Notes under the pieces: generated by a model
Databases searched by the model: none
What the model was told of the DNA's origin: nothing
What the model saw: only the letters and a program-made list of their open reading frames with translations
Translations under genes and position numbers: made by a program
Assembly: GCF_016744155.1 (NCBI RefSeq)
Contig: NZ_JADGEW010000002.1
Span: 1-64,000, forward strand
Direction of reading: 5' to 3'
From: Amphritea sp.
Lineage (GTDB): Bacteria > Pseudomonadota > Gammaproteobacteria > Pseudomonadales > Balneatricaceae
Length of the DNA: 64,000 bases
Part shown: one piece after another, positions 1-64,000 of the stretch
How the letters are laid out: every line of letters starts with the position of its first letter
Position numbering within the stretch: the first letter of the stretch is position 1

Positions 1-271
1 GAAGCGTGTTTTCCTGTTCAATAAAAATAGGATAGCGGTCTGCAAGCTGGCTGAACATATATTCACCAAACATTCCGATAACCTCTGAATCAGGCATTTC
101 CAGTTTGGTTGAAACAGCACTAACCAGCGCCATTAGGTCTTCGTCGGGATAGCTCTTTCCGGCGGTATAGATTCCGTCATTACTCAGCTCGGATAAAATA
201 TCGTTCCAGGCCTGCATGCCGCAACGTTGTTCAACCAGCTCTTCAAGAATATTAAAAATAACACCTTTCAT
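1..271 (-). CDS. hnoX: H-NOX (heme NO/O2-binding) domain protein, N-terminal part
   Basis: Reverse-strand frame open from an ATG at 269-271 to the window edge, giving about 90 residues; the rest lies outside. The start MKGVIFNILEELV and the later motif around YPDEDLMALV are the hallmark N-terminal helices of the H-NOX family, small cytoplasmic haem proteins that bind nitric oxide and control a partner histidine kinase or diguanylate cyclase. The haem-ligand histidine and the Y-S-R pyrophosphate-binding motif lie in the missing part and cannot be checked. It is divergent from three response-regulator genes, one a degenerate HD-GYP protein, as in Shewanella and Vibrio NO-signalling loci. A partner kinase would be expected to the left of the window. 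Identity is confident; function is inferred from the family. Confidence 0.88.
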   Translation of the reverse strand, partial: MKGVIFNILEELVEQRCGMQAWNDILSELSNDGIYTAGKSYPDEDLMALVSAVSTKLEMPDSEVIGMFGEYMFSQLADRYPIFIEQENTL

Positions 272-292
272 AAACTTCGCCCCAACATTTAA

Positions 293-335
293 TGTCACAA
301 ATGTCACAAATGTCACAAATGTCACATATGTCTTA
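293..335. repeat. 9-bp direct repeats of TGTCACA (putative regulator-binding array)
   Basis: TGTCACA occurs at 293, 302, 311 and 320, exactly every 9 bp, followed by a degenerate TGTCTTA at 329. Each heptamer is itself a TGT-N-ACA dyad. The array lies in the divergent promoter region, 22 bp upstream of the H-NOX start and 46 bp upstream of the HTH-REC start, so a protein bound here could control both directions. The same heptamer family (TGTAACA) reappears before the secreted-protein operon at 3678-3729. The binding protein is inferred, not shown. Confidence 0.8.
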
Positions 336-380
336 AATGTAGTCTATGCTGAGTCTAATGCAAATAAGAGATTGTGTATT

Positions 381-962
381 ATGAAAACTCTTACCAGCGG
401 AGATATCGCTAATTATCTAGATGTGACTCAGAGAACGGTTATCCGTTGGATTAATAGTGGGAAACTTAAAGGGTTTAAACTTCCTGGTCGGGGTAATAAT
501 CGAATTCAGACTGTTGATTTTATTGATTTTCTTAAACAAAACAAGATACCAATTCCTGATCAGTTGAAGGAAGAGTTCAGTCCAGTATCAACGAGTATCC
601 TACTGATTGACGATGAACCTGCAGTGCTTAGAGCGATGACCAGAGCATTGAAACCATTGCACCTGAATATACACAGTGCAGCAGATGGTTTTCATGCAGG
701 GCTGCTTTTGGAACAGTTAAATCCTGCCATGATTGTGCTGGACCTGAGCATGCCGGGTATGGATGGATTTGCTGTCATCAGGTATATCAGAGATGAGCAG
801 AAAAATTCTGATATTCGCATACTGGTAGTTTCAGCTTTGGCGGGTCAGCAGTTAGATCATGCTCTGGCGATAGGTGCTGATGCCGTTTTGTCTAAACCTT
901 TTTCTAATGCCCAGCTACGCAAAACTATCTCTGAATGGCAACATCCAACGGTTGAAACATAA
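381..962 (+). CDS. Response regulator: N-terminal excisionase/MerR-like HTH fused to REC
   Basis: 193 residues. Residues 1-55 form an excisionase-type winged HTH (GDIANYLDVTQRTVIRWINS, then a basic wing). Residues 72-185 are a receiver domain with the acidic pair in LLIDDE, phosphoacceptor Asp121 in VLDLSMPG and Lys172 in LSKPF. HTH before REC is the reverse of the common OmpR/NarL order. I chose the ATG at 381 because the longer frame upstream runs through the repeat array and has no family similarity. It is the first of three co-directional regulator genes, 12 bp before the next. The HTH is a good candidate for binding the 9-bp TGTCACA repeats, because MerR-like single-domain HTH proteins such as BldC bind direct repeats head to tail. 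DNA-binding target is inference. Confidence 0.85.
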   Translation: MKTLTSGDIANYLDVTQRTVIRWINSGKLKGFKLPGRGNNRIQTVDFIDFLKQNKIPIPDQLKEEFSPVSTSILLIDDEPAVLRAMTRALKPLHLNIHSAADGFHAGLLLEQLNPAMIVLDLSMPGMDGFAVIRYIRDEQKNSDIRILVVSALAGQQLDHALAIGADAVLSKPFSNAQLRKTISEWQHPTVET

Positions 963-974
963 AAGGAAGTATTT

Positions 975-2258
975 ATGGAATATACGGATCGTTCAATACT
1001 TTTGGTTGATGATGAGAAACAGGTACTTAATTCACTGAAGCGGTTACTCAGGCCTTTGCGCTGCCAGGTGTTAACAGCTGAATCCGCAACAGCGGGGTTG
1101 GAGCTGCTGGAACAGCAGACAGTGGATATTATTATCAGCGATATGCGGATGCCAGAAATCGGCGGAGAGGTTTTTTTACAGAAGGTGGCTGAGCGCTGGC
1201 CTGAGACTGAGCGAATTATAATTACTGGTTTTTCAGACACTAAGAGCACCATTGATGCAATTAATAAAGGCAAAGTAAGCCGCTTTCTGATGAAGCCCTG
1301 GCAGGATGAAGAAGTGCTTAAGGTGGTTTGTAAGGGATTTGAACTGGCCCAGTTAAGACAGCAAAACGCATCACTGCAACAGCTGACTGAGAAGAAAAAG
1401 AAAGAGTTGGAACAGCTTAATGCTGGGCTTGAAGATAAAGTTAAACTGCGCACCGAACAACTGGAAGCCAGTAATGCAAAACTGATTTCGAGCTATCGAG
1501 CCATGGTTCGAATGTTCTCTGCAATTACCGCTCGCCGTTTGGGGCAGGACAGTCATAAAGGGAGTCAGCTTAATAGCCTTTTAATTAGAACAGCAAGACT
1601 GACTCCTATAACGGGTAAAGCTTTGAAGCAGCTTTATTTTGCCTGGCAGCTTCGTAATATTGGCAAGCTTAGTTTTGCGGATGAACTGATTAATCAGGCT
1701 TATGTAACGCTTCCGGCTGAAAATCAACGGCAGTTTCAACAACACCCCCTCAGGGCACAGGCGGCTACAGTACTGGTTGCTCCTCTGTTTCCTGCGGGTG
1801 AAATTATCGTTCAGCATAAAGAGTATCTGGATGGCTCGGGTTACCCAAAGGGGCTTAAAGGGGAACAGATTAGCTACAGTGCGCAGTTGCTCTGCGTCGT
1901 TAATGACTATGTAGAGCTGATTTCAGGGCTCTATCAGAAACGCTCTTACAGTAGTCATGAAGCGCTTGCGTATTTAAAAGAGTTCGCCGCCGAACGATAC
2001 AATGCTGAAATTGTTGATCTCTTGTGTTCAGTTGTTGATCAGTTAGTTGCAGAAGGAGAGGTAGAGCATGAGCAATGCCTGGCGACCAGTGCGCTCATTT
2101 CTGGAATGGTGCTCAGCCGAGACCTGCTGACGATTCAAGATGTTCTGTTGCTGGGAGCCGGTCAGACGTTGGATAGCTCAGTGATTGCGCGTCTTTCAGA
2201 GATGGAGCAGAATCTTGAAGAGCAGTTTGAAGTGTTTGTACGGCAGGAGGCTAGTTAA
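975..2258 (+). CDS. Response regulator with degenerate HD-GYP domain (HnoD-like)
   Basis: 427 residues. REC domain at 1-120 with Asp56 in IIISDMRMP and Lys107 in FLMKPW, then a coiled-coil linker rich in Lys, Glu and Gln (130-170), then an HD-GYP-like domain (about 175-400). The metal-binding HD pair is lost: the usual HDxGK reads RNIGK at 227-231. DGSGYPKGLKGEQI is retained from 286. It is therefore probably not an active c-di-GMP phosphodiesterase. In Shewanella NO signalling, a REC/degenerate HD-GYP protein (HnoD) acts as an allosteric controller of an EAL enzyme; the nearby H-NOX gene makes the same role plausible here. RBS AAAGGAAG precedes the ATG. Stop and next start are adjacent (TAA-ATG), so translation is probably coupled. 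Confidence 0.87.
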   Translation: MEYTDRSILLVDDEKQVLNSLKRLLRPLRCQVLTAESATAGLELLEQQTVDIIISDMRMPEIGGEVFLQKVAERWPETERIIITGFSDTKSTIDAINKGKVSRFLMKPWQDEEVLKVVCKGFELAQLRQQNASLQQLTEKKKKELEQLNAGLEDKVKLRTEQLEASNAKLISSYRAMVRMFSAITARRLGQDSHKGSQLNSLLIRTARLTPITGKALKQLYFAWQLRNIGKLSFADELINQAYVTLPAENQRQFQQHPLRAQAATVLVAPLFPAGEIIVQHKEYLDGSGYPKGLKGEQISYSAQLLCVVNDYVELISGLYQKRSYSSHEALAYLKEFAAERYNAEIVDLLCSVVDQLVAEGEVEHEQCLATSALISGMVLSRDLLTIQDVLLLGAGQTLDSSVIARLSEMEQNLEEQFEVFVRQEAS

Positions 2259-3608
2259 ATGGCAGGGACAATACTATTGATTGATGATGATCCTGCTATT
2301 TTACGGGCTTTGAAACGATTACTGCGGCCGAGCGTTGAAAAACTGGGGTTAGTGATTTTTTCAACTTCAGAAGCGCAAGAAGCATTACAACTGGCGCAGC
2401 AGGAAAAACCAGAGCTCATAATATGTGATCAGCGGATGCCAGGGGTTCTCGGCACTGATCTGTTACGAAAAATATCAGATCTGGGTTTATCAGCGCAGCA
2501 CTATATCGTTAGTGGTTATGCCGATTTTGATCAGATTACAGAGGCGTTTAATCAAGGGGTTATCCATCAGTTTATTGCTAAGCCCTGGGATGAGCGGCAG
2601 CTGTTACACAGTATCGATCAATTGTTCAATATCCAGAAACTGAATAATCAATCATCGAATAGCGATGGCGTATTATTTCATGGCATGCTCAGCCAGGACC
2701 CCAAAATGCTGGAGATGTTTCAGCAGTTAACGCGTCTTTCTAATGCTAATGCGCCGATAAACCTGTCGGGTGAAACCGGCACAGGTAAAGAGTTGGCGGC
2801 ACAGGCAATTCATCTTGAAAGCCATCGAAGAGATAAGTCTTTTGTTGCTGTAAATTGTGCCAATTTTACCGATCAGATGATGGAAGCTGAATTGTTCGGA
2901 CACAAAAAAGGTGCCTTTACCGGAGCCGTAGAAGATCGGATCGGCTTGTTGCAGGAAGCCGATGGAGGTACTTTATTTTTTGATGAAGTGACAACATTAC
3001 CCCTGGCACTGCAGGCTAAGTTACTCAGGGTATTGCAGGAACGGCGCTTTCGACCGGTGGGCGGGAATCATGAGTATAGTTTTGATGTTCAGTTAATATC
3101 TGCATCATCGCAGTCTATTCAAGATGCGGTAGCTAGTGGGGCGTTCAGGCCTGATCTTCAGTATCGCCTTGAGGTTTTACCGGTGCATATTCCTCCGCTA
3201 CGCCAACGGCCGATCGATATTATTCCGCTGCTACGTTTCTTTCTGAATCAGCTGATGTTGCCTGAAGAGATAGGCTTTACTGAACGGTTGCAGAATCAGT
3301 TGAAAGGGTACTCATGGCCCGGCAACGTTCGTCAGTTATATAATGTGGCACAGTACCTTGCGGCTATGTGTGATAGGCGTGAGACATTAATTGATATAGA
3401 CCTGCTACCGCAGCATATCATCTGCATAGATTGTCCGGAACGGCAGGAAGAGTCTGCTGATCGCCTCAAACCATTGCAGCAGTTAGATGTGACTGAGCTG
3501 CAACAATTATTGGATAAACATCAGGGTAACCGTACAGCAACGGCTGAATCTCTTGGAATCAGCCGTATGACACTATGGCGTCGTATGAAAGAGCTGGCAG
3601 TTAATTGA
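2259..3608 (+). CDS. NtrC-family sigma-54-dependent response regulator
   Basis: 449 residues, complete. REC domain at 1-125 with phosphoacceptor Asp57 (ELIICDQRMP) and Lys108 (IAKPW). AAA+ sigma-54-interaction domain with Walker A GETGTGKE (171-178), the sigma-54 contact loop GAFTGA (218-223) and Walker B GGTLFFDE (236-243). C-terminal Fis-type HTH ending NRTATAESLGISRMTLWRRM. All functional motifs are intact, so it should be able to open sigma-54 promoters when phosphorylated. It directly precedes a secretion operon that has a near-consensus -24/-12 element and TGTAACA boxes, which are the natural candidate targets. In Shewanella the H-NOX network also ends in a DNA-binding response regulator (HnoC); orthology is not established here. 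Confidence 0.92.
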   Translation: MAGTILLIDDDPAILRALKRLLRPSVEKLGLVIFSTSEAQEALQLAQQEKPELIICDQRMPGVLGTDLLRKISDLGLSAQHYIVSGYADFDQITEAFNQGVIHQFIAKPWDERQLLHSIDQLFNIQKLNNQSSNSDGVLFHGMLSQDPKMLEMFQQLTRLSNANAPINLSGETGTGKELAAQAIHLESHRRDKSFVAVNCANFTDQMMEAELFGHKKGAFTGAVEDRIGLLQEADGGTLFFDEVTTLPLALQAKLLRVLQERRFRPVGGNHEYSFDVQLISASSQSIQDAVASGAFRPDLQYRLEVLPVHIPPLRQRPIDIIPLLRFFLNQLMLPEEIGFTERLQNQLKGYSWPGNVRQLYNVAQYLAAMCDRRETLIDIDLLPQHIICIDCPERQEESADRLKPLQQLDVTELQQLLDKHQGNRTATAESLGISRMTLWRRMKELAVN

Positions 3609-3628
3609 TTTTTTACTCTCTTTATCGA

Positions 3629-3652
3629 GCCGCCTTATAAGGCGGCTTTTTT
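3629..3652 (+). terminator. Rho-independent terminator after the regulator genes
   Basis: Perfect 6-bp GC stem GCCGCC/GGCGGC with a TTATAA loop (extendable through the loop), followed by six T. It separates the regulator transcript from the secretion operon, supporting a separate promoter for the latter. Confidence 0.9.
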
Positions 3653-3677
3653 ATGTCATTTTTATAGTCTTTTCAGG

Positions 3678-3729
3678 TGTAACAAATGCTGTAACAACTG
3701 TAACAGCTGATACGTCATCCTATGTAACA
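3678..3729. promoter_or_regulatory. TGTAACA boxes upstream of the secretion operon
   Basis: TGTAACA occurs at 3678, 3690, 3699 and 3723 (spacings 12, 9 and 24 bp). The boxes lie 64 to 115 bp upstream of the putative -24 element, a usual distance for an activator-binding region of a sigma-54 promoter. They match the TGTNACA pattern of the array at 293-335, suggesting a shared regulator. Confidence 0.65.
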
Positions 3730-3792
3730 ACCTTCGGCTACTAAAGTATCGTTATTTTGTAAGCTGTTGAAATATATTAATAAAAATTACTT

Positions 3793-3806
3793 GGCATGGG
3801 TTATGT
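3793..3806 (+). promoter_or_regulatory. Putative sigma-54 (-24/-12) promoter
   Basis: TTGGCATGGGTTATGT has the -24 GG at 3793-3794 and, after exactly 10 bases, GT at 3805-3806 in place of the consensus GC. The -24 part (TTGGCA) is near-perfect; the -12 part has one mismatch in the conserved dinucleotide. Expected transcription start is near 3817, leaving a leader of about 60 nt. A sigma-54 activator gene lies just upstream. Prediction only. Confidence 0.5.
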
Positions 3807-3877
3807 ATAGTCCTGTATGTAAAGTGCGACAGTCAGTTCGCTTTTTACAGCAAATTATAACTTAGGGGGATCTTCCC

Positions 3878-4327
3878 ATGAAAATGTTTAAAAAAGTTCT
3901 GCTCGTTACTGTAGTTTCTTCGCTGATTAGCGGCCATGCCTTAGCAGCAAATCTGGACAGTGATTCCGCTACAGTCAGTATGGCTGTTTCCCAGTATGCC
4001 GCTTTAACCGGGCTGGACGATTTTGTTCTGTCTACCACAGATACCGATGGTGCTGCTGGTGCTGTGTATTCGGGTACTGATTCTTTTAATCTGGAATCAA
4101 ATGATCAGGTACGAGTCAGCCTCTCAGGTGGTGATCTGAGTAACGGTACAGATTCTGTTTCTACCAGTTACTCGATGGATGATGGTGGTACTACTTTTGA
4201 TACCACTGCCGACTCAGTGCACAACGGAACCCACACCGTTGCAGCATCAGCAACACTTGGCGCTATTTCTGCTCAGAAAGCCGGCGCTTATTCTACGGTC
4301 ATTACTTTGACTGTCGCAGCGTTGTAA
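3878..4327 (+). CDS. Small secreted beta-rich protein, putative major surface subunit
   Basis: 149 residues with a clear Sec signal peptide (basic MKMFKK, hydrophobic core, cleavage after GHALA). The mature part is about 126 residues, rich in Ser, Thr, Asp and Gly, without Cys, and predicted beta-strand. It ends in an alternating hydrophobic strand, AGAYSTVITLTVAAL, resembling the C-terminal strand of pilin-like subunits that need a chaperone. The segment LTGLDDFVLSTTD through AISAQKAGAYS recurs in the N-terminal half of the LruC protein at 7010. RBS AGGGGG precedes the ATG. It is first in the operon and is followed by a GC hairpin, a common arrangement for a highly made structural subunit. 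No named family recognised; the subunit role is inferred from context. Confidence 0.8.
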   Translation: MKMFKKVLLVTVVSSLISGHALAANLDSDSATVSMAVSQYAALTGLDDFVLSTTDTDGAAGAVYSGTDSFNLESNDQVRVSLSGGDLSNGTDSVSTSYSMDDGGTTFDTTADSVHNGTHTVAASATLGAISAQKAGAYSTVITLTVAAL

Positions 4328-4331
4328 GAGT

Positions 4332-4346
4332 GGCCGCAAGGCGGCC
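4332..4346 (+). other. Intercistronic GC hairpin after the first secretion gene
   Basis: GGCCGC-AAG-GCGGCC is a perfect 6-bp stem beginning 4 bases after the stop codon, with no T-run after it. It may stabilise the upstream mRNA or partly attenuate transcription into the chaperone gene, so that the small protein is made in excess. Confidence 0.55.
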
Positions 4347-4413
4347 TTCGGGTCGCCACTACTATATTTCTAAATTATTGGTGTAATCAAATGTCGCTTG
4401 CAGGGGACTTAGC

Positions 4414-5556
4414 ATGAAATATTTCAGGGTACTACTGATTATATGGTTGTTCACTGCGCGAAGTTTTGCTGCAGAATTTGCTGTATCGCCGATGATGATA
4501 GAGCTGGAAAGTTCTCCCAGAGTAATTGAGAACTTCAGCTTTCAGGTATTTGGAAAAACCGCTGGCCAGGTGAAAATAACAGCTTGGGATATGGAGCAGC
4601 AGCTTACCGGTCATATGGGGTTTGTAGAGGTTAATGGTGATCAGGAAAAGCTTTCCAGTTGGGTTCAACTTGATAATCCAACATTTAGCGTGAAAAAAGA
4701 TGAGTCGGTGGAAGTGACCGGCAAAGTGACTATCCCGCCCTGGGCCAATGGTAGTTATCACACTGCCGTTATGGTTGAAGAAGCCCGTGCGCCGGATGCA
4801 AAAGGTGTCGTGGTGAATGTGCGTTATGCCGTCATTCTTAATATACGAGTGGCGGGGAAAAAGTCGCGGATCAATTCTAGCTTTAGTGATCTGCGTCTGA
4901 TTGAGCAGGAGGGTGAGTTTTATATTGCAGGTCGGTTTATTAACAATTCAAACCGGGATTATCGGCTGAGCTCAAAAGCACAATTACGCAGTGCTGATAA
5001 TAAACCACTGGGCAGGGTGTTACTTAAAACTCAGTCTGCCTGGCAGAGGGGTGATGAGGCTTCAAGGGTCTTTCCTGGTGCAGAAGTAGAAGTGTTCGGA
5101 CTGCTGACTAAACCGCTACCTGCTGGGAATTATCAGGCTATGGTGCGTAACCGGTTTGGTGGTCGACATCAGCCGACTTGGCGCAGCCCGGTTAACGTGA
5201 CAACTGAAATGGCTAAAGGTATGCAGGGTGATGCTAAACCTTTACCTGAAGGCGTCGCTCTATTACGTGATCCGGTACTTAAAGTACGACGTGGCGGATA
5301 TGCAACTGCGTCAGTGATGCTGGTTAATAATCAGGATCAGGCGGTTGAAATTCGCTTTCCAAAGAACGCGGACCAAGGTCTCCTGAGCGAGTACCGATTT
5401 ACCCCCGCAGTATTAAAGCTGGAGCCCAGTCAGCGGGGTATGGTGATTCTTAACCAAAAATACAAAGATGAGCGAGATGTACAGCCCGTTAAGTACTTGG
5501 CACAGGTAGTAGGAGGTGAACAGGTAGAGTGGCTTGAGATACCGACTCAGTTGTGA
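4414..5556 (+). CDS. PapD-like periplasmic chaperone, putative
   Basis: 380 residues with a signal peptide (cleavage near ARSFA-AEF). The mature start FAVSPMMIELE followed by alternating beta-strands resembles the first strand of PapD-like periplasmic chaperones. There seem to be two or three immunoglobulin-like domains: about 20-135, 140-250 and 270-380. The last contains LKLEPSQRGMV, like the strand that contacts subunits in such chaperones. It is longer than typical pilus chaperones (about 230 residues). RBS AGGGGA lies upstream of the ATG at 4414. Placed between a small beta subunit and a secretin, it probably keeps secreted subunits soluble in the periplasm. Family assignment rests on pattern, not a database match. 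Confidence 0.65.
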   Translation: MKYFRVLLIIWLFTARSFAAEFAVSPMMIELESSPRVIENFSFQVFGKTAGQVKITAWDMEQQLTGHMGFVEVNGDQEKLSSWVQLDNPTFSVKKDESVEVTGKVTIPPWANGSYHTAVMVEEARAPDAKGVVVNVRYAVILNIRVAGKKSRINSSFSDLRLIEQEGEFYIAGRFINNSNRDYRLSSKAQLRSADNKPLGRVLLKTQSAWQRGDEASRVFPGAEVEVFGLLTKPLPAGNYQAMVRNRFGGRHQPTWRSPVNVTTEMAKGMQGDAKPLPEGVALLRDPVLKVRRGGYATASVMLVNNQDQAVEIRFPKNADQGLLSEYRFTPAVLKLEPSQRGMVILNQKYKDERDVQPVKYLAQVVGGEQVEWLEIPTQL

Positions 5557-5563
5557 GGGTGCA

Positions 5564-6991
5564 ATGATGAACAGAATACAAAAGCATGTGTGGGGCTTGA
5601 TGATCTGCATATCGTTGTCCGGTTGTATTAACCAGGCCAGCTTACAGCAACACATTGAAGAAGCGCCTTCTGCTATGTCACAGGCTGAGTTACAAACCAG
5701 TCTTAGTCAACGCTTTCAGGATGAAGTGACTTCGGAGCAGAGAGCCGCGTATCGTATTAATCGCCAACAGCTCAGTCTGGAAAATAAACAGCAATCGACC
5801 GTTTCTGAGAGTCCAAGAGCCCAATGCGTACCGCATCCCCGGGGGATGAAGACAGGTCATATTCGTAAGTTAGATCTGGCTTTTTTCGAGATGCCCCTCC
5901 GTGATGCGCTGGTGGAAGTAAGCGTCATGAGTGGTGTGCCCGTCGTGATAGGTGAAAATGTTGATGGATTGATCACGGTAAATATTACCGGTGTCAGTTT
6001 TGATGATGCCCTTGAAGTTATGTTAAGCGGTGGAGATATCTCATTTCGTAAAATGGAGCGACATATTTTAGTGGGTAGTGCTCGGCCCGATTCGCCCGTA
6101 TTTCATAAGTTGGCGATCAGTTGTCACTATCGTCCAAGACACACGAAACCTGCTGATTTAGCCGTATCCCTGACCCCCTATTTTCAGCAGTTTATAAGTC
6201 TGCACAATGAAGCGGATTACCTGACGATAACCGCAACACCGGACACTCTGCGTAAAATTCGGAGTCATCTGGATAATTATGATCGTAAACCGCGCCAGCT
6301 ATTACTGGAAATGCATATTGTTGAAGTCAGTAGTGACGCAATGGAGCTGCTTGGCGTCGACTGGAACCGTTACGGACGTGACCCTAATACTTCGATGCTG
6401 CGTCGTTTGGGAACAGCTGAATGGGATGGTTACAAGCGAGAATCTGATCCCTCCGTTTCATCTCTGTTATCACTCGGAGCTTTGCCCATGCGGACGCTTT
6501 CAGATTCGTTGAACTTTCTTCGTACTCAGGGACAGGCGCAGGTTAAAGCGATGCCTAGTATTGTCACTCTGGATGGAAAAGAAGCGATATTTTCGTCTAT
6601 GAATACGGTATGGCTTCCATTTGTTAACGGTGGGGATACGGGCCGTCGACGAGAGTTGACCTATGGCGTGAATATGAAAGTAGTGCCTCGGATAGCGGCA
6701 GGTGGGCAGATAAAACTTGAAATTATTAATGCTTCAGTAAGTGATTTTACTGAGTCTGATCAGGGAGTACCTCGAATTATTTCTCATTCAATCTCTAATA
6801 CTGTGCATGTCCAGGACGGTGATTATTTGGTGCTGGGAGGGCTATTGCAGAAGAAATCCCGACGGGATGGTGAGGGGATTCCCGGGCTTAAAGATGCTCC
6901 GCTGGTAGGTAATCTGTTTGGCCAGAAACAACAGCTTCTTCAGGAGACAGAAGTCTTAATAATGATTCGGCCAAAAGTTTTGGGCAGTTAA
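5564..6991 (+). CDS. Lipoprotein secretin (outer-membrane channel), MshL/PilN-like
   Basis: 475 residues from the ATG at 5564, preceded by GAGGG; the ATG at 5567 is also possible. The N-terminus has a lipobox (ISLSGC), so the protein is probably an outer-membrane lipoprotein. After a variable region it has an STN/N0-like domain (FFEMPLRDALVEVSVMSGV), an N1-like domain ending near LDNYDRKP, then the secretin core starting RQLLLEMHIVEV. The signature end GDYLVLGGLLQKK ... IPGLKDAPLVGNLFG ... ETEVLIMIRPKVL is complete. Secretins form large gated outer-membrane rings for type II, III and IV machines, but no ATPase, inner-membrane platform, pilin peptidase or pilotin gene is visible nearby. Its start is 8 bp after the chaperone stop, so the two are co-translated. 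Identity high; partner system unknown. Confidence 0.9.
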   Translation: MMNRIQKHVWGLMICISLSGCINQASLQQHIEEAPSAMSQAELQTSLSQRFQDEVTSEQRAAYRINRQQLSLENKQQSTVSESPRAQCVPHPRGMKTGHIRKLDLAFFEMPLRDALVEVSVMSGVPVVIGENVDGLITVNITGVSFDDALEVMLSGGDISFRKMERHILVGSARPDSPVFHKLAISCHYRPRHTKPADLAVSLTPYFQQFISLHNEADYLTITATPDTLRKIRSHLDNYDRKPRQLLLEMHIVEVSSDAMELLGVDWNRYGRDPNTSMLRRLGTAEWDGYKRESDPSVSSLLSLGALPMRTLSDSLNFLRTQGQAQVKAMPSIVTLDGKEAIFSSMNTVWLPFVNGGDTGRRRELTYGVNMKVVPRIAAGGQIKLEIINASVSDFTESDQGVPRIISHSISNTVHVQDGDYLVLGGLLQKKSRRDGEGIPGLKDAPLVGNLFGQKQQLLQETEVLIMIRPKVLGS

Positions 6992-7009
6992 TCTCAGGAG
7001 GGTAGAGTG

Positions 7010-8335
7010 ATGAATAGTTCCAGAGTCTTTATAGTGCTGATGCTGGCCTCTTTAAATCTCTTCGCCGATGGAAGGGGAGGTGTTGCTAATAATCAAAATG
7101 TTGATGATCAGGCGTCGGTATGTATGACTATTGGACAGACTGCTAGCCTGACCGGTCTTGATGATTTCTTGCTTGCAACGACTGATATCTCAGGTCAGGC
7201 GGGAGCTAAATATACTGGAGGAGATCAGTTTTATCTCGAAAGTAACGGTCCTGTCAGGGTTGAGATACAGTCGGGAGCGTTGAAAAACAGCAACTCAGTA
7301 CTCATTCCTAAATACCTTTTTGATCTTCAGTCTCCGGTACTGAATACCGCTACAGAAGGTCATGGGGCAGAACACCGTATCGATGCAGAAGTTATGTTAG
7401 GTGCTATCTCAGCGCAGCAGGCGGGTGATTATAGTGGGGAATTGGTATTGGTCGTTGTGCCTCAGGTTGGGGGTGAGGGTGGCTGTGGCGGGTTTAGCGT
7501 TAGCTATCCTGGTATCGCAACTTATGATACCGGCAGTAGTACTGGTCAGTGGGCGACGCTGGCGTTTGAGGATCTGTATCCTAATCCAGGAGATGCCGAT
7601 TATAACGATATGGTGCTTCAGTTTCGGGTGCAAGAAAACTATAACGCACAGCAGCAGCTGGAAACTATCCACCTGGATTTTATTCCGCTAGCGCGGGGGG
7701 CTGGTTATAACCATAGGCTCTATTTATCCCTGGATGGCAATCTGGATAGTCGTAATGCAACATATAATAGTACTCCCGCCGTAGTGGGTGATGCTTCGGT
7801 CAAGGTTACTTACAACAATCTTGACTCAGGGGCTTCGCAAATCTCTTATTACGATCAGTCAGACGATGTACTGGTATTCCATAATACTCGGTCAGCGTTA
7901 TCTGGCTTTGCTAATGTCTATGATAACGGTGAGCTGACGGAGCCCCGTGTAATGACATCAATCGATATTAGTCTTACAAACCCTGAACTAAACCCTTCAT
8001 CACAAGCGCTGGCCGGAGGGGAGTTTAATTATCGGCCTTTCCTTTATGTGATGAATACCCGGCTGGATATTGACCTGTTTGAGGTGAACCCTTATGACGG
8101 CATGATTGATCAGAATGGCTATCCATTTGGCTTAATGGTTCCCGTTGATTGGCGCTGGCCTTTGGAGGGGGTTGGTATCGATACCGCGTATCCCTACTTC
8201 TCGGAGTATCGGTCCTGGCTGGCTGGTGAAACAGATAATATTTCTGATCAAGCGTTGCAGTGGTACAACTATCCATTATCTGGAGCGGAAGGAAATCTAA
8301 TCTGGGGAGGGGGGAGTTTTACCGAAGGCTTATAA
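7010..8335 (+). CDS. LruC-domain secreted protein with N-terminal subunit-like domain
   Basis: 441 residues from the ATG at 7010 (RBS AGGAGGG, 7-base gap; the GTG at 7007 is too close). Short signal peptide (VLMLASLNLFADG). Residues 35-150 are paralogous to the 149-residue protein at 3878: LTGLDDFLLATTD, AGAKYTGGDQFYLESN, LGAISAQQAGDYS. A LruC domain follows, with the acidic motif FEDLYPNPGDADYNDMVL (a likely calcium-binding loop) and a beta-sandwich C-terminal region. LruC-domain proteins are extracellular and poorly understood. As last gene of the operon it may be a tip or minor subunit that joins the small protein through the shared domain. Domain call is good; role is inference. Confidence 0.85.
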   Translation: MNSSRVFIVLMLASLNLFADGRGGVANNQNVDDQASVCMTIGQTASLTGLDDFLLATTDISGQAGAKYTGGDQFYLESNGPVRVEIQSGALKNSNSVLIPKYLFDLQSPVLNTATEGHGAEHRIDAEVMLGAISAQQAGDYSGELVLVVVPQVGGEGGCGGFSVSYPGIATYDTGSSTGQWATLAFEDLYPNPGDADYNDMVLQFRVQENYNAQQQLETIHLDFIPLARGAGYNHRLYLSLDGNLDSRNATYNSTPAVVGDASVKVTYNNLDSGASQISYYDQSDDVLVFHNTRSALSGFANVYDNGELTEPRVMTSIDISLTNPELNPSSQALAGGEFNYRPFLYVMNTRLDIDLFEVNPYDGMIDQNGYPFGLMVPVDWRWPLEGVGIDTAYPYFSEYRSWLAGETDNISDQALQWYNYPLSGAEGNLIWGGGSFTEGL

Positions 8336-8370
8336 GGGACTAACAACAACTATTGTTTCTGTATAAATGA

Positions 8371-8397
8371 AAGCGCCACTAACGAGTAGTGGCGCTT
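8371..8397. terminator. Bidirectional terminator between convergent genes
   Basis: Perfect 10-bp stem AAGCGCCACT/AGTGGCGCTT with a 7-base loop, between the LruC gene (rightward) and alanine dehydrogenase (leftward). There is no long T-run on either side, so it is a moderate terminator call. Confidence 0.7.
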
Positions 8398-8408
8398 GAA
8401 TAGGTATC

Positions 8409-9527
8409 TTATTCAGCGATTGCCTGTTCTGCGGGCTGGAAGTCGTACCCAAGATCATGGGCTACCGCTTCATAGGTAACTTTACCTCGATGTACATTGA
8501 GTCCGTTACGAAGGTGTGGATCATCCTGCAGGGCTTGTCGATAACCCTTATTTGCCAGGGCAAGTGCGAAAGGTAAAGTCGCATTGGTTAGAGCAAAAGT
8601 AGAGGTACGGGCGACGCCGCCGGGCATATTAGCAACGCAGTAGTGAATTACTCCATCTACTTCGTAAGTTGGTTCTTGGTGAGTCGTTGCATGGGATGTT
8701 TCAAAGCAGCCGCCCTGATCGATAGCAACGTCTACCAGTACCGAGCCGTTTTTCATCTTACTCAGCATTGCACGGGTAACCAGTTTAGGTGCAGCAGCGC
8801 CTGGAATCAGAACCGCCCCGATCACCAAATCGGAGTTCACAACTTCCTGCTCAACAGATTCAGCGTTTGAGTACAGCGTCTTCAGTTGTGGACCGTACTG
8901 GGCATCCAGATCTTTAAGACGTGGCAGAGAGCGATCTATAATCGTGACATCAGCCCCCAGCCCCATCGCCATTCGTGCAGCGTTAATGCCAACGACACCA
9001 CCACCAATAACGGTTACTTTAGCTGGGGCTACACCCGGTACACCGCCCAGCAGAACACCCAGACCGCCCTGCGCTTTTTCAAGTGCATGAGCACCTGCCT
9101 GAATGGCCATACGACCAGCAACTTCACTCATGGGAGCCAGCAGAGGAAGGCCACGGTTAGCATCGGTTACGGTTTCGTAAGCAACAGCGACACAATCAGA
9201 TTCAACCAGCAGCTTAGTTTGTGCTGGGTCCGGAGCCAGGTGTAGGTAAGTAAACAGCAATTGACCAGGGCGCAGCATCTTGCACTCATTAGGCTGAGGC
9301 TCTTTTACTTTAATAATCATATCAGCAGCAGCGAAGATCTCCTCTGGAGTGTCGATTAGTTTCGCGCCGGCCGCTTCATATTGATCATTTGTCAGACCAA
9401 TCGAAGTACCGCCATCACGCTGAACGATAACTTCATGGCCATTTTCAATCAGTTCACGGACACCTGCGGGTGTCATACCGATACGATATTCGTGATTCTT
9501 AATCTCTTTAGGGATACCAATCAACAT
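8409..9527 (-). CDS. ald: Alanine dehydrogenase
   Basis: 372 residues, the normal length for the family. It catalyses the reversible NAD-dependent deamination of L-alanine to pyruvate and ammonia in the cytoplasm. It starts [20 protein letters not shown], which carries the conserved pyruvate-binding Arg and Lys region; the Rossmann motif [18 protein letters not shown] and the substrate loop [14 protein letters not shown] are intact. RBS AGGAG lies 7 bp upstream of the start. It is a single-gene unit facing a terminator shared with the LruC gene. The upstream region carries an imperfect inverted repeat, but no regulator gene is adjacent; Lrp-type control is common for this gene and an Lrp gene lies about 50 kb away. 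Very secure call. Confidence 0.97.
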
Positions 9528-9870
9528 AACGGTTCTCCTGCTGAATGTTTTATTGTTAGTGGATTCAATTACACTAACACTGGTATTGAATTGTTATCAT
9601 TCGAACTTATGTTAATTATCAATAATATGTTCTAATAATTTTATAAAAAATAGTGTTTTGATGCTGCGTATATGGTCTGTAAATTGCTAATTTCGGCAGT
9701 GCAGCAAAGAAAAATTGATAATTATCATATCTGTTAAGTATTGTTTGTTTTTTGTACAAGGCCAGTTTTATCGGTTATCACCGAGAGATCTTGGATCTTA
9801 TCTAACAGGACGATTGTTGGGAAAAGGGGGTTGCGTCGAAGAGCTAAAACCCTATAATAGCCCTCACTTT
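9528..9870. other. Gene-free stretch upstream of ald and the tRNA gene
   Basis: AT-rich, no credible coding frame. It should hold the leftward ald promoter and the rightward tRNA promoter. An imperfect inverted repeat GAACTTATG (9603-9611) / AATATGTTC (9624-9632) with a 12-base spacer, 76 to 105 bp upstream of the ald start, is a candidate operator. Confidence 0.5.
9831..9858 (+). promoter_or_regulatory. Sigma-70 promoter of the tRNA-Val gene
   Basis: -35 TTGCGT (9831-9836) and a perfect -10 TATAAT (9853-9858) with a 16-bp spacer. The mature tRNA starts 13 bases downstream. Between them, AGCCCTCA is a GC-rich discriminator, typical of stable-RNA promoters. Confidence 0.85.
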
Positions 9871-9947
9871 AGGACTATAGCTCAGTTGGTTAGAGCACTT
9901 GCTCGACATGCAAGGGGTCGTCAGTTCGAATCTGACTAGTCCTACCA
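9871..9947 (+). tRNA. tRNA-Val (anticodon GAC)
   Basis: 77 nt including encoded CCA. Acceptor AGGACTA/TAGTCCT, D-arm GCTC/GAGC, anticodon stem CTTGC/GCAAG with loop TCGACAT (anticodon GAC), five-base variable loop, T-arm GTCAG-TTCGAAT-CTGAC, discriminator A. All stems pair perfectly. The odd point is C at position 33, where almost all elongator tRNAs have U; E. coli tRNA-Val(GAC) has TTGACAT. Confidence 0.95.
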
Positions 9948-10232
9948 GATACAAAAAAGCCTCGCGAATGCGAGGCTTTTTGCTATCTGGTTTAGGCAGA
10001 TGAGAACTGAAAGTTCGAGCCGAGCGTAGCGAGACAACATTGGAGCTTGCGACGATGGCCCGCAGGGGAATAATCTGACTAGTCCTACCAAATTTAAAAA
10101 GCCTCGCGAATGCGGGGCTTTTTGCTATCTGGTTCAGGTAGATGAGAACTGAAAGTTCGAGCCGAGCGTAGCGAGACAACATTGGAGCTTGCGGCGATGG
10201 CCCGCAGGGGAATAATCTGACTAGTCCTACCA
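9931..10232 (+). repeat. Tandem repeat carrying tRNA-Val 3'-end fragments
   Basis: The 17-base tRNA 3' end TCTGACTAGTCCTACCA occurs at 9931 (inside the tRNA), 10074 and 10216, giving two tandem units of 143 and 142 bp. Each unit has the terminator-like hairpin (GCCTCGCGAATGC...), a stretch with GAACTGAAAGTTCGAGCC and GAGCGTAGCGAGACAACA, then the tRNA 3' fragment. The 5' two-thirds of the tRNA is absent from both copies. The units are over 90 percent identical by eye. They contain reverse-strand open frames, but these look like artefacts of the repeat. Confidence 0.88.
9959..9981 (+). terminator. Terminator after tRNA-Val
   Basis: GCCTCGC-GAAT-GCGAGGC stem followed by TTTTT, 12 bases after the CCA end. 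A diverged copy (right arm GCGGGGC) recurs in the second repeat unit near 10100. Confidence 0.92.
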
Positions 10233-10274
10233 AAATTTATGCTGATCTCTTTATAAAGGCCTCAGTAGCAAAAA

Positions 10275-10300
10275 GCCGAATCATTTGATTCGGCTTTTTT
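10275..10300 (+). terminator. Strong terminator after the tRNA repeat array
   Basis: GCCGAATCA-TT-TGATTCGGC followed by six T and preceded by an A-run, so it can act on both strands; it faces the leftward LysR gene that ends at 10390. Confidence 0.88.
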
Positions 10301-10389
10301 GTTTTTGGGATCTATTCAGCCGATTTTTACATCTTTCTAACTCACTTTCTCATCAAAGGGTAAAATGTTTAGGAAAGGCGATCGATTCA

Positions 10390-11277
10390 CTAAAACCATT
10401 CAGCTAATCTGCTCGACAGTACTCTTGCCGCAGACTGAGGTGGTTCGGAATCGCGTATCAATGCAGACCAATCAAGGTCTAGGCTATCTTTGCCCACCTG
10501 TATGGCCGAAACACTTTTATTTTTAATAGCTGATTGGACTGCCCATCTCGACAGTATGCTCACACCAAATCCGGCAGCTATCAATTCGACAATGGCGTCT
10601 GTCACTTCTACCACTGTTACCAGGTGAGGCACTGTTCCTGAGGGGCGAATAAACCGCTCATATTCAAAGCCCGGCTGTGCTGATTTGCTATAGGTCAGGT
10701 ATTCTTCACCTTCTAAATCTGTCGCTTCAATAAAAGGTTTTGTTGCCAACTCATGTTTTGAGTGTGTTACTAAAACGAGTTCATCCTGTAAAACTGGCAT
10801 CGAATCGATACCCGGGATCGCCAGATGTCCGGGGGCTAGCACAACATCGACCCTGCCTTCCTGGATGTTTTGTAATGGATTTTGTGTTGCCGAAGCTACC
10901 AGTTCCAGTTGAATGCCGGGCTCTTTTTTAGACATCACTTTTAGAAAGGAAGGCAACCAGTGATAGCAGCTATAGGCAGCGACACCAAAGCGAACGACAG
11001 TGATTTCATTATTAGTCATCTGTTGAAAATCAAATTCGGCACGCTGTAGAGCTGGAATGATCTGATTAGCCGTCTGTGTCATTGCCCGGCCAGCAGATGT
11101 TTGTCGAAGCTTGCGACCCTCTCTTTCGAATAACAATCCTCCTAAACGTCTTTCCGCTTCAGCAAGCCGATGACTCAAGGCGGACTGGGTTATGCCCAGC
11201 ATATAAGCTGCTTGTCTTAATGTGCCTGTTTCGTTAATTGCTTTGAGCATTTCCCAATGCCTTATGTCTAATCTCAC
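10390..11277 (-). CDS. LysR-family transcriptional regulator
   Basis: 295 residues. The N-terminal winged HTH reads MLKAINETGTLRQAAYMLGI then TQSALSHRLAEAERRLG; the rest is the usual two-lobe periplasmic-binding-like effector domain. The early sequence and the RHWEML start recall MetR-type LysR proteins, but the effector is unknown. It is divergent from an EamA transporter gene with 147 bp between them, a classic LysR-target arrangement. An inverted repeat TTCCA-N11-TGGAA lies just before the transporter start. Family call secure, target inferred. Confidence 0.92.
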   Translation of the reverse strand: MRLDIRHWEMLKAINETGTLRQAAYMLGITQSALSHRLAEAERRLGGLLFEREGRKLRQTSAGRAMTQTANQIIPALQRAEFDFQQMTNNEITVVRFGVAAYSCYHWLPSFLKVMSKKEPGIQLELVASATQNPLQNIQEGRVDVVLAPGHLAIPGIDSMPVLQDELVLVTHSKHELATKPFIEATDLEGEEYLTYSKSAQPGFEYERFIRPSGTVPHLVTVVEVTDAIVELIAAGFGVSILSRWAVQSAIKNKSVSAIQVGKDSLDLDWSALIRDSEPPQSAARVLSSRLAEWF

Positions 11278-11389
11278 GTTTTACCTCATGGCACTGACAC
11301 AGATAAGGCGTCAAAAACCTTTCTCAATAGATGCATACTATTAATCAATTACTCGAATTATTCACTATTTATTTAATCAGAAGCGAACT

Positions 11390-11418
11390 ATCGTTCCAGC
11401 CATAACCAATGGAATGAT
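11390..11418. promoter_or_regulatory. Inverted repeat, candidate LysR site
   Basis: ATCGTTCCA (11390-11398), 11-base spacer, TGGAATGAT (11410-11418), 8 of 9 positions paired and containing the T-N11-A core of LysR sites. It ends 6 bp before the transporter ATG and so would overlap the leader or block the promoter. Confidence 0.5.
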
Positions 11419-11424
11419 ATTAAT

Positions 11425-12312
11425 ATGAACAACAAACCAGCAATCAATGGCCAGTACTTAGTATTAATGGCTGCTTTCTTTTACGGGCTAAATCCATTTT
11501 TTGCACAACTATTATTTAAGGAGGGTTTCGGTGCAGAGATGGTGAGTCTGTACCGGTTTATTCTGCCTGCGCTCTTTTTCGCTTTTTTCCTGCACACTCC
11601 ACAAGCAAACTGGCCTGAAGCTTTTCGAACCTTATTACTGGGAGTCGCCAGCGGGGTTTCCATTTTTGGCTATTTTCATGCATTGGAGACACTTCCGGCG
11701 GCCACCGCCATCCTCATTTACTACACATACCCGGTTTTCAGTGTTTTGATTGGTTGGATTTTCTTTAGCCGGGTACCTTCACAAAACGCTTTGATCTCGG
11801 CGGCATTAGTGGCTATAGCGGCGTCATTGACAGTAAGGCCTGAAACCCTTCCTGCCGGAGCACTACTTTCAGTTGGCGCCTGCTTTTTGGCTCCTTTGGT
11901 TGTTGCTACGCAGGTTCAGTATCTGTCTAACCCCAAGAGGTATATTCATACAACCAATAGAATGGCCTGGATCACCATTGGTCATATTATTGTGCTTTTG
12001 CCGTTAGCAATATGGATTGCGCCTGCGCAAGTGTTGCCGGTTTCACTAACCGGGTTATTGTCAGTGCTAGGTATCGCGCTAGTGGCTGCGGCAATTCCTC
12101 AAGTTCTATTTATGTTAGGTGCCCCAAGGTCATGTGCAGATAAAAATGCATTAGCAGGATCTCTTGAGCTAGTCGTTGCTTTACTCACGGGAGCCGTTTT
12201 ATTGGGAGAGAGTATAGATCGGTTGGAAGTGACCGCGATGGTCTTGATTGTACTGGCTCTGTTTATTAAACAAGTAGAAAACAAGCCTAGAGTGGGGGCT
12301 ATAACGGGCTGA
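11425..12312 (+). CDS. EamA/DMT-superfamily transporter
   Basis: 295 residues with about ten hydrophobic segments in two EamA halves (1-140 and 150-290), the standard length and fold of drug/metabolite exporters. The typical loop HALETLPAATAILIYYTYPV sits at the end of the first half and the second half has GALLLGES-like features (GAVLLGESIDRLE). Cytoplasmic-membrane location; the substrate cannot be read from sequence, amino acids or related metabolites being common in this family. Its expression is probably set by the divergent LysR gene. Confidence 0.9.
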   Translation: MNNKPAINGQYLVLMAAFFYGLNPFFAQLLFKEGFGAEMVSLYRFILPALFFAFFLHTPQANWPEAFRTLLLGVASGVSIFGYFHALETLPAATAILIYYTYPVFSVLIGWIFFSRVPSQNALISAALVAIAASLTVRPETLPAGALLSVGACFLAPLVVATQVQYLSNPKRYIHTTNRMAWITIGHIIVLLPLAIWIAPAQVLPVSLTGLLSVLGIALVAAAIPQVLFMLGAPRSCADKNALAGSLELVVALLTGAVLLGESIDRLEVTAMVLIVLALFIKQVENKPRVGAITG

Positions 12313-12364
12313 TATAGTTGTTAATATTTTTCGCCAGACTGCGAATGTTAAGGTTTGGAGTAGC

Positions 12365-12405
12365 AGCACTTTCCCGGCTTTGCTCGACAATGCCTGGAAA
12401 GTGCT
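12365..12405. terminator. Stem-loop between convergent genes, possible terminator
   Basis: AGCACTTTCC (12365-12374) pairs perfectly with GGAAAGTGCT (12396-12405) across a 21-base loop. It lies between the convergent EamA and glutathione-transferase genes but lacks a T-run. Confidence 0.5.
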
Positions 12406-12415
12406 CTGGCCCCTA

Positions 12416-13270
12416 TTAAGGCTTTAGCTTTAGCACGTTATCAATATCCGATGCATGATGCCGTTCCGGAAGCATCTGCCATGGCTCTCCCCAGGTTTTA
12501 TTAACAATATTTCCACGTTGCACTGCGGGGCGTTGCCAGACTTCTTCTGCCCAGCGTTGCAGGTTTTTGTAACTCTTTACATCCAGAAAGTCCCCAGCAT
12601 CGTATTGAAGACCGCGTGCTAAGTTGCCATACCAGGGCCAGATGGCTATATCAGCGATACTGTAATGATCACTTGCAATGAATTGGCTGGTTGCCAGTTG
12701 CTGATCTAACAGGTCGAGCTGGCGCTTGGCCTCCATTGTGAAACGATTGATAGGGTACTCCATTTTCTCCGGAGCATAGGCGTAGAAGTGGCCAAAGCCG
12801 CCGCCTAAATAAGGCGCGGAGCCCTGCAACCAGAAGAGCCAATTGAGAACTTCGGTACGCTCTGAGAGCTCTGTTGGCAGAAAATGTTCAAATTTTTCTG
12901 CCAGATAGAGGAGTATTGCCCCGGACTCGAAGATTCTTATAGGCTGTTCTGCAGACCGATCAAGTAGCGCAGGAATTTTGGAGTTTGGATTGACGCCGAC
13001 GAAGCCACTGGAAAACTGGTCTCCTTCGCTGATTCTGATCAGGTGTGCATCGTATTCAGCACCCGTTTCACCCGCCGCCAACAGCTCTTCGAGCATTATA
13101 GTGACTTTCTGGCCGTTGGGGGTTCCCATTGAATAAAGCTGCAGAGGCTGTTTGCCTTCGGGCAGCACTGCTTCATGGGTTGCTCCTGCGGTGGGCCGGT
13201 TTAGGCTTGCCCAGGCACCGCCATTTTCACTATCAAACGTCCAAACTTTAGGGGGAAGATATTCGCTCAT
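12416..13270 (-). CDS. yghU: Glutathione S-transferase, YghU type (disulfide-bond oxidoreductase)
   Basis: 284 residues from the ATG at 13270, preceded by GAGG; a longer frame exists upstream but homology to E. coli YghU begins at SEYLPPKVWTF. Motifs shared with YghU include LYSMGTPNGQKVTIMLEELL, FVGVNPNSKIPALLDRS, IFESGAILLYLAEKF and GGGFGHFYAYAPEK. YghU-type enzymes are cytoplasmic, bind two glutathiones and reduce disulfides of small molecules. The C-terminal all-alpha domain is intact (SIADIAIWPWYGN). The gene is isolated: convergent with EamA on one side, followed upstream by a same-strand LysR gene. The LysR/SDR/isomerase cluster next door also suggests glutathione-linked chemistry, but no shared operon is evident. 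Confidence 0.93.
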   Translation of the reverse strand: MSEYLPPKVWTFDSENGGAWASLNRPTAGATHEAVLPEGKQPLQLYSMGTPNGQKVTIMLEELLAAGETGAEYDAHLIRISEGDQFSSGFVGVNPNSKIPALLDRSAEQPIRIFESGAILLYLAEKFEHFLPTELSERTEVLNWLFWLQGSAPYLGGGFGHFYAYAPEKMEYPINRFTMEAKRQLDLLDQQLATSQFIASDHYSIADIAIWPWYGNLARGLQYDAGDFLDVKSYKNLQRWAEEVWQRPAVQRGNIVNKTWGEPWQMLPERHHASDIDNVLKLKP

Positions 13271-13367
13271 CATTGCCTCGTTATAATCTAATGTGCAGCT
13301 GTCTCTGCTGATTGTAGCTGGGTTCAACAGAATAAACTTTATGTTTGGTGACTTTAGGGCTTCCTAC

Positions 13368-14252
13368 TCAGGTCTCGTTATAAGCCCAGGAGGCGGTACT
13401 GGCGAAATCAACAAATTGGGTAATTTCATTCATGTTTTCGTTTTCACCCCATTCAAAACCAATCGATCTTTGGTTCCGGTCTTCGGCCAGAGGAATCGTG
13501 ATAATACGGGAAGAAGCGTAGTGTGCCGGTACTATCGTCAGGCCAATATCCGCTTCTACCAGTGCCAGTGCGCGATCGTCCTGATTCGTTATGTAGGCCA
13601 TATTCAGTTGTACATTATGTTGTTTTATCAGGTTTTGAATAACCAGTCGGTGCTCACAGTGACTGCGACCGATAAATAGTTCATTGTTTAGGTCTGCGAT
13701 GCTGATGATTTTTGATCTGCTGAGGTGATGGCTACGGGACATGGCAACCAGATAAGGTTCTGAGAATAGCGACTTAGAACACAGGAACCTGCGACTAGCC
13801 TGTGGGTTTTTTTGTATGGTTGTGAGTGCCAGATCGATACGATTATCCCGTTCTAACTTGAGCATCTCAGTCGCGCTGGAATCAAAGACGTCCAGTTTCA
13901 GATCGGGATTCTCACGACGATATTGCTCTATCAATCGGGCTACCGCAGTAATAGACAAGGTGTTAATGACACCGAGTCTTAGCCTGCGCTGCACCTCATG
14001 TTGTTTGAGCTCATCCTTAGCTCTGGCACACTCTCCGACGATTAGTTTTGCTCGTTGTAATAGCTTACGCCCTGCGGGTGTCAGCACCACATTACGCTTG
14101 TTACGGGTAAAAAGTTTTACTCCCACTTCGGCCTCTAGTTTAGATATTGAGGCGGACAGTGCTGGCTGGGACACAAATGCTCGCTCAGCTCCCCGGGTAA
14201 AACTTTCTGATTCCGCAGCAGCCAGAAACAAGCGTAACTGTTGAAATTCCAT
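13368..14252 (-). CDS. LysR-family transcriptional regulator
   Basis: 294 residues from the ATG at 14252 (MEFQQLRLF), which fits the family start and has AGG upstream; a longer start at 14273 adds seven residues without support. HTH motif ESFTRGAERAFVSQPALSAS, then a two-lobe effector domain. It is divergent from an SDR and a DsbA-like isomerase gene, its likely targets. The 114-bp gap carries the palindrome ATAATCGATTAT (14284-14295). The effector is unknown. Confidence 0.9.
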   Translation of the reverse strand: MEFQQLRLFLAAAESESFTRGAERAFVSQPALSASISKLEAEVGVKLFTRNKRNVVLTPAGRKLLQRAKLIVGECARAKDELKQHEVQRRLRLGVINTLSITAVARLIEQYRRENPDLKLDVFDSSATEMLKLERDNRIDLALTTIQKNPQASRRFLCSKSLFSEPYLVAMSRSHHLSRSKIISIADLNNELFIGRSHCEHRLVIQNLIKQHNVQLNMAYITNQDDRALALVEADIGLTIVPAHYASSRIITIPLAEDRNQRSIGFEWGENENMNEITQFVDFASTASWAYNET

Positions 14253-14366
14253 GTCATAACCTGTGCTTATCATTACGATACAAATAATCGATTATATTTA
14301 TTGTAGTTTAATCTCTACACTTTTATCAATGATTAGAAAATGCAGCATGCAGATAAGGAGCAAGGT

Positions 14367-15098
14367 ATGACAGCAATCGAAAAACCTATCGCATTGATTA
14401 TCGGTGCCGGAGATCATCTGGGTGCGGCAATAGCGAGGCGGTTTGCCACTGAGGGGTATCATATTGTTGCCACCCGACGCCGTGGTGACCTGGATACACT
14501 GATCAGTGATGTTCGGGCACTGGGTTCAGATGTTACTGCACTGCATTCAGATGCACGGGACGAAGAACAGGTAATGGCGTTGATTGAAAAGGTGGAATCT
14601 GAGCTGGGGCCTATGAGGGTGGCGGTATTTAATGTTGGAGGTAATGTTCGCTTTGGTATTACTGAAACCACGACGCAGGTATACCGCAAAGTCTGGGAAA
14701 TGTGTGCCCTGGCCGGCTTTCTGGTAGGGCGTGAAGTGGCAAAAAAGATGCTGCCTCGAGAGCAAGGAACCATTATTTTTACCGGGGCGTCAGCGAGTTT
14801 ACGGGGTAGTAGTGGTTTTGCCGCTTTTGCCGGGGGTAAGCATGCCTTAAGAGCGTTGGCACAAAGTATGTCTCGTGAACTGGGTCCTCAAGGGATTCAT
14901 GTGGCCCATGTGATCGTTGATGGCTTGATTGAAAACGAAGCAACAAAAGCGTTTCTTCCTGATCTGTTCGCCAGCAAAGGTGAGAACGGTATTATCCAGC
15001 CGGATGATCTGGCAGAGGTGTATTGGCAACTTCATAACCAGCCTAAAACCGCCTGGACCTTCGAACAGGATGTCAGACCTTATACAGAACAGTGGTAA
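14367..15098 (+). CDS. Short-chain dehydrogenase/reductase-family protein
   Basis: 243 residues from the ATG at 14367, preceded by AAGGAG; the upstream ATG at 14340 has no RBS. The Rossmann motif is IGAGDHLGAAIARRFA, a variant of TGxxxGxG. The usual catalytic Tyr of YxxxK is Phe (FAGGK, in the stretch GFAAFAGGKHALRALAQS), though the Lys is kept; the catalytic Ser region is FTGASASLRG. The protein may thus bind NAD(P) without classical dehydrogenase activity, as in some SDR subgroups. It is 33 bp upstream of a DsbA-like isomerase gene, suggesting one operon under the divergent LysR regulator. Confidence 0.85.
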   Translation: MTAIEKPIALIIGAGDHLGAAIARRFATEGYHIVATRRRGDLDTLISDVRALGSDVTALHSDARDEEQVMALIEKVESELGPMRVAVFNVGGNVRFGITETTTQVYRKVWEMCALAGFLVGREVAKKMLPREQGTIIFTGASASLRGSSGFAAFAGGKHALRALAQSMSRELGPQGIHVAHVIVDGLIENEATKAFLPDLFASKGENGIIQPDDLAEVYWQLHNQPKTAWTFEQDVRPYTEQW

Positions 15099-15131
15099 TC
15101 AATTCGACTCTATATAACTGAGGAATCTTGA

Positions 15132-15722
15132 ATGAGTAAAACAGTAGATTTTTATTACGATTTTATCAGCCCGGCATCTTACTTTGCGTTTATCCGACTG
15201 GCAGAGCTTTGCCAAAAAAACGGGGCCACCATTAATTACAAGCCGATGTTGTTGGGTGGTGTGTTTAAAGCCAATGGCAATACGTCACCGATAACGGTGC
15301 CAGCTAAATGGGAATGGCTTAAGAAAGACTTTGCCCGTCATGCAGAATACTACGATATTCCCTATCAACTTAATCCGCATTTTATTTTCAGTACTATCAG
15401 CGCTATGCGGGGAGCTTTTTGGGCGCTGTCCGAAGGACGGATTGAGGATTATAACCGTGCGATGTTCAAAGCGGCCTGGGGGGAAGGTAAAGATCTCTCT
15501 TCGCCTGAGGTTATATCTGAAGTGCTGAGTGGCGCAGGCTTTGATGCAACGGTGGTGATGGAAGCAATGGCACAACCTGAAAATAAACAAGCGCTGATCC
15601 AAGCCACTGAGGCCGCAGCAGAGCGGGGCGTTTTTGGTGCCCCTACTATGTTCGTCAATGATGAGATTTATTTCGGCCAGGATCGTTTGGATTGGGTTGA
15701 AAGGGCGCTTACGACGCAGTGA
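15132..15722 (+). CDS. 2-hydroxychromene-2-carboxylate isomerase-like, DsbA/kappa-GST family
   Basis: 196 residues. Starts VDFYYDFISPASYFAF, the DsbA-fold family motif with Ser in place of the DsbA cysteine (SPASY), as in kappa-class glutathione transferases and NahD. The C-terminal signature GVFGAPTMFVNDEIYFGQDRLDWV is also conserved. Family members use glutathione to isomerise aromatic-pathway intermediates. No ring-cleavage genes are nearby, so the substrate may differ. RBS TGAGGA is upstream. Likely co-transcribed with the SDR gene. Confidence 0.9.
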   Translation: MSKTVDFYYDFISPASYFAFIRLAELCQKNGATINYKPMLLGGVFKANGNTSPITVPAKWEWLKKDFARHAEYYDIPYQLNPHFIFSTISAMRGAFWALSEGRIEDYNRAMFKAAWGEGKDLSSPEVISEVLSGAGFDATVVMEAMAQPENKQALIQATEAAAERGVFGAPTMFVNDEIYFGQDRLDWVERALTTQ

Positions 15723-15729
15723 AATAATA

Positions 15730-15756
15730 GGGCCTGTATTTAGTAGATGCAGGCCC
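15730..15756 (+). terminator. Stem-loop after the isomerase gene
   Basis: GGGCCTG (15730-15736) pairs with CAGGCCC (15750-15756) across a 13-base loop; a short T-run (TTTT) appears only 6 bases later. Probable end of the SDR-isomerase transcript. Confidence 0.6.
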
Positions 15757-15946
15757 TGATGCTTTTAGCTTTGCCTTGAGTAAACGAAAATATCCATATG
15801 AACGTTTCTACTCAGGTACACATACTGGGGGGAAGCTCTTTCCACACTGTTAGTGTTTATTTCTAACCTGTAGACACCCATTAAATCGGATACTAACGGC
15901 GCTGGAGGTATGCCTGTTTTGCCATTAGTCGATCTTGAAGATGTGG

Positions 15947-16303
15947 CTATGGAGACATTCGCTCTCGGGCACGCTGTGACAGAGCCTTGTTTGAGGTTTT
16001 GTCGAGTATCTCTAATTCATGGTGCATGGCGGTTTTAGCCAGCATATGGGCAGTGACAGGCGCAGTAATGAGCAAAAACAGCGTAATGAGCAGTTCATGT
16101 ACGCTTAGATAACCTTGCTGATAGGTGACAAATATCATCGATGCTATGAGCAGACAGCCCATTCCCAGTGTAGTCGCTTTGGTAGGGCCGTGAAGGCGAG
16201 TGTAAAAGTCGGGCAGCTTTGCAAGACCCAGGGAGCCTACGAAAACAAAAATGCTTCCCAGGATTAGAAATGCTGATACCACTAATTCAATCCAAAATTC
16301 CAT
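15947..16303 (-). CDS. mrpG: Na+/H+ antiporter subunit G (MrpG/MnhG)
   Basis: 118 residues with three hydrophobic segments. Motif FVGSLGLAKLPDFYTRLHGPTKATTLGMG is the hallmark of MrpG (shown here in part: LPDFYTRLHGPTKA). It is the last gene of the operon, 45 bp after mrpF. It is an inner-membrane subunit of the multi-subunit Na+/H+ antiporter needed for sodium and pH homeostasis. Confidence 0.95.
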   Translation of the reverse strand: MEFWIELVVSAFLILGSIFVFVGSLGLAKLPDFYTRLHGPTKATTLGMGCLLIASMIFVTYQQGYLSVHELLITLFLLITAPVTAHMLAKTAMHHELEILDKTSNKALSQRARERMSP

Positions 16304-16348
16304 TATCTTGTCCTAACTAGTCTCGTTATCGTGTTATTACGTGGCCGC

Positions 16349-16618
16349 TTACTCTATAAGGTCGCCGCGTAAAATGTATTTACACATCGCTGCTGTACTA
16401 ACAAACCCCAGCATGGCAATTAATAATGCGGCCTCAAAATATAGGGTTGTACTAGAAGAGATACCAAATAATATGATCAGCGCAATGCTATTAATGTACA
16501 TGGTGTCCAGTGCCAGAATGCGGTCAGGTCTGTCTGGCCCTTTAAACAACCGCCACAAGTTAAGGATTAACGATAAGCAAACCAGAATGGTGGCAATCAA
16601 AATTGCAGTACTTAGCAT
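16349..16618 (-). CDS. mrpF: Na+/H+ antiporter subunit F (MrpF/MnhF)
   Basis: 89 residues, three membrane segments. GPDRPDRILALDTMYIN is the family signature, with the Asp thought to contribute to ion transport. Its start overlaps the end of mrpE by 7 bp, so the two are translationally coupled. Confidence 0.95.
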   Translation of the reverse strand: MLSTAILIATILVCLSLILNLWRLFKGPDRPDRILALDTMYINSIALIILFGISSSTTLYFEAALLIAMLGFVSTAAMCKYILRGDLIE

Positions 16619-17115
16619 TCGAAAATCTCCATAAGAGGTCGTTCATAACGGTGTTTGATTGAGGCGATAAGCTCATCTTTATCCGTCAGGTTGAGCACAT
16701 GTACATAGAGCCATTTTTTGTCTTCGGAAACTTCAGCGCTAACGGTACCGGGGGTTAAAGATACCGTACTGGCAAGAATGGTAATCGGAAGCTCATGTTC
16801 TATATTCAGAGGGACAGCAATAAATGCGGGACTCAACTTTTTAGACGAACCGACTACCAGTTTTGCTACTTCAAAATTAGCCGCAATAATGTCTCCAATC
16901 ACCATGAATACATAGCGAAGGGTTGCTAGTGGTTTACGAAAGCCGGGTTGTGCATCTTGCATGCCTGATGTCAGAAGAGGAATACCTATAGCTAAAAACG
17001 CACCTAATAATAAATGTCCGGGGGCAACTGTATTGTTGAGTAACAGCCAGACGACAAATAGTATAAGAGAGTGTAGAGGCATGGGTAATAAGCGAAAACG
17101 CGGTTTAGTTTTCAT
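16612..17115 (-). CDS. mrpE: Na+/H+ antiporter subunit E (MrpE/MnhE)
   Basis: 167 residues. N-terminal hydrophobic pair, then a cytoplasmic domain with TILASTVSLTPGTVSAEVSE, the diagnostic MrpE motif, and VHVLNLTDKDEL. Start overlaps the mrpD stop by one base. MrpE is a small subunit needed for complex assembly or activity. Confidence 0.95.
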   Translation of the reverse strand: MKTKPRFRLLPMPLHSLILFVVWLLLNNTVAPGHLLLGAFLAIGIPLLTSGMQDAQPGFRKPLATLRYVFMVIGDIIAANFEVAKLVVGSSKKLSPAFIAVPLNIEHELPITILASTVSLTPGTVSAEVSEDKKWLYVHVLNLTDKDELIASIKHRYERPLMEIFEC

Positions 17116-18626
17116 TATTTATCCCCTTCTGGAAGTATCGCGTAAACTGACTGAGCCTTATTATCATGCAGTTGAGCCGCCGCAAGATCAGTATAAGCGG
17201 TGACGGGGCCGCCAAACATAACTAGCAGCGGTGATGCACTGAGTAAAAATGCAACAGCAATAAGCTTGAGTCGGGAAATCGGTACATAGTTAGTACTTTC
17301 TCCTGCAGTGCGCCAGAAAACAGTGGTGCCCGCGCGGGATATTGCTACAAGACATGCAAGCCCCGCTAATAAAATCACCGGCCACACCCAAATCATTTCA
17401 GTCATGCCTTGAGCCGCTTGCAATATAAGTATCTTACCCACAAAGCCCGATAATGGTGGCATGCCTACTACCGTGAGTGCTGCTATGAAAAATGCTACAC
17501 CAATGACCTTTCCTTGATTCATTTTACGCGCAACAACATAGCGATCTTCGGCTTTGCCTCGTTGTTTGCTAATGAGGTCCGCGATCAGGAATAGTGCCCC
17601 TGTAGCCAGGGTGGAATGAATCATGTAGTAAAGCGCTGCTGAAGTAGCCGCTTCACGCTGCATAGCAATCGCCAGCATGAGTGTCCCAACCGATACGATT
17701 ACTAAATTGGCTGCGGTTAACCTTAAACTCGGGCTGGCAAGAACGCCGATGGCTCCCATCCCTAAAGTTATGAGCGCCAATGGCCACAGCCATGGTATTG
17801 CAATGCCGGCAAGGGCTCCGGCATCTTCGCCGAAAATGGTCGTATGAACCCGTAAAGTACTATAAACACCTACTTTGGTCATAATAGCGAATAACGCTGC
17901 AACCGGGGCGCTGGCGGCAGCATAGGTTTTAGGTAACCAAAAATGTAACGGCAATAACGCAGCTTTTAGTCCGAAGACCACTAACAATAACAGCCCACCG
18001 GCTTTAGCCAATGCTTGTTCATGCTCGCCTAACAATCGTACTTTGTTTGCCATATCCTCCATATTTAGTGAGCCGATAGTGCCGTATAAGATACCTAGCG
18101 CAAACAGGAAAATACTTGAACCGACGAGGTTTAGAATTACATAGTGCACCGTGGCTTTGGTTTTCTGTTTACCGCCGCCATGTATTAATAAGGCATAAGA
18201 GGCTATGAGCAGCACCTCAAAGAATACAAATAGATTAAATATATCCCCTGTCAGAAACGCGCCATTAACCCCCATGACCAGAAACATAAATAACGGGTGA
18301 AAATACATACCGTCATGATCGTCACCAGCGCAGGCATATAGCTGTGCACCCAATGCAAGTACTGATGTTAACAATACCATCATGGTTGATAATCTATCGG
18401 CGACTAAAGCTATTCCGAAAGGAGGTTGCCAGCCTCCCAGGACGTACATTTGCGTTCCTTGCTGATGACTGGTGAGTAGAAGGGTGGCGGATACTATGAC
18501 AAGAATCATCATGACCGAAACAGCAAAAAAACGGTGCCGGGTGATCGAGTTGCTTAACGGCGGAAGTAACATAAAGGCTGCCGCCAGCATCGGTAATAAA
18601 ATGGGAAGAATAGGCAGGTGTTGCAT
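17115..18626 (-). CDS. mrpD: Na+/H+ antiporter subunit D (MrpD/MnhD)
   Basis: 503 residues, about 14 membrane segments, homologous to the complex I subunits NuoM/NuoN. Conserved features include the proton-channel helices with FFEVLLIASYALLIHGG and HFWLPKTYAAASAPVAALF. Catalytic-type membrane subunit of the antiporter. It overlaps mrpC and mrpE by one base each. Confidence 0.95.
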   Translation of the reverse strand: MQHLPILPILLPMLAAAFMLLPPLSNSITRHRFFAVSVMMILVIVSATLLLTSHQQGTQMYVLGGWQPPFGIALVADRLSTMMVLLTSVLALGAQLYACAGDDHDGMYFHPLFMFLVMGVNGAFLTGDIFNLFVFFEVLLIASYALLIHGGGKQKTKATVHYVILNLVGSSIFLFALGILYGTIGSLNMEDMANKVRLLGEHEQALAKAGGLLLLVVFGLKAALLPLHFWLPKTYAAASAPVAALFAIMTKVGVYSTLRVHTTIFGEDAGALAGIAIPWLWPLALITLGMGAIGVLASPSLRLTAANLVIVSVGTLMLAIAMQREAATSAALYYMIHSTLATGALFLIADLISKQRGKAEDRYVVARKMNQGKVIGVAFFIAALTVVGMPPLSGFVGKILILQAAQGMTEMIWVWPVILLAGLACLVAISRAGTTVFWRTAGESTNYVPISRLKLIAVAFLLSASPLLVMFGGPVTAYTDLAAAQLHDNKAQSVYAILPEGDK

Positions 18627-18991
18627 TAACTATGCCTCTTTTCTGAAATACGGGATTTTGTCGACTGAACCGGGATGTGTCCATCTACATGGTCATTCCC
18701 TTGATCTGCTCGTGAACGCATGGCTAATATCACCACAAATGCTGTCATGGCAAAGCCAATGACGATAGCGGTTAGTACCAGAGCTTGAGGTAATGGATCG
18801 CTGTATTCAATTGATTGCCCCAATACTGCTGCACCATCGAGTTTTAGACGGCCACTGGCAAACAGAAATAGGTTTACTGCATAAGATAGCAGGGTTAGCC
18901 CCATTACAACGGTAAATGTTCGCCCCCTAAGAACGAGAAAGAATCCACAGGTGGTCAGTATGCCGACACAGAACGCATAAATCGCTTCCAT
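18626..18991 (-). CDS. mrpC: Na+/H+ antiporter subunit C (MrpC/MnhC)
   Basis: 121 residues, three membrane segments, NuoK-like. DPLPQALVLTAIVIGFAMTA is the family signature; upstream is LSYAVNLFLFASG. One-base overlaps with mrpA (its end) and mrpD show tight coupling. Confidence 0.96.
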   Translation of the reverse strand: MEAIYAFCVGILTTCGFFLVLRGRTFTVVMGLTLLSYAVNLFLFASGRLKLDGAAVLGQSIEYSDPLPQALVLTAIVIGFAMTAFVVILAMRSRADQGNDHVDGHIPVQSTKSRISEKRHS

Positions 18992-21786
18992 TAATCGTTC
19001 TCCTTAATATGTATGCGTTCACTGGTGGTTAGCTTGCCCAGGTTGGCCAGTATTAACATCACGGCGCCCACCACTGTTAGGTATACGCCTAAATCAAACA
19101 GCATGGCACTGGCGAGCTCAAATTTTCCAATCCAGGGTAAACCGAAGTAGTCGAACCAAGTGCTAAGGAACGGTTTGTCAAAGATCCAGCTGCCTAAGCC
19201 GGTAGCGGTCGCAATTAATATCCCTCCTGCAATGAGCCATTGATAATCGATATTGACTCGGGGCTTCATCCACAGCACTCCATGTGCAATGTATTGCTGA
19301 ATAATCGCTACGGATGTAATCAGGCCCGCAATAAAACCACCCCCGGGTACATTATGCCCCCGTAAGAAAATATAGACGGATACTAGTAGTGCTAAAGGAA
19401 GAAGGCTTTGTGACACCATTTCAAGCATCATAGGGTGAGGGTCATTACTCCAGGCGCGACCTTTATCATCACGTGTCGGCATATAGATTCGCATTTTTGC
19501 AATCAGTTTATAAACGCCTAATGCGGCAATGCCTAGTACGGTGATTTCTCCGAGAGTGTCAAAGCCCCTGAAATCGACGAGAATCACATTCACCACATTG
19601 GTGCCCCCGCCACCGGTTTTACTATTCGCTATGAAGAAGTCTGAAATCGTGCTTAAAGGGGTTGTGAGCATGGCGAAACAGATAGTACCTATGACACAGC
19701 CTATCAACCCAGAAACTAATAAATCTCCGCTTAAACGCCTGTTGCTCGATTCTTTATGTGCATTTTGGGGCAAAAAGAACAGCGCCAGAAGTAATAATAT
19801 AATGGTGGCTATCTCAACAGATAGTTGTGTTAGTGCTAGATCGGGCGCTGAAAATTGAGCAAATGTCAGCGATACGATTAACCCAACCACGGAGAGAAAT
19901 ATGAGCGCAATAAACCGCTGCCGGTACCATATCACCGTTGCGATGGTACTTAATATCAGCAGCACAGCTCCCGTTATTGTCACGCCATCAACTGGAATTT
20001 GAGGACGAGAACCCGTGTTCTGGGTCAGATCGAGCAGAGGTAATGCCCCCATGACTAGTGTGAATAACAGCAGTAAGAAGATATACCGTTGCAGGGAGCC
20101 GTTTTCCAGAGTGGTTATAATCTGCTGAGAGGCTTTGACTATCGATTGAATGATGCCTTCGAAGATATGCTTTGCATCAGTCTCATCGAAGTGTGATTGA
20201 AACTCAAATAGGTGGCGTCGATTATAGTAAATCGTTGCACCTCCAACCATTGCTAGAAAGCTCATGAATAATGGGATGTTAAATCCGTGCCATATAGCCA
20301 GGCTGTGGATGGGGACTTCATGCGTGAGTACTGCGAAAGAGGCGACATCTAATAGGTCACCGACAACATAAGCAGGAAATATTCCTACCAACAAACAAAG
20401 CGTTACGAGGATCTCTACCGGTACCTTCATATAACGCGGAGGTTCTTTCGGGGTTTTAGGAAGATCTATTGGCACACCGTTAAAGAAGACATCATGAATG
20501 AAGCGTAAAGAGTAGGCGACAGAGAACGCAGCTCCGACAGTGGCTAGCAACGGAATCATCCAGGACAGAGACCCCAGCATACTTTGATTAAGGGTTTCGG
20601 AAAAAAACATTTCTTTCGAAAGAAAGCCGTTCAACAAGGGTACGCCTGCCATCGAAAGAGCCGCTACGATTGCCAGCGTAGCGGTATAAGGCATATATTT
20701 CCAAAGACCATTAAGCTTACGCATATCCCGTGAACCAGACTCATGATCAATAATTCCGGCAGCCATAAACAACGATGCTTTAAAGGTGGCGTGGTTGATA
20801 ATATGGAACACGGCCGCGACAGCGGCAAGCTCAGAATTAAGGCCTAATAAAAGAGTAATAAGCCCTAGATGACTTATCGTTGAATAGGCAAGAAGGCCTT
20901 TGAGATCATGCTTGAATAGGGCGACATAAGCACCTAGCAACAGGGTTGTCAAACCGGTTAGGCTGACAATCATGAACCATAGATCTGTACCGGCCAATAC
21001 GGGGTAAAAGCGGGCCATGAGGAAAATCCCCGCCTTTACCATTGTAGCGGAATGTAGATAGGCACTTACAGGCGTAGGCGCCGACATTGCATGGGGTAAC
21101 CAAAAATGAAACGGGAATTGCGCTGATTTTGTGAATGCGCCTAAAAGCACTAGTATTAATGCTATTGGATAGGTTGCGTGTGATCGAATCAGATCACCAT
21201 TGGCTAATACTGTATCGAGGTCATAGCTATCGACAATATTACCGATCAGTAAAAGCCCTGCCAGTAGCGCAAGTCCACCTGCTCCAGTCACTGTCAGTGC
21301 CATTCTCGCCCCTTTACGAGCCTCAGACTTATGCGACCAAAAACTGATCAGGAGAAACGAGCTGATGCTGGTTAGTTCCCAGAAAAGCCATAACTGAATC
21401 AAATTATTGGATATGACAATACCGACCATAGCGCTCATAAACAGGATCAGGTATGCATAGAATCGCCCCATCGAGTCCTTAGCCGATAGATAGTACCGGG
21501 CGTACAAAATTACCAGCAGTCCAATACCGAGAATCAATAACAAAAATAGCAGTGAAAGTCCGTCGAGTCGAAATGAAAGATCCAACCCCATAGCGGGGAT
21601 CCAGTCTATGGATTGCCGAATATCTTGACCATCAAATACATCCCCTGCAAACATGAGCACCAGGATCAGTGACCAAGCGGGTAATATAGCAACGGAAAAA
21701 GTACAAATGTTGCGGCCGAAACGTTCTGTAAACAAAGGGACTAATGTGCCAATAAGCGGCAATAGAACGACCCATAGCAGGTTCAT
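18991..21786 (-). CDS. mrpA: Na+/H+ antiporter fused subunit A/B (MrpA-MrpB)
   Basis: About 931 residues from the ATG at 21786 (MNLLWVVLLPLIG). Starts at 21804 (ATG) or 21828 (TTG) are possible and none has a good RBS. The N-terminal two-thirds is NuoL-like (HFWLPHAMSAPTPVSAYLHS, KAGIFLMARF, then NHATFKASLFM). The C-terminal part carries the MnhB-like domain (GHNVPGGGFIAGLITSVAII), so A and B are fused as in group 2 Mrp/Pha systems. With C, D, E, F and G this makes a full six-gene antiporter. First gene of the leftward operon, with a sigma-70-like promoter at 21865-21892. Suits a marine, sodium-rich habitat. Confidence 0.94.
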   Translation of the reverse strand: MNLLWVVLLPLIGTLVPLFTERFGRNICTFSVAILPAWSLILVLMFAGDVFDGQDIRQSIDWIPAMGLDLSFRLDGLSLLFLLLILGIGLLVILYARYYLSAKDSMGRFYAYLILFMSAMVGIVISNNLIQLWLFWELTSISSFLLISFWSHKSEARKGARMALTVTGAGGLALLAGLLLIGNIVDSYDLDTVLANGDLIRSHATYPIALILVLLGAFTKSAQFPFHFWLPHAMSAPTPVSAYLHSATMVKAGIFLMARFYPVLAGTDLWFMIVSLTGLTTLLLGAYVALFKHDLKGLLAYSTISHLGLITLLLGLNSELAAVAAVFHIINHATFKASLFMAAGIIDHESGSRDMRKLNGLWKYMPYTATLAIVAALSMAGVPLLNGFLSKEMFFSETLNQSMLGSLSWMIPLLATVGAAFSVAYSLRFIHDVFFNGVPIDLPKTPKEPPRYMKVPVEILVTLCLLVGIFPAYVVGDLLDVASFAVLTHEVPIHSLAIWHGFNIPLFMSFLAMVGGATIYYNRRHLFEFQSHFDETDAKHIFEGIIQSIVKASQQIITTLENGSLQRYIFLLLLFTLVMGALPLLDLTQNTGSRPQIPVDGVTITGAVLLILSTIATVIWYRQRFIALIFLSVVGLIVSLTFAQFSAPDLALTQLSVEIATIILLLLALFFLPQNAHKESSNRRLSGDLLVSGLIGCVIGTICFAMLTTPLSTISDFFIANSKTGGGGTNVVNVILVDFRGFDTLGEITVLGIAALGVYKLIAKMRIYMPTRDDKGRAWSNDPHPMMLEMVSQSLLPLALLVSVYIFLRGHNVPGGGFIAGLITSVAIIQQYIAHGVLWMKPRVNIDYQWLIAGGILIATATGLGSWIFDKPFLSTWFDYFGLPWIGKFELASAMLFDLGVYLTVVGAVMLILANLGKLTTSERIHIKEND

Positions 21787-21864
21787 ATGAGGGGATGACT
21801 CCATATTGAATGGCGAGATAACAACCAATAGGCTTATTTATAAGCCCTACATTGATGTTGCTTA

Positions 21865-21892
21865 ACTATACACATTGTACTGTTTTGGTCAA
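21865..21892 (-). promoter_or_regulatory. Putative sigma-70 promoter of the mrp operon
   Basis: On the reverse strand: -35 TTGACC (21887-21892), 16-bp spacer, -10 TATAGT (21865-21870). Predicted start near 21858, leaving a leader of 50 to 75 nt. Confidence 0.6.
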
Positions 21893-22247
21893 AAAACGAA
21901 AAAACTTTAACTATATAATTTTCAATTACTTTTTAGGTGGTTCACATTAACTATCTTAATTGTAGATTCGTCGAGATATATAATTATAAGCCCTGCCTTT
22001 AATAAGGATATCCAGACCAAAGCAATGCCTAAGCTTAGGCCTGTTTGCGTTTATATATGACTGTATATTATCTATTATCCTCAGCCAGAATTTCATGGGA
22101 TGACCATTAGGAAGCAACCCATAGAAAAGAACACAGTCTTTGATTCGAAGAAGCAAAATCCGTGTTGTACGATAGGTTTGCTATGCAGATCTTCTATGAG
22201 GAAATCTCAGAAAGCGAAGATCTCTGCCTAAAGAGGATATATAAGCA
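21893..22247. other. Gene-free stretch between mrp and the small secreted-protein gene
   Basis: AT-rich, no convincing coding frame. A 66-codon reverse-strand frame (21956-22156) has no RBS and no family resemblance. No terminator hairpin with a T-run stands out downstream of the secreted-protein gene ending at 22248. Confidence 0.4.
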
Positions 22248-22646
22248 TCAACAAGGATAGCGTGCTTGTATCGCCTTATAGATGACAAGAGCTTTGTCGG
22301 TTTTAGTTTGTAATTGTTGACCGATCTGTTCTTCTATGTGGGCAACAACGCTCTCAGAGGGTTCATTTTCAGGTATGCAAAAGCCTGCATAATAAGTTGC
22401 AGGAACCGTATCTGCTGATTTACCTAAACGGGTTTTAAATGCTCGCTTAAAGAAATCAGATCGTGGTTCAACTTCACTCTCCATTTCCATTCTGCGGATA
22501 ATTTCACTATCGGTAAGCTGTGCTCCAGCCAGAAAACCCAAGATATATTGCTTATTGTATATCTGGCTTTGATCAGCGGTGTCAGCCATTGATACAGTAG
22601 TAAATGCAAGACTTGCGATCACAATAACCTGCTTGATACCTTTCAT
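22248..22646 (-). CDS. Small secreted protein, Rap1a/Tai immunity-like pattern
   Basis: 132 residues with a signal peptide (cleavage near VSMA-DT). The mature part has KQYILGFLAGAQLTDSEII, then YYAGFCIPEN, a helix, and the end ALVIYKAIQARYPC. The helix, FC-P and final PC pattern recalls the Rap1a/Tai family of periplasmic immunity proteins, which protect against type VI amidase toxins. No toxin or T6SS gene is nearby, so it may be an orphan immunity gene or an unrelated protein with a similar small alpha fold. RBS GAGG is present upstream. Confidence 0.6.
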   Translation of the reverse strand: MKGIKQVIVIASLAFTTVSMADTADQSQIYNKQYILGFLAGAQLTDSEIIRRMEMESEVEPRSDFFKRAFKTRLGKSADTVPATYYAGFCIPENEPSESVVAHIEEQIGQQLQTKTDKALVIYKAIQARYPC

Positions 22647-22724
22647 ATAGAACCTCGACAGTTGTTATTTTCGGCTAATTATAGGAATTAGAATGTTTTC
22701 AATATAGTTGATTTTCAATATCTT

Positions 22725-23339
22725 TCATCTGCTGCGGTAACGTTTAGGGGTGCGCATTATTATGCCTATTAAGGTGTCCGGTCTTTCAGCGTGGGCGAAG
22801 TGCTTTCTTATACCAGTTAAACTGAATGTTTCTGCTAATTGATAATCTTCTGGTAGGTATGCTGAGCCTAGAGGTTTAGTGTACCCAAGTAACCGATCAT
22901 CTCTGTTTTTCCAAGTCCCAGGTTCGTGATGGGCCGCTACAGAGGCGGCATCAACCTGTAATAGATTGCCGATACGGTGTAAAAGCGGGAAGGCAATAAA
23001 AGATAAAACCGCACCGAAGGACAGTATTGGTATGGGTCGCCAAATTAGATCTGGAGTACCGTATTCAGCGAGTGTGATAACGCACTTCAGACCGATAGCC
23101 AGCGTAAGAAAAATGCGACAATTACATCTAATTGCATCGGGTACTCGTTATGAGGATATGTAGGAGATAACAACTGCCGCTAAGCGATCGTTGAGGTGGC
23201 ATAAACCCAGTGAACAGGGGGTTAATATTACAGCAACATAAAAAATTTCCCCGCCAGGTAGGCCGTTCACTATCAGGTCAATACCGGCAACAAGAATCAA
23301 AGCGATAGATACCAACTCACAATAGAGTGCTTTAGACAT
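22725..23339 (-). pseudogene. Membrane-protein pseudogene with one in-frame stop
   Basis: Starting at MSKALYCELV (23339) the frame reads 63 codons with two hydrophobic helices, hits TAA at 23148-23150, then continues open in the same frame for 140 more codons to TGA at 22725-22727. The second part includes hydrophobic stretches (IFLTLAIGLKCVITLAEY; PILSFGAVLSFIAFPLL) and a soluble tail rich in charged residues. A 140-codon open run by chance after a stop is unlikely, so this looks like a single gene of about 203 residues inactivated by a nonsense mutation, or one needing readthrough. Family not recognised. It is divergent from a LysR gene whose possible operators lie between. Confidence 0.65.
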
Positions 23340-23414
23340 TGGGCCATCCAGGCTGTGGTCCTGTTGTTGCTTAAGTTACTTGCTTAAAAAATTATATTGC
23401 CTGAGCTTATTAAT

Positions 23415-23461
23415 AGATAAAAATCGACATTATCTATATTGTGCATAGATAAATATCTATA
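23415..23461. promoter_or_regulatory. Two TAGATA/TATCTA inverted repeats, candidate LysR operator
   Basis: TAGATA (23415-23420) N11 TATCTA (23432-23437), and the perfect palindrome ATAGATAAATATCTAT (23446-23461). The first has exactly the N11 spacing of LysR-family sites. They end 12 bp before the LysR start and face the divergent pseudogene. Confidence 0.6.
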
Positions 23462-23473
23462 TGAGATTCATCT

Positions 23474-24406
23474 ATGGCCAGACTGCACGCACGCATCGGA
23501 ACGCTAAGGCAGCTTGAAATTTTATTAGCGGTCTATCAACAGGGATCAATTACAGCGGCTTCTAATATTCTTCATTTGACTCAACCAACTGTTTCAATGC
23601 AGCTGAAGAAGTTGGCAGATGATGTGGGTATGCCGCTATATAACAACATAGGACGAAAGCAGGTTTTTACTGAGGCAGGTCTTGCCGTTGTCTCCTCCGC
23701 TAGAGAGGTTTTTGCTTGTTTCGACCGTCTGGAAATGAACCTGGCAGATCAGCAGGGGTTGAAAACAGGTACCCTGAAACTGGCTGTTGTAACTACAGCT
23801 AAGTATTTTATCCCTCATCTGTTAGGTGACTTTCTTAAGCTTTATCCCGAAATTGATGTGGAGTTTAAAGTAGGTAACAGACAACAAATTATTAACCGAA
23901 TGGAGACGGGAGAGGATGACTTTTATGTCTTCAGTCATCCACCGGAAAATCGCGATCTGGTTCTTCATCAGTTTGCACCTAATCCGCTGGTCGCTATTGT
24001 GCCGATGGATCACATACTCGCCAGAGAGAAGGATGTATCACTGGAACGCTTCGCCCGAGAACCATTCCTAATAAGGGAAACCGGCTCAGGCACTCGACAT
24101 GCTATTCAGAATCATTTGAACAGTCGGGGCGTTAGCTTGAATGTACGTATGACTATCGAGAGTAATGAGGCGATCAGGCATGCGGTTATGTCAGGGTTAG
24201 GTGTCTCTATTATTTCGGAACATACCTTTGCGTTTGGTGGCACTAACGGCCTGACTAAATTGGCAGTACAAGGGTTGCCTATTACTACTCAGTGGTTTTT
24301 AGTCCGTTTGCAGGCAAAGCAGATGTCAGTTATTGCGCGTACGTTCTTAGAGTACGTTGAAAACGAGGGGCGCTCGAGTTTGCTTGCTATGATAAAAGAT
24401 TCATAA
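23474..24406 (+). CDS. LysR-family regulator, CbbR-like
   Basis: 310 residues. HTH motif YQQGSITAASNILHLTQPTV near the N-terminus and a two-lobe effector domain. TLRQLEILLAVYQQGS and LKLAVVTTAKYFIPHLLG resemble CbbR-type regulators, but no Calvin-cycle genes are present. The divergent gene is a pseudogene, so the regulator may have lost its local target. It is followed after 168 bp by the diguanylate cyclase that opens the next locus. Family call secure. Confidence 0.9.
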   Translation: MARLHARIGTLRQLEILLAVYQQGSITAASNILHLTQPTVSMQLKKLADDVGMPLYNNIGRKQVFTEAGLAVVSSAREVFACFDRLEMNLADQQGLKTGTLKLAVVTTAKYFIPHLLGDFLKLYPEIDVEFKVGNRQQIINRMETGEDDFYVFSHPPENRDLVLHQFAPNPLVAIVPMDHILAREKDVSLERFAREPFLIRETGSGTRHAIQNHLNSRGVSLNVRMTIESNEAIRHAVMSGLGVSIISEHTFAFGGTNGLTKLAVQGLPITTQWFLVRLQAKQMSVIARTFLEYVENEGRSSLLAMIKDS

Positions 24407-24574
24407 CCACTCTATAGCTGTGGATCTGTTACTTAAGAGAGCTTTTCTAATAATCAATTTAGGTTTTATCTGCTTTTACAGAATAAAAAGAGAAAGAGTG
24501 CTGCAGCCTCTCTGCAATTCAATCATATTGACGTATAGTCTTATTTTGACACTAGCGGAAGAAGTAAATCTCGC

Positions 24575-25642
24575 ATGGGGAAAAACAAACCTAACCCTTA
24601 TTTTGATGACAGCTACGAGAAGGCTGGAGCAAATCTAAGGCTGGCTTTATCTGTTTTAGCTGAGCACAAATTGCCCAGCTCGCCGGTCAATTATCGTCTT
24701 GCTTATGATCTTATTGATGGAAGAAGCAAATCTTTAAATGATGAATTTAAGGCTGTTCTCTCTGCCCCGGATACGGATCTAAATGATGGACTCTGGGCTC
24801 TGTATCGAAAGTTTTACATTCAGGATGAAGAAGCTCTTGAGCTTATTAGGTCAGAGCTTGAGGGAATCGTGTCAGGTGTTGTCAATGAGTGCGGGGCCGC
24901 GAATGGAGATCTCCAGGGGTATTCAGAAAGGTTAAGCTCTTTGGCGGATCTAATGAGCTCAGATGCAAAGTCAGAGCTGACTTTGGCTACTGTCCGGAAA
25001 ACCATTGAAGAGACCCGTGAGGTTGCTGAGTCTCAACAGCATCTGGGTAACCAGCTGACTGATGTACTTAAAGAAGTGCGTGAGATCCGCAAAGTTATTA
25101 ATCAGGTTAGAGATGAATCTCATATAGACTCGTTAACCGGTGTATCCAATCGTCGTGCTTTTGATCTTGCCCTGGATAGCTCTATAGATAAGTCAGTTGA
25201 GCATAAAGAACCGCTCTGTCTACTGCTGTGTGATATCGATTCTTTTAAGCGGTTCAATGATACTTATGGCCACCTTATAGGCGATAAAGTGTTGCAGTAT
25301 GTCGCGAAACAATTAAAAAAGTCTATCAAAGGCAGAGACTTTGTTTGCCGGTTTGGAGGCGAAGAATTTGCTATTATTTTACCGCAAACTCCCTTGAAAA
25401 ATGCTGAAATTGTTGCTGAACAGCTTCGGCTTCTCGTGTCGAAAAGTCGGCTGCGCAAAGCCAATTCCGGTGATGTATATGGGCATGTAACGCTCTCTTT
25501 TGGTGTTGCTGAATTGTTGCCTGATGAAACTAGAAACGGACTGATTGAGCGTGTTGACAGGGCTTTGTACAGGGCCAAAAATAATGGCCGGAACAGAGTA
25601 GAGGTAAGTTCTGACTTTGAGATCGATAAGCGCGAGGAATAA
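24575..25642 (+). CDS. Diguanylate cyclase (GGDEF domain)
   Basis: 355 residues, soluble. N-terminal helical region (1-180, coiled-coil near 140-180) of unknown sensory role, then a GGDEF domain with the start DSLTGVSNRRAFD, metal-binding Asp in LCDIDSFKRFND and active-site FGGEEF (261-265). The signature is functional, so it should make c-di-GMP. The allosteric inhibition site RxxD reads KGRD (252-255), so product inhibition may be weakened. First gene of the large surface-protein locus; the HlyD-like gene starts 20 bp downstream, suggesting c-di-GMP synthesis is tied to export of the adhesin. Confidence 0.93.
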   Translation: MGKNKPNPYFDDSYEKAGANLRLALSVLAEHKLPSSPVNYRLAYDLIDGRSKSLNDEFKAVLSAPDTDLNDGLWALYRKFYIQDEEALELIRSELEGIVSGVVNECGAANGDLQGYSERLSSLADLMSSDAKSELTLATVRKTIEETREVAESQQHLGNQLTDVLKEVREIRKVINQVRDESHIDSLTGVSNRRAFDLALDSSIDKSVEHKEPLCLLLCDIDSFKRFNDTYGHLIGDKVLQYVAKQLKKSIKGRDFVCRFGGEEFAIILPQTPLKNAEIVAEQLRLLVSKSRLRKANSGDVYGHVTLSFGVAELLPDETRNGLIERVDRALYRAKNNGRNRVEVSSDFEIDKREE

Positions 25643-25661
25643 TAGTAGTCTAAACGAAGCT

Positions 25662-26939
25662 ATGCTGAGCGATTGGCTGAACACTGTTTGCCGGATGCTT
25701 TCAGCTGTTGATAGTGCTGCTCTGTTTGCAATAGAGCATAAAAACTATGTTTTACAATGTGAGTGGCCAGCAAGCGGTTCTTTGAATGATGCTTCGCGGA
25801 CAAATGCTGAGCAGCAAGTCGCTTTAGCACTGCTGGGTAACAAAACGGTCGTCAGTTACACTGATGGGACATCAGACAACCAATGTATTATTGCCCATCC
25901 CTTTGTAGTTTCTGGGGGGCAACAGTTTGTCATAGTAACAATCTTTTCTGATTCGAGCGTGAATCCACGTAATCAGATCTCGCTTTTGGAATGGGGTGTG
26001 GCATGGTTACGGTTGCTTAATCGGCAGCAAACCCCGACTCAATCTATATCGAATTCTTCTCTTATCTCACCAGAATCTGAACGTTTATCAAAAGCTGAAG
26101 CATCGAGCAGATCCTTTATTGAGATATTCAAGTCCTACCGTTTTCCTTTACTGATAACGCTGTTGTTTATTGTTCTGCTGTTTGCTCTACCTGTGGATAG
26201 AACAGTCAAGGCTCCAGTGGTTATGGAGGGTAAAATTCAACGCTCTCTGACCGTTCCAGTGGATAGTTTCATCAAAGAGGTTGTCGTTAAAGCGGGAGAC
26301 CTGGTTGAACAGGGAGCACTGATGGTCTCTCTGGATGATACAGAGCTCCGGCTGAAACTTGATCAGGCTGTTAGTGATAGAACCGTGGCGGACAAAAAAC
26401 ACCGTCAAGCACTGGCTAAACTGGACTTTTCTGAAGCGTCACAATATGCGTTTGACCGAGATATAGCGGCTATCGATATTCGTTTGATCGAACAGCAGTT
26501 GAGCCGGTTAGCGTTGAAAGCGCCAATTACCGGGCAAGTTATCTCAGGTGATATTAATCGGGCGGCAGGCTCTGCGGTTGAGCGGGGACAGATTTTATTC
26601 GAACTTGCTCCTGTCGGTGATTATCGGGTTGTTTTGAATATCGATGAAACAGATATTCGTTATGTTGAAATCGGCCAGCAGGGCGAAGTGTTGCTCAGGG
26701 GGCTAGGTAGTCAGTTATATCCTATTGAAATAGATACGGTTTCTTCGATATTTTCTCCCGAGCAGGGGCAGCGTTACTATCACAGTGAAGCCCATCTGCT
26801 CTCAGAACCTGGGAATAAAATCAAACCAGGAATGGAAGGCTCCGCACATATTGTCACGGGTCAGCAGTCATTGGGTATAGCGCTGTTTGATCCCTTTTAT
26901 CAGTGGTTCAGAGAACTACTGTGGAAATGGTGGCCATGA
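25662..26939 (+). CDS. HlyD-like periplasmic adaptor with N-terminal cytoplasmic domain
   Basis: 425 residues from the ATG at 25662; the longer TTG start at 25617 would overlap the cyclase gene. Residues 1-130 are soluble and vaguely GAF-like. One membrane helix (about LLITLLFIVLLFALPV) follows, then a membrane-fusion domain: lipoyl half-motif around PVDSFIKEVVVKAGDLVEQG, a short helical hairpin, the second half KAPITGQVISGDINRAAGSA, and a beta-barrel with DETDIRYVEIGQQGEV. Such adaptors span the periplasm in RND, ABC or type I export. The last codons overlap the next start (ATGA), so it is co-translated with the M50-type gene. An adaptor role in exporting the LEPR-XLL protein is inferred from context. 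Confidence 0.8.
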   Translation: MLSDWLNTVCRMLSAVDSAALFAIEHKNYVLQCEWPASGSLNDASRTNAEQQVALALLGNKTVVSYTDGTSDNQCIIAHPFVVSGGQQFVIVTIFSDSSVNPRNQISLLEWGVAWLRLLNRQQTPTQSISNSSLISPESERLSKAEASSRSFIEIFKSYRFPLLITLLFIVLLFALPVDRTVKAPVVMEGKIQRSLTVPVDSFIKEVVVKAGDLVEQGALMVSLDDTELRLKLDQAVSDRTVADKKHRQALAKLDFSEASQYAFDRDIAAIDIRLIEQQLSRLALKAPITGQVISGDINRAAGSAVERGQILFELAPVGDYRVVLNIDETDIRYVEIGQQGEVLLRGLGSQLYPIEIDTVSSIFSPEQGQRYYHSEAHLLSEPGNKIKPGMEGSAHIVTGQQSLGIALFDPFYQWFRELLWKWWP

Positions 26940-29083
26940 AGCAGGCAGAGGTTAAAACCGAATCTGAACTGTGGAATCAATTAGCAAGTGCGCGGCTGGT
27001 CTGTGCGACGGGGTTACGTTTTTCTGAACGCAAAGATAAAAGTGGCGCCTGGTGGTTGATCCAACAACAGGAGACTGACCGGCAATATCGGGTTGATCCA
27101 CTAACCTACGCAATAATGCAGCGCATGGATGGCGATTTAACGCTGGTGGATATTTGGCAGTCACTGGAAGAAGATATTTCATCTGCAGATCTGGCTGTGC
27201 AAATAGCCCGGCTGATGGAATTAGGCTTTATTGGAAGTGAAAACAGCTTTCAGAGCCGCCAGATAAATGAAGATAATGGGCACAAAATTCCAGGCCGTTT
27301 TTTAAATCCCGTTAGTTTTGTCCTAATATCGTTTAATCCTGCACCTTTGCTAACGTTAATAGCTGCTGTTGGCCCTGTTATTTTTAGTAAAGTGTTTGCT
27401 GCTTTTTGGCTATTGATAATTTGTTTTGCTGCAGTACTTTGCTATCAAAATAGTGCAGAGCTTGCCAGTTACTTTGATGCAAGGGCTACTGACCCTGTTT
27501 ATTTGATAGGGGTGTGGCTGGTTTATCCGGTATTAAAGCTAGCGCATGAGTTAGCTCATGGTCTGGCAGTGCGGGTGTTAGGCGGAAAAGTTAGTAAGGC
27601 GGGTATTCTGCTTCTGATCTTTATGCCTGTTCCATTTGTGGATGCATCAGAAAGCTCACATTTCTCAGACAAATATCATCGAATGCTGGTGTCGGCTGCC
27701 GGTGTTATGGCCGAGTTGTTCCTGGCTTCTCTGGGGTTGTTTTTATGGCTTTACTCAGAGCAGGCGTGGTTGCAGGATATTGGCTTTATTATCGCTCTGA
27801 CCGGCTCCATATCTACCCTGATGTTTAATGCCAACCCATTACTGCGGTTTGATGGATACTACTTTTTGTCCGATTGGCTGGATATACCGAATATGGCAAT
27901 GCGCTCTCAGCGCTATGTTCAATCTGTTCTTTTGCAATGGGTGTTTGGTTTACCCGTAGGATTGCAAGGGCAGACTATTCAGTCGAAAGAAAAGAGATGG
28001 CTGTTATTGTATGGCCCTGCCTCTCTCTGCTACCGATTATTTATCATTGCATTTATTGTTGATTTGGTCAGTGGGTATTTTTTCTGGCTGGGTTTGTGTA
28101 TCGCTGTTTGGGCTGTCTGGCTTCAATTAGTAAAACCGCTTGTTGTTTTTTTTACGAACGCGAGTAAGCAGGCTGAGACGCTACAGCGTAAAAAAGGATA
28201 TTACGGGCGAAGCGTTTTTATTCTGTTGATAAGTGCAGTAGTGATGTTTATGCCTTGGCGTACGTCAGTCGTAACGGAAGCGGTATTGATTCTGCCGGAG
28301 CAGGCAAATGTTCGTGTGACAACCGATGGTTTTGTGAAAAAGGTACTGTTTCAGTCAGGAAAACAAGTTTCATCCGGTGACAAACTACTGGTGCTAGAAA
28401 ATTTTCCGCTGGTGGCTGAATCAGAAAAGCTGAAAGTTGAAATCCAGAAGGCCCGGGCAATGCATAGTGCTCAGTTAGCCGATGGAATGCACCAGGAAGC
28501 GGCCTTGCTGGATAGAATTAAGGCCCAACAGCAGGCTCAGGATCACTTAGATCTTCAAATTGATGGTCTGGAGGTAAGGGCTAATCAGGGCGGAACAGTG
28601 GTGATAGAGAACTGGCAGGATTTAATCGGTGTGTATCTGCAGCGTGGTCAGCTACTGGGATACGTCTATCAGCCAAATGAATATAGTATTCAAGCCGTGC
28701 TGGATGTAGCTCGGGCTGAAGCGGTAAGGTCTGGTTTAGTTGAGGCAGAAATCAGGTTCGCCGATGGGAATAGGGTTCGGCTGGAACCGGAACATGTGCG
28801 GGTAGTTCCGCAGGCAATATATCAATTACCCGATGCAGCCCTGGGGAGTGCGCATGGCGGGAATGTTTTAGTTGATATGCAGGACCAATCCGGGTTAAAA
28901 AACATGTATCCTATGATTCAGTTTAATATGCAACTGCCGATAATAATTAAAGAAGGGTTGAGAAATAATCGTATTCCCGCCAAGTCAGTTTTGGTCAGAT
29001 TTAGTCATCTGCCTCGCAGTATTGGCAGTGACTTATTTGCTAAAGCGCGTGGGTATTGGTTTCGAAAACTATCTGAAGTGTGA
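26936..29083 (+). CDS. PqqD-like / M50 peptidase-like / HlyD fusion membrane protein
   Basis: 715 residues. The start at 26936 overlaps the previous stop; an ATG at 26927 is also possible. N-terminal PqqD-like winged domain (VDPLTYAIMQRMDGDLTLVD) at about 45-110. A multi-helix membrane part follows, with zinc motif HELAHG (His204) and a second motif NANPLLRFDGYY, both typical of site-2-protease-like M50 proteins. The C-terminal 270 residues are HlyD-like (VRVTTDGFVKKVLFQSGKQV, then VVIENWQDLIGVYLQRGQ). This fusion implies an inner-membrane component that recognises or processes a substrate and links to the periplasm. It could handle the LEPR-XLL protein encoded two genes downstream. Domains are clear; whether it cleaves anything is unknown. 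Confidence 0.85.
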   Translation: MKQAEVKTESELWNQLASARLVCATGLRFSERKDKSGAWWLIQQQETDRQYRVDPLTYAIMQRMDGDLTLVDIWQSLEEDISSADLAVQIARLMELGFIGSENSFQSRQINEDNGHKIPGRFLNPVSFVLISFNPAPLLTLIAAVGPVIFSKVFAAFWLLIICFAAVLCYQNSAELASYFDARATDPVYLIGVWLVYPVLKLAHELAHGLAVRVLGGKVSKAGILLLIFMPVPFVDASESSHFSDKYHRMLVSAAGVMAELFLASLGLFLWLYSEQAWLQDIGFIIALTGSISTLMFNANPLLRFDGYYFLSDWLDIPNMAMRSQRYVQSVLLQWVFGLPVGLQGQTIQSKEKRWLLLYGPASLCYRLFIIAFIVDLVSGYFFWLGLCIAVWAVWLQLVKPLVVFFTNASKQAETLQRKKGYYGRSVFILLISAVVMFMPWRTSVVTEAVLILPEQANVRVTTDGFVKKVLFQSGKQVSSGDKLLVLENFPLVAESEKLKVEIQKARAMHSAQLADGMHQEAALLDRIKAQQQAQDHLDLQIDGLEVRANQGGTVVIENWQDLIGVYLQRGQLLGYVYQPNEYSIQAVLDVARAEAVRSGLVEAEIRFADGNRVRLEPEHVRVVPQAIYQLPDAALGSAHGGNVLVDMQDQSGLKNMYPMIQFNMQLPIIIKEGLRNNRIPAKSVLVRFSHLPRSIGSDLFAKARGYWFRKLSEV

Positions 29084-29114
29084 GCTAACGTTTAACGGCT
29101 AAAAAGGATTGAAG

Positions 29115-30557
29115 TTGAGTTTACCTAAAATCTCAGTACTACCATTGCTTTGTTTTGCGTTTACTGCAATAGCAGCAGAGCCCGAGCCGAAAGAGGCTTT
29201 GCCTGCTCTGGATTGCATTATTAATCCTTCTGAAAAAATTGAGTTAGGCAGTCATTCTCCAGGAATTATAGCCGAAGTGTCCGTAAAGCGTGGTGATCGG
29301 GTTACAACGGGTCAAGTATTAGTACGCCTGGATGATCGTGTTGAACAGGCGTCTCTGTCTTTGGCTAGGGCCCGGGCGGAGATCAAGTCGGACATGGACG
29401 GGGGGCGGATTAATCTGACTTATGACCGCTATGCCAATAAACGACTCACCGACCTATATCAAACAAAAGCGGTATCTCAGCAAGATAAAGAACAGTCGGA
29501 GAGAGCTGTAAAACTCTCATCGGCTTCAGTTAAACAGGCTAAAGAGCAGGCAGGGATTCGTGAGTTGGAGCTATCGCGTGCCGAGGTTTTGTTAGATCAA
29601 CGTGTGATTCGAAGTCCTTTTGATGGGGTTATCCAGAGGAATCTGAAGTTTCGGGGTGAATATGTAGATGAACAACCGGTTATTCAACTGGTATCCCTGA
29701 ATCCTTTGTATATAGAAACGATGGTGCCTATTCAGTTTTTTGGGCAGTTAAAACTAAATAGTCTGGCAGAAATCTACCCCGAAGTGAGTTCAGACCAGGC
29801 AATAGAAGCGCGGATTGTTGCTATTGATCCCGTTGGGGATGTAGGTAGTAGCGCGTTTGGTGTTCAATTGGAGATGGCAAATCCTGACTATGTTATTCCT
29901 GCAGGCATTAAGTGTGATCTGAAGTTTACTGATCAGGTTGCAGAAACGAAGTCAGAAGAGGCCATAGTGGTTGATTCTGAAACTCCCCAAAAAGTCATTA
30001 TTGAAGATAGTCCAATAATTGTTTCGGATGATCACTCAGCTGAATCCGTGATTGTTATCCCAGATAGCCCTGATGTTGCAAATACTGAAGTGGCAAAAGC
30101 GAAAACTACTGATGCGCAGGTTGTCATCAAGCAACCAGAACCGAAAGAACCATCCAGACAGGTCAAACTCGGCCCCTATACCGAAAAGGAATTCGAACAA
30201 GTACAGTCTCTTTTAGAGAGTGAAGGTATTCCTTTTACCTCTGAGACAGCAAACGAGAGAATCAAGGTTGGTTATATCCTTCTTCTCAAAGGTGAGAGGG
30301 ATGAGCTGAAAGAAGCTGTCACCGAATTGAGACATCATGGTTTGAAAGATATTGAGTATATTAGCTATGGCGCATATGAAGGCTCTGTTTCTCTGGGAGT
30401 ATTTTATAACGATGTATCTGTCAGTGAGAGAGAGTTAGCTGTATCAACTTATGGTTTTAAGCCAGAAAAGGTAGCCCGCTATCGTAGGCAGAGTCTGGTA
30501 ACTGTGATTGCTGAAACGAGTAAAGGGGATAACCGCTTGGCCTCTTTGGGACTATAA
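29115..30557 (+). CDS. HlyD-family periplasmic adaptor with C-terminal SPOR-like repeats
   Basis: About 480 residues. No ATG is available: an in-frame TAA lies at 29100-29102, and TTG at 29115 (6 bases after AAAGGA) fits better than TTG at 29109. Signal peptide with cleavage after AIAA. Adaptor core at 35-285 (GIIAEVSVKRGDRVTTGQVL, coiled hairpin, then VIRSPFDGVIQRNLKF). A linker rich in Glu, Val, Asp and Pro follows. The C-terminal third has SPOR-like repeats (VKLGPYTEKEFEQVQSLLES; SLGVFYNDVSVSERELAVST), a fold that binds denuded peptidoglycan. This suggests a periplasmic adaptor docked on the cell wall. Coupling to the M50-HlyD protein and to the LEPR-XLL substrate is inferred from gene order. 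Confidence 0.78.
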   Translation: MSLPKISVLPLLCFAFTAIAAEPEPKEALPALDCIINPSEKIELGSHSPGIIAEVSVKRGDRVTTGQVLVRLDDRVEQASLSLARARAEIKSDMDGGRINLTYDRYANKRLTDLYQTKAVSQQDKEQSERAVKLSSASVKQAKEQAGIRELELSRAEVLLDQRVIRSPFDGVIQRNLKFRGEYVDEQPVIQLVSLNPLYIETMVPIQFFGQLKLNSLAEIYPEVSSDQAIEARIVAIDPVGDVGSSAFGVQLEMANPDYVIPAGIKCDLKFTDQVAETKSEEAIVVDSETPQKVIIEDSPIIVSDDHSAESVIVIPDSPDVANTEVAKAKTTDAQVVIKQPEPKEPSRQVKLGPYTEKEFEQVQSLLESEGIPFTSETANERIKVGYILLLKGERDELKEAVTELRHHGLKDIEYISYGAYEGSVSLGVFYNDVSVSERELAVSTYGFKPEKVARYRRQSLVTVIAETSKGDNRLASLGL

Positions 30558-30600
30558 CTCCCAGGCTCATCAAGTGTTGATTCAGGTCTTACTCTACTGC

Positions 30601-30616
30601 CCGGAAATGATTCCGG
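30601..30616 (+). other. Small hairpin before the LEPR-XLL gene
   Basis: CCGGAA-ATGA-TTCCGG is a perfect 6-bp stem with a 4-base loop, ending 5 bases before the RBS of the GTG-started gene at 30634. It could modulate translation or protect the downstream mRNA. Confidence 0.4.
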
Positions 30617-30633
30617 CATCTAAGGGGATGTAA

Positions 30634-33600
30634 GTGTCTCAAAAAGTGTTGGCAGACAATTCGCATTCCAGGTTTCTCCTTGAAAAGGCTGAGCCCCGTA
30701 TATTACTTTCTGCAGATCCGGTGTCCGCCGCTTTTGCAATTGCTACCGATCTATCGGATGAATCAAACACAGATACTCAGTATCATTTTGATGAGCTAGT
30801 GCCCTATCTGTCTTCAGCTGTGGATCCCCAGCTTCCATCGTCGCCATCATTCGATAATTTGGTTCTAGATAGCTCTGCGTCAGGGCTAAGTTCAGCTTCC
30901 GAGGTTCGTGAAATCATCTTCGTTGATACTCAGGTGCCTGATTATCTAAATCTTATCAGCCAGGTAGATGTTAAAGACAGTTCTACCATCATCGTTACCC
31001 TTAACTCCTCAGTAAATGGGATTGATAGTATCGGCAATGTGCTTCAAAGCTATCAAAATATTGATGCTATTCATCTGATTAGCCACGGGTCTGATGGTTC
31101 TCTTCAGCTCGGTGATACAACGCTAAACAGCGAAAGCCTGGATACATATTCTGAAAAGTTACTAGGTTGGCGAGATTATCTTAATGATGATGCGGATATT
31201 CTCATCTACGGCTGTAATCTTGCGGCCTCTGAAAGCGGTGTTAGTTTTGTTGATCAACTGGCAGAGTTGACCGGTGCTGATATAGCGGCTAGTGACGATA
31301 AGAGTGGAACAAATAGCCTGGGTGGTGATTGGGATCTGGAATACCAAAATGGACAAATTGAAACAGCTTTCGCTGTAACAGAATCTGTTGATAGCCGTTG
31401 GTCCGGAGTGCTAGATCTGATGCTTTCAACAGACGGGAGTCCAAATTCAGGTGCTACGGGCTTAGCATCATGGAATGCTTCTACTGTAATCGATTTTGCC
31501 CCTACAGCCACTGGTTACGGGGTAGATACCAGTGGTAGCTTGAGTGCGCTTTTTAATTTTACAGGTGGGGTAAATATTGATGCGCTGCATTATGTTACTG
31601 CAGACATTGGTGTAGGTACGGGTACGCCAATAGACCTGTTAGAAGGTGATCTACTGATGTCTTTGGATTCTGACAAAACCATCAGCAGTAACAATACCCT
31701 AGATGTGTTGAAAGAAGATGTTTTTGTCTTTCGTCCCGATACTGTTGGTGACTATAGTGCCGGAACCTTTTTCCTTTTATTTACTAATCCAACGGGAAAA
31801 GACCTTACCGGTATGACTCTGGTGGAAGAGTCCACGGTAGTCGGTGATACCACGTTACAAAAAGGCACCTTTCTTTTTAGTGTCTCTGGCGGTGCAGCAG
31901 CAGATTTTGGTATTAACATCTTTAAGCCCGGTGATCTTTCTCTCTCATCAACCAATGGAACCAGCGATCTGCTTATCAGTGGTAAAGATGAAATTGTTGT
32001 AGGAGAAGACCTATTTCAAGATAAGGTTATGGGTATCGAACTGATAGAGAATGATGTTTCTATCGGGGGTGAAAACCTTTCTGCAGGCACTGTATTACTG
32101 ACATTTGATGGTGATGGTGGTGTTTATGCTAACAACACATTAGTTGCGGAACGTCATGATATCTATGCCCTAAATGTTTCTAAAACGACCTTGGTTAATG
32201 GTGTAACTGAGGCAACCGTTTCATTGTTTTTTGATGGGGAAGATATTCTTCTTGATGAAAATAAGGAAAGCCTAAATGCTATCACGCTGACTGACTCTCT
32301 GGGTGGTACAAATTCTCTTCCGACAGGAGGAGTAAGTATCACCGGGGTCGCGACCGAAGATAATGTACTGGCCGTTGATCTGTCTATCTTAGCGGATGCC
32401 GATGGCCTGGGAACTTTTAGTTATCAATGGCAGCGAGATGGGTCAACCATTACTGGTGCTATCACTGATAACTATATGTTAGGAGATGCTGATGTTGGGG
32501 CTCTCATCAATGTTGTTGTTAGCTATACCGATGGGGCCGGCAATCTTGAGGTCTTAAACAGTGGGGATGTTGGGCCAGTCGCTAATATTAACGATGATCC
32601 GACCGTCGATAACCCTATTGGCAATCAGACGGCCACGGAAGATAGTCTATTCATATTTAGCTTTGATGCGAATGTCTTTGGTGATCTGGATACGGGTGAT
32701 ACGCTGAGCTACACAGCTCAGCTGGCTGGAGGTGGAGCTCTACCCAGTTGGCTTGGCCTTATTCCGGGTACTCGTACCTTTGTAGGTTTACCGTCTAACG
32801 GAGATGTCGGCACTCTGACCATCGAAGTCATTGCTGATGATGGCAATGGTGGCACAATCGCGGTTGACAGTTTTGATCTTGTTGTTGGTAATATTAACAA
32901 TGACCCAACCGTTGATAATGCCATTGCGAATCAGAGTGCGACAGAAGATAGCCTGTTCACCTATACCTTTGGGGTAAACACCTTTGGTGACGTCGATGTA
33001 GGGGACTCGCTGACCTACAGCGCGCAACTGGTTGGTGGCGCTGCGTTACCGACCTGGCTCGACTTTAATCCACTGACCCGCACCTTTGAGGGTACCCCGG
33101 TTAATGCTGATGTAGGCACGCTGAGCATTGAACTGATTGCTGTTGATGGTAACGGTGGTACACCTGCAGTTGATAATTTTGATCTTGTTGTTGGCAATAC
33201 TAATGATGACCCCACCGTTGTTAATGTCATTACGAATCAGAGTGCAACAGAAGATCACCTGTTTAGTTATACCTTTGCGATAAATACCTTTGGCGATGTG
33301 GATGTCGGCGATAACCTGACCTATAGCGCACAACTGGCCGGTGGCGCTGCGTTACCGACCTGGCTCGACTTTAACCCGCTGACCCGCACCTTTGCAGGGA
33401 CTCCACTTAATGCTGATGCTGGCACGCTGAGCATCGAGCTGATTGCTGATGATGGTAACGGTGGCTCACCGGCCGTCGATAGCTTTGATCTTGTTATCCA
33501 TTTGAATAAGGCTCCAGATGGAAACATATTAATATTAGGCTCACCGCAGGCGGGTGAAGTATTGACCCTGGATAATTCAATTACTGATGCCGATGGCCTG

Positions 33601-34437
33601 GGTCCATTTAGCTATCAATGGTACCGAGACGGTTTACCTGTGCCGGGCGCTATGGCGGCAGAGTATGCTGTAACCAGTTCGGATAGTGGTAAAGCTATCT
33701 ATGCCATCATTAGCTATACGGATTTGGTTGGTAATGATGAACAGGTAAAAAGTTCTACTATTAACATTGTACTACCACCGGTAGAGATTATATTTGTTAA
33801 CCCCGCAGAGGATAAACCCGATGCGCTGGATGAAGGAGAAAGCACATTAGAATCTGTTTTCAGTGTGACTGAAGAACCTGTAGCTACTGAGATTATATCG
33901 GTAGCCCCTAACGCTGTGGTTGTTAAATTCAACTCTCCTCAGTTTATTGCCAGCCTTGCAGGTCAGTCCTATGAATTACCATCAACATTGAGTGAAGCGA
34001 TTAAACATCAGATTTCAGTGACGCAGCTTCAATCTGTATTAAACCTTCTTGCTCAACCTATACAGCTGCAGAGTATGGGGGGCTTTATTGATGGTTTGGA
34101 AAGTTTAGAAAAGGGTGCTGATGAACAGATAGCGTTGGAAACAGCACTGATAGGGGGATCAATTGCGGTCTCTTCAGGTTTATCTGTCGGTTATGTCATT
34201 TGGCTTGCCCGGAGTGGAGTGCTTCTTAGTTCTGTTTTAACCGCATTGCCTGCCTGGCGCTTTATTGATCCTTTGCCAATATTGGCAACGCTTTCATCTG
34301 ATGATGACGCAAAGAACGAGGATGATGTGGACAACGAGTCACTGGATGACATTGTAGATCATAAAAAAGAACCAGTTGAGTCAGATGATAAAGATGATTT
34401 AGACGACTCGGATAAAACAGGGAAAGAAGACATATGA
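30634..34437 (+). CDS. Large LEPR-XLL / DUF4347 / cadherin-like surface protein
   Basis: 1267 residues, GTG start with AAGGGG 7 bases upstream (an ATG at 30628 is followed directly by a stop). Residues 10-25 contain the LEPR-XLL motif (LLEKAEPRILLSADP) in place of a classical signal peptide. Residues about 85-255 form a DUF4347 domain (IIFVDTQVPDY, HLISHGSDGSLQLG, ILIYGCNLAASESG). Beta domains follow, with two Ig-like units containing DADGLG-FSYQW flanking three 102-residue cadherin-like repeats (653-955). The C-terminus has a hydrophobic stretch (GGSIAVSSGLSVGYVIWLAR, then LPAWRFIDPLPIL) and an acidic tail, suggesting membrane retention. LEPR-XLL proteins are presumed giant adhesins; the neighbours supply export and signalling parts. 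Overlaps the kinase gene by 4 bp. Confidence 0.88.
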   Translation: MSQKVLADNSHSRFLLEKAEPRILLSADPVSAAFAIATDLSDESNTDTQYHFDELVPYLSSAVDPQLPSSPSFDNLVLDSSASGLSSASEVREIIFVDTQVPDYLNLISQVDVKDSSTIIVTLNSSVNGIDSIGNVLQSYQNIDAIHLISHGSDGSLQLGDTTLNSESLDTYSEKLLGWRDYLNDDADILIYGCNLAASESGVSFVDQLAELTGADIAASDDKSGTNSLGGDWDLEYQNGQIETAFAVTESVDSRWSGVLDLMLSTDGSPNSGATGLASWNASTVIDFAPTATGYGVDTSGSLSALFNFTGGVNIDALHYVTADIGVGTGTPIDLLEGDLLMSLDSDKTISSNNTLDVLKEDVFVFRPDTVGDYSAGTFFLLFTNPTGKDLTGMTLVEESTVVGDTTLQKGTFLFSVSGGAAADFGINIFKPGDLSLSSTNGTSDLLISGKDEIVVGEDLFQDKVMGIELIENDVSIGGENLSAGTVLLTFDGDGGVYANNTLVAERHDIYALNVSKTTLVNGVTEATVSLFFDGEDILLDENKESLNAITLTDSLGGTNSLPTGGVSITGVATEDNVLAVDLSILADADGLGTFSYQWQRDGSTITGAITDNYMLGDADVGALINVVVSYTDGAGNLEVLNSGDVGPVANINDDPTVDNPIGNQTATEDSLFIFSFDANVFGDLDTGDTLSYTAQLAGGGALPSWLGLIPGTRTFVGLPSNGDVGTLTIEVIADDGNGGTIAVDSFDLVVGNINNDPTVDNAIANQSATEDSLFTYTFGVNTFGDVDVGDSLTYSAQLVGGAALPTWLDFNPLTRTFEGTPVNADVGTLSIELIAVDGNGGTPAVDNFDLVVGNTNDDPTVVNVITNQSATEDHLFSYTFAINTFGDVDVGDNLTYSAQLAGGAALPTWLDFNPLTRTFAGTPLNADAGTLSIELIADDGNGGSPAVDSFDLVIHLNKAPDGNILILGSPQAGEVLTLDNSITDADGLGPFSYQWYRDGLPVPGAMAAEYAVTSSDSGKAIYAIISYTDLVGNDEQVKSSTINIVLPPVEIIFVNPAEDKPDALDEGESTLESVFSVTEEPVATEIISVAPNAVVVKFNSPQFIASLAGQSYELPSTLSEAIKHQISVTQLQSVLNLLAQPIQLQSMGGFIDGLESLEKGADEQIALETALIGGSIAVSSGLSVGYVIWLARSGVLLSSVLTALPAWRFIDPLPILATLSSDDDAKNEDDVDNESLDDIVDHKKEPVESDDKDDLDDSDKTGKEDI
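32590..33498 (+). repeat. Three 306-bp in-frame repeats in the surface-protein gene
   Basis: Units begin at 32590, 32896 and 33202, each with N-DDPTV ... ATED ... FGD.D.GD.L.Y.AQL.GG.ALP.WL ... F.G.P. They encode dystroglycan-type cadherin-like domains (102 residues each). Units 2 and 3 are nearly identical over long stretches (for example GGCGCTGCGTTACCGACC), indicating recent duplication or gene conversion; unit 1 is more diverged. Confidence 0.9.
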
Positions 34438-37316
34438 GCTGGTTAAAACGCTTATTTTCGGTCCGTAGTACTACAAGCAGGATCGCTTTTGGTCAGGTTA
34501 GTATGCTGGTTAGTGTGACTTTAGTTGCCATTATTCTGGGTATACTGCCGGACTTTTTGGGTACTCGACTGAAGGATAGAGTTTCACTTGCTGAGGCGAT
34601 TGCTGCTAATAGCTCTGTTTTAATTACACAAACGGATCTTATCCGTCTTGAAAGTGTTTTGGGCCTGGTTGTCGAGCGTAACGATGAACTGTTATCTGCG
34701 GGAGTTCGTCGGGCGGATAATCGTTTGGTTGTGAATATAGCTAATCATCAAAGTGATTGGCGTGATGGCCTCAACGAAGAGGCTATCGATCAGCAGATGA
34801 CCGTACCAATTATCGCTGGCCGCCAACAGTGGGGAGCCTTAGAACTCCAATTTAAACCTCTTTACGGTGAAGGTGTTCTAGGTTTTTATCAACGGCCGAC
34901 CGTTCAGTTTATTCTTTTTTGTGGGGTTATCCTTTACCTACTTTATTTTTTGTACCTTACCAAAATGTTAAAACAGCTCGATCCTTCTCAGGCGGTACCT
35001 GACCGTGTTCGTGCCGCATTGGATACGATGGCGGAAGGCTTGATCGTACTGGATCGAAAAGCTCAAATAGTACTGGCCAACCAGGCATTTTCGGATCTAT
35101 TGAGCAGAACGTCATCTTCTCTAATGGGCTTTGAAGTGGATAAATTGCCCTGGCAACATAAGGAGAATGATTCTGCTGATGATTTTCCCTGGTTAGCTGC
35201 GATGAGTACCGGTAAGGCGGTGATGAATCAGACCGTTCGGCTGGAGCTTGAGGACGGAGTGCGCACTTTTATGGTGAACTGCTCTCCTGTATTGGCCGAT
35301 AAAGGTAAAGCCGGGGGTGTACTGGTTAGCTTTGATGATATTACTCAGTTAGAAGAGCAGGAAATAGAGCTGCGCCGTTCTAAAGATGAGGCAGAGCAAG
35401 CCAACCGGGCCAAGAGTGATTTCCTGGCTAATATGAGCCATGAAATTCGTACACCTATGAATGCGATTCTTGGCTTTACTGAGGCGCTTAAGCGAGGTTA
35501 CGGTAAAAACGAACAAAATAATGAGCATTACCTCAGTACCATTATGGTGAACGGCGAGCATCTCTTGAATCTGATAAACGATATTCTTGATCTGTCGAAA
35601 GTTGAAGCGGGACACCTGGATGTTGAATCTGTGGCTCTTAAGCCATACCAGATTATCAGTGAAGTAGTGCAGGTCATGAGCGTAAAAGCGGAAGAGCAGG
35701 GTATCGCGCTTACTTATAGGCCTGAGGGGAGTATTCCTGAAACAATGATGTCAGATCCTGCCCGTTTCAGGCAGATCATTACTAACCTTGTGGGTAACGC
35801 GATTAAGTTTACAGAGGCGGGTGGAGTGACTGTTCTTACCCGGATGGATGCACAGCAGAATAGATTGATAACTGAAGTCAGAGATACTGGCATCGGGATG
35901 ACAGCTGAACAGGCAACGGCGGTATTTGATCCCTTTGTTCAGGCGGACAGCTCAATTACCCGTCGCTTTGGGGGTACCGGTTTGGGCTTGGCAATTAGCA
36001 AAAAATTTGCCGAGGCGATGCAGGGGGAGATATACGCGAAAAGTGAGCCGGAGAAAGGCAGCCAATTCTTTTTAGAGCTGAATATTAAGACTGAAGGCCC
36101 GGTCGCACTCATTAGTGCAGAAGAGATTGGCAAAATTAAGCAAGTAGACTCTACTCTTCTGACTCAGCGCTGGAAGTTTCCGGATGCCAATGTGCTAGTG
36201 GTTGATGACGGCATAGAAAACCGAGAATTAATCAGTTTAGTTTTGACAGAGCAAGGTATTAAAACAGATGGGGCTGCGGATGGCCTTGAAGCGTTAGAAA
36301 AGTTAGCGGTCAATCAATATGACTTGATCCTTATGGATGTACAGATGCCGCGAATGGATGGTTATACCGCAGCGCGAGAGATTCGTAAGCAAGGGATTAC
36401 TTTGCCGGTGGTTGCGTTAACGGCACACGCGATGAAAGGGATTGAGCAGAAGTGTCTTGAGGCGGGATACTCTGGTTATATGAGTAAGCCGATTAACATC
36501 GATAAACTGATTCAGTTATTGGTTAAAGAGTTGGGTGCTGAACCACTGAGTGACGATTTCATTGAAGACAGGGCGTTGGATAATGGAACCGCTGGCGTTT
36601 CTTATAATTCATCTTCGTCTAACCGGTCAGCTTCAGTATTAGACTACCGTTCGCAGCTCACCCCACTTTATTCTGAATTAGGTACAGATAATCCTAAGTT
36701 TGAAAAAATTGTTGCTCGCTTTATTGAGCGGGTAAATGATGTTCATAAGCAGATACAGAGTTGTTCTACTCAGCAAGATTTCACTGCTCTTAAGGGGCAT
36801 GCGCATTGGCTTAAAGGCTCTGCTGGCTCAGTTGGATTTTCAGGTCTAACAAATTTAGCTGCACAATTAGAGCAGACTGTCATGAAGCAGGAGGTTGCTG
36901 GTACTCAGGTATTAGTCTCTGCCATTGGCTTAATGATTGATCGAATCAATCTGGCTAAAGATTGTCCCGATGGGATTGTTACTATGCCGGAGCAGACAGA
37001 GCATCAATGGGTTATACCTGAAACGGTCACCTCGGAACTTGCCGGTCAGGGTGAAAGGTTTAGATCAATAGCGATTAAGTTTGTAGCTAAGCTTGACGTT
37101 CAGTTAGTACAGATGAAACATGTATTAGATAACAATGACTTTAACGCGTTAGCCGATCTTGCTCACTGGCTAAAAGGCTCGGGCGGGTCTGTAGGCTTCG
37201 CGATATTTACAGAGGTCGCATTAGCGCTTGAAAAAGCCGCACAGGCTAAGAATGTTTCTGATTGTGAATCATTGATTTCTACGATTGATGAAATATACCG
37301 ACGAATAAACTTATGA
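34434..37316 (+). CDS. Hybrid histidine kinase with PAS, REC and two HPt domains
   Basis: 960 residues. Two membrane helices (about 20-42 and 157-177) enclose a short periplasmic sensor. A PAS domain follows, then HisKA with phospho-His in FLANMSHEIRTPMNAILGF. The HATPase boxes include NLVGNAIKFTEAGG, DTGIGM and FGGTGLGLAI. A REC domain has its Asp in LILMDVQMPRMDGY and Lys in YMSKPI. Two tandem HPt domains end the protein (HAHWLKGSAGSVGF and LAHWLKGSGGSVGF), each with its own His. It overlaps the surface-protein gene by 4 bp and precedes a REC-GGDEF-EAL gene, the probable receiver of its phosphoryl group. The signal is unknown; location beside the adhesin suggests surface or envelope sensing. 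Confidence 0.95.
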   Translation: MSWLKRLFSVRSTTSRIAFGQVSMLVSVTLVAIILGILPDFLGTRLKDRVSLAEAIAANSSVLITQTDLIRLESVLGLVVERNDELLSAGVRRADNRLVVNIANHQSDWRDGLNEEAIDQQMTVPIIAGRQQWGALELQFKPLYGEGVLGFYQRPTVQFILFCGVILYLLYFLYLTKMLKQLDPSQAVPDRVRAALDTMAEGLIVLDRKAQIVLANQAFSDLLSRTSSSLMGFEVDKLPWQHKENDSADDFPWLAAMSTGKAVMNQTVRLELEDGVRTFMVNCSPVLADKGKAGGVLVSFDDITQLEEQEIELRRSKDEAEQANRAKSDFLANMSHEIRTPMNAILGFTEALKRGYGKNEQNNEHYLSTIMVNGEHLLNLINDILDLSKVEAGHLDVESVALKPYQIISEVVQVMSVKAEEQGIALTYRPEGSIPETMMSDPARFRQIITNLVGNAIKFTEAGGVTVLTRMDAQQNRLITEVRDTGIGMTAEQATAVFDPFVQADSSITRRFGGTGLGLAISKKFAEAMQGEIYAKSEPEKGSQFFLELNIKTEGPVALISAEEIGKIKQVDSTLLTQRWKFPDANVLVVDDGIENRELISLVLTEQGIKTDGAADGLEALEKLAVNQYDLILMDVQMPRMDGYTAAREIRKQGITLPVVALTAHAMKGIEQKCLEAGYSGYMSKPINIDKLIQLLVKELGAEPLSDDFIEDRALDNGTAGVSYNSSSSNRSASVLDYRSQLTPLYSELGTDNPKFEKIVARFIERVNDVHKQIQSCSTQQDFTALKGHAHWLKGSAGSVGFSGLTNLAAQLEQTVMKQEVAGTQVLVSAIGLMIDRINLAKDCPDGIVTMPEQTEHQWVIPETVTSELAGQGERFRSIAIKFVAKLDVQLVQMKHVLDNNDFNALADLAHWLKGSGGSVGFAIFTEVALALEKAAQAKNVSDCESLISTIDEIYRRINL

Positions 37317-37362
37317 TCTTTCTTGTTAGATCGAGATATAAAATAGGGACGGGTCAAACAGT

Positions 37363-39129
37363 ATGAATCAAATGCGAAAAGCCGGAGCTCGAAGTGAGTT
37401 TCAGGATGCACTGATTATGATGGTTGATGATGAACCTATCATGATGGAGATCGTACAGGCTCATTTGGAAGATGCTGGATATAGTAATTTTATCAGCGTT
37501 GAAGATTCTCGAGAGGCATTTGATGTACTAACCCACCGTAGACCCGATATTTTGTTTCTCGACCTGGTTATGCCTGAGGTGAGTGGCTTTGATGTACTAC
37601 GCCGTATTCGTGACTACGATGAGTTTGCTTACCTACCGGTGATTGTTCTTACCTCTTCAACAGATTCCAGGTCTAAATTAAAAGCGCTTGAACTAGGGGC
37701 AACTGACTTTCTGTCGAAACCCGTAGATGCCAGTGAACTGAAGCTTCGATTGCGAAATACACTGACCGTTAAAGCCTATGTTGATCAGTTAGCATCTTCC
37801 GATGCGCTAACGGGCTTGCCAAATCGTAAATCGATACATGAGAAAATTGTCTGGGCGCTGAAATATGATCAGATGAATGGGTATAAAACGGCGTTATTGA
37901 ATATCGGATTGGATCGTTTTGGTGAAATTAATGAATCTTTAGGAATACATAATGGCGACATGCTATTAAAGCAGGTTGCATTGCGTATTAGATCAGTAAT
38001 TGATCAGCGTAATAAACTGCTAGCGACCAACCACAGAGAAACAGAGTTAACGGTAGCGCGCTTATCTGGAGATGAATTTGGTGTTCTTGTCCCTTCATTT
38101 TATCAGGATGAACATGCGGCTTCACTAGCGACTCAGCTACGCAGTGAATTAGGTAAAGTGTATAGAATTGATAACCACGATCTCTATATTTCCGCTTCAA
38201 TTGGTATTGCGGTAGCGCCTAATGATGGACTGTTAAGTGATGACCTTATCAAAGCATCAGGCACCGCGATGCGTCAGGTTAAGCTTGGAGGCTTGACCAA
38301 CGGCTTCAGTTTTTACTCTGGAACTTCGAGTTTAGATTTGCAGGAAAAACTCGAATTAGAAACGGACCTTCACACTGCGTTGGAAAACGATGAGTTGATG
38401 TTGTTCTACCAACCGAAGGTCGATCTGATCACAAAGCAGGTAACTGCGGCTGAAGCATTAATACGGTGGAAACACCCTACAAAAGGATTTATATCTCCTG
38501 CTCAGTTTATTCCACTTGCTGAAGAGAACGGGTTGATTTTGTCGATTGGTGACTGGGTTCTGAATGAAGCTTGCCGGCAGGCTGAAATTTGGCACAGCTC
38601 AGCTATGACTGATATTAAAGTATCGGTGAATGTATCTGGCCAACAATTTAAAGAGGTTACCTATCAGAAAAGGGTTCAGCAAGCGCTGGAGAGTTCGGAG
38701 TTACCGCCGTCTCTTTTGATGCTTGAGATGACTGAAAGTCTGGCGATGAGTGATGTTGAGTCGAGTGTTGAGCTGTTCGAAAGTTTAAAAAAATTAGGTG
38801 TTGGGCTATCTATAGATGATTTTGGTACGGGGTATTCCTCACTGAGTTATCTGAAAAAATTCCCGTTGGATGAGCTAAAAGTGGATCGATCTTTTATTAC
38901 CGGTATCCCGGAAAATAAAGATGAAATTCAGCTAGTGCAAGCGATTATCGCGATGGCCAAAGCGTTAAGGCTATCTGTCGTCATTGAGGGAGTAGAAACA
39001 GCTGCTCAGCTTAACCTGTTACAAGCGACTCAAAGTGATCTGATTCAGGGCTTCCTTTTCAGTAAACCGTTGCCGGCAGATCAATTTGCTGAATATGTGA
39101 TGAGTAACGTTTCTAGGTCTCAATTCTGA
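37363..39129 (+). CDS. Response regulator with GGDEF and EAL domains
   Basis: 588 residues. REC domain at 1-130 (LIMMVDDEP; phospho-Asp in ILFLDLVMPEVSGFD; Lys in FLSKPVDA). The GGDEF domain is degenerate: the active-site motif reads LSGDEF, so cyclase activity is doubtful. The EAL domain appears complete: AAEALIRWKHP, SVNVSGQQF, MLEMTESLAM, IDDFGTGYSSLSYLKKFP, ELKVDRSFI and VVIEGVET are all present, so it should hydrolyse c-di-GMP to pGpG. Probably phosphorylated by the upstream hybrid kinase (46 bp away). It would oppose the cyclase encoded at 24575 and so tune surface-protein display. Confidence 0.94.
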   Translation: MNQMRKAGARSEFQDALIMMVDDEPIMMEIVQAHLEDAGYSNFISVEDSREAFDVLTHRRPDILFLDLVMPEVSGFDVLRRIRDYDEFAYLPVIVLTSSTDSRSKLKALELGATDFLSKPVDASELKLRLRNTLTVKAYVDQLASSDALTGLPNRKSIHEKIVWALKYDQMNGYKTALLNIGLDRFGEINESLGIHNGDMLLKQVALRIRSVIDQRNKLLATNHRETELTVARLSGDEFGVLVPSFYQDEHAASLATQLRSELGKVYRIDNHDLYISASIGIAVAPNDGLLSDDLIKASGTAMRQVKLGGLTNGFSFYSGTSSLDLQEKLELETDLHTALENDELMLFYQPKVDLITKQVTAAEALIRWKHPTKGFISPAQFIPLAEENGLILSIGDWVLNEACRQAEIWHSSAMTDIKVSVNVSGQQFKEVTYQKRVQQALESSELPPSLLMLEMTESLAMSDVESSVELFESLKKLGVGLSIDDFGTGYSSLSYLKKFPLDELKVDRSFITGIPENKDEIQLVQAIIAMAKALRLSVVIEGVETAAQLNLLQATQSDLIQGFLFSKPLPADQFAEYVMSNVSRSQF

Positions 39130-39224
39130 CATTGTCATTTTAAGATAAAGAGTTAGCTTGGCTGACTATAGCGTGAACAGGTTCGTGCTTCTTGTAGCAC
39201 AAAGAGTTGTTTGGAGGTTGTCTC

Positions 39225-39296
39225 ATGAAAATCTCACTTAATCACTCCCCAAAATCGGTACAAACATTGTTTTTTTGTATGCGTTCTTCATTATAG
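39225..39296 (+). CDS. Possible 23-residue small ORF
   Basis: ATG preceded by a strong RBS (TTGGAGG, 7-base gap). It encodes MKISLNHSPKSVQTLFFCMR plus three residues, with a hydrophobic middle. It lies alone in the 246-bp gap before the TPR/barrel gene. It could be a leader peptide or the remnant of a signal-peptide start. No homology can be claimed. Confidence 0.25.
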   Translation: MKISLNHSPKSVQTLFFCMRSSL

Positions 39297-39375
39297 TTAG
39301 TAATAACTGGGGTTAGATTAAGGTAGGCTGTTAGCAAGCTGACCTTCACAGACTGAATTATTAGGAGTATCTACA

Positions 39376-40677
39376 TTGCTTAAACTGCCAGGAGTACTGC
39401 TCCTAACAGCTCTTTTCAGCACGAACAGTTACGCTGTGGCCAGCGGTGCGGATATGATTAAAGAGCTGCTGGATGCTGGTCGTTTTAATGAAGCTTATGA
39501 GCTGGCAATGACCTATTTGAGTGGTTATGAAGGTGATCCCGAATTTGATTTTCAGTATGGTGTAGCCGCAATTGATAGTGGCAATGCCAGTGAAGGGGTA
39601 TTTGCGCTTGAGCGGGTGGCATTCACCGACCCTGACAACCCATTGGTCAGACTTGAGTTAGCTCGGGGCTACTATTTGTTGAATCAGCTTGGAAAAGCTA
39701 AACAACTGTTCGAACAGGTTTTGCAACTTAACCCTCCCGAAAATGTACAGATACGTATAGCAAAGTATCTGCAATTAATTGAGCAAAACTCTTATCCAGT
39801 TACAAAGGTTGCTGGCTTTGTCGAGATCTGGCGTGGATTTGATAACAATATTAACTCAGGGCCAGAGTCTCAGACTGACTTAGTTACGTTATCCGACGAT
39901 GCACTTGGCCGAGGCGATCAGTTTAATCGAGTGCGTGTTAAGGGCAGTATCGTCCACCAGTATCAGATAGATAGAAAATTGGATTTTAGTTTAGGTGGTA
40001 ATTTCCGCTATTACGATACAGAGACTGAACAGGATTACGGTACCGTTACTATTAACGGAGGCCATACATGGGCGGATAAGAAGGATAGATACCGTCTGGG
40101 TGGGGTAATGCAGAAGTATATGCGTGATGGCAAAAGTTATCGCGACCTCTTGGGCATTAACGCGAGTTGGACGCATTCACCGAATAAAGACTCTCAGCTA
40201 AGGTTATCTACCGGCGTTAGTTCTCTTGATTATGTTGATTCCAGTTGGAAAGACGCTACTCAATATCATCTGCAGGGTAATTATTTTCAGGCCGGAAAGG
40301 GAAGTTGGCAGCCCGTCTGGTTTGCCGGCTTTTTTGTTGGCGAAGAAACACCTGATACTGCCGGGATACTTGCAGACTCTCAAGTAGACAGATTTTTCTG
40401 GGGCTCAAATATCGGGGTGCAGCTACAGCCTAGATCTGATCTGATATTAACTCCGGTGATCACTTATCAATCCAGTCGCTATAAAGGGGAAGACTGGCTT
40501 TATGCAGTGAAACGCCAGGATGACTTTACGATGTTGAATGTAAATCTAGAATGGGCATTGGAGAATAATTGGGACTTGCTAGCCAATATAAGTTCAAACC
40601 ATGCGAATTCTAATATTGAGTTGTATGAATACGATCGTCAGCAAGCAATGCTGGGTCTGCGATACAGTTTTAAGTGA
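39376..40677 (+). CDS. TPR plus outer-membrane beta-barrel protein, Slam/DUF560-like
   Basis: 433 residues, TTG start with AGGAG 7 bases upstream. Signal peptide (cleavage near SYAVA). Residues 25-140 contain TPR-like helices (ELLDAGRFNEAYELAMTYLS; LVRLELARGYYLLNQLGKAK). The C-terminal 290 residues are alternating beta-strands with Tyr, Trp and Phe, ending in a barrel-type final strand (MLGLRYSFK). The layout resembles surface lipoprotein assembly modifiers or similar TPR-barrel secretion proteins. It is next to a FecR-domain gene (8 bp), a pairing seen in surface-protein loci. It could be the outer-membrane exit or anchoring point for the LEPR-XLL protein; that is inference. Confidence 0.75.
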   Translation: MLKLPGVLLLTALFSTNSYAVASGADMIKELLDAGRFNEAYELAMTYLSGYEGDPEFDFQYGVAAIDSGNASEGVFALERVAFTDPDNPLVRLELARGYYLLNQLGKAKQLFEQVLQLNPPENVQIRIAKYLQLIEQNSYPVTKVAGFVEIWRGFDNNINSGPESQTDLVTLSDDALGRGDQFNRVRVKGSIVHQYQIDRKLDFSLGGNFRYYDTETEQDYGTVTINGGHTWADKKDRYRLGGVMQKYMRDGKSYRDLLGINASWTHSPNKDSQLRLSTGVSSLDYVDSSWKDATQYHLQGNYFQAGKGSWQPVWFAGFFVGEETPDTAGILADSQVDRFFWGSNIGVQLQPRSDLILTPVITYQSSRYKGEDWLYAVKRQDDFTMLNVNLEWALENNWDLLANISSNHANSNIELYEYDRQQAMLGLRYSFK

Positions 40678-40685
40678 GGTAAGGT

Positions 40686-42356
40686 ATGAGATCTCTGTTA
40701 TTGACGTGCATATTACTGCTTAGCTCGGGCTTGCTGTCGGCGGCAGAAGTTGTTGGCAGTGTGATTTTAAGTATGGGTGAGAATATAGCCATAGCAGCTG
40801 ATGGTAGTGAGCGGGTATTGAAACGTCAGTCAGAAGTGTATGCCAATGACCTGTTGAAAACAGGGGAAAAAGGGCTGTTACAGTTACGTTTCAGTGATGG
40901 CTCTAGGTTGGCTTTAAAACCATCTACAGAGTTTCGTATTGCTGAGTACAATTTTGATGAGAAGCAACCAGAAGAGGGAAAGGCGATTTTTCAGTTGTTA
41001 AAGGGAGGGATGCGTACGATTTCAGGCCAGATTGGTAAATCTCAAAAAGAAAATTATAGGTTGGAAACAACCGTAGCGACTATTGGTATTCGGGGTACCC
41101 ATTACGGTGTCGAATACATAGATGAAGGTATCTATTGTGAAACCATTGAGGGAGCTATTGAGGTAACGACTAAGAAGAAAAGTGTAGTGGTGAGTGCCGG
41201 AGAAGGAGCCTGGTTGAGCAATAACGGCAATATCATAAAAGGGGACGCAACAGGGCAAACTGGAGACTATGTTTTACAAACTCGGCGTCAGACCGGTCCC
41301 GGATCGACGGCCGACAAACTAGATGCTATTTCAGATGACACAGGCGTTATTCCTGCTGCTGATCCCGAGCTTGAGGGAATCGATATTGATTCATCTCAAT
41401 CAGCAACACCTCAGACACAACAGGTAGTGGCTCCTGACCCAACTGGCATCGGGAGCGCTAGCCCAGCAGGGGCACTTACGGCCGTTGCTTTTACGGAAAA
41501 TAACCTCGCGAGTGGGCGAAGAGCGGGGAGTGGGTCTGTATTGGTGAATAGTAGTTCAGCTATAAATGTTGATAGTTCAACAGGTACTGGTGATCTGGTG
41601 ACCGGTATCAGTTTCATAGACTCTAAACCAAATACGACTGCTAACGCTTGTTCCCCCTGCGAGTTTACAGGGGGAAATAATGTTGGATTTGTTACTGGCG
41701 TTGGCAATCTGACGTTAGGTGGGGCAAAGCTAAGCTGGGGGCGGTGGAACTCTGGTTTTGGACTAACCGAGAACGGTACTGCTCAAGCTTTAGAAAATAC
41801 TTTTCACTTTATGTACACCGATAGCCTGACTACACAGGCGCGGCTAGACGTATTGGAAACCGCTCGCAGCGGTTCCTATTTATATACCTACAGTACCGGT
41901 TCTACTAATTTAACAGCTCCTGAAGTCGATACTGGTGCTACTGGTGCGCTGGTGGGATATGGAGTAGGAGCCACACCAGCAGGCCGCCTCTATGCCGGCA
42001 GCTATGTGATGATGAATTGGGATTCTCTGGAAATTGAGCAGGTTAGTTTGATAGCCAATGTGAACGATGGTGCTGGCATTCGTAATTACCAGCTTACTGA
42101 ACAGTCTGGTGTGACAACTACTCTGAACGATGTTCTTCAGGGGGGGGAGATGCAGCTTACGGGAGTCTGTAGTGGCGGTAATTGCTCTGTCGGTGTGAAC
42201 GATACGACTATGAGCGGTCAAATGACGTTTGATTTGGTGGGTGCTCAGGCTGATGGTGCGATCACCAGCTATGGGGCAACTGGAAGTAGTCCGGTTAATC
42301 AGGATATTACCCTGACGGGTACAGTGCTGCTTGATAGTAGCGGTCCAGCTCCATAA
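40686..42356 (+). CDS. Secreted FecR-domain protein
   Basis: 556 residues, signal peptide (cleavage after GLLSA). Residues 20-175 form a FecR domain: EVYANDLLKTGEKGLLQLRF, DGSRLALKPSTEFRI, TVATIGIRGTHYGVEY. The remaining 380 residues are low-complexity, beta-rich and unassigned, with one Cys pair motif (ACSPCE) and a second (CSGGNC). Unlike FecR itself it has no cytoplasmic sigma-factor-binding part, so a periplasmic or surface structural role is likelier. Co-transcribed with the TPR/barrel gene 8 bp upstream. A CHASE2-cyclase gene lies nearby, a common genomic companion of FecR-domain proteins. Confidence 0.85.
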   Translation: MRSLLLTCILLLSSGLLSAAEVVGSVILSMGENIAIAADGSERVLKRQSEVYANDLLKTGEKGLLQLRFSDGSRLALKPSTEFRIAEYNFDEKQPEEGKAIFQLLKGGMRTISGQIGKSQKENYRLETTVATIGIRGTHYGVEYIDEGIYCETIEGAIEVTTKKKSVVVSAGEGAWLSNNGNIIKGDATGQTGDYVLQTRRQTGPGSTADKLDAISDDTGVIPAADPELEGIDIDSSQSATPQTQQVVAPDPTGIGSASPAGALTAVAFTENNLASGRRAGSGSVLVNSSSAINVDSSTGTGDLVTGISFIDSKPNTTANACSPCEFTGGNNVGFVTGVGNLTLGGAKLSWGRWNSGFGLTENGTAQALENTFHFMYTDSLTTQARLDVLETARSGSYLYTYSTGSTNLTAPEVDTGATGALVGYGVGATPAGRLYAGSYVMMNWDSLEIEQVSLIANVNDGAGIRNYQLTEQSGVTTTLNDVLQGGEMQLTGVCSGGNCSVGVNDTTMSGQMTFDLVGAQADGAITSYGATGSSPVNQDITLTGTVLLDSSGPAP

Positions 42357-42369
42357 ATGTCAGCCGATT

Positions 42370-43131
42370 TCAGATCAGATTGATCACTTCTCCATGGTTA
42401 AGTCGGTCGATCTGATGTTGCGGAAGTAGCTGATGGCATTGCTGCATAATAATATCTTCAATACCTGGTTTCAGGTGCGTGATCGCTATGCGAGGATCTA
42501 TTCTTAATTGCTGGATCTGTTGTGCAAGCAATGATGGTGTCAGATGACCACTGAGGCGAGCCAGTTCTTCTGACTCGTCAGTAAATGATACATCTATAAT
42601 CAGCAGGTCAGGCTTTCGGCTGTTAAGAATTGACCAAAGAGCATCATTGATCCCGCTATCTCCTGTGAAAGCAAAGCTGTGTTGACCATCACTGACCAGA
42701 TAACCTGCTGTGGGGGTTGGATGTTGCGCAGGTATGACTTCTATCTTTTTCTTCTGTATTAACAGTGTCTCACCGATATTCACACTGTGCATATTAATAA
42801 TGGGTCGTTCTTCGGGTAAAACAGTATAATCGGGCCAGATCGTCCAATTAAAAATATGCTGTTTGAGTGCGGATATGACTTCAGGTAGAGCGTAGATATT
42901 GATCGGTCTTTGGTGGAGATCAAATATTGTCGCCAGCATCAGGGGTAGCCCGATAATATGATCCAGATGGGCATGGGTAATGATAATATCGCGAATGTTT
43001 AACATCCGTTCCATCGTTAGCAGTTCAACGCCGGTTCCAGCATCTAGTAATAGAGAATCGTCGATAAGAAAGGTGGTGGTTTTTAGTCCCTGACCGATAC
43101 CCCCGCTACATCCTAGAACCTCTATTTTCAC
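42370..43131 (-). CDS. MBL-fold hydrolase, class II cyclic-nucleotide phosphodiesterase-like
   Basis: 253 residues. Metal motif HAHLDH (THAHLDHIIGLPL), later His in AQHPTPTAGY, Asp in FAFTGDSG and His in ITHLKP complete a two-metal site. The N-terminal MKIEVLGCSGGIG and the overall length fit class II 3',5'-cyclic-nucleotide phosphodiesterases. It is divergent from a class III adenylate-cyclase gene (213 bp apart), so synthesis and breakdown of a cyclic nucleotide are encoded side by side. It converges with the FecR gene, 13 bp away. Other MBL activities cannot be excluded. Confidence 0.8.
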   Translation of the reverse strand: MKIEVLGCSGGIGQGLKTTTFLIDDSLLLDAGTGVELLTMERMLNIRDIIITHAHLDHIIGLPLMLATIFDLHQRPINIYALPEVISALKQHIFNWTIWPDYTVLPEERPIINMHSVNIGETLLIQKKKIEVIPAQHPTPTAGYLVSDGQHSFAFTGDSGINDALWSILNSRKPDLLIIDVSFTDESEELARLSGHLTPSLLAQQIQQLRIDPRIAITHLKPGIEDIIMQQCHQLLPQHQIDRLNHGEVINLI

Positions 43132-43344
43132 ATCTGTCTCCGTCGATTTGAAAAAGTCTTATTATAAGTCTCGTTAATCATACTTTTATATCACAGGCGG
43201 TAACCTGCTTATAGCGGTTTGATCGCTTCAGTGCTGATAATGAGAGGTTTCACACTCGTTGTTATCAACTCTAAGGATATGATTAAACTAGATAAGATGT
43301 TCTACTCTCAATAAAGCTCAATACTGCTGTTGCTGGAGCAACGT

Positions 43345-45540
43345 ATGAAACAACGTAAAATCCGTACATTATTGGGATTACTCTTGACTGTGATGATGTT
43401 GGTTCCGGTTATCCAGGATAATCGACCCGCGTTGTTACAGCGTTTCGAGTATGACCTCTATGATATGCGGTTAATACGATTCCTCAAGGAAGACCAGGAC
43501 CCTCGTATCGTGATTGTGGATGTGGATGAGAAAAGTCTTGCTGAACAGGGGCGTTGGCCCTGGAACAGAGCCAAGCTGGCACTTCTGTTAGATCAACTGT
43601 TTGATCGTTATGGTATTGCTATTGCGGGCTTCGATATGGTCTTTTCAGAGTCAGATAGTAGTGTCGATCTGGAGCAGCTGAAAGACTTAGTCTTTAATTC
43701 AAAACAGGTGCTGGATCTGAAATCGATTTTACAGCAGTTAGATCCAGATCAGCGTTTGGCGGATGCTATTCGCGAAAGGCCGGTGGTGCTGGGATATCTG
43801 TTTGATCGGAGCAGACGTGAGTTATTAGTGGGCGATCCGGGAACCGCTGTCATTAGCGTTAATCCTACACTTGATCTACAACCAATCCCTGAAGCCAATG
43901 GGCTAATTGCCAGCGTAGATGCCTTGCAGAGTCAGCAACTGCACAGTGGTTTTTTTGATAACCCGATGGTCGATAGTGACGGTGTTTACCGAAGGGTATC
44001 GTTGTTGCAACGGTATCATGGTGAGTATTATCCCTCTTTAGCTCTGTCGATGTGGCTCACACTCTTCGATGAGCAACAAGTGAAGCCTGAATTCGAGTCT
44101 GATATGACAGGAGAGCATCAGGCGTTAGTATCGATTCGGGCCGCCGGGCAGTCAATTCCGGTAGATCAGACGGGCGCTTTACTGGTGCCTTATAGGGGAG
44201 GGCAGGGCAGCTTTCCTTATGTTTCTGCGACCGATGTGATTACTGGCAAAGCTGATGCCGCTCAGCTGGAAGGAGCCATTGTACTGATCGGAACCAGTGC
44301 TGCCGGCTTGCTGGACCTTCGGGTAACCCCTATGAGTAGTCGTTATCCTGGAGTGGAGGTTCATGCGAATATTCTCTCTGGACTGCTGGACGATCGGATA
44401 TTCAGTGAGCCGGACTATACACGGGGAGTAGAGATTGTTCAGCTGATTATCAGTGGCTTGCTTCTATCAATTCTAATTCCGCGTACATCTGTAGCTTTCT
44501 CTACGCTGATTACAGTGATTTGGACCGCATCTCTTATAGGCTTCAATCTATATGCATGGCAGAGCCTTTTTTGGGTAATCCCAATAGGCTATAGCTTGTT
44601 GTTAGTACTACTTCTTTATCTGTTTCAGCAAACAACTGGGTATTTCTTTGAAGCCCGGAATATTCAGCAGTTGGCAGGTCAGTTTGGTCAGTATATTCCA
44701 CCTGAGGTCGTACTGGAGCTAGGTCGTCAGGACGAGGGTGTGCAACTTAGCGGTGAAAATAGAGACATGACCATAATGTTCTCTGATGTCAGGGGATTCA
44801 CCCGGATTTCAGAGCAGCTAACACCACAGCAGCTCACCCGTATGATGAATATTTACCTAACGGAGATGACTCGAATCATTCATCAGCAACGGGGCACTGT
44901 TGATAAATATATTGGTGATGCTGTGATGGCATTCTGGGGTGCTCCGTTAAATGATGATGACCATTCGTTACATGGACTGGATTCAGCACTGCAGATGCTG
45001 CAACAGCTACCGGGCCTGAATAAACGTCTTGTTGAGGAAGGCCTGCCTGAGATTGAGATCGGGATAGGTGTGCATTCAGGCACTATGAGTGTCGGTAATA
45101 TGGGGTCAGAGTTCCGTATGGCTTATACAGTGATGGGAGACGCCGTTAATCTGGCTTCCCGGCTCGAAGGGTTGACCAAATACTATGGTTGTCCGTTACT
45201 GGTGAGTGGTGATATGCACTCACGGTTGCCTAGTTATTTGTATCGGCAGATTGATCGGGTAAAAGTGAAAGGTCGCCATGAAGCAGTTGAACTGTTCCAG
45301 CCGATGTTAATAACAGGAGCCACTGCTTCGGATTTAACTGAACAGGTTGATCAGTTTAACAAAGGGGTGACTTTGTATCGTCAGTGTCAGTGGCAGGAAG
45401 CACAAGAACTGTTTAAGTTATGGTTAGTCTGGTATCCGAATGACCGAACGGCTGAGCTGTATCTGAACAGAATTACTGCGTTCCAGGAGAATGACCCGGG
45501 ACCAGAGTGGACCGCAGTGTTTAGTCATCTGGAAAAGTAG
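43345..45540 (+). CDS. CHASE2-domain adenylate/guanylate cyclase
   Basis: 731 residues from the ATG at 43345 (GGAG, 6-base gap; the TTG at 43330 is inferior). One N-terminal membrane helix, a large periplasmic CHASE2 domain (about 35-350: DPRIVIVDVDEKSLAEQGRW, AGFDMVFSE, AIVLIGTSAAGLLDLRVTP), three membrane helices (about 355-430), then a class III cyclase domain. Metal-binding Asp in MFSDVRGFTRISE and YIGDAVMAFWGAP; substrate-binding region YTVMGDAVNLASRLEG. It should make cAMP (cGMP possible) in response to an extracytoplasmic signal. A short TPR-like tail follows. Divergent from the phosphodiesterase-like gene. Confidence 0.93.
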   Translation: MKQRKIRTLLGLLLTVMMLVPVIQDNRPALLQRFEYDLYDMRLIRFLKEDQDPRIVIVDVDEKSLAEQGRWPWNRAKLALLLDQLFDRYGIAIAGFDMVFSESDSSVDLEQLKDLVFNSKQVLDLKSILQQLDPDQRLADAIRERPVVLGYLFDRSRRELLVGDPGTAVISVNPTLDLQPIPEANGLIASVDALQSQQLHSGFFDNPMVDSDGVYRRVSLLQRYHGEYYPSLALSMWLTLFDEQQVKPEFESDMTGEHQALVSIRAAGQSIPVDQTGALLVPYRGGQGSFPYVSATDVITGKADAAQLEGAIVLIGTSAAGLLDLRVTPMSSRYPGVEVHANILSGLLDDRIFSEPDYTRGVEIVQLIISGLLLSILIPRTSVAFSTLITVIWTASLIGFNLYAWQSLFWVIPIGYSLLLVLLLYLFQQTTGYFFEARNIQQLAGQFGQYIPPEVVLELGRQDEGVQLSGENRDMTIMFSDVRGFTRISEQLTPQQLTRMMNIYLTEMTRIIHQQRGTVDKYIGDAVMAFWGAPLNDDDHSLHGLDSALQMLQQLPGLNKRLVEEGLPEIEIGIGVHSGTMSVGNMGSEFRMAYTVMGDAVNLASRLEGLTKYYGCPLLVSGDMHSRLPSYLYRQIDRVKVKGRHEAVELFQPMLITGATASDLTEQVDQFNKGVTLYRQCQWQEAQELFKLWLVWYPNDRTAELYLNRITAFQENDPGPEWTAVFSHLEK

Positions 45541-45598
45541 AACGTCGAAGTTTCTATAGCGATCTAGGGTAGAGGAATATAGGGTTAAGCTGAACGGG

Positions 45599-47218
45599 CT
45601 AGTCTAATAAGTATGGAGGTTTGCGTTTCTTCAAGCCAGGAAGCTTTGACAGGTCTACAGTATCGATCTGACGAGGGGCCATATGACTGTGAGCATATTC
45701 CAGATAGGCCCCACTGTTAACAAATACGTTGAACAGGTCAGCATCCAGATGATTTTCTTTAACCATACGACCGATAATATTCATCGCTTCCGATAACAGC
45801 ATTCCCTTTTTATAGGGTCTGTCAGGTGAAGTGAGTGCTTCGAAAATGTCCGCAATACACATAATTCGTGCACGCAATGAAATCTGGTCTCCTTTTAAGC
45901 CTCTCGGGTAGCCGCTACCATTTAAGCTTTCATGGTGGTTACAAGCTATTTCAGGTACTTGCGACAGGTATTTAGGGTAAGGGAGTGACTCCAGCATATC
46001 GATTGTTACTTTAATATGGTCGCGCATCACCTGGATTTCATTTTGCAACAACGTCCCTTTGCGAATACAGAGATTTTCTGTTTCATCTTTTGTGAGCAGT
46101 TGGCGAAGATTTCCTTCATCATCAGTCCAGCTAATAGCAGATATTTGTATAATCCTCTCAACATCGGCATCGGCCATAAATTCAGTTCCGGTATTGCTTT
46201 GGCGTAGGAATGCGATATCCCTATCGACCTGAACACAATCTGCTTGGAGCTGTTTATCCGCTTGTGCAAGATCATTATCGGTAAGTGACTGAGCGCTTCT
46301 TAGGTGGTTGAGTTGTAGTTGGAGCTTGTATTCGCGGAAGCGTGATATAACCAACTCTATACGATCAAACATCGTATGCAGTTTGGTTGCTTTATCGATA
46401 ATGTACTCGGGAGACGTTATTTTTCCACAGTCGTGCAACCAAGCCGATATGCGTAGCTCATACATCTCTTGTTCGCTGAACTGTGTATCAAGAAATCGTT
46501 TATCCAGGCTACTGTTAACTGCATTGGCAAGTAGCATTGCAATTTCAGGAACCTGTTCACAATGTTTCCCTGTTACGGGGGATTTGTGGTCGATTGCGCG
46601 GCCCATTAATTTAATAAAAGATTCAAACAGTTCTTTCTGGGCATCAATCAGACGTCGTTTAGTCAATACCGTGGCTGCAAGAGAGGCCAACGACTCGACC
46701 AGATGCTGCTGATCTTTGGGGAATGCAATGACATTGTTATCTTTGTCCATCGCGTTGATTAACTGCAGTACTCCGATAATTTCCCCTTCATGGTCCTGTA
46801 GTGGCACACAGAGAAATGACTTCGAACGATAACTTAGCTGTACATCAAACTTACGAGTGCCGGAAAAATCATACTTGTCCGAACAGTAAGCATCAGGAAT
46901 ATTGATTGTTTTTTGTAATGCAAAAGCTTGTGCTACGACTAAGTTTGAAACCTGCTTCTGCGTGTTGAAAATTTCGACGGTTGGCAGGTCTCTGGGTTTA
47001 CGATGTATTCCGAGTGAGCGGTTATGAAGGATTGTGAAATGTAATTCGTTAGAATTACCTTCTTCAAGGGTATATAGGGTGCCGCCATCCGCGTTAGTTA
47101 GCTGCATACAGCCAAGGATAATTCTATCCAGCAGCAGAATATGGTTTTTTTCGGTCGTCAGTGCACTGGTTAGATCGGCAAGTTGCTTAATGATTTCATG
47201 GGTATTCAGATGGTGCAT
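45599..47218 (-). CDS. GAF-HD-GYP protein, putative c-di-GMP phosphodiesterase
   Basis: 539 residues. N-terminal GAF domain (about 15-185: ADGGTLYTL, SFLCVPLQDHEGEIIGVLQL). The HD-GYP domain starts near 200; the metal site LHDCGKI is intact. An insertion of about 100 residues follows before ACNHHESLNGSGYPRGLKGD, which carries the HHE and GYP parts. All catalytic elements remain, so it can be an active c-di-GMP phosphodiesterase, unlike the degenerate HD-GYP protein at 975. It is convergent with the cyclase gene and closes this signalling-rich locus. Confidence 0.92.
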   Translation of the reverse strand: MHHLNTHEIIKQLADLTSALTTEKNHILLLDRIILGCMQLTNADGGTLYTLEEGNSNELHFTILHNRSLGIHRKPRDLPTVEIFNTQKQVSNLVVAQAFALQKTINIPDAYCSDKYDFSGTRKFDVQLSYRSKSFLCVPLQDHEGEIIGVLQLINAMDKDNNVIAFPKDQQHLVESLASLAATVLTKRRLIDAQKELFESFIKLMGRAIDHKSPVTGKHCEQVPEIAMLLANAVNSSLDKRFLDTQFSEQEMYELRISAWLHDCGKITSPEYIIDKATKLHTMFDRIELVISRFREYKLQLQLNHLRSAQSLTDNDLAQADKQLQADCVQVDRDIAFLRQSNTGTEFMADADVERIIQISAISWTDDEGNLRQLLTKDETENLCIRKGTLLQNEIQVMRDHIKVTIDMLESLPYPKYLSQVPEIACNHHESLNGSGYPRGLKGDQISLRARIMCIADIFEALTSPDRPYKKGMLLSEAMNIIGRMVKENHLDADLFNVFVNSGAYLEYAHSHMAPRQIDTVDLSKLPGLKKRKPPYLLD

Positions 47219-47444
47219 TGTCTACTAACCAGATAATTGTTCAGAATTAATATTCAATGTGACGCTGGTGGGTTGCGGAGTCAAGTTTAACCGAGGGGAG
47301 AAGTCACCAAATAGGGTAAATATAGTGCTTATTCTTGTTATTATCCGTAGCGAATATTGCAGAGAGGAATTTATGTGCTAGAAAGGCAATAATTAGATGA
47401 ATTTTTATGACATTGACGTTTGAAGAAAGCCTGCTGGAGTTTTT

Positions 47445-48113
47445 ATGTTGAATATGGATTTTACCCAATCAGTTTCCATTGATACCCATAACCGTGAATG
47501 GGTTGCCAGTCCAATGTCAGGGGTCTGGCGCAAACCATTGGCCAGAGAGGATGCAGAACAGGGTCATGCGACCAGTATTGTTCGTTATGACCCGGGGGCT
47601 TCCTTTTCATCTCACGGGCATCCAAAAGGAGAGGAAATTCTAGTACTGGATGGTGTTTTTTCTGACCAGACTGGCGACTATAATGCCGGCACCTATTTCC
47701 GTAACCCTGAAGGTTTTAGTCATGCCCCTTTTAGTCAGGGCGGCTGTACGATTCTGGTTAAATTGCATCAGTTTCAATCCGATGATTCAGTTCATCTGGC
47801 TATTCAGACTAATAATGAGCAGTGGCGTCGGGTTAATGACACGCTCGAACAATTGGATCTGCATCGGCACAAAGATGAGCAGGTGTTTATGCTACGCAGT
47901 CGTGCCGAAACTGAAACCTCCCTTGCTGAAGCGCAAAATGGCCTTGAACTGTACGTTATTAGCGGTGAACTGCGAGAAGAGGGGCAGGGTTATGGCGCCG
48001 GGTGCTGGTTGCGTCGCCGTCCTCTGGATGAAGAATCCCCCAACGGCTCTCAGGAAGGCCGTTATCAATTAAGTCCCGGCACTCTGGTCTGGATCAAGAT
48101 TAACCATCTGTAG
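47445..48113 (+). CDS. ChrR-like cupin protein
   Basis: 222 residues with two cupin-like halves. The first has SSHGHPKGEEILVLDGVFSD and the Gly- and Pro-rich strand NPEGFSHAP. The Glu and His pattern matches the cupin domain of the anti-sigma factor ChrR, but the ChrR zinc-binding anti-sigma domain is absent. No ECF sigma gene is adjacent. Start has GGAG with a 5-base gap. The next gene begins 6 bp later, so they form an operon with an Nmad3-type gene. Role unknown; metal-dependent sensing or small-molecule chemistry is possible. Confidence 0.8.
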   Translation: MLNMDFTQSVSIDTHNREWVASPMSGVWRKPLAREDAEQGHATSIVRYDPGASFSSHGHPKGEEILVLDGVFSDQTGDYNAGTYFRNPEGFSHAPFSQGGCTILVKLHQFQSDDSVHLAIQTNNEQWRRVNDTLEQLDLHRHKDEQVFMLRSRAETETSLAEAQNGLELYVISGELREEGQGYGAGCWLRRRPLDEESPNGSQEGRYQLSPGTLVWIKINHL

Positions 48114-48119
48114 GGCTGT

Positions 48120-48971
48120 ATGCGTATTATATTCAGTCGTAAAGGGTTTGATTCCTCTTCGGGAGGATGTCCCAGTCCTATTTTACCCGATGGGCGATTG
48201 CTGACGTTGCCGATTCCTGACTTAAGGTCGAAAATCAGTTATCGGGATCTGCAGTTGGAGGGTGTCAATCCCGGCAGGTTGGTTTCGCAGCTAACCCGAT
48301 CAAAGATCAAAGGCAGCAGCGGTGCGCATCTTGATCCCGATCTTAACGCCGGACACCTTCCCAGATTACCTGGCTGGCGGCCTGTGTTGGGACAGCACGG
48401 CTCAGCTCAGGGGCATCTTCACAAACAGGGGGTTGAGTCCGGCGACCTGTTTCTGTTTTTTGGCCTGTTCCGAGATGCTGAAATTAGTAATCGCCGTTGG
48501 CGTTTTGTTCCTGGAAGTAAACCTAAGCATATTATTTGGGGTTGGTTGCAGATCGATGAAATTTTGCATGTTGATAGTCTGGATAACGATTCCTATCCAT
48601 GGCTGAAGTATCATCCCCATCTGCATGGCGAACCCGATAAGGGTAATACCTTGTATCTGGCCCGTAATTATCTGTCACTGGCAGGGTTGGAGGAAATTTC
48701 AGGAAGTGGAATCTTCGATCGGTTTGATCCCCGTTTGCAACTGACTCAAACAAGTTCAGATAAACCCAGTCAGTGGCAACTACCGAAATGGTTTTATCCT
48801 GAAGATCGTCAACCGCTTAGCTACCACTCAAAAGCTGAACGGTGGCAGCAGGACCATTCCCATTGCCTGTTAAGCGCTGTAGCCCGGGGGCAGGAATTTG
48901 TGCTGTTAGCGGATCAGTATCCGGAAAGTGCAGACTGGATTGAGAACCTTCTAGCAGCAGTGAAGGCTTGA
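48120..48971 (+). CDS. Nmad3-family putative nucleotide-modification protein
   Basis: 283 residues. Starts RIIFSRKGFDSSSGGCPSPI, the distinctive opening of the nucleotide-modification-associated domain 3 family, then LPDGRLLTLPIPD and GHLPRLPGW. The middle carries DLFLFFGLFRDAE and the strand IIWGWLQIDEI. Predicted by comparative genomics to take part in DNA base modification; biochemistry is unproven. No phage genes, methylase or other modification genes are nearby, and the partner is a cupin gene 6 bp upstream, an unusual context. Family call is from memory of the motif and is fairly strong. Confidence 0.8.
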   Translation: MRIIFSRKGFDSSSGGCPSPILPDGRLLTLPIPDLRSKISYRDLQLEGVNPGRLVSQLTRSKIKGSSGAHLDPDLNAGHLPRLPGWRPVLGQHGSAQGHLHKQGVESGDLFLFFGLFRDAEISNRRWRFVPGSKPKHIIWGWLQIDEILHVDSLDNDSYPWLKYHPHLHGEPDKGNTLYLARNYLSLAGLEEISGSGIFDRFDPRLQLTQTSSDKPSQWQLPKWFYPEDRQPLSYHSKAERWQQDHSHCLLSAVARGQEFVLLADQYPESADWIENLLAAVKA

Positions 48972-48984
48972 GTCTTAATAGGTA

Positions 48985-49788
48985 CTAGCTTGTCATTTTT
49001 CGGGCGTTACCGGGAGTGATGTTGAAGTATCGTTTAAACGCTCGGGAGAAACTAGAGGTGTCTGAAAAACCCAGCTCATCCGCCAGTATTCCGGGCAGGA
49101 TATCGCTGTTTTGCAATAGGTAGCGCGCTCGGTTCATGCGACGTGACATGATATATTGTTGAGGTGTCTGGCGTAGTTCCTTCTGGCATAGATAATAAAA
49201 ATGACTTTCACTCAGGTTTAGGGCGTTAGCTAGTTCGAGGTTGTTTGGTGGAGTTGAAAGACGCTGATCAATGTAACTGTTTAGTACGCTTCTGTTGAGT
49301 CGACGATGACTACTCTCTATCACCGTAGTTGATGAGTATTGCTGGCATAACTGGGTTATAAAAAGTGTAATTAGCTGACAGTTAATCTGGTATCGACTTT
49401 GCTGATTGATCAGATGATCTCCCTTAGCCAGCTGATTGGCAGCAAAGTCTAACAGCGGTAACAATTCAGGGGAGAGCGTAATGAATTCGGGACTTTGTAA
49501 AATAGTGTCTTTGAATGAAATATTGCAGCTTTGTTCCAACGCCTGGATATAGGGGTCGAAGGGGGCAAGATCAATGACTAACAGCTCACTATTATCATTT
49601 AAGCCACAGAAAAGGTGTTTCTCGCTGTCAGGGACTATCGCCAGGGTTCCTGATGATATCTGCCCACTCTCTTTGACAAATTCACATTCCATCTTGCCGT
49701 TCAAGCCAATCAGGATCTGAGCGAAGTCGTGCAAGTGCTCGCCACTCTGACGAGCAATTAGATTACGGCGTGCCTGGCTCTCTTTCAT
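48985..49788 (-). CDS. AraC-family transcriptional regulator
   Basis: 267 residues. N-terminal cupin-like effector domain (HLHDFAQILIGLNGKMECEF) and C-terminal double HTH: ELANALNLSESHFYYLCQKE and LPGILADELGFSDTSSFSRA, ending FKRYFNITPGNARK. It is divergent from an ornithine-cyclodeaminase-like/D-amino-acid-dehydrogenase pair (126 bp), which it probably controls. Hydroxyproline and related catabolic loci often carry an AraC regulator. Confidence 0.93.
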   Translation of the reverse strand: MKESQARRNLIARQSGEHLHDFAQILIGLNGKMECEFVKESGQISSGTLAIVPDSEKHLFCGLNDNSELLVIDLAPFDPYIQALEQSCNISFKDTILQSPEFITLSPELLPLLDFAANQLAKGDHLINQQSRYQINCQLITLFITQLCQQYSSTTVIESSHRRLNRSVLNSYIDQRLSTPPNNLELANALNLSESHFYYLCQKELRQTPQQYIMSRRMNRARYLLQNSDILPGILADELGFSDTSSFSRAFKRYFNITPGNARKMTS

Positions 49789-49914
49789 AGGCTGACTATC
49801 CAGATTAAAACAAGATGCACCAGAGTCTGAGTCAAAAGCTTAGTAGCCTCAGTCAACTGCTCTGCGTTATTACCAGCTAAGATTACTTAAAACCGGATTA
49901 TAAGAGAAACCGTT

Positions 49915-50874
49915 ATGCAATTGAATGCTATTCAGATCCGTGAGGCACTGCCCTGGGATCGACTGATCGAAGCACTGAATGATATTTTTACTAAAGATGT
50001 ATGTGCGCCGGTTCGCCATCATCATAGCATCAACGTTCCGAATGATCCTGAAGCGACTTTATTGTTAATGCCAGCATGGCTGGAAGGGGAGTATCTGGGC
50101 GTTAAAATGGTTAATGTTTTTCCTGGCAATAACAATCGAGGGTTTCCCGGGTTAAACAGTAACTATATGTTGTCTTCCGGGAAGACAGGCCAGCCTTTAG
50201 CCCAGCTTGATGCTAACGAGTTAACCGCCTTACGAACGGCTGCAGCATCGGCAATGGCATCCGAGTATCTGTCTAAAGAAAATGCCTCTGAGTTATTGAT
50301 GGTTGGCGCTGGGCGTATGAGCCGCTATCTGATACCTGCACATATGAGCGTACGGCCGATTAATAAAGTCCGGGTCTGGAACCGAAATGAGTTAGCTGCC
50401 GCTGAATTAGTGGCAGAGCTTAAAGCGGATGGAGTGGATGCTGAGGTATGTCCGCTGAATCAGTTGGAAGTAGCGGCTCGCAACGTCGATATAGTCAGCT
50501 GCGCCACTATGTCGACTTCGCCTTTGATTAAAGGTGAATGGTTAAAACCCGGCGCTCATCTCGATCTTGTGGGTAGTTTTACGCCTGTTATGCGTGAAAC
50601 CGATAACACGGCTATGCAGCGGTGCAGTGTATTTGTGGATGTTCGGGCAGGAGCTTTGAGTGAAACTGGTGATCTGATTATTCCGATCCGAGAAGGTGCT
50701 ATCACTAAAGACAGTATCATCGCTGAGTTTACCCAGCTTTGTCGGGGTGAGCACAAAGGTAGACAAGCTCTGAATGATCCTCAAAACGCGATAACACTGT
50801 TTAAATCTGTGGGTGATTCCAGAGAAGACCTAGCGGCTGCGGTTCTGGCCTATCAGCAGTCACTGCCGGCGTAA
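49915..50874 (+). CDS. Ornithine cyclodeaminase/mu-crystallin-family reductase
   Basis: 319 residues. NAD(P)-binding motif LLMVGAGRMSRYLIPAHM, substrate-region Lys in YLGVKMVNVFPGNN, and the stretch LDANELTALRTAAASAMAS conserved in the family. Members include ornithine cyclodeaminase, ketimine reductases and pyrroline/piperideine-2-carboxylate reductases. Beside a DadA-like dehydrogenase, which makes imino acids, a cyclic-imine reductase role is the best guess. RBS AGAGAA is weak. 23 bp before the dehydrogenase gene, same operon. Confidence 0.88.
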   Translation: MQLNAIQIREALPWDRLIEALNDIFTKDVCAPVRHHHSINVPNDPEATLLLMPAWLEGEYLGVKMVNVFPGNNNRGFPGLNSNYMLSSGKTGQPLAQLDANELTALRTAAASAMASEYLSKENASELLMVGAGRMSRYLIPAHMSVRPINKVRVWNRNELAAAELVAELKADGVDAEVCPLNQLEVAARNVDIVSCATMSTSPLIKGEWLKPGAHLDLVGSFTPVMRETDNTAMQRCSVFVDVRAGALSETGDLIIPIREGAITKDSIIAEFTQLCRGEHKGRQALNDPQNAITLFKSVGDSREDLAAAVLAYQQSLPA

Positions 50875-50897
50875 GATTATGATATGAGGGTATTTGA

Positions 50898-52217
50898 ATG
50901 CTGCACACTGAATTTGGTCAAAAGGGTAAAGAGGTTAAGGCTTCCTTAGGGGTCATTGGTTCGGGCATCATTGGGCTTTGTACCGCCCTTGAAGCGCAGC
51001 GAAATGGTTACCGGGTAACTTTGTTTGATCGAGATGAACCGGGTCTGGGTGCTTCTTTCGGTAATGCCGGTTTTCTGGCGACGGAGTTAATAGAGCCTCT
51101 ATCTACTCCTAAAACTTTACGCTCTGCGCTGACGCTTTGGTTGAACCCAAATGGGCCTCTGTCGTTGCCATTACAGTACCTGATAAATATAGCTCCCTGG
51201 TTGGTCAAATTTATAAAAGCAGCTAAACCTGAATCCCTTGCCAGTAGCCGTCATGGATTGATTCAATTGAACCAAAATTCTATAGGTGCGTGGCAGCGCT
51301 GTCTGGATGATATTGGTGCCAGTGAACAGATTGTTAAATCGGGTTATCTATTGGTCTGGGAGTCGTCTTCGAAGCTAGATGAAGCGTTGAAACAACAGCG
51401 CTGGTTGAGTGAAAACGGGATAGTAACTGAATTGGTTCAGGGAGAGCGATTGGTTGAATTGGAACCTGCGCTGAAAGAAACCGTCAGTCATGCGCTCCAT
51501 TTTCCAGAAGCTTGTCGGGTTCGTGAGCCCTATGAATTATGCAAATTACTGTTTAGTTCTTTCATGGCCCGTGGGGGGACGTTTATTCAGGAGGAAGTTA
51601 AACAGATTACGCCCGGTACTGGTCAGTCTTCCCTTAAGGCCGGAAGCAAAATAGAAAGTCAGATAGAAGTTAAGACCGGCACCGAAACAGAACCTTACTC
51701 ATTTGAAAAGGTAATTGTCTGTGCAGGTGCCTGGAGTAAAAAACTGTTGGAAGGGGTTGGGTTACATGTACCCCTTGAGGCTGAGCGGGGTTACCACCTG
51801 ACGATTCCAGAAGCCGGGGTCATGCTGAATCACTCGATCGGCTCGGCAGAGCGAAAGTTCGTCATGGGGCCGCTGGATAGCGGACTGAGAGTCGTGGGTA
51901 TTACTCAGTTGGGAGGTCTGAAACTAGGGCCGTTTAAACACTGTTTTAATATTTTGCGTCACAATAGTTATAAGTTGTTGCCTGAACTGAATAATCCATC
52001 TTTGAACATTACTGAATGGATGGGGCATCGGCCAACCCTGCCAGATTCATTGCCTGTTATTGATAGACATCCCCAGTGCCCGCAGCTGCTGTTTTCCTTT
52101 GGAAATCAACACCTGGGGTTGACTCATGCAGCCTTGGCGGCCGAACTGGTTATTCAGCTGATGCAAAACAGCACTACGAAGATGGATCTGTCACCCTATC
52201 GGGTAAATCGATTTTAG
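50898..52217 (+). CDS. D-amino-acid dehydrogenase-like FAD oxidoreductase (DadA family)
   Basis: 439 residues. N-terminal FAD-binding motif LGVIGSGIIGLCTALEAQRN, second motif LGASFGNAGF, and C-terminal VIDRHPQCPQLLFSFGNQHL then GLTHAALAAELV, as in DadA. It should oxidise a D-amino acid to an imino or keto acid, passing electrons to the respiratory chain. With the upstream cyclic-imine reductase it could convert a cyclic D-amino acid (for example D-proline, D-hydroxyproline or D-pipecolate) to its L-form. No epimerase, transporter or deaminase gene is seen here, so the exact substrate is open. Confidence 0.9.
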   Translation: MLHTEFGQKGKEVKASLGVIGSGIIGLCTALEAQRNGYRVTLFDRDEPGLGASFGNAGFLATELIEPLSTPKTLRSALTLWLNPNGPLSLPLQYLINIAPWLVKFIKAAKPESLASSRHGLIQLNQNSIGAWQRCLDDIGASEQIVKSGYLLVWESSSKLDEALKQQRWLSENGIVTELVQGERLVELEPALKETVSHALHFPEACRVREPYELCKLLFSSFMARGGTFIQEEVKQITPGTGQSSLKAGSKIESQIEVKTGTETEPYSFEKVIVCAGAWSKKLLEGVGLHVPLEAERGYHLTIPEAGVMLNHSIGSAERKFVMGPLDSGLRVVGITQLGGLKLGPFKHCFNILRHNSYKLLPELNNPSLNITEWMGHRPTLPDSLPVIDRHPQCPQLLFSFGNQHLGLTHAALAAELVIQLMQNSTTKMDLSPYRVNRF

Positions 52218-52539
52218 CCTGTAGTACAAAATCAGACCTAAAAAGAGGGGATTAAGCAGACATGAGCTTTTTAACCAATGGCGTTTCTTTTTGTACAGTA
52301 ATCTCTACCAAAGTATTCCACTGCTTTGATTGTATTAAGGTCTGTTGGACTCTGCTTTTGAATACCGTATCCTAAATTTATAAACGTCAAATTATCGTTC
52401 TCAATAAAAATTGCTGTAGCCCTTATCAAACAGGGCTTAGAGCAATGTAACCTTATGCTAGATTAAATCTCAATCTCAACTTACATCATCAAAAGTACAT
52501 CAAAATTACGTGGATCAGTCTTGCATTGTTCAAAAACAG
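52218..52539. other. Gene-poor stretch upstream of the TetR gene
   Basis: AT-rich, no confident gene. A reverse-strand frame at 52271-52429 looks like a short gene remnant (separate entry). AAGCCCTGTTTGATAAGGGCT forms a weak stem near 52420-52440 (reverse strand). Confidence 0.4.
52271..52429 (-). pseudogene. Possible truncated gene remnant (Nudix-like start)
   Basis: Reverse frame of 52 codons from TTG 52429, open further upstream to about 52470 without an ATG. The translation begins IRATAIFIENDNLTFIN, reminiscent of the first strands of Nudix hydrolases (RATAIxIxxDxLLxI), then becomes unlike the family and ends without a Nudix box. It has no RBS. Best read as a decayed fragment, or chance. 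Confidence 0.25.
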
Positions 52540-52568
52540 ACCTATAATGACGAATCGTCATTATAGGT
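52540..52568. promoter_or_regulatory. 29-bp perfect palindrome, TetR operator (autoregulation)
   Basis: ACCTATAATGACGA, central A, then its exact reverse complement, 13 bp before the TetR start. The core TGACGA-A-TCGTCA recurs as TGACGA-T-TCGTCA at 53397-53409 just before the transporter gene. CCTATAAT within the left arm could be a -10 element, so repressor binding would block transcription. Confidence 0.85.
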
Positions 52569-52580
52569 AGATAACCCCGA

Positions 52581-53327
52581 ATGAGCCCACGTCAGATTGA
52601 TCAAAACACCTTGTTTGAGCGAGAGAAGGAATTGCTCGATGCTGCGATGTTGCTGATTAAGCAGCAGGGTGTAGAAGGGCTGACAATGGATAAGCTGGTA
52701 AAGCAGGTGCCTTTTTCCAAAGGTACGGTTTACAGCCATTTCACCTGTAAAGAAGATTTACTGCTGGGACTCTGTAATAGGGGGATGGGCATTCTTGGGG
52801 CGCTGTTTATGCGTGCCGGAAAGTTTGAGGGTACTACCCGAGAACGAATTATTGCGATTCATTTTGCTTATCTTCTCTATTCTCGTCTGTATCCAATGAT
52901 GTTTATGCTGGTTATCTCGGCTAAATCACCAGGGGTTACAGAAAAGTCGTCGACGCGTAATCGTGAGATGCATCTGCAACTTGAGGCGAGTTTGACCACC
53001 GGCATAATCAGTATTATCACTCAGGCGCTGGCAGACGGTGAGTGTAATAACCCGAATAACCTGGCTCCTGAACAAATTGCGTTTGCCAATTGGTCATCAG
53101 CGTTCGGTACCATTGCCTTGTTGAGCAAGGATTTTGAACAGTGCGGCATTCGTGCACAGATGCAGAGTGAGCAGGCATTGCTTGCCAATGTGAATCTCAT
53201 GTTGGATGGCTTGCAATGGCAACCTTTATTTTCAGCGTTTGATTACACGCAAACACTGGACCGGCTTCGAATTGAAGTTTTTGCTCCTGAGGTAGGTCTT
53301 CTGGATGCTCAGGAACAAGCGCTGTAG
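52581..53327 (+). CDS. TetR/AcrR-family repressor
   Basis: 248 residues. N-terminal HTH: LLDAAMLLIKQQGVEGLTMD then VPFSKGTVYSHFTCKEDLL, the typical TetR motif; the long C-terminal ligand domain is variable. A 29-bp palindrome sits before it and a shorter version before the adjacent RND gene, so it likely represses both itself and the export operon. Inducer unknown, probably a lipid-like or toxic compound given the target genes. Confidence 0.94.
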   Translation: MSPRQIDQNTLFEREKELLDAAMLLIKQQGVEGLTMDKLVKQVPFSKGTVYSHFTCKEDLLLGLCNRGMGILGALFMRAGKFEGTTRERIIAIHFAYLLYSRLYPMMFMLVISAKSPGVTEKSSTRNREMHLQLEASLTTGIISIITQALADGECNNPNNLAPEQIAFANWSSAFGTIALLSKDFEQCGIRAQMQSEQALLANVNLMLDGLQWQPLFSAFDYTQTLDRLRIEVFAPEVGLLDAQEQAL

Positions 53328-53364
53328 TGTTTATTTACGCTGCAGCGGAAGAGTAATAAAACTG

Positions 53365-53384
53365 CGACGCTTGCGTCGTTTTTT
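53365..53384 (+). terminator. Terminator after the TetR gene
   Basis: CGACG-CTTG-CGTCG stem followed by six T. It ends the repressor transcript before the second operator and the promoter of the RND operon. Confidence 0.75.
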
Positions 53385-53396
53385 AAAACATATTAA

Positions 53397-53409
53397 TGAC
53401 GATTCGTCA
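53397..53409. promoter_or_regulatory. TetR operator before the RND operon
   Basis: TGACGATTCGTCA, a perfect 13-bp palindrome identical to the core of the 52540-52568 site except at the centre. A -10-like TATTAA (53391-53396) lies immediately upstream, so the operator overlaps the likely transcription start. Confidence 0.8.
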
Positions 53410-53411
53410 GT

Positions 53412-55754
53412 ATGGGCAAGGGTATGAAGGATAAATTATTTGTTTTCGTCCTCAAACATCCAATCTGGGTGTTGTTGACTGCTTTGGTGCTAGTAGTAGG
53501 TGCTGCAGCTGGTGCTAAAAATCTGGTATTTAAGAGTGACTACCGGGTGTTTTTCAGTGCGGATAATCCGCAGCTGATCGCCTATGAGTCGATGCAGAAT
53601 ATCTACAACAAGAGTGATAATGTCGCATTTATAATAGCGCCTGCTGATGGCAATGTATTTACAGAAGAAACGCTGAATGCTGTCGGTCAGATCACCACCG
53701 ATGCCTGGCAAATACCCTATTCGACCCGCGTTGACTCAGTTACCAACTTCCAGCACACCTGGGCTGAAGAAGACGATATGATCGTTGAAGATCTGGTGCT
53801 GGAAGATGTTGAGCTGACATCTGAAAAGCTACAGAGTATTAAAACGATCGCTTTGAATGAACCTTTGATGCTCAGTAAGCTGATTTCAGCGCAGGGACAT
53901 GTCACCGTTGTGAATGTAACGGTGCAGCTCCCCGGGGTGAATCCGGTTGCTGAAGTGCCTGAAGTGGTTGAAAAAGTGCGTGAAATTCAGCAAAAATATA
54001 TGGCTGAAAATCCTGGCCTGGAGATCAAGTTGTCAGGTATCGTCATGATGAATAACAGTTTTGCCGAAGCATCATTGAATGATAACGCGACACTTGTTCC
54101 CGCCATGTTCGGGGTGGTCATCGTGTTAATGTTGATACTGCTGCGCACCTTTACCGGTACTATTTCTACAGTCGTTATCATTGCTGCCAGTATTGCGGGT
54201 GCTATGGGACTAGCGGGTTGGGGGGGATTGTATCTAACCGGCCCTTCTGCGGGTGCGCCTACTATGATTCTGACCCTGGCGGTGGCTGACTGTATTCATA
54301 TATTAAGTACCATGTTCTACGAAATGCGCCACGGTGTTGAGAAGAAAAAGGCATTGATGGACAGTCTGCGGATTAACTTTCAGCCAATCATGCTAACCAG
54401 TGTGACGACGGCAATCGGTTTCCTGAGTATGAATTTCTCGGATTCACCACCTTTCCGTGATCTGGGAAACATCGTGGCAGTCGGTGTAATGTTGGCGTTT
54501 ATATTGTCAGTGACTCTGTTCCCTGCGCTGCTGATGTTGTTGCCCATCAAGGTCAAAGTACGCACTGAAGAAGACAGTGACTATATGCGTTCGCTGGCGG
54601 GGTTTGTTACCGGAAAACGTAAACTATTGTTGCCATTGATGAGTGTGATAATGGTCAGCCTGATTGTCTTTCTGCCGCAAAACAAGCTGAATGACGACTT
54701 TGTTAAGTACTTTGATACCTCTGTGCCATTCCGACAGGCGACAGATTTTATGCAGGATAACCTATCCGGTATGACTCAGTTGGAAATCTCGGTTAACAGC
54801 GGCGAATCCAGTGGTATCAATGATCCGGCTTATCTTTCAATGCTGGGTGATTTCACTGAGTGGTTGCGGGCACAGCCAGAAACCGACCATGTGAACACCA
54901 TTACAGATACGCTAATGCGCTTGAACAAGAATATGCACGGGGATGATGCGGAGTATTATCGTCTGCCACAGAGTCGCGAGTTATCTGCGCAGTATCTTCT
55001 GTTGTATGAGATGTCGTTGCCCTATGGGCTGGATCTTAATAACCAGTTAAATGTGGATAAGTCTTCTACCAGGCTCGTCGGTACCTTTAAGAACATGACC
55101 AGTAATGAATTGGTGCTACTTGAAACACGGATTCAGGGTTGGTTTGTCGACAATGCACCGGGGCTGGAAGCTCAGATTACCGGACCTAACCTGATGTTTG
55201 CTCATATCAGTCAACGTAACATTATCAGCATGTTGTCCGGTATAGCGATGGCACTGGTGCTAATCTCAGTGTTGCTAGGGTTCGCGTTACGCTCGGTGCG
55301 CTTTGGCCTCATCAGTCTAATTCCTAACCTGGCACCAGCTGCCATGGGCTTTGGTATGTGGTATCTGATTGACGGTCAGGTTGGCTTAGGTCTGTCTGTT
55401 GTGGCAGGTATGACATTGGGAATCGTGGTGGATGATACAGTCCACTTTCTGAGCAAGTATCTGCATGCACGTCGAGAAAGAAATGCCGACAGTGTTGCTG
55501 CCGTACAGTATGCCTTTGGTAGTGTAGGTCGGGCGTTATGGATCACAACTTTTGTGCTGGTGGCCGGCTTTATGGTACTGGCGCAATCAAGCTTTAAAAT
55601 TAATGCGGATATGGGCTTTCTGACTGCCCTGACAATTCTGATTGCACTGATTGTAGATTTCTTATTCCTGCCGCCGTTGTTAATGAAACTGGATGGCGTT
55701 AAAGAAGAAACAAAGATTGCCGTTGAGCAAGGAGAGACTGATGAAGTTAAGTAG
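53412..55754 (+). CDS. MMPL/RND-family transporter
   Basis: 780 residues, start ATG 53412 or 53424 (the latter after AAGGG). Twelve membrane helices in the RND pattern: one at 17-33, a periplasmic loop, five or six helices (about 225-395), a second helix (about 415), loop and five more to the end. Typical helix-4 region AVADCIHILSTMFYEMRHGV and its repeat GIVVDDTVHFLSKYLHARRE carry Asp residues thought to relay protons. The size and missing adaptor gene point to the MMPL/HpnN-like branch that moves lipids. The next two genes (LolA-like, barrel) fit a periplasm-crossing lipid export route under TetR control. Confidence 0.92.
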   Translation: MGKGMKDKLFVFVLKHPIWVLLTALVLVVGAAAGAKNLVFKSDYRVFFSADNPQLIAYESMQNIYNKSDNVAFIIAPADGNVFTEETLNAVGQITTDAWQIPYSTRVDSVTNFQHTWAEEDDMIVEDLVLEDVELTSEKLQSIKTIALNEPLMLSKLISAQGHVTVVNVTVQLPGVNPVAEVPEVVEKVREIQQKYMAENPGLEIKLSGIVMMNNSFAEASLNDNATLVPAMFGVVIVLMLILLRTFTGTISTVVIIAASIAGAMGLAGWGGLYLTGPSAGAPTMILTLAVADCIHILSTMFYEMRHGVEKKKALMDSLRINFQPIMLTSVTTAIGFLSMNFSDSPPFRDLGNIVAVGVMLAFILSVTLFPALLMLLPIKVKVRTEEDSDYMRSLAGFVTGKRKLLLPLMSVIMVSLIVFLPQNKLNDDFVKYFDTSVPFRQATDFMQDNLSGMTQLEISVNSGESSGINDPAYLSMLGDFTEWLRAQPETDHVNTITDTLMRLNKNMHGDDAEYYRLPQSRELSAQYLLLYEMSLPYGLDLNNQLNVDKSSTRLVGTFKNMTSNELVLLETRIQGWFVDNAPGLEAQITGPNLMFAHISQRNIISMLSGIAMALVLISVLLGFALRSVRFGLISLIPNLAPAAMGFGMWYLIDGQVGLGLSVVAGMTLGIVVDDTVHFLSKYLHARRERNADSVAAVQYAFGSVGRALWITTFVLVAGFMVLAQSSFKINADMGFLTALTILIALIVDFLFLPPLLMKLDGVKEETKIAVEQGETDEVK

Positions 55755-56532
55755 TTCTATGAATCTGATTTTGGCTGCGGTCTTGGCTGTTAGTACACCG
55801 CTGATGGCGCAAACACCGGAAGAGCGCGGCCTGGAAATTTCCCAGGAAGCTAAACAACGTGATCTGGGCTGGGGTGATATGCAGGCCGATATGTTGATGG
55901 TGTTACGAAACAAGCAGGGTCAGGAGAGTGTCCGGGAAATTCGTCTCAAATCACTAGAGCAAGAAAATGATGGCGATAAAAGTTTGTCTATTTTTGATAA
56001 GCCAAGGGATGTAAAAGGTACTGCTTTTCTAAGTTTCTCGCATCCAGTCGGGGCAGATGATCAGTGGCTCTATTTACCTGCCTTGAAACGAGTTAAGCGG
56101 ATCGCATCGCGTAACAAGTCTGGCCCATTTATGGGTTCTGAATTCGCTTTTGAAGATCTGTCATCTTTCGAAATTGAAAAATATAGCTATAAGTATATTC
56201 AGGATGAGGCTTGTGAAGCGGGGCAATGCTTCGTAGTAGAACAGTACCCGGTAGACAAAAACTCAGGTTACACTCGTAGAGTTGTCTGGTTGGACCATGA
56301 TGAATATCGTATCAGTAAAGTTGAGTTCTATGACCGTAAAAACAGTTTGCTGAAGACGCTGACATTTCAGGGTTACCAACAATATCTTGGTAAATACTGG
56401 CGTGCAGATCTGCAGCAAATGACTAACCATCAGAATGGTAAAAGTACCGACCTGAAATGGACTGGCTACAAGTTTCAGTCTGGACTAAATGACTCTGACT
56501 TTAATAAGAATACCCTGAAACGGTCTCGATAA
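55741..56532 (+). CDS. Outer-membrane lipoprotein-sorting (LolA-like) protein
   Basis: 263 residues from ATG 55741 (AAGGAG 6 bases upstream), overlapping the RND gene by 14 bp. Signal peptide (cleavage near PLMAQ). Mature protein is beta-rich with DMQADMLMVLRNKQGQ, FLSFSHPVGADDQWLYLPAL, KRVKRIASRNKSGPFMGSEF and VEFYDRKNSLLKTLTFQGY, typical of the LolA-like fold often encoded next to MMPL transporters. It is predicted to carry a lipid across the periplasm. Two Cys (EACEAGQC) may form a disulfide. Confidence 0.87.
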   Translation: MKLSSSMNLILAAVLAVSTPLMAQTPEERGLEISQEAKQRDLGWGDMQADMLMVLRNKQGQESVREIRLKSLEQENDGDKSLSIFDKPRDVKGTAFLSFSHPVGADDQWLYLPALKRVKRIASRNKSGPFMGSEFAFEDLSSFEIEKYSYKYIQDEACEAGQCFVVEQYPVDKNSGYTRRVVWLDHDEYRISKVEFYDRKNSLLKTLTFQGYQQYLGKYWRADLQQMTNHQNGKSTDLKWTGYKFQSGLNDSDFNKNTLKRSR

Positions 56533-56533
56533 G

Positions 56534-57736
56534 ATGAACAAACAGCTGTTTTCTGCAGGGTTAGCGGTCCTGTTACTTAGTGGTACAGCTCAGGCTGAAG
56601 AGGTCTTCTTTGAAGCCACTGGGAAACTATCGGGTGAGTTTCGTGGCTACTTTGATGAGGGGAAGTTTTCTGGCCAGGATTATCAAACCGGCACCTCATT
56701 TGCGATTGAGCCTGAACTCTTCTGGGAGCTGAATGGTGGTAGTGACACAGTCACTTTTACACCATTCTACCGTGTTGATCAGCATGATGAAGAGCGCACT
56801 CACGGAGATGTACGCGAGCTGAGCTGGATTCATGTGGCTGATGACTGGGAGCTACGAACCGGCCTGCGCAGGGTTTTTTGGGGTGTCACAGAGTTTAATC
56901 ACTTGGTGGATGTGATCAATCAGACCGACGCTGTTGAAGACAGTGATGGTGAAGATAAGCTAGGTCAGCCGATGGTTAACCTCTCTCTGGTGAGAGACTG
57001 GGGTATCGTTGATCTATTTATACTGCCAGGATTTAGAGAGCGCACCTTTGCTGGCAATGATGGTCGCCTGCGTAGTGGTTTAGTGGTTGATACCGAAAAT
57101 GCCCGTTATGAGTCAAATGATGGAGATCAGCACATTGATACCGCGGTTCGCTGGAGTCAGAGTTTTGATCTGTATGATGTCGGCCTTTATTGGTTCAAAG
57201 GTACTAATCGTGATCCTCGCTTTGAATTAGGGGTGAATAACGCTGTACCGATTTTGGTGCCCGTCTATGAGCAGATGGATCAGATCGGTTTTGATGGTCA
57301 GGCGACCATCGAGAACTGGCTCTGGAAGCTGGAATTGCTGTGGCGTGACACATCAGCTGAGCAATATACTGCGATGCAGGCAGGGGTTGAGTATACCTTT
57401 TATGGGGTAGCTGAAAGCGCTGTTGATTTGGGTGTGTTAGCTGAATATGGCTGGGATGAACGAGGTGAAAACGCCGATGCCAGTTTTCAGAATGATCTGT
57501 TTATTGGTAGCCGGATTACTTTGAATGATGAGGCTAGTACTGAGTTTTTGGCAGGTTTAGGTTATGACATCGATTATCAAAGCCATAGCCTTTTTGCTGA
57601 AGCCAGCAGTCGCTTTGGTGAAAACTGGAAAATCAGTCTGGATGCCCGCGTATTTGATGCCGGAGATAGTAAGGACCCTATAGTCAATATTGAGCAGGAT
57701 GACATGGTTCAGCTGACAGCGGATTACTATTTCTGA
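56534..57736 (+). CDS. Outer-membrane beta-barrel protein, DUF1302-like
   Basis: 400 residues, signal peptide ending AQA-EE. The body consists of amphipathic beta-strands with many aromatic girdle residues and acidic turns, and it ends in Phe (QLTADYYF), a barrel-assembly signal. WELRTGLRRVFWGVTEFNHL and VDVINQTDAVED resemble a DUF1302-type family often found beside MMPL and LolA-like genes. Only 1 bp separates it from the LolA-like gene, so the three form one operon. It could accept the exported lipid at the outer membrane. Confidence 0.82.
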   Translation: MNKQLFSAGLAVLLLSGTAQAEEVFFEATGKLSGEFRGYFDEGKFSGQDYQTGTSFAIEPELFWELNGGSDTVTFTPFYRVDQHDEERTHGDVRELSWIHVADDWELRTGLRRVFWGVTEFNHLVDVINQTDAVEDSDGEDKLGQPMVNLSLVRDWGIVDLFILPGFRERTFAGNDGRLRSGLVVDTENARYESNDGDQHIDTAVRWSQSFDLYDVGLYWFKGTNRDPRFELGVNNAVPILVPVYEQMDQIGFDGQATIENWLWKLELLWRDTSAEQYTAMQAGVEYTFYGVAESAVDLGVLAEYGWDERGENADASFQNDLFIGSRITLNDEASTEFLAGLGYDIDYQSHSLFAEASSRFGENWKISLDARVFDAGDSKDPIVNIEQDDMVQLTADYYF

Positions 57737-57756
57737 TAGTTTTGATTTTTCTGTTA

Positions 57757-57781
57757 AACCGCCTTCATGGCGGTTTTTTTA
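57757..57781 (+). terminator. Terminator after the RND/LolA-like/barrel operon
   Basis: AACCGCC-TTCAT-GGCGGTT perfect 7-bp stem with a following T-run of about eight bases. Confidence 0.93.
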
Positions 57782-57854
57782 TAGCGGTATACTCTGTCTA
57801 TGCTGACTTGATGCTATTGTATAGTCAACTGACTGAGGGCTTCAGGAGTTGTCT

Positions 57855-58316
57855 ATGAAACAGTTGCTGGTGGTGGCGCATGCTCCCTCTGAAAATACCC
57901 GTTTGATGGCTGAGGCTGTTGTGAATGGAGTCAACCACCCTGATATCGAGGGTGTAGCTTGTCGCTGGCTAGCGCCTCTGGAAGCGACCCCGGAAGACCT
58001 TCTCAGTTGTGACGGGATTATACTTGGGACAACTGAAAACCTGGGGTATATGAGTGGTGCTTTGAAAGATTTTTTTGATCGCTGTTACTATCCCTGTCTG
58101 GAACAGAAGCAGGGGTTGCCTTGCGCTCTTTATGTGCGTGCAGGGCATGATGGTACTGGTACCTGTAGAGCGGTTGAAACGATCTGTACTGGCTTGCGAT
58201 GGAACTGGATTCAGCCACCTTTAGTCTGTCGGGGAGAATGGCAGGAGCAATTTCTAGATCAATGTGAAACCTTGGGTACGACCATGGCGGCGGGTCTGGA
58301 AATGGGGGTTTATTGA
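57855..58316 (+). CDS. Flavodoxin-like NAD(P)H-dependent FMN protein
   Basis: 153 residues from ATG 57855 (AGGAG 6 bases upstream). QLLVVAHAPSENTRLMAEAV is the FMN phosphate loop and ILGTTENLGYMSGALKDFFD the second FMN-binding segment, as in WrbA/flavodoxin-fold proteins. ALYVRAGHDGTGT follows. Cytoplasmic electron-transfer or quinone-reductase role likely. It sits alone between the RND operon and a small orphan gene. Confidence 0.87.
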   Translation: MKQLLVVAHAPSENTRLMAEAVVNGVNHPDIEGVACRWLAPLEATPEDLLSCDGIILGTTENLGYMSGALKDFFDRCYYPCLEQKQGLPCALYVRAGHDGTGTCRAVETICTGLRWNWIQPPLVCRGEWQEQFLDQCETLGTTMAAGLEMGVY

Positions 58317-58357
58317 TCTGATACCCTATTTTGGTCATCAGAAAAGACTTGTATGAG

Positions 58358-58386
58358 TTGTGCGGCGCACAATTGGATATTATACT
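58358..58386 (+). promoter_or_regulatory. Promoter-like element overlapping a palindrome
   Basis: TTGTGC-GGC-GCACAA (58358-58372) is a perfect 6-bp dyad whose left arm starts with the TTG of a weak -35; TATACT (58381-58386) is a good -10 with 17-bp spacing. It probably serves the 78-residue gene and would be blocked by a dyad-binding protein. Confidence 0.5.
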
Positions 58387-58421
58387 AACGTCTAAATTTT
58401 GATCAGCCAAAGGGCTTACAA

Positions 58422-58658
58422 ATGAAGAATGTGGTGTTTACCGGTGTTGAATGTGATGACCGTCGTATAGCTGGCGAACTGCAGGCGATGGGCTATTTTG
58501 ATGAGCAAGGCAAAGAGTCAAAATCTACATTTAGTAAAATGGTTGAAGCAGTGGGTAATTTTGTCACCTGGATGCGTTGGAAAGGTGAAGTTGGTGTATA
58601 TGGCTGTCGTGTTGCTGCTGATCATGCCCGCTATATGGAAGCCAAAGTAAGCGCGTAA
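58422..58658 (+). CDS. Small protein of unknown function (78 residues)
   Basis: Short soluble protein beginning MKNVVFTGVECDDRRIAGEL, with a Trp-rich segment (NFVTWMRWKGEVGVYGCRV) and a basic end. No family recognised. It has its own promoter-like element and a downstream terminator, which argues that it is a real gene. No obvious RBS (GGGC only). Confidence 0.6.
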   Translation: MKNVVFTGVECDDRRIAGELQAMGYFDEQGKESKSTFSKMVEAVGNFVTWMRWKGEVGVYGCRVAADHARYMEAKVSA

Positions 58659-58683
58659 TCTCTTAGTATACAGATGATAAAAG

Positions 58684-58707
58684 CCGCTCCCATGAGTGGT
58701 TTTTTTA
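58684..58707. terminator. Terminator between convergent genes
   Basis: CCGCTC-CCAT-GAGTGG stem (one G-T pair), then T-run of eight; an A-run on the other side allows action for the leftward EamA gene too. Confidence 0.85.
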
Positions 58708-58713
58708 TGCTTA

Positions 58714-59646
58714 TTAGCGGTGCTTTAAACCTCTGGGCTTTAATCGAATCTGCTGGAATAAAACCCCTCCGATAATCAGAATCAGGCCAATTACAGTTGA
58801 TGCCATGATCGGCTCATCTGCTATCGTTGCCAGTAATATCAATGATAATGGTGGCGACAGGTAAACCAGGTTACTGAGCTGAGCGGTATTGTCGGTCATC
58901 CGCATCGCTTGCATCCACAGCAAAAAGGCAAACCCCATCTCAAAAGTGCCGATATAAATACCCCCGGCGAGTGCTTGCCAAGGAACTAGGATAAAAGCGT
59001 TCTGCCATAACATCAGAGCACTGAGTATCGGTAAGCTTAGGCCAAAACATAGCAGCAAAGAGACCACCGCATCTCGGGGTTTACGGGTATTTAAAATCCA
59101 GTAACCCGCAAAGAAAACAGAGCTTCCCAAGCCGAGCATCACGCCCAGAGGATTCTTGAAATCAAGAGCCAGAAGCTGACCTTGAGTAGCAATGACGATC
59201 ACACCGCTATAAGCCAAAACTATGCTGATCAGGTTCTTGAGGGTGAATCGCTGCCCAAGAAAAGGTACAGCCATAATGCTGAGCACTACGGCCCAGGTAT
59301 AGTTCAGCGCCTGGGCCTGTTGGGCTGGTAACATATCGTAGGCAGCAAACAGAATCAGATAGTATAGGGTCGGATTAAGCAGAGCCAGAATAAGAAAATA
59401 TCCCGGTGATTCCTGCATGTATTGACGGGCCAGCGAGAATTTATTTTGCAGCAGCGTTGCCGTAAAAAGAATCACGAAGCTGGTGGCAACAGCTATCCAC
59501 AGCATCTGCAAAGGGCTGATAAGCGATAGTGTTAGTTTGAAAGCGGTAGCAACCGTCGACCACATCAGGACAACGGTTAGTGCCAGTATTAAAGATTTAC
59601 GGTTCAAGCGAGTCTTTGTTTCATCATCAGAGTAGTTGTGACTCAA
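58714..59646 (-). CDS. EamA/DMT-superfamily transporter
   Basis: 310 residues, ten membrane helices in two EamA halves, starting RKSLILALTVVLMWSTVATA. Conserved loop MLPAQQAQALNYTWAVVLSI in the first half, and QALAGGIYIGTFEMGFAFLL in the second. Overlaps the Lrp gene by 20 bp, so its translation is coupled to that regulator. Amino-acid or related export is plausible because Lrp-family regulators often control exporters of their ligand. Confidence 0.92.
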   Translation of the reverse strand: MSHNYSDDETKTRLNRKSLILALTVVLMWSTVATAFKLTLSLISPLQMLWIAVATSFVILFTATLLQNKFSLARQYMQESPGYFLILALLNPTLYYLILFAAYDMLPAQQAQALNYTWAVVLSIMAVPFLGQRFTLKNLISIVLAYSGVIVIATQGQLLALDFKNPLGVMLGLGSSVFFAGYWILNTRKPRDAVVSLLLCFGLSLPILSALMLWQNAFILVPWQALAGGIYIGTFEMGFAFLLWMQAMRMTDNTAQLSNLVYLSPPLSLILLATIADEPIMASTVIGLILIIGGVLFQQIRLKPRGLKHR

Positions 59647-60088
59647 TATCCTTCACATCTTCCATCACTACAAAGGTACTGGTTTGAGTGACATAGGGGA
59701 GTGATGATATCTTTTCACCCAGTACTTCCCGGTAAGATTCCATGCCTCTTGTCCGCACCTTTAACAGGTAATCGAAGTTGGCAGCAATCATATGGCATTG
59801 CTCTATTTCAGGAATGTCCCGAACCGCGTCATTAAACGCCTGCAGTGCTCGAGTCTTAGTATCACTTAGAGAGACCTGAACAAAGGCAACATGTTTTGTA
59901 CCTAGTTTTTTTTGATCCACCAGCGCTATATAGCCCAGAATGTACCCTTGTTCTTCAAGCCGCTTCATGCGGATCTGGCAGGGTGTCTTTGACAGGCCTA
60001 CCCGGGATGCAAGCTCAGTGACAGTGATACGGGCGTTTTTCTGCAGTTCACGCAGAATGGCCATATCGAGTTTATCCAAATTATCCAT
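59627..60088 (-). CDS. Lrp/AsnC-family regulator
   Basis: 153 residues. HTH: LDMAILRELQKNARITVTEL followed by ASRVGLSKTPCQIRMKRLEE; C-terminal RAM domain (GYIALVDQKKLGTKHVAFVQ, CHMIAANFDYLLKVRT). Closest in feel to PutR/BkdR-type specific regulators. It lies between the EamA exporter gene and, divergently, the NAD-glutamate dehydrogenase gene, so it may sense an amino acid such as glutamate, proline or alanine and control both. Confidence 0.93.
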   Translation of the reverse strand: MDNLDKLDMAILRELQKNARITVTELASRVGLSKTPCQIRMKRLEEQGYILGYIALVDQKKLGTKHVAFVQVSLSDTKTRALQAFNDAVRDIPEIEQCHMIAANFDYLLKVRTRGMESYREVLGEKISSLPYVTQTSTFVVMEDVKDIESQLL

Positions 60089-60374
60089 ATGTTTTCACTG
60101 TTCTGGTTGTTCGTTTGTTTTAATTCTTATTCTAAAAAGGATACGACTATGAAAAGCAAAAATACAGTGAAAAAGACTTCTATACTTTACCTATACTTTG
60201 TTATCAACTGATCTTTAACTGTTTTTAGGCCTATCCTGAGTACTATTGGATAGAATAAAACGGGTATCAGTGCCAAATTGTAACGAGCTATTAAATCGAA
60301 TTGGCACGGATAAAGGAATAATAATAAGCCGGTACCTGCCGGTCATAGCGAGTGCTATCTGGAGTCTACACATC
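60089..60374. promoter_or_regulatory. Divergent control region between Lrp and glutamate dehydrogenase genes
   Basis: 286 bp without a gene. GTGCCAA (60270-60276) and TTGGCAC (60301-60307) form an inverted repeat with a 24-base spacer, and ATAGC-GAGT-GCTAT (60345-60358) is a stem-loop just before the dehydrogenase RBS. Candidate sites for the adjacent Lrp protein; not assigned. Confidence 0.45.
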
Positions 60375-63300
60375 ATGCATGATTTAGTCGGTCTGTCCAA
60401 ACCACAGATTATTGAACTGCTCAGCGAAAAACTTTGTGCCCAAGTGAGTGAAAGCCTGCATTCGTCAATGCAGGTTTTTACTCAGCAATTTTTGAGTGTT
60501 GCTGCACCTGAAGAGTTACAGGGACGTTCGTTAGAGTATATCTATTCTACAGCGTTGTCCTACTGGCAGTTGATGCAGGACTTCGAGGCACCGACACCGG
60601 ACGTTCGGGTGTTTAATCCTGACTATGAACAGCATGGATGGCATTCCAATCATACCGTTATCCAGATTCATAACGTTGATGTTCCTTTTCTGGTTGACTC
60701 TGTAAGGATAGAGTTAAACCGTCGGGAACTAGCTATTTTCAGTGTTAATAACTGTGTGCTGGCGTGTGAACGGACCAAAACTCATAAGCTGAAACAGATT
60801 AAGCCAGCCAAAGAGCGCGATGAAAATTCATCGATGGAATCGATGATTTACCTTGAAATTGATCGCCACTCCGACCCTAAGATGTTGGAGGAGCTAAGAA
60901 ATAGCTTGTTGAGCATTTTGGCTGATGTAAAAGCAGTTGTTGACGATTTCGTACCTATCAAAGAGAAAGTTCTGGAACTGAAAGAGGAACTGCGTAATCG
61001 GGATGCAAACAGTCCGGAGATCAAGGAAACCCGGAAGTTACTCGATTGGTTGCTAGATGATAATTTTATTTTTCAGGGTTATGAAGAAGTTGTTGTCAGC
61101 CAGAGTAAGGGGAAGGTCTTTACCGATGCGGTAGACGGGACTCAATTGGGGACTCAGCGTCAGGCGCCTGTACGTGCAGAGTTGAGCCAACTAGAACAGC
61201 AGTTTGTACTGGCCGAAAAACTGGCAATGTTCAGTAAAGATGTGCAACGTTCCACTGTACATCGATCGGTTTACCGGGATCTGATTATTATTAAGCGGTT
61301 TGACGCGCAGGGAGCAGTCATCGGCGAATGTCGTTTTAACGGCCTGTATACTTCCTCTGTTTTCCTGACTAATCCATTACGGATTCCAGTGGTTCGTCAG
61401 AAGCTGATTGCCATACTGTCAGAATGTGGATTTGAGCCGGGAGGACATAGCCATAAAGCGCTGGTTCAGATTATCACCGATATGCCGCGTGAAGAGCTGG
61501 TTTTGGCTGAAACTGAAGATCTTAAGCGTACCAGCTTTGGCATTTTCAATATGCAGGAAAGACGTCGGGCCTGTCTGTTTGTTCGTCAGGATTCCAGTAA
61601 ACGCTTTTATTCTTGTCTGTATTATATTCCCCGTGATCTCTATACCACAAAGCTGCGAAACACCGTATTGCATCTGCTCTATAAAGGGCTTCACGGCAGA
61701 GATTACGAAGCTAACTCACAGATTTCTGAGTCGATCTTATCTCGAACACATTTTGTAATTTTTAGTGATCCCGATCAGCAGGCCGAAGTGGACATCGCCA
61801 CCATTGAAGCGCGAATCCTGGAAATATCCCGTTCCTGGGATGATGATCTGAGTGTTAGCTTGATTGATGCTTATGGTGAAGAGAAAGGCAGCCGTTTTGC
61901 AAACCGCTTTAATGGTGCTTTCACAGCAGCTTATAAAGAGAACTTTTCTACTGGCAACGCAGTATATGATCTGCAGCATATCTCTTATCTGACATCAGAC
62001 GACTCGATCGCCATGAGTTTTTATCGCTCATTCGAAGAATCCACGGGCATTTTGAAATTCAAACTGTTCAGTGTTGACCGTCCTTTAGTACTATCCGAAG
62101 TCATTCCGTTGTTGGAAAATCTCGGCCTTAAGGTGATGAGTGAGCACCCTTATGTGGTAACCGATCGGGATGAAAAAGAGTACTGGATCAGCGATTTCCG
62201 AGTTAGCTATGGGCAGTTGGCGGTTGTAGAACTTGATCAGGTAAAAAGCATTCTGCAGGAAGCCTTTTCTAGAGTCTGGGATGGTCAGGCGGATAGTGAT
62301 GAATTCAACCGGCTGGTTATCGCCGGGGGGCTGACCTGGCGTAAAGTCGCTATGTTACGGGCTTATGCGCGCTATATTAAACAGTTGCGATTCGGTTTCT
62401 CTCAGCCTTTCATGGCCGATGTGCTGGTGCGTAACGTGGCTATCACGCAGCAGTTAGTTGAGTTGTTCCGCAGCCGTTTCCGTCCCGATATGCTGGACCC
62501 TGACCGAGAGAAGAAGATAGAAGAAAGCATTCTGGCAGCGTTGGAAGGGGTTAGCAGCCTTGATGATGACAAGATTCTTCGCCGTTTTATGGTCGTGATA
62601 AAGTCCACGCTGCGAACCAATTTCTTTCAGCAGATTAATGGTGAAGATAAAGCATATTTCTCCTTTAAAATTGATTCTCAGTCGATTCCAGAGATTCCAG
62701 AGCCTAAGCCAAAGTTTGAAGTGTTTATCTACTCTCCAAGAGTTGAGGGTGTGCACCTGCGTGTCGGCAAGGTGGCGCGAGGTGGTTTGCGTTGGTCCGA
62801 CCGGATGGAGGATTACCGTACAGAAGTACTAGGGCTGGTAAAAGCGCAGCAGGTTAAAAACTCGGTGATAGTTCCGATGGGGGCTAAAGGCTGCTTTATC
62901 TGTAAGCGAATGCCTGCGAATGCGGATAGGGAAGTGATTCAGGCAGAAGGCATTGAGTGTTATAAAACGTATATTCGGGGATTGTTGGATATTACCGATA
63001 ATCTGGTAGCCGGTGAGGTTGTCCATCCTGAATCTGTAATTCGTCATGATGAAGACGATACCTATTTGGTAGTTGCTGCGGACAAGGGTACTGCTACCTT
63101 CTCGGACATTGCTAACTCTATATCTGAAGAATACGGTTTCTGGCTGGGTGATGCGTTTGCTTCCGGCGGTAGTCAGGGTTACGACCACAAAGGAATGGGT
63201 ATTACCGCGCGTGGAGCCTGGGAATCAGTCAAACTTCATTTCCGAGAAAAGGGTTTAAATACCCAACAGGAAGAGTTCACTGTTATTGGCATAGGGGATA

Positions 63301-64000
63301 TGGCGGGCGATGTATTCGGTAACGGCATGCTGCTGTCTGAAACCATCAGTCTGGTGGCTGCATTTAACCATATGCATATCTTTATCGATCCTAATCCAGA
63401 AGTAGCCAGCTCGTTCGTTGAGCGTAAGCGGATGTTTGAGCTGCCCCGCTCCAGCTGGTCAGATTACAACGCTAAACTGATCAGTAAGGGCGGTGGTATT
63501 TTTTCCCGTTCGGCAAAATGGATCGATATCTCTCCGGAAATGAAAAAGCGTTTTGCCATTACTGCTGACCGTCTAGCTCCAACCGATCTGCTAAATGCGC
63601 TGCTGAAAGCCCCGGTTGATATGCTCTGGAATGGCGGCATCGGTACCTATGTGAAAGCCTCCCAGGAAACCCATGCAGAAGTAGGCGACAAGGCTAACGA
63701 TAACCTTCGGGTGAACGGTCATGAGCTAAACTGTAAAGTACTGGGTGAGGGAGGGAACCTTGGTTTTACTCAGTTAGGGCGAATTGAATTTGCGCTGCAA
63801 GGAGGCTCATCAAATACCGACTTTATCGATAATGCCGGTGGTGTAGATTGTTCCGACCATGAAGTTAACATCAAGATACTGCTGAATGAGTTGGTCAATC
63901 AGGGCGATATGACCATGAAACAGCGTAATCAGCTGCTCCGTGAGATGACTGATGATGTATCTGTTCTGGTATTGAAGAACAACTATCGTCAGGCTCAGGC
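60375..64000 (+). CDS. gdhB: NAD-specific glutamate dehydrogenase, large type, 5' part
   Basis: Open in one frame for 1208 codons from ATG 60375 to the window edge; the full family length is about 1600 residues. MHDLVGLSKPQIIELLSEKL opens the protein. ACT-like N-terminal regions are followed by the catalytic domain: RVGKVARGGLRWSDR, EDYRTEVLGLVKAQQVKNSV, VPMGAKG, then GIGDMAGDVFGNGMLLSE and MLWNGGIGTYVKAS. It oxidatively deaminates glutamate to 2-oxoglutarate and ammonia with NAD, feeding amino acids into the TCA cycle. RBS GGAG lies about 11 bases upstream. A divergent Lrp regulator gene probably controls it. Truncated only by the window edge; no frameshift noticed. Confidence 0.95.
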   Translation, partial: MHDLVGLSKPQIIELLSEKLCAQVSESLHSSMQVFTQQFLSVAAPEELQGRSLEYIYSTALSYWQLMQDFEAPTPDVRVFNPDYEQHGWHSNHTVIQIHNVDVPFLVDSVRIELNRRELAIFSVNNCVLACERTKTHKLKQIKPAKERDENSSMESMIYLEIDRHSDPKMLEELRNSLLSILADVKAVVDDFVPIKEKVLELKEELRNRDANSPEIKETRKLLDWLLDDNFIFQGYEEVVVSQSKGKVFTDAVDGTQLGTQRQAPVRAELSQLEQQFVLAEKLAMFSKDVQRSTVHRSVYRDLIIIKRFDAQGAVIGECRFNGLYTSSVFLTNPLRIPVVRQKLIAILSECGFEPGGHSHKALVQIITDMPREELVLAETEDLKRTSFGIFNMQERRRACLFVRQDSSKRFYSCLYYIPRDLYTTKLRNTVLHLLYKGLHGRDYEANSQISESILSRTHFVIFSDPDQQAEVDIATIEARILEISRSWDDDLSVSLIDAYGEEKGSRFANRFNGAFTAAYKENFSTGNAVYDLQHISYLTSDDSIAMSFYRSFEESTGILKFKLFSVDRPLVLSEVIPLLENLGLKVMSEHPYVVTDRDEKEYWISDFRVSYGQLAVVELDQVKSILQEAFSRVWDGQADSDEFNRLVIAGGLTWRKVAMLRAYARYIKQLRFGFSQPFMADVLVRNVAITQQLVELFRSRFRPDMLDPDREKKIEESILAALEGVSSLDDDKILRRFMVVIKSTLRTNFFQQINGEDKAYFSFKIDSQSIPEIPEPKPKFEVFIYSPRVEGVHLRVGKVARGGLRWSDRMEDYRTEVLGLVKAQQVKNSVIVPMGAKGCFICKRMPANADREVIQAEGIECYKTYIRGLLDITDNLVAGEVVHPESVIRHDEDDTYLVVAADKGTATFSDIANSISEEYGFWLGDAFASGGSQGYDHKGMGITARGAWESVKLHFREKGLNTQQEEFTVIGIGDMAGDVFGNGMLLSETISLVAAFNHMHIFIDPNPEVASSFVERKRMFELPRSSWSDYNAKLISKGGGIFSRSAKWIDISPEMKKRFAITADRLAPTDLLNALLKAPVDMLWNGGIGTYVKASQETHAEVGDKANDNLRVNGHELNCKVLGEGGNLGFTQLGRIEFALQGGSSNTDFIDNAGGVDCSDHEVNIKILLNELVNQGDMTMKQRNQLLREMTDDVSVLVLKNNYRQAQ

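What the first reader, a model, noticed from the sequence alone, without database searches (positions are those of the whole stretch)
3878..8335. Chaperone plus secretin operon without an usher: possible new surface-secretion pathway
Directly visible: signal-peptide beta protein, PapD-like protein, lipoprotein secretin with complete secretin signature, and LruC protein, co-directional with short gaps. Known chaperone pathways use a large usher barrel, and secretins normally work with an ATPase and an inner-membrane platform; neither is here. The inference is that subunits are Sec-exported, held by the chaperone and leave through the secretin to form a fibre or coat.
Basis: partly seen in the sequence, partly recalled or inferred. 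Interest (0 to 1): 0.9.

Follow-up and report, generated by a model that had tools for sequence, protein, structure and literature searches.

The report
Chaperone and secretin surface-export operon
A marine bacterium carries a compact, rarely found but conserved gene set that seems to carry small beta-rich proteins to the cell surface through a ring-shaped pore, a pairing of parts not normally seen together and worth testing at the bench.

Summary
The four-gene operon is real and at the stated place (window 3878-8335; Amphritea relatives). I found the chaperone gene in nine genomes (three of them near-identical Amphritea), down to about 25% identity. A secretin of one well-supported clade lies close by in 8 of 9. 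An adjacent sigma54 activator and a TGTAACA promoter array belong to the unit; paired repeats occur nowhere else in the window's genome. New: the fourth protein starts with a second copy of the first protein's domain, so there is a small subunit and a large one tipped with an LruC domain.

'PapD-like' is not detectable from this protein alone; it emerges only through intermediates from Deinococcus and another genome, and weakly. The secretin groups with neither the T2SS nor the T4P secretin of its own genome.

Best reading: a self-contained chaperone-secretin export cassette making a fibre, coat or WxL-like surface complex. Exit through the secretin, strand donation and polymerisation are inferred. 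Main doubts: one genome (G121) has subunit and chaperone without such a secretin, and all seven carriers tested have T2SS/T4P-type ATPases elsewhere, so a borrowed platform is not excluded. An usher elsewhere in the genome was not searched for.

The parts
216..962 (+). response regulator with HTH_17 domain (upstream regulatory block)
   Evidence: PF00072 2.9e-22, PF12728 1.2e-9
975..2258 (+). response regulator with HD domain (HD-GYP type by eye)
   Evidence: HD_5 1.6e-26, Response_reg 4.3e-22
2259..3608 (+). NtrC-type sigma54 activator (REC-AAA-Fis HTH), adjacent to the cassette
   Evidence: Sigma54_activat 2.3e-61, Response_reg 4.6e-21, HTH_8 2.6e-11; a relative is adjacent in 7 of 9 loci (domains scanned in window and G056 only; the others by 42-90% identity, or near-identity)
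3678..3729 (+). four TGTAACA repeats (3678, 3690, 3699, 3723), likely activator-binding array
   Evidence: all 3 paired matches in the 4.15-Mb genome lie here
3792..3807 (+). sigma54 -24/-12-like site TGGCATGGGTTATGTA, 86 bases before ATG
   Evidence: 9 of 12 here, not significant alone (shuffle fraction 0.11); a site at 70-87 bases from ATG in 7 loci, 12 of 12 in G1173
3878..4327 (+). small beta subunit P0001 (149 aa, signal peptide by eye, no Cys, no Trp)
   Evidence: no Pfam family
4414..5556 (+). Ig-type putative periplasmic chaperone P0002 (380 aa, signal peptide by eye)
   Evidence: hhalign of six relatives to Deinococcus/G982 proteins 99%, E 2.7e-18
5567..6991 (+). lipoprotein secretin P0003 (474 aa; lipobox, STN-like N0, secretin domain)
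   Evidence: PF00263 2.3e-34, STN 6.5e-5 (23.1 bits, under its cut-off 28.4); clade of 8 at 100/100
7010..8335 (+). large subunit P0004: P0001-like domain followed by LruC/DUF4842 domain
7010..7468 (+). P0001-like domain of P0004; two Cys near its ends (the second just beyond) conserved in 5 of 5 examined LruC proteins

Best explanation
A self-contained, sigma54-regulated export cassette. A small beta subunit (P0001) and a large version of it tipped with an LruC domain (P0004) cross the inner membrane by Sec. They are held in the periplasm by a tandem-Ig chaperone (P0002), probably by donating a strand to an incomplete sandwich, and leave through a dedicated self-piloting lipoprotein secretin (P0003), which takes the place of the usher. 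Outside they form a thin fibre, coat or adhesive complex, with P0004 as tip or anchor. Shown: conserved linkage, shared subunit domain, a separate secretin clade, a promoter array found nowhere else in the genome as pairs, and remote chaperone relatives set in operons with other exported proteins and a very large one. Inferred: strand donation, exit through the secretin, polymerisation, no need for an ATPase.
For: Linkage: secretin near the chaperone in 8 of 9 loci, kept at 22% (chaperone) and 34% (secretin) identity in G056 and after rearrangement in G1319 (secretin upstream of the regulator). One secretin clade at 100/100 apart from PilQ, GspD and MshL-like rows. P0004 carries the subunit domain. 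The chaperone family links to Deinococcus/G982 proteins (99%, E 2.7e-18), which lie between smaller exported proteins and a 786-1090-aa protein with SdrD_B/carboxypeptidase-like C-terminal domain. A broad profile puts all 8 E. coli fimbrial chaperones in the top 10 of 50 chosen proteins. Paired TGTAACA repeats: at the cassette in G000 3 of 3, G004 3 of 3, G121 2 of 2, G015 3 of 4, G508 1 of 2. Cassette identity with G508 (55-70%) exceeds PilQ identity (40%), as if the set moved together.
Against: G121 has subunit, chaperone and the same kind of promoter but no cassette-type secretin beside them or found in the genome (genome 96% complete). The cassette-only chaperone profile does not rank E. 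coli chaperones (ranks 5-38 of 50), gives 1.7% and 0.4% against the two chaperone sets and matches no Pfam chaperone; the Deinococcus/G982 set matches EcpB/EcpE at 64% but FimC-type chaperones at only 1.65%. The very large relatives' neighbours do not match usher profiles. Structure models are poor, with only weak Ig-like Foldseek hits (E at best 3.3e-3, TM under 0.45). I recall no secretin that works by itself as an usher. All 7 carriers tested have T2SSE-type ATPases elsewhere. TGTAACA pairs lie elsewhere in G056 (0 of 1 at the cassette) and G270 (0 of 5, promoter off the contig, control 23). The LruC protein is missing in 3 of 9 loci.
Confidence: 0.48

Rival explanations
1. Hybrid system: the liposecretin is an alternative outer ring docked to the genome's T4P or T2SS platform, which exports the chaperoned proteins with ATPase power.
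For: 7 of 7 carriers tested have T2SSE ATPases and at least one secretin outside the cassette. G000 has a GspD (TIGR02517 476.7 bits, cut-off 351.35) and a PilQ (TIGR02515 449.2 bits, cut-off 284.35). MshL-like secretins are not excluded as sisters of the cassette clade (AU p 0.36).
Against: No pseudopilin, GspC-like or platform gene was seen by eye in the ORF lists of the loci, and PilB/PilC queries found none. G056 has only two secretins, the cassette one and a PilQ-like one of 417 aa (best match TIGR02515, under its cut-off), and one T2SSE ATPase of PilB/HofB type, so no T2SS secretin (genome 98% complete). Paired TGTAACA repeats mark no second locus in G000, G004 or G121.
Confidence: 0.25
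2. Diderm counterpart of a WxL cluster: small and large surface proteins plus an Ig partner that stays with them as scaffold or anchor (not a recycling chaperone). The secretin only lets the complex out; no fibre is made.
For: Same small + large + Ig-partner layout as WxL clusters, where AlphaFold predicts the Ig partner's hairpin completing the WxL sandwich (PMC10599100, abstract and passages). Sub-threshold WxLIP_PGBD matches in remote relatives (E 0.26 in G982; 0.016 in one Deinococcus protein).
Against: No WxL motif (P0001 has no Trp), no PF06030 match in the 6 cassette chaperones tested, no C-terminal membrane helix in P0002 by eye.
Confidence: 0.17
3. The secretin is a neighbour with another job (uptake or another cargo); subunit and chaperone reach their place by another route.
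For: G121 has subunit and chaperone without it.
Against: Linkage kept in 8 of 9 loci over large divergence and after rearrangement.
Confidence: 0.1

Closest known systems
Chaperone-usher pili, especially alternate (ECP/CFA-I-like) systems
   Same: Sec-exported beta subunits, Ig-type periplasmic partner, larger tip-like protein; remote profile link to EcpB/EcpE (64%, E 6.5e-5) through Deinococcus/G982 relatives
   Different: no usher beside it; a secretin in its place; no PapD Pfam match; FimC-type chaperones not linked (1.7%); subunit domain at the N-terminus of the large protein, whereas tip adhesins carry it at the C-terminus (recalled)
MSHA / type IVa pilus / T2SS secretins (MshL, PilQ, GspD)
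   Same: PF00263 domain and STN-like N0; lipoprotein N-terminus as recalled for HxcQ and MshL
   Different: scores far below each model's cut-off (118-128 bits against 250-351); no pilin, ATPase or platform gene found beside it; own clade
WxL gene clusters of Gram-positive bacteria (WxL + WxLIP)
   Same: small protein, large protein sharing its domain, and an Ig partner (PMC10599100, passages)
   Different: no WxL motif, not a PF06030 member, diderm host, added secretin
Filamentous phage pIV export
   Same: short secretin taken over by a non-pilus system; f1 gene IV matches the G270 secretin (24% identity, E 6e-13)
   Different: no phage genes seen beside it; cargo is beta subunits

Membership tests
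Secretin (PF00263) | match over Pfam cut-off | tested here: met
   118.8 bits vs 27.5
T2SS (GspD) | secretin over TIGR02517 cut-off, with GspE/GspF-type genes beside it | tested here: not met
   124.7 vs 351.35 bits; no T2SSE match on contig C5; PilB/PilC queries find nothing in the window
MSHA pilus (MshL) | secretin over TIGR02519 cut-off | tested here: not met
   118.4 vs 250.2 bits
Type IVa pilus (PilQ) | secretin over TIGR02515 cut-off | tested here: not met
   127.5 vs 284.35 bits
Chaperone-usher pathway | usher in the operon | tested here: not met
   7 E. coli ushers find no match in the window or 8 relative stretches
Chaperone-usher pathway | usher anywhere in the genome | not tested
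Chaperone-usher pathway | PapD-like chaperone by sequence | tested here: inconclusive
   no Pfam match; direct hhalign 1.7% to six FimC-type and 0.4% to two Ecp-type chaperones, but those two sets themselves give only 2.8%; indirect link to EcpB/EcpE via intermediates
Chaperone-usher pathway | donor-strand complementation of subunits | not testable with these tools
   no complex prediction available
LruC domain | match over TIGR04456 cut-off | tested here: met
   98.7 vs 36 bits
WxL cluster | WxL domain with Trp-x-Leu motifs | tested here: not met
   P0001 has no Trp; no Pfam match
WxL cluster | WxLIP (PF06030) partner | tested here: not met
   none of 6 cassette chaperones at E up to 1; only sub-threshold in remote relatives

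The most novel reading that the evidence does not exclude
An outer-membrane export pathway of its own: a chaperone-subunit system that has co-opted a secretin in the place of the usher, driven without an ATPase by subunit folding, and serving as the diderm counterpart of WxL clusters, under sigma54 and possibly nitric-oxide/c-di-GMP control.
Probability: 0.37. Interest if true: 0.9.

Novelty: new variant of a known kind. Interest (0 to 1): 0.7.

Why it matters
Secretins are known to have been co-opted repeatedly (T3SS, Tad, filamentous phage; PMC6668835, passages). In the listed rows of my searches of the open-access library (only the top rows are shown, for example 15 of 5,950) I saw no paper on a secretin paired with a chaperone-subunit set. 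If the pairing works as proposed, it would show that a secretin can export folded, chaperoned subunits with no dedicated motor, and make directly testable how little a secretin needs. The compact cassette could also become a simple surface-display tool.

Tried and rejected
Direct sequence proof of a PapD relationship: Pfam and NCBIfam scans, PDB profile search (three chance hits at E 0.39 or worse) and hhalign against 6 FimC-type and 2 Ecp-type chaperones all failed; the test has little power, since the two known classes do not find each other either (2.8%). AlphaFold with 2 rows gave pLDDT 42 for the whole chaperone and 52 for its N-domain. Foldseek on the latter listed Ig V-type folds, best E 3.3e-3, none at or under 0.001, which I do not count. 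NCBIfam matches of the G508 chaperone to toxin models (E 0.007-0.07, 12-16 bits against cut-offs of 600 or more) are taken as chance. The subunit's PDB match to CFA/I CfaB (E 3.8) is not significant. The subunit profile does not link to G056's (8.9%), G982's (1.3%), Deinococcus' (0.6%) or E. coli subunits (5.0% or less), so the subunit roles in G056, G982 and Deinococcus rest on position alone. The very large Deinococcus and G982 proteins align with each other only over a 77-column C-terminal domain (54.8%) and do not match usher profiles; 'usher slot' is a reading from position and size. A viral collection gave no relative of chaperone or secretin, and plasmids none of the chaperone at E up to 0.001; the secretin's 915 plasmid records all lie under 60% identity. 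G056 was first thought to have a Tad pilus; its ATPase and platform match PilB/HofB- and HofC-type models best (under the cut-offs) and its other secretin is PilQ-like, so it excludes a T2SS, not a T4P, platform. One shuffled test of the sigma54 site used a wrong spacing and was replaced; there the sites of the window, G015 and G004 are not significant alone (fractions 0.11, 0.12, 0.59), nor are G056's (9 of 12 at 121 and 214 bases from the ATG, fractions 0.08 and 0.07), while those of G508, G121, G1319 and G1173 are (0.008 or less).
Full report
WHAT IS THERE. The window is the start of contig C5 of a 4.15-Mb genome; a locus whose chaperone is 98% identical comes from an Amphritea MAG (the same 12,121-base contig appears as G004:C121). 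P0001 is a 149-aa exported beta-type protein without Cys or Trp. P0002 is a 380-aa exported protein with no Pfam family. P0003 is a 474-aa lipoprotein with a full secretin domain (PF00263 118.8 bits). P0004 is a 441-aa exported protein with an LruC/DUF4842 domain. So the operon encodes a small subunit, a large subunit made of the same domain plus LruC, an Ig-type partner and an outer-membrane pore.

CONSERVATION. The chaperone was found in 4 of 95 relatives, 3 of 390 genomes of the order, 3 of 398 of the phylum (the two besides G000, G485 and G982, are remote), 1 of 4 of the order of G508 (G508 itself) and 3 of 200 of the family of G270 (G270 included); the secretin in 2 of 229 of the class at E up to 1e-60; the subunit in 2 of 369. 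G000 itself is counted. Leaving out the two remote hits, nine genomes carry the chaperone, three of them near-identical Amphritea. Window, G004, G015, G508 and G1173: activator, subunit, chaperone, secretin, LruC protein. G270: chaperone, secretin, LruC protein, with the tail of the subunit at the contig start. G056: activator, two subunit-like genes, chaperone, secretin, no LruC seen. G1319: secretin, activator, subunit, chaperone, no LruC seen in the stretches read. G121: subunit and chaperone only, and no cassette-type secretin found in the genome (best 97.4 bits in a 646-aa frame). So the secretin is linked in 8 of 9, LruC in 6 of 9, and the activator adjacent in 7 of 9 (G270 cut by the contig end, G121 without one). 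The cassette is patchy: in G000's genus 3 of 17 genomes searched, G000 included. Window-G508 identity is 70/55/60/59% for subunit/chaperone/secretin/LruC and 57% for the activator, against 40% for PilQ, while window-G270 gives 35/41/44% for chaperone/secretin/LruC against 44% for PilQ. This suggests that the whole set, regulator included, has moved between lineages.

THE SECRETIN. Eight cassette secretins form one clade (100/100) in a tree of 24 secretins from nine genomes (6 of 22 rows). For the seven genomes searched these are all the secretins found there (long ones cut at the N-terminus by the fetched flank); for G1173 and G1319 only the cassette secretin was included. The genome's own GspD (TIGR02517 476.7 bits) and PilQ (TIGR02515 449.2 bits) fall in other clades. 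The nearest neighbour is unsure: two MshL-like secretins (best NCBIfam match MshL on the fragments given, under its cut-off) at 87/88, the very divergent G004_C72 at 72/83; a clade with the two MshL-like rows is not rejected (AU p 0.36), and long branches are in play. All 7 N-termini printed carry a plausible lipobox by eye, and two Cys around the N0 domain are kept in 7 of 7.

THE 'CHAPERONE'. No family library recognises it. A profile of six cassette chaperones aligns over 231 columns with three proteins, two from Deinococcus plasmids and one from G982 (99%, E 2.7e-18). Those genes lie next to smaller exported proteins and a 786-1090-aa protein, barrel-like by eye, with SdrD_B/carboxypeptidase-like C-terminal domains, a layout like chaperone-usher operons, although usher profiles do not match. 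This group aligns with E. coli EcpB/EcpE at 64% (E 6.5e-5) but with six FimC-type chaperones at only 1.65%. A broad profile puts all 8 fimbrial chaperones at ranks 1-4, 6-8 and 10 of 50 E. coli proteins that I chose from seven regions, mostly fimbrial operons; the best single probability is 21% and the eight are related to each other. The Deinococcus/G982 profile puts them at 1, 2, 5, 8, 10, 13, 18 and 32, the cassette-only profile at 5, 8, 18, 20, 22, 24, 31 and 38. One Deinococcus relative passes the Pfam cut-offs for two Ig-like families (NPCBM_assoc, CARDB; Ig-like nature recalled). I conclude that an Ig fold is likely and a PapD-type chaperone plausible but unproven.

REGULATION. The gene before the cassette is an NtrC-type sigma54 activator. 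Upstream of the subunit gene lie four TGTAACA repeats in the window, G004 and G015, three or more such or variant repeats in G508, G121 and G1173, two variants at G056's second subunit, and none in G1319 or at G056's first subunit. Pairs of TGTAACA occur genome-wide only there in G000 (3 of 3), G004 (3 of 3) and G121 (2 of 2), mostly there in G015 (3 of 4) and once of two in G508. G056's single pair and G270's five lie elsewhere; in G270 the cassette promoter is off the contig and the reversed-pattern control gives 23 matches. A sigma54-like site lies 70-87 bases before the ATG in seven loci (12 of 12 in G1173, 10 in G508, G121 and G1319, 8-9 in the three Amphritea, where it is not significant alone); G056's best sites lie at 121 and 214 bases. 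In the two Amphritea loci whose contigs reach far enough, a gene for a haem-NO-binding protein lies upstream on the other strand: L004 1295-1861, HNOB 6.8e-42, with a kinase-type ATPase gene beside it; L010 899-1471, by likeness only. HD- or EAL-domain response regulators lie near the cassette in 4 of 4 loci scanned (window, G270, G1173, G508). H-NOX control of biofilm through such regulators is known in Shewanella (recalled; the paper was not held). This fits a surface-attachment function.

HOW IT MAY WORK. Sec-exported subunits are capped by P0002, delivered to the N0 domain of the lipoprotein secretin ring and released outside. The small subunit is better conserved than its chaperone (window against G1173 66 and 35%, G121 61 and 40%, G508 70 and 55%; less so against G1319, 46 and 39%), as expected if its surface is packed in a polymer or coat. 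The LruC protein's subunit domain is bracketed by two Cys in 5 of 5 proteins, while 6 of 6 short subunits have none, which suggests a locked end-piece beside exchangeable ones. These mechanistic steps are inference. Against it stand G121, the presence of T2SSE ATPases in 7 of 7 carriers, which leaves a borrowed platform open, and the untested possibility of an usher elsewhere in the genome.

RELATION TO KNOWN SYSTEMS. It fails the membership tests for T2SS, MSHA and PilQ (model cut-offs), for chaperone-usher (no usher beside it) and for WxL clusters (no WxL motif, no PF06030). It works, if the reading is right, like an alternate chaperone-usher system with a secretin for usher, and its small + large + Ig-partner layout mirrors WxL clusters, in which the partner is predicted to complete the WxL sandwich with a hairpin strand (PMC10599100, abstract, outline and passages). 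Secretin co-option by new systems is well documented (PMC6668835, passages). Ten text searches of the open-access library showed no paper, among the rows listed and by title and start of abstract, that describes this combination; unlisted rows, subscription papers and preprints were not covered.

Noticed in passing
L004 1295-1861 (-) and 333-1280 (-); L010 899-1471 (-): Haem-NO-binding (H-NOX) gene, in L004 with a kinase-type (HATPase_c) gene beside it, on the other strand upstream of the three response regulators that precede the cassette; the window's contig starts too late to show it.
   Followed up: partly
L099 4869-10554 and L100 4947-10520 (Deinococcus plasmids); L043 5302-9915 (-): Uncharacterised operons with small exported proteins, an Ig-type chaperone-like protein and a 786-1090-aa protein, barrel-like by eye; perhaps a divergent chaperone-usher-like class.
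   Followed up: partly
L015 3181-4872: G121 keeps only subunit and chaperone with the same kind of promoter array, between hisF- and hisA-like genes (by eye); how its subunit would leave is unexplained.
   Followed up: partly
window 7010-7490: Two Cys bracket the subunit domain in all 5 LruC-fusion proteins examined but are absent from all 6 short subunits examined.
   Followed up: partly
G004:C72:14667-15155: A fourth, very divergent secretin (521-aa frame) in G004, on the same contig as a T2SSE-type match at 9510-10340; it falls outside the PilQ and GspD clades and its place next to the cassette clade is weak (72/83).
   Followed up: no
L011 6-3732: Upstream of the own-genome T2SS secretin gene lie a subtilase-like protein and another with similar tandem repeats at its end; possible T2SS cargo (by eye).
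   Followed up: no
L044 1550-3934 (-): A 531-aa tandem-Ig relative of the chaperone (hhalign 96%) beside a beta protein with a weak match to pilin UpsA (E 8e-4, far below cut-off).
   Followed up: no
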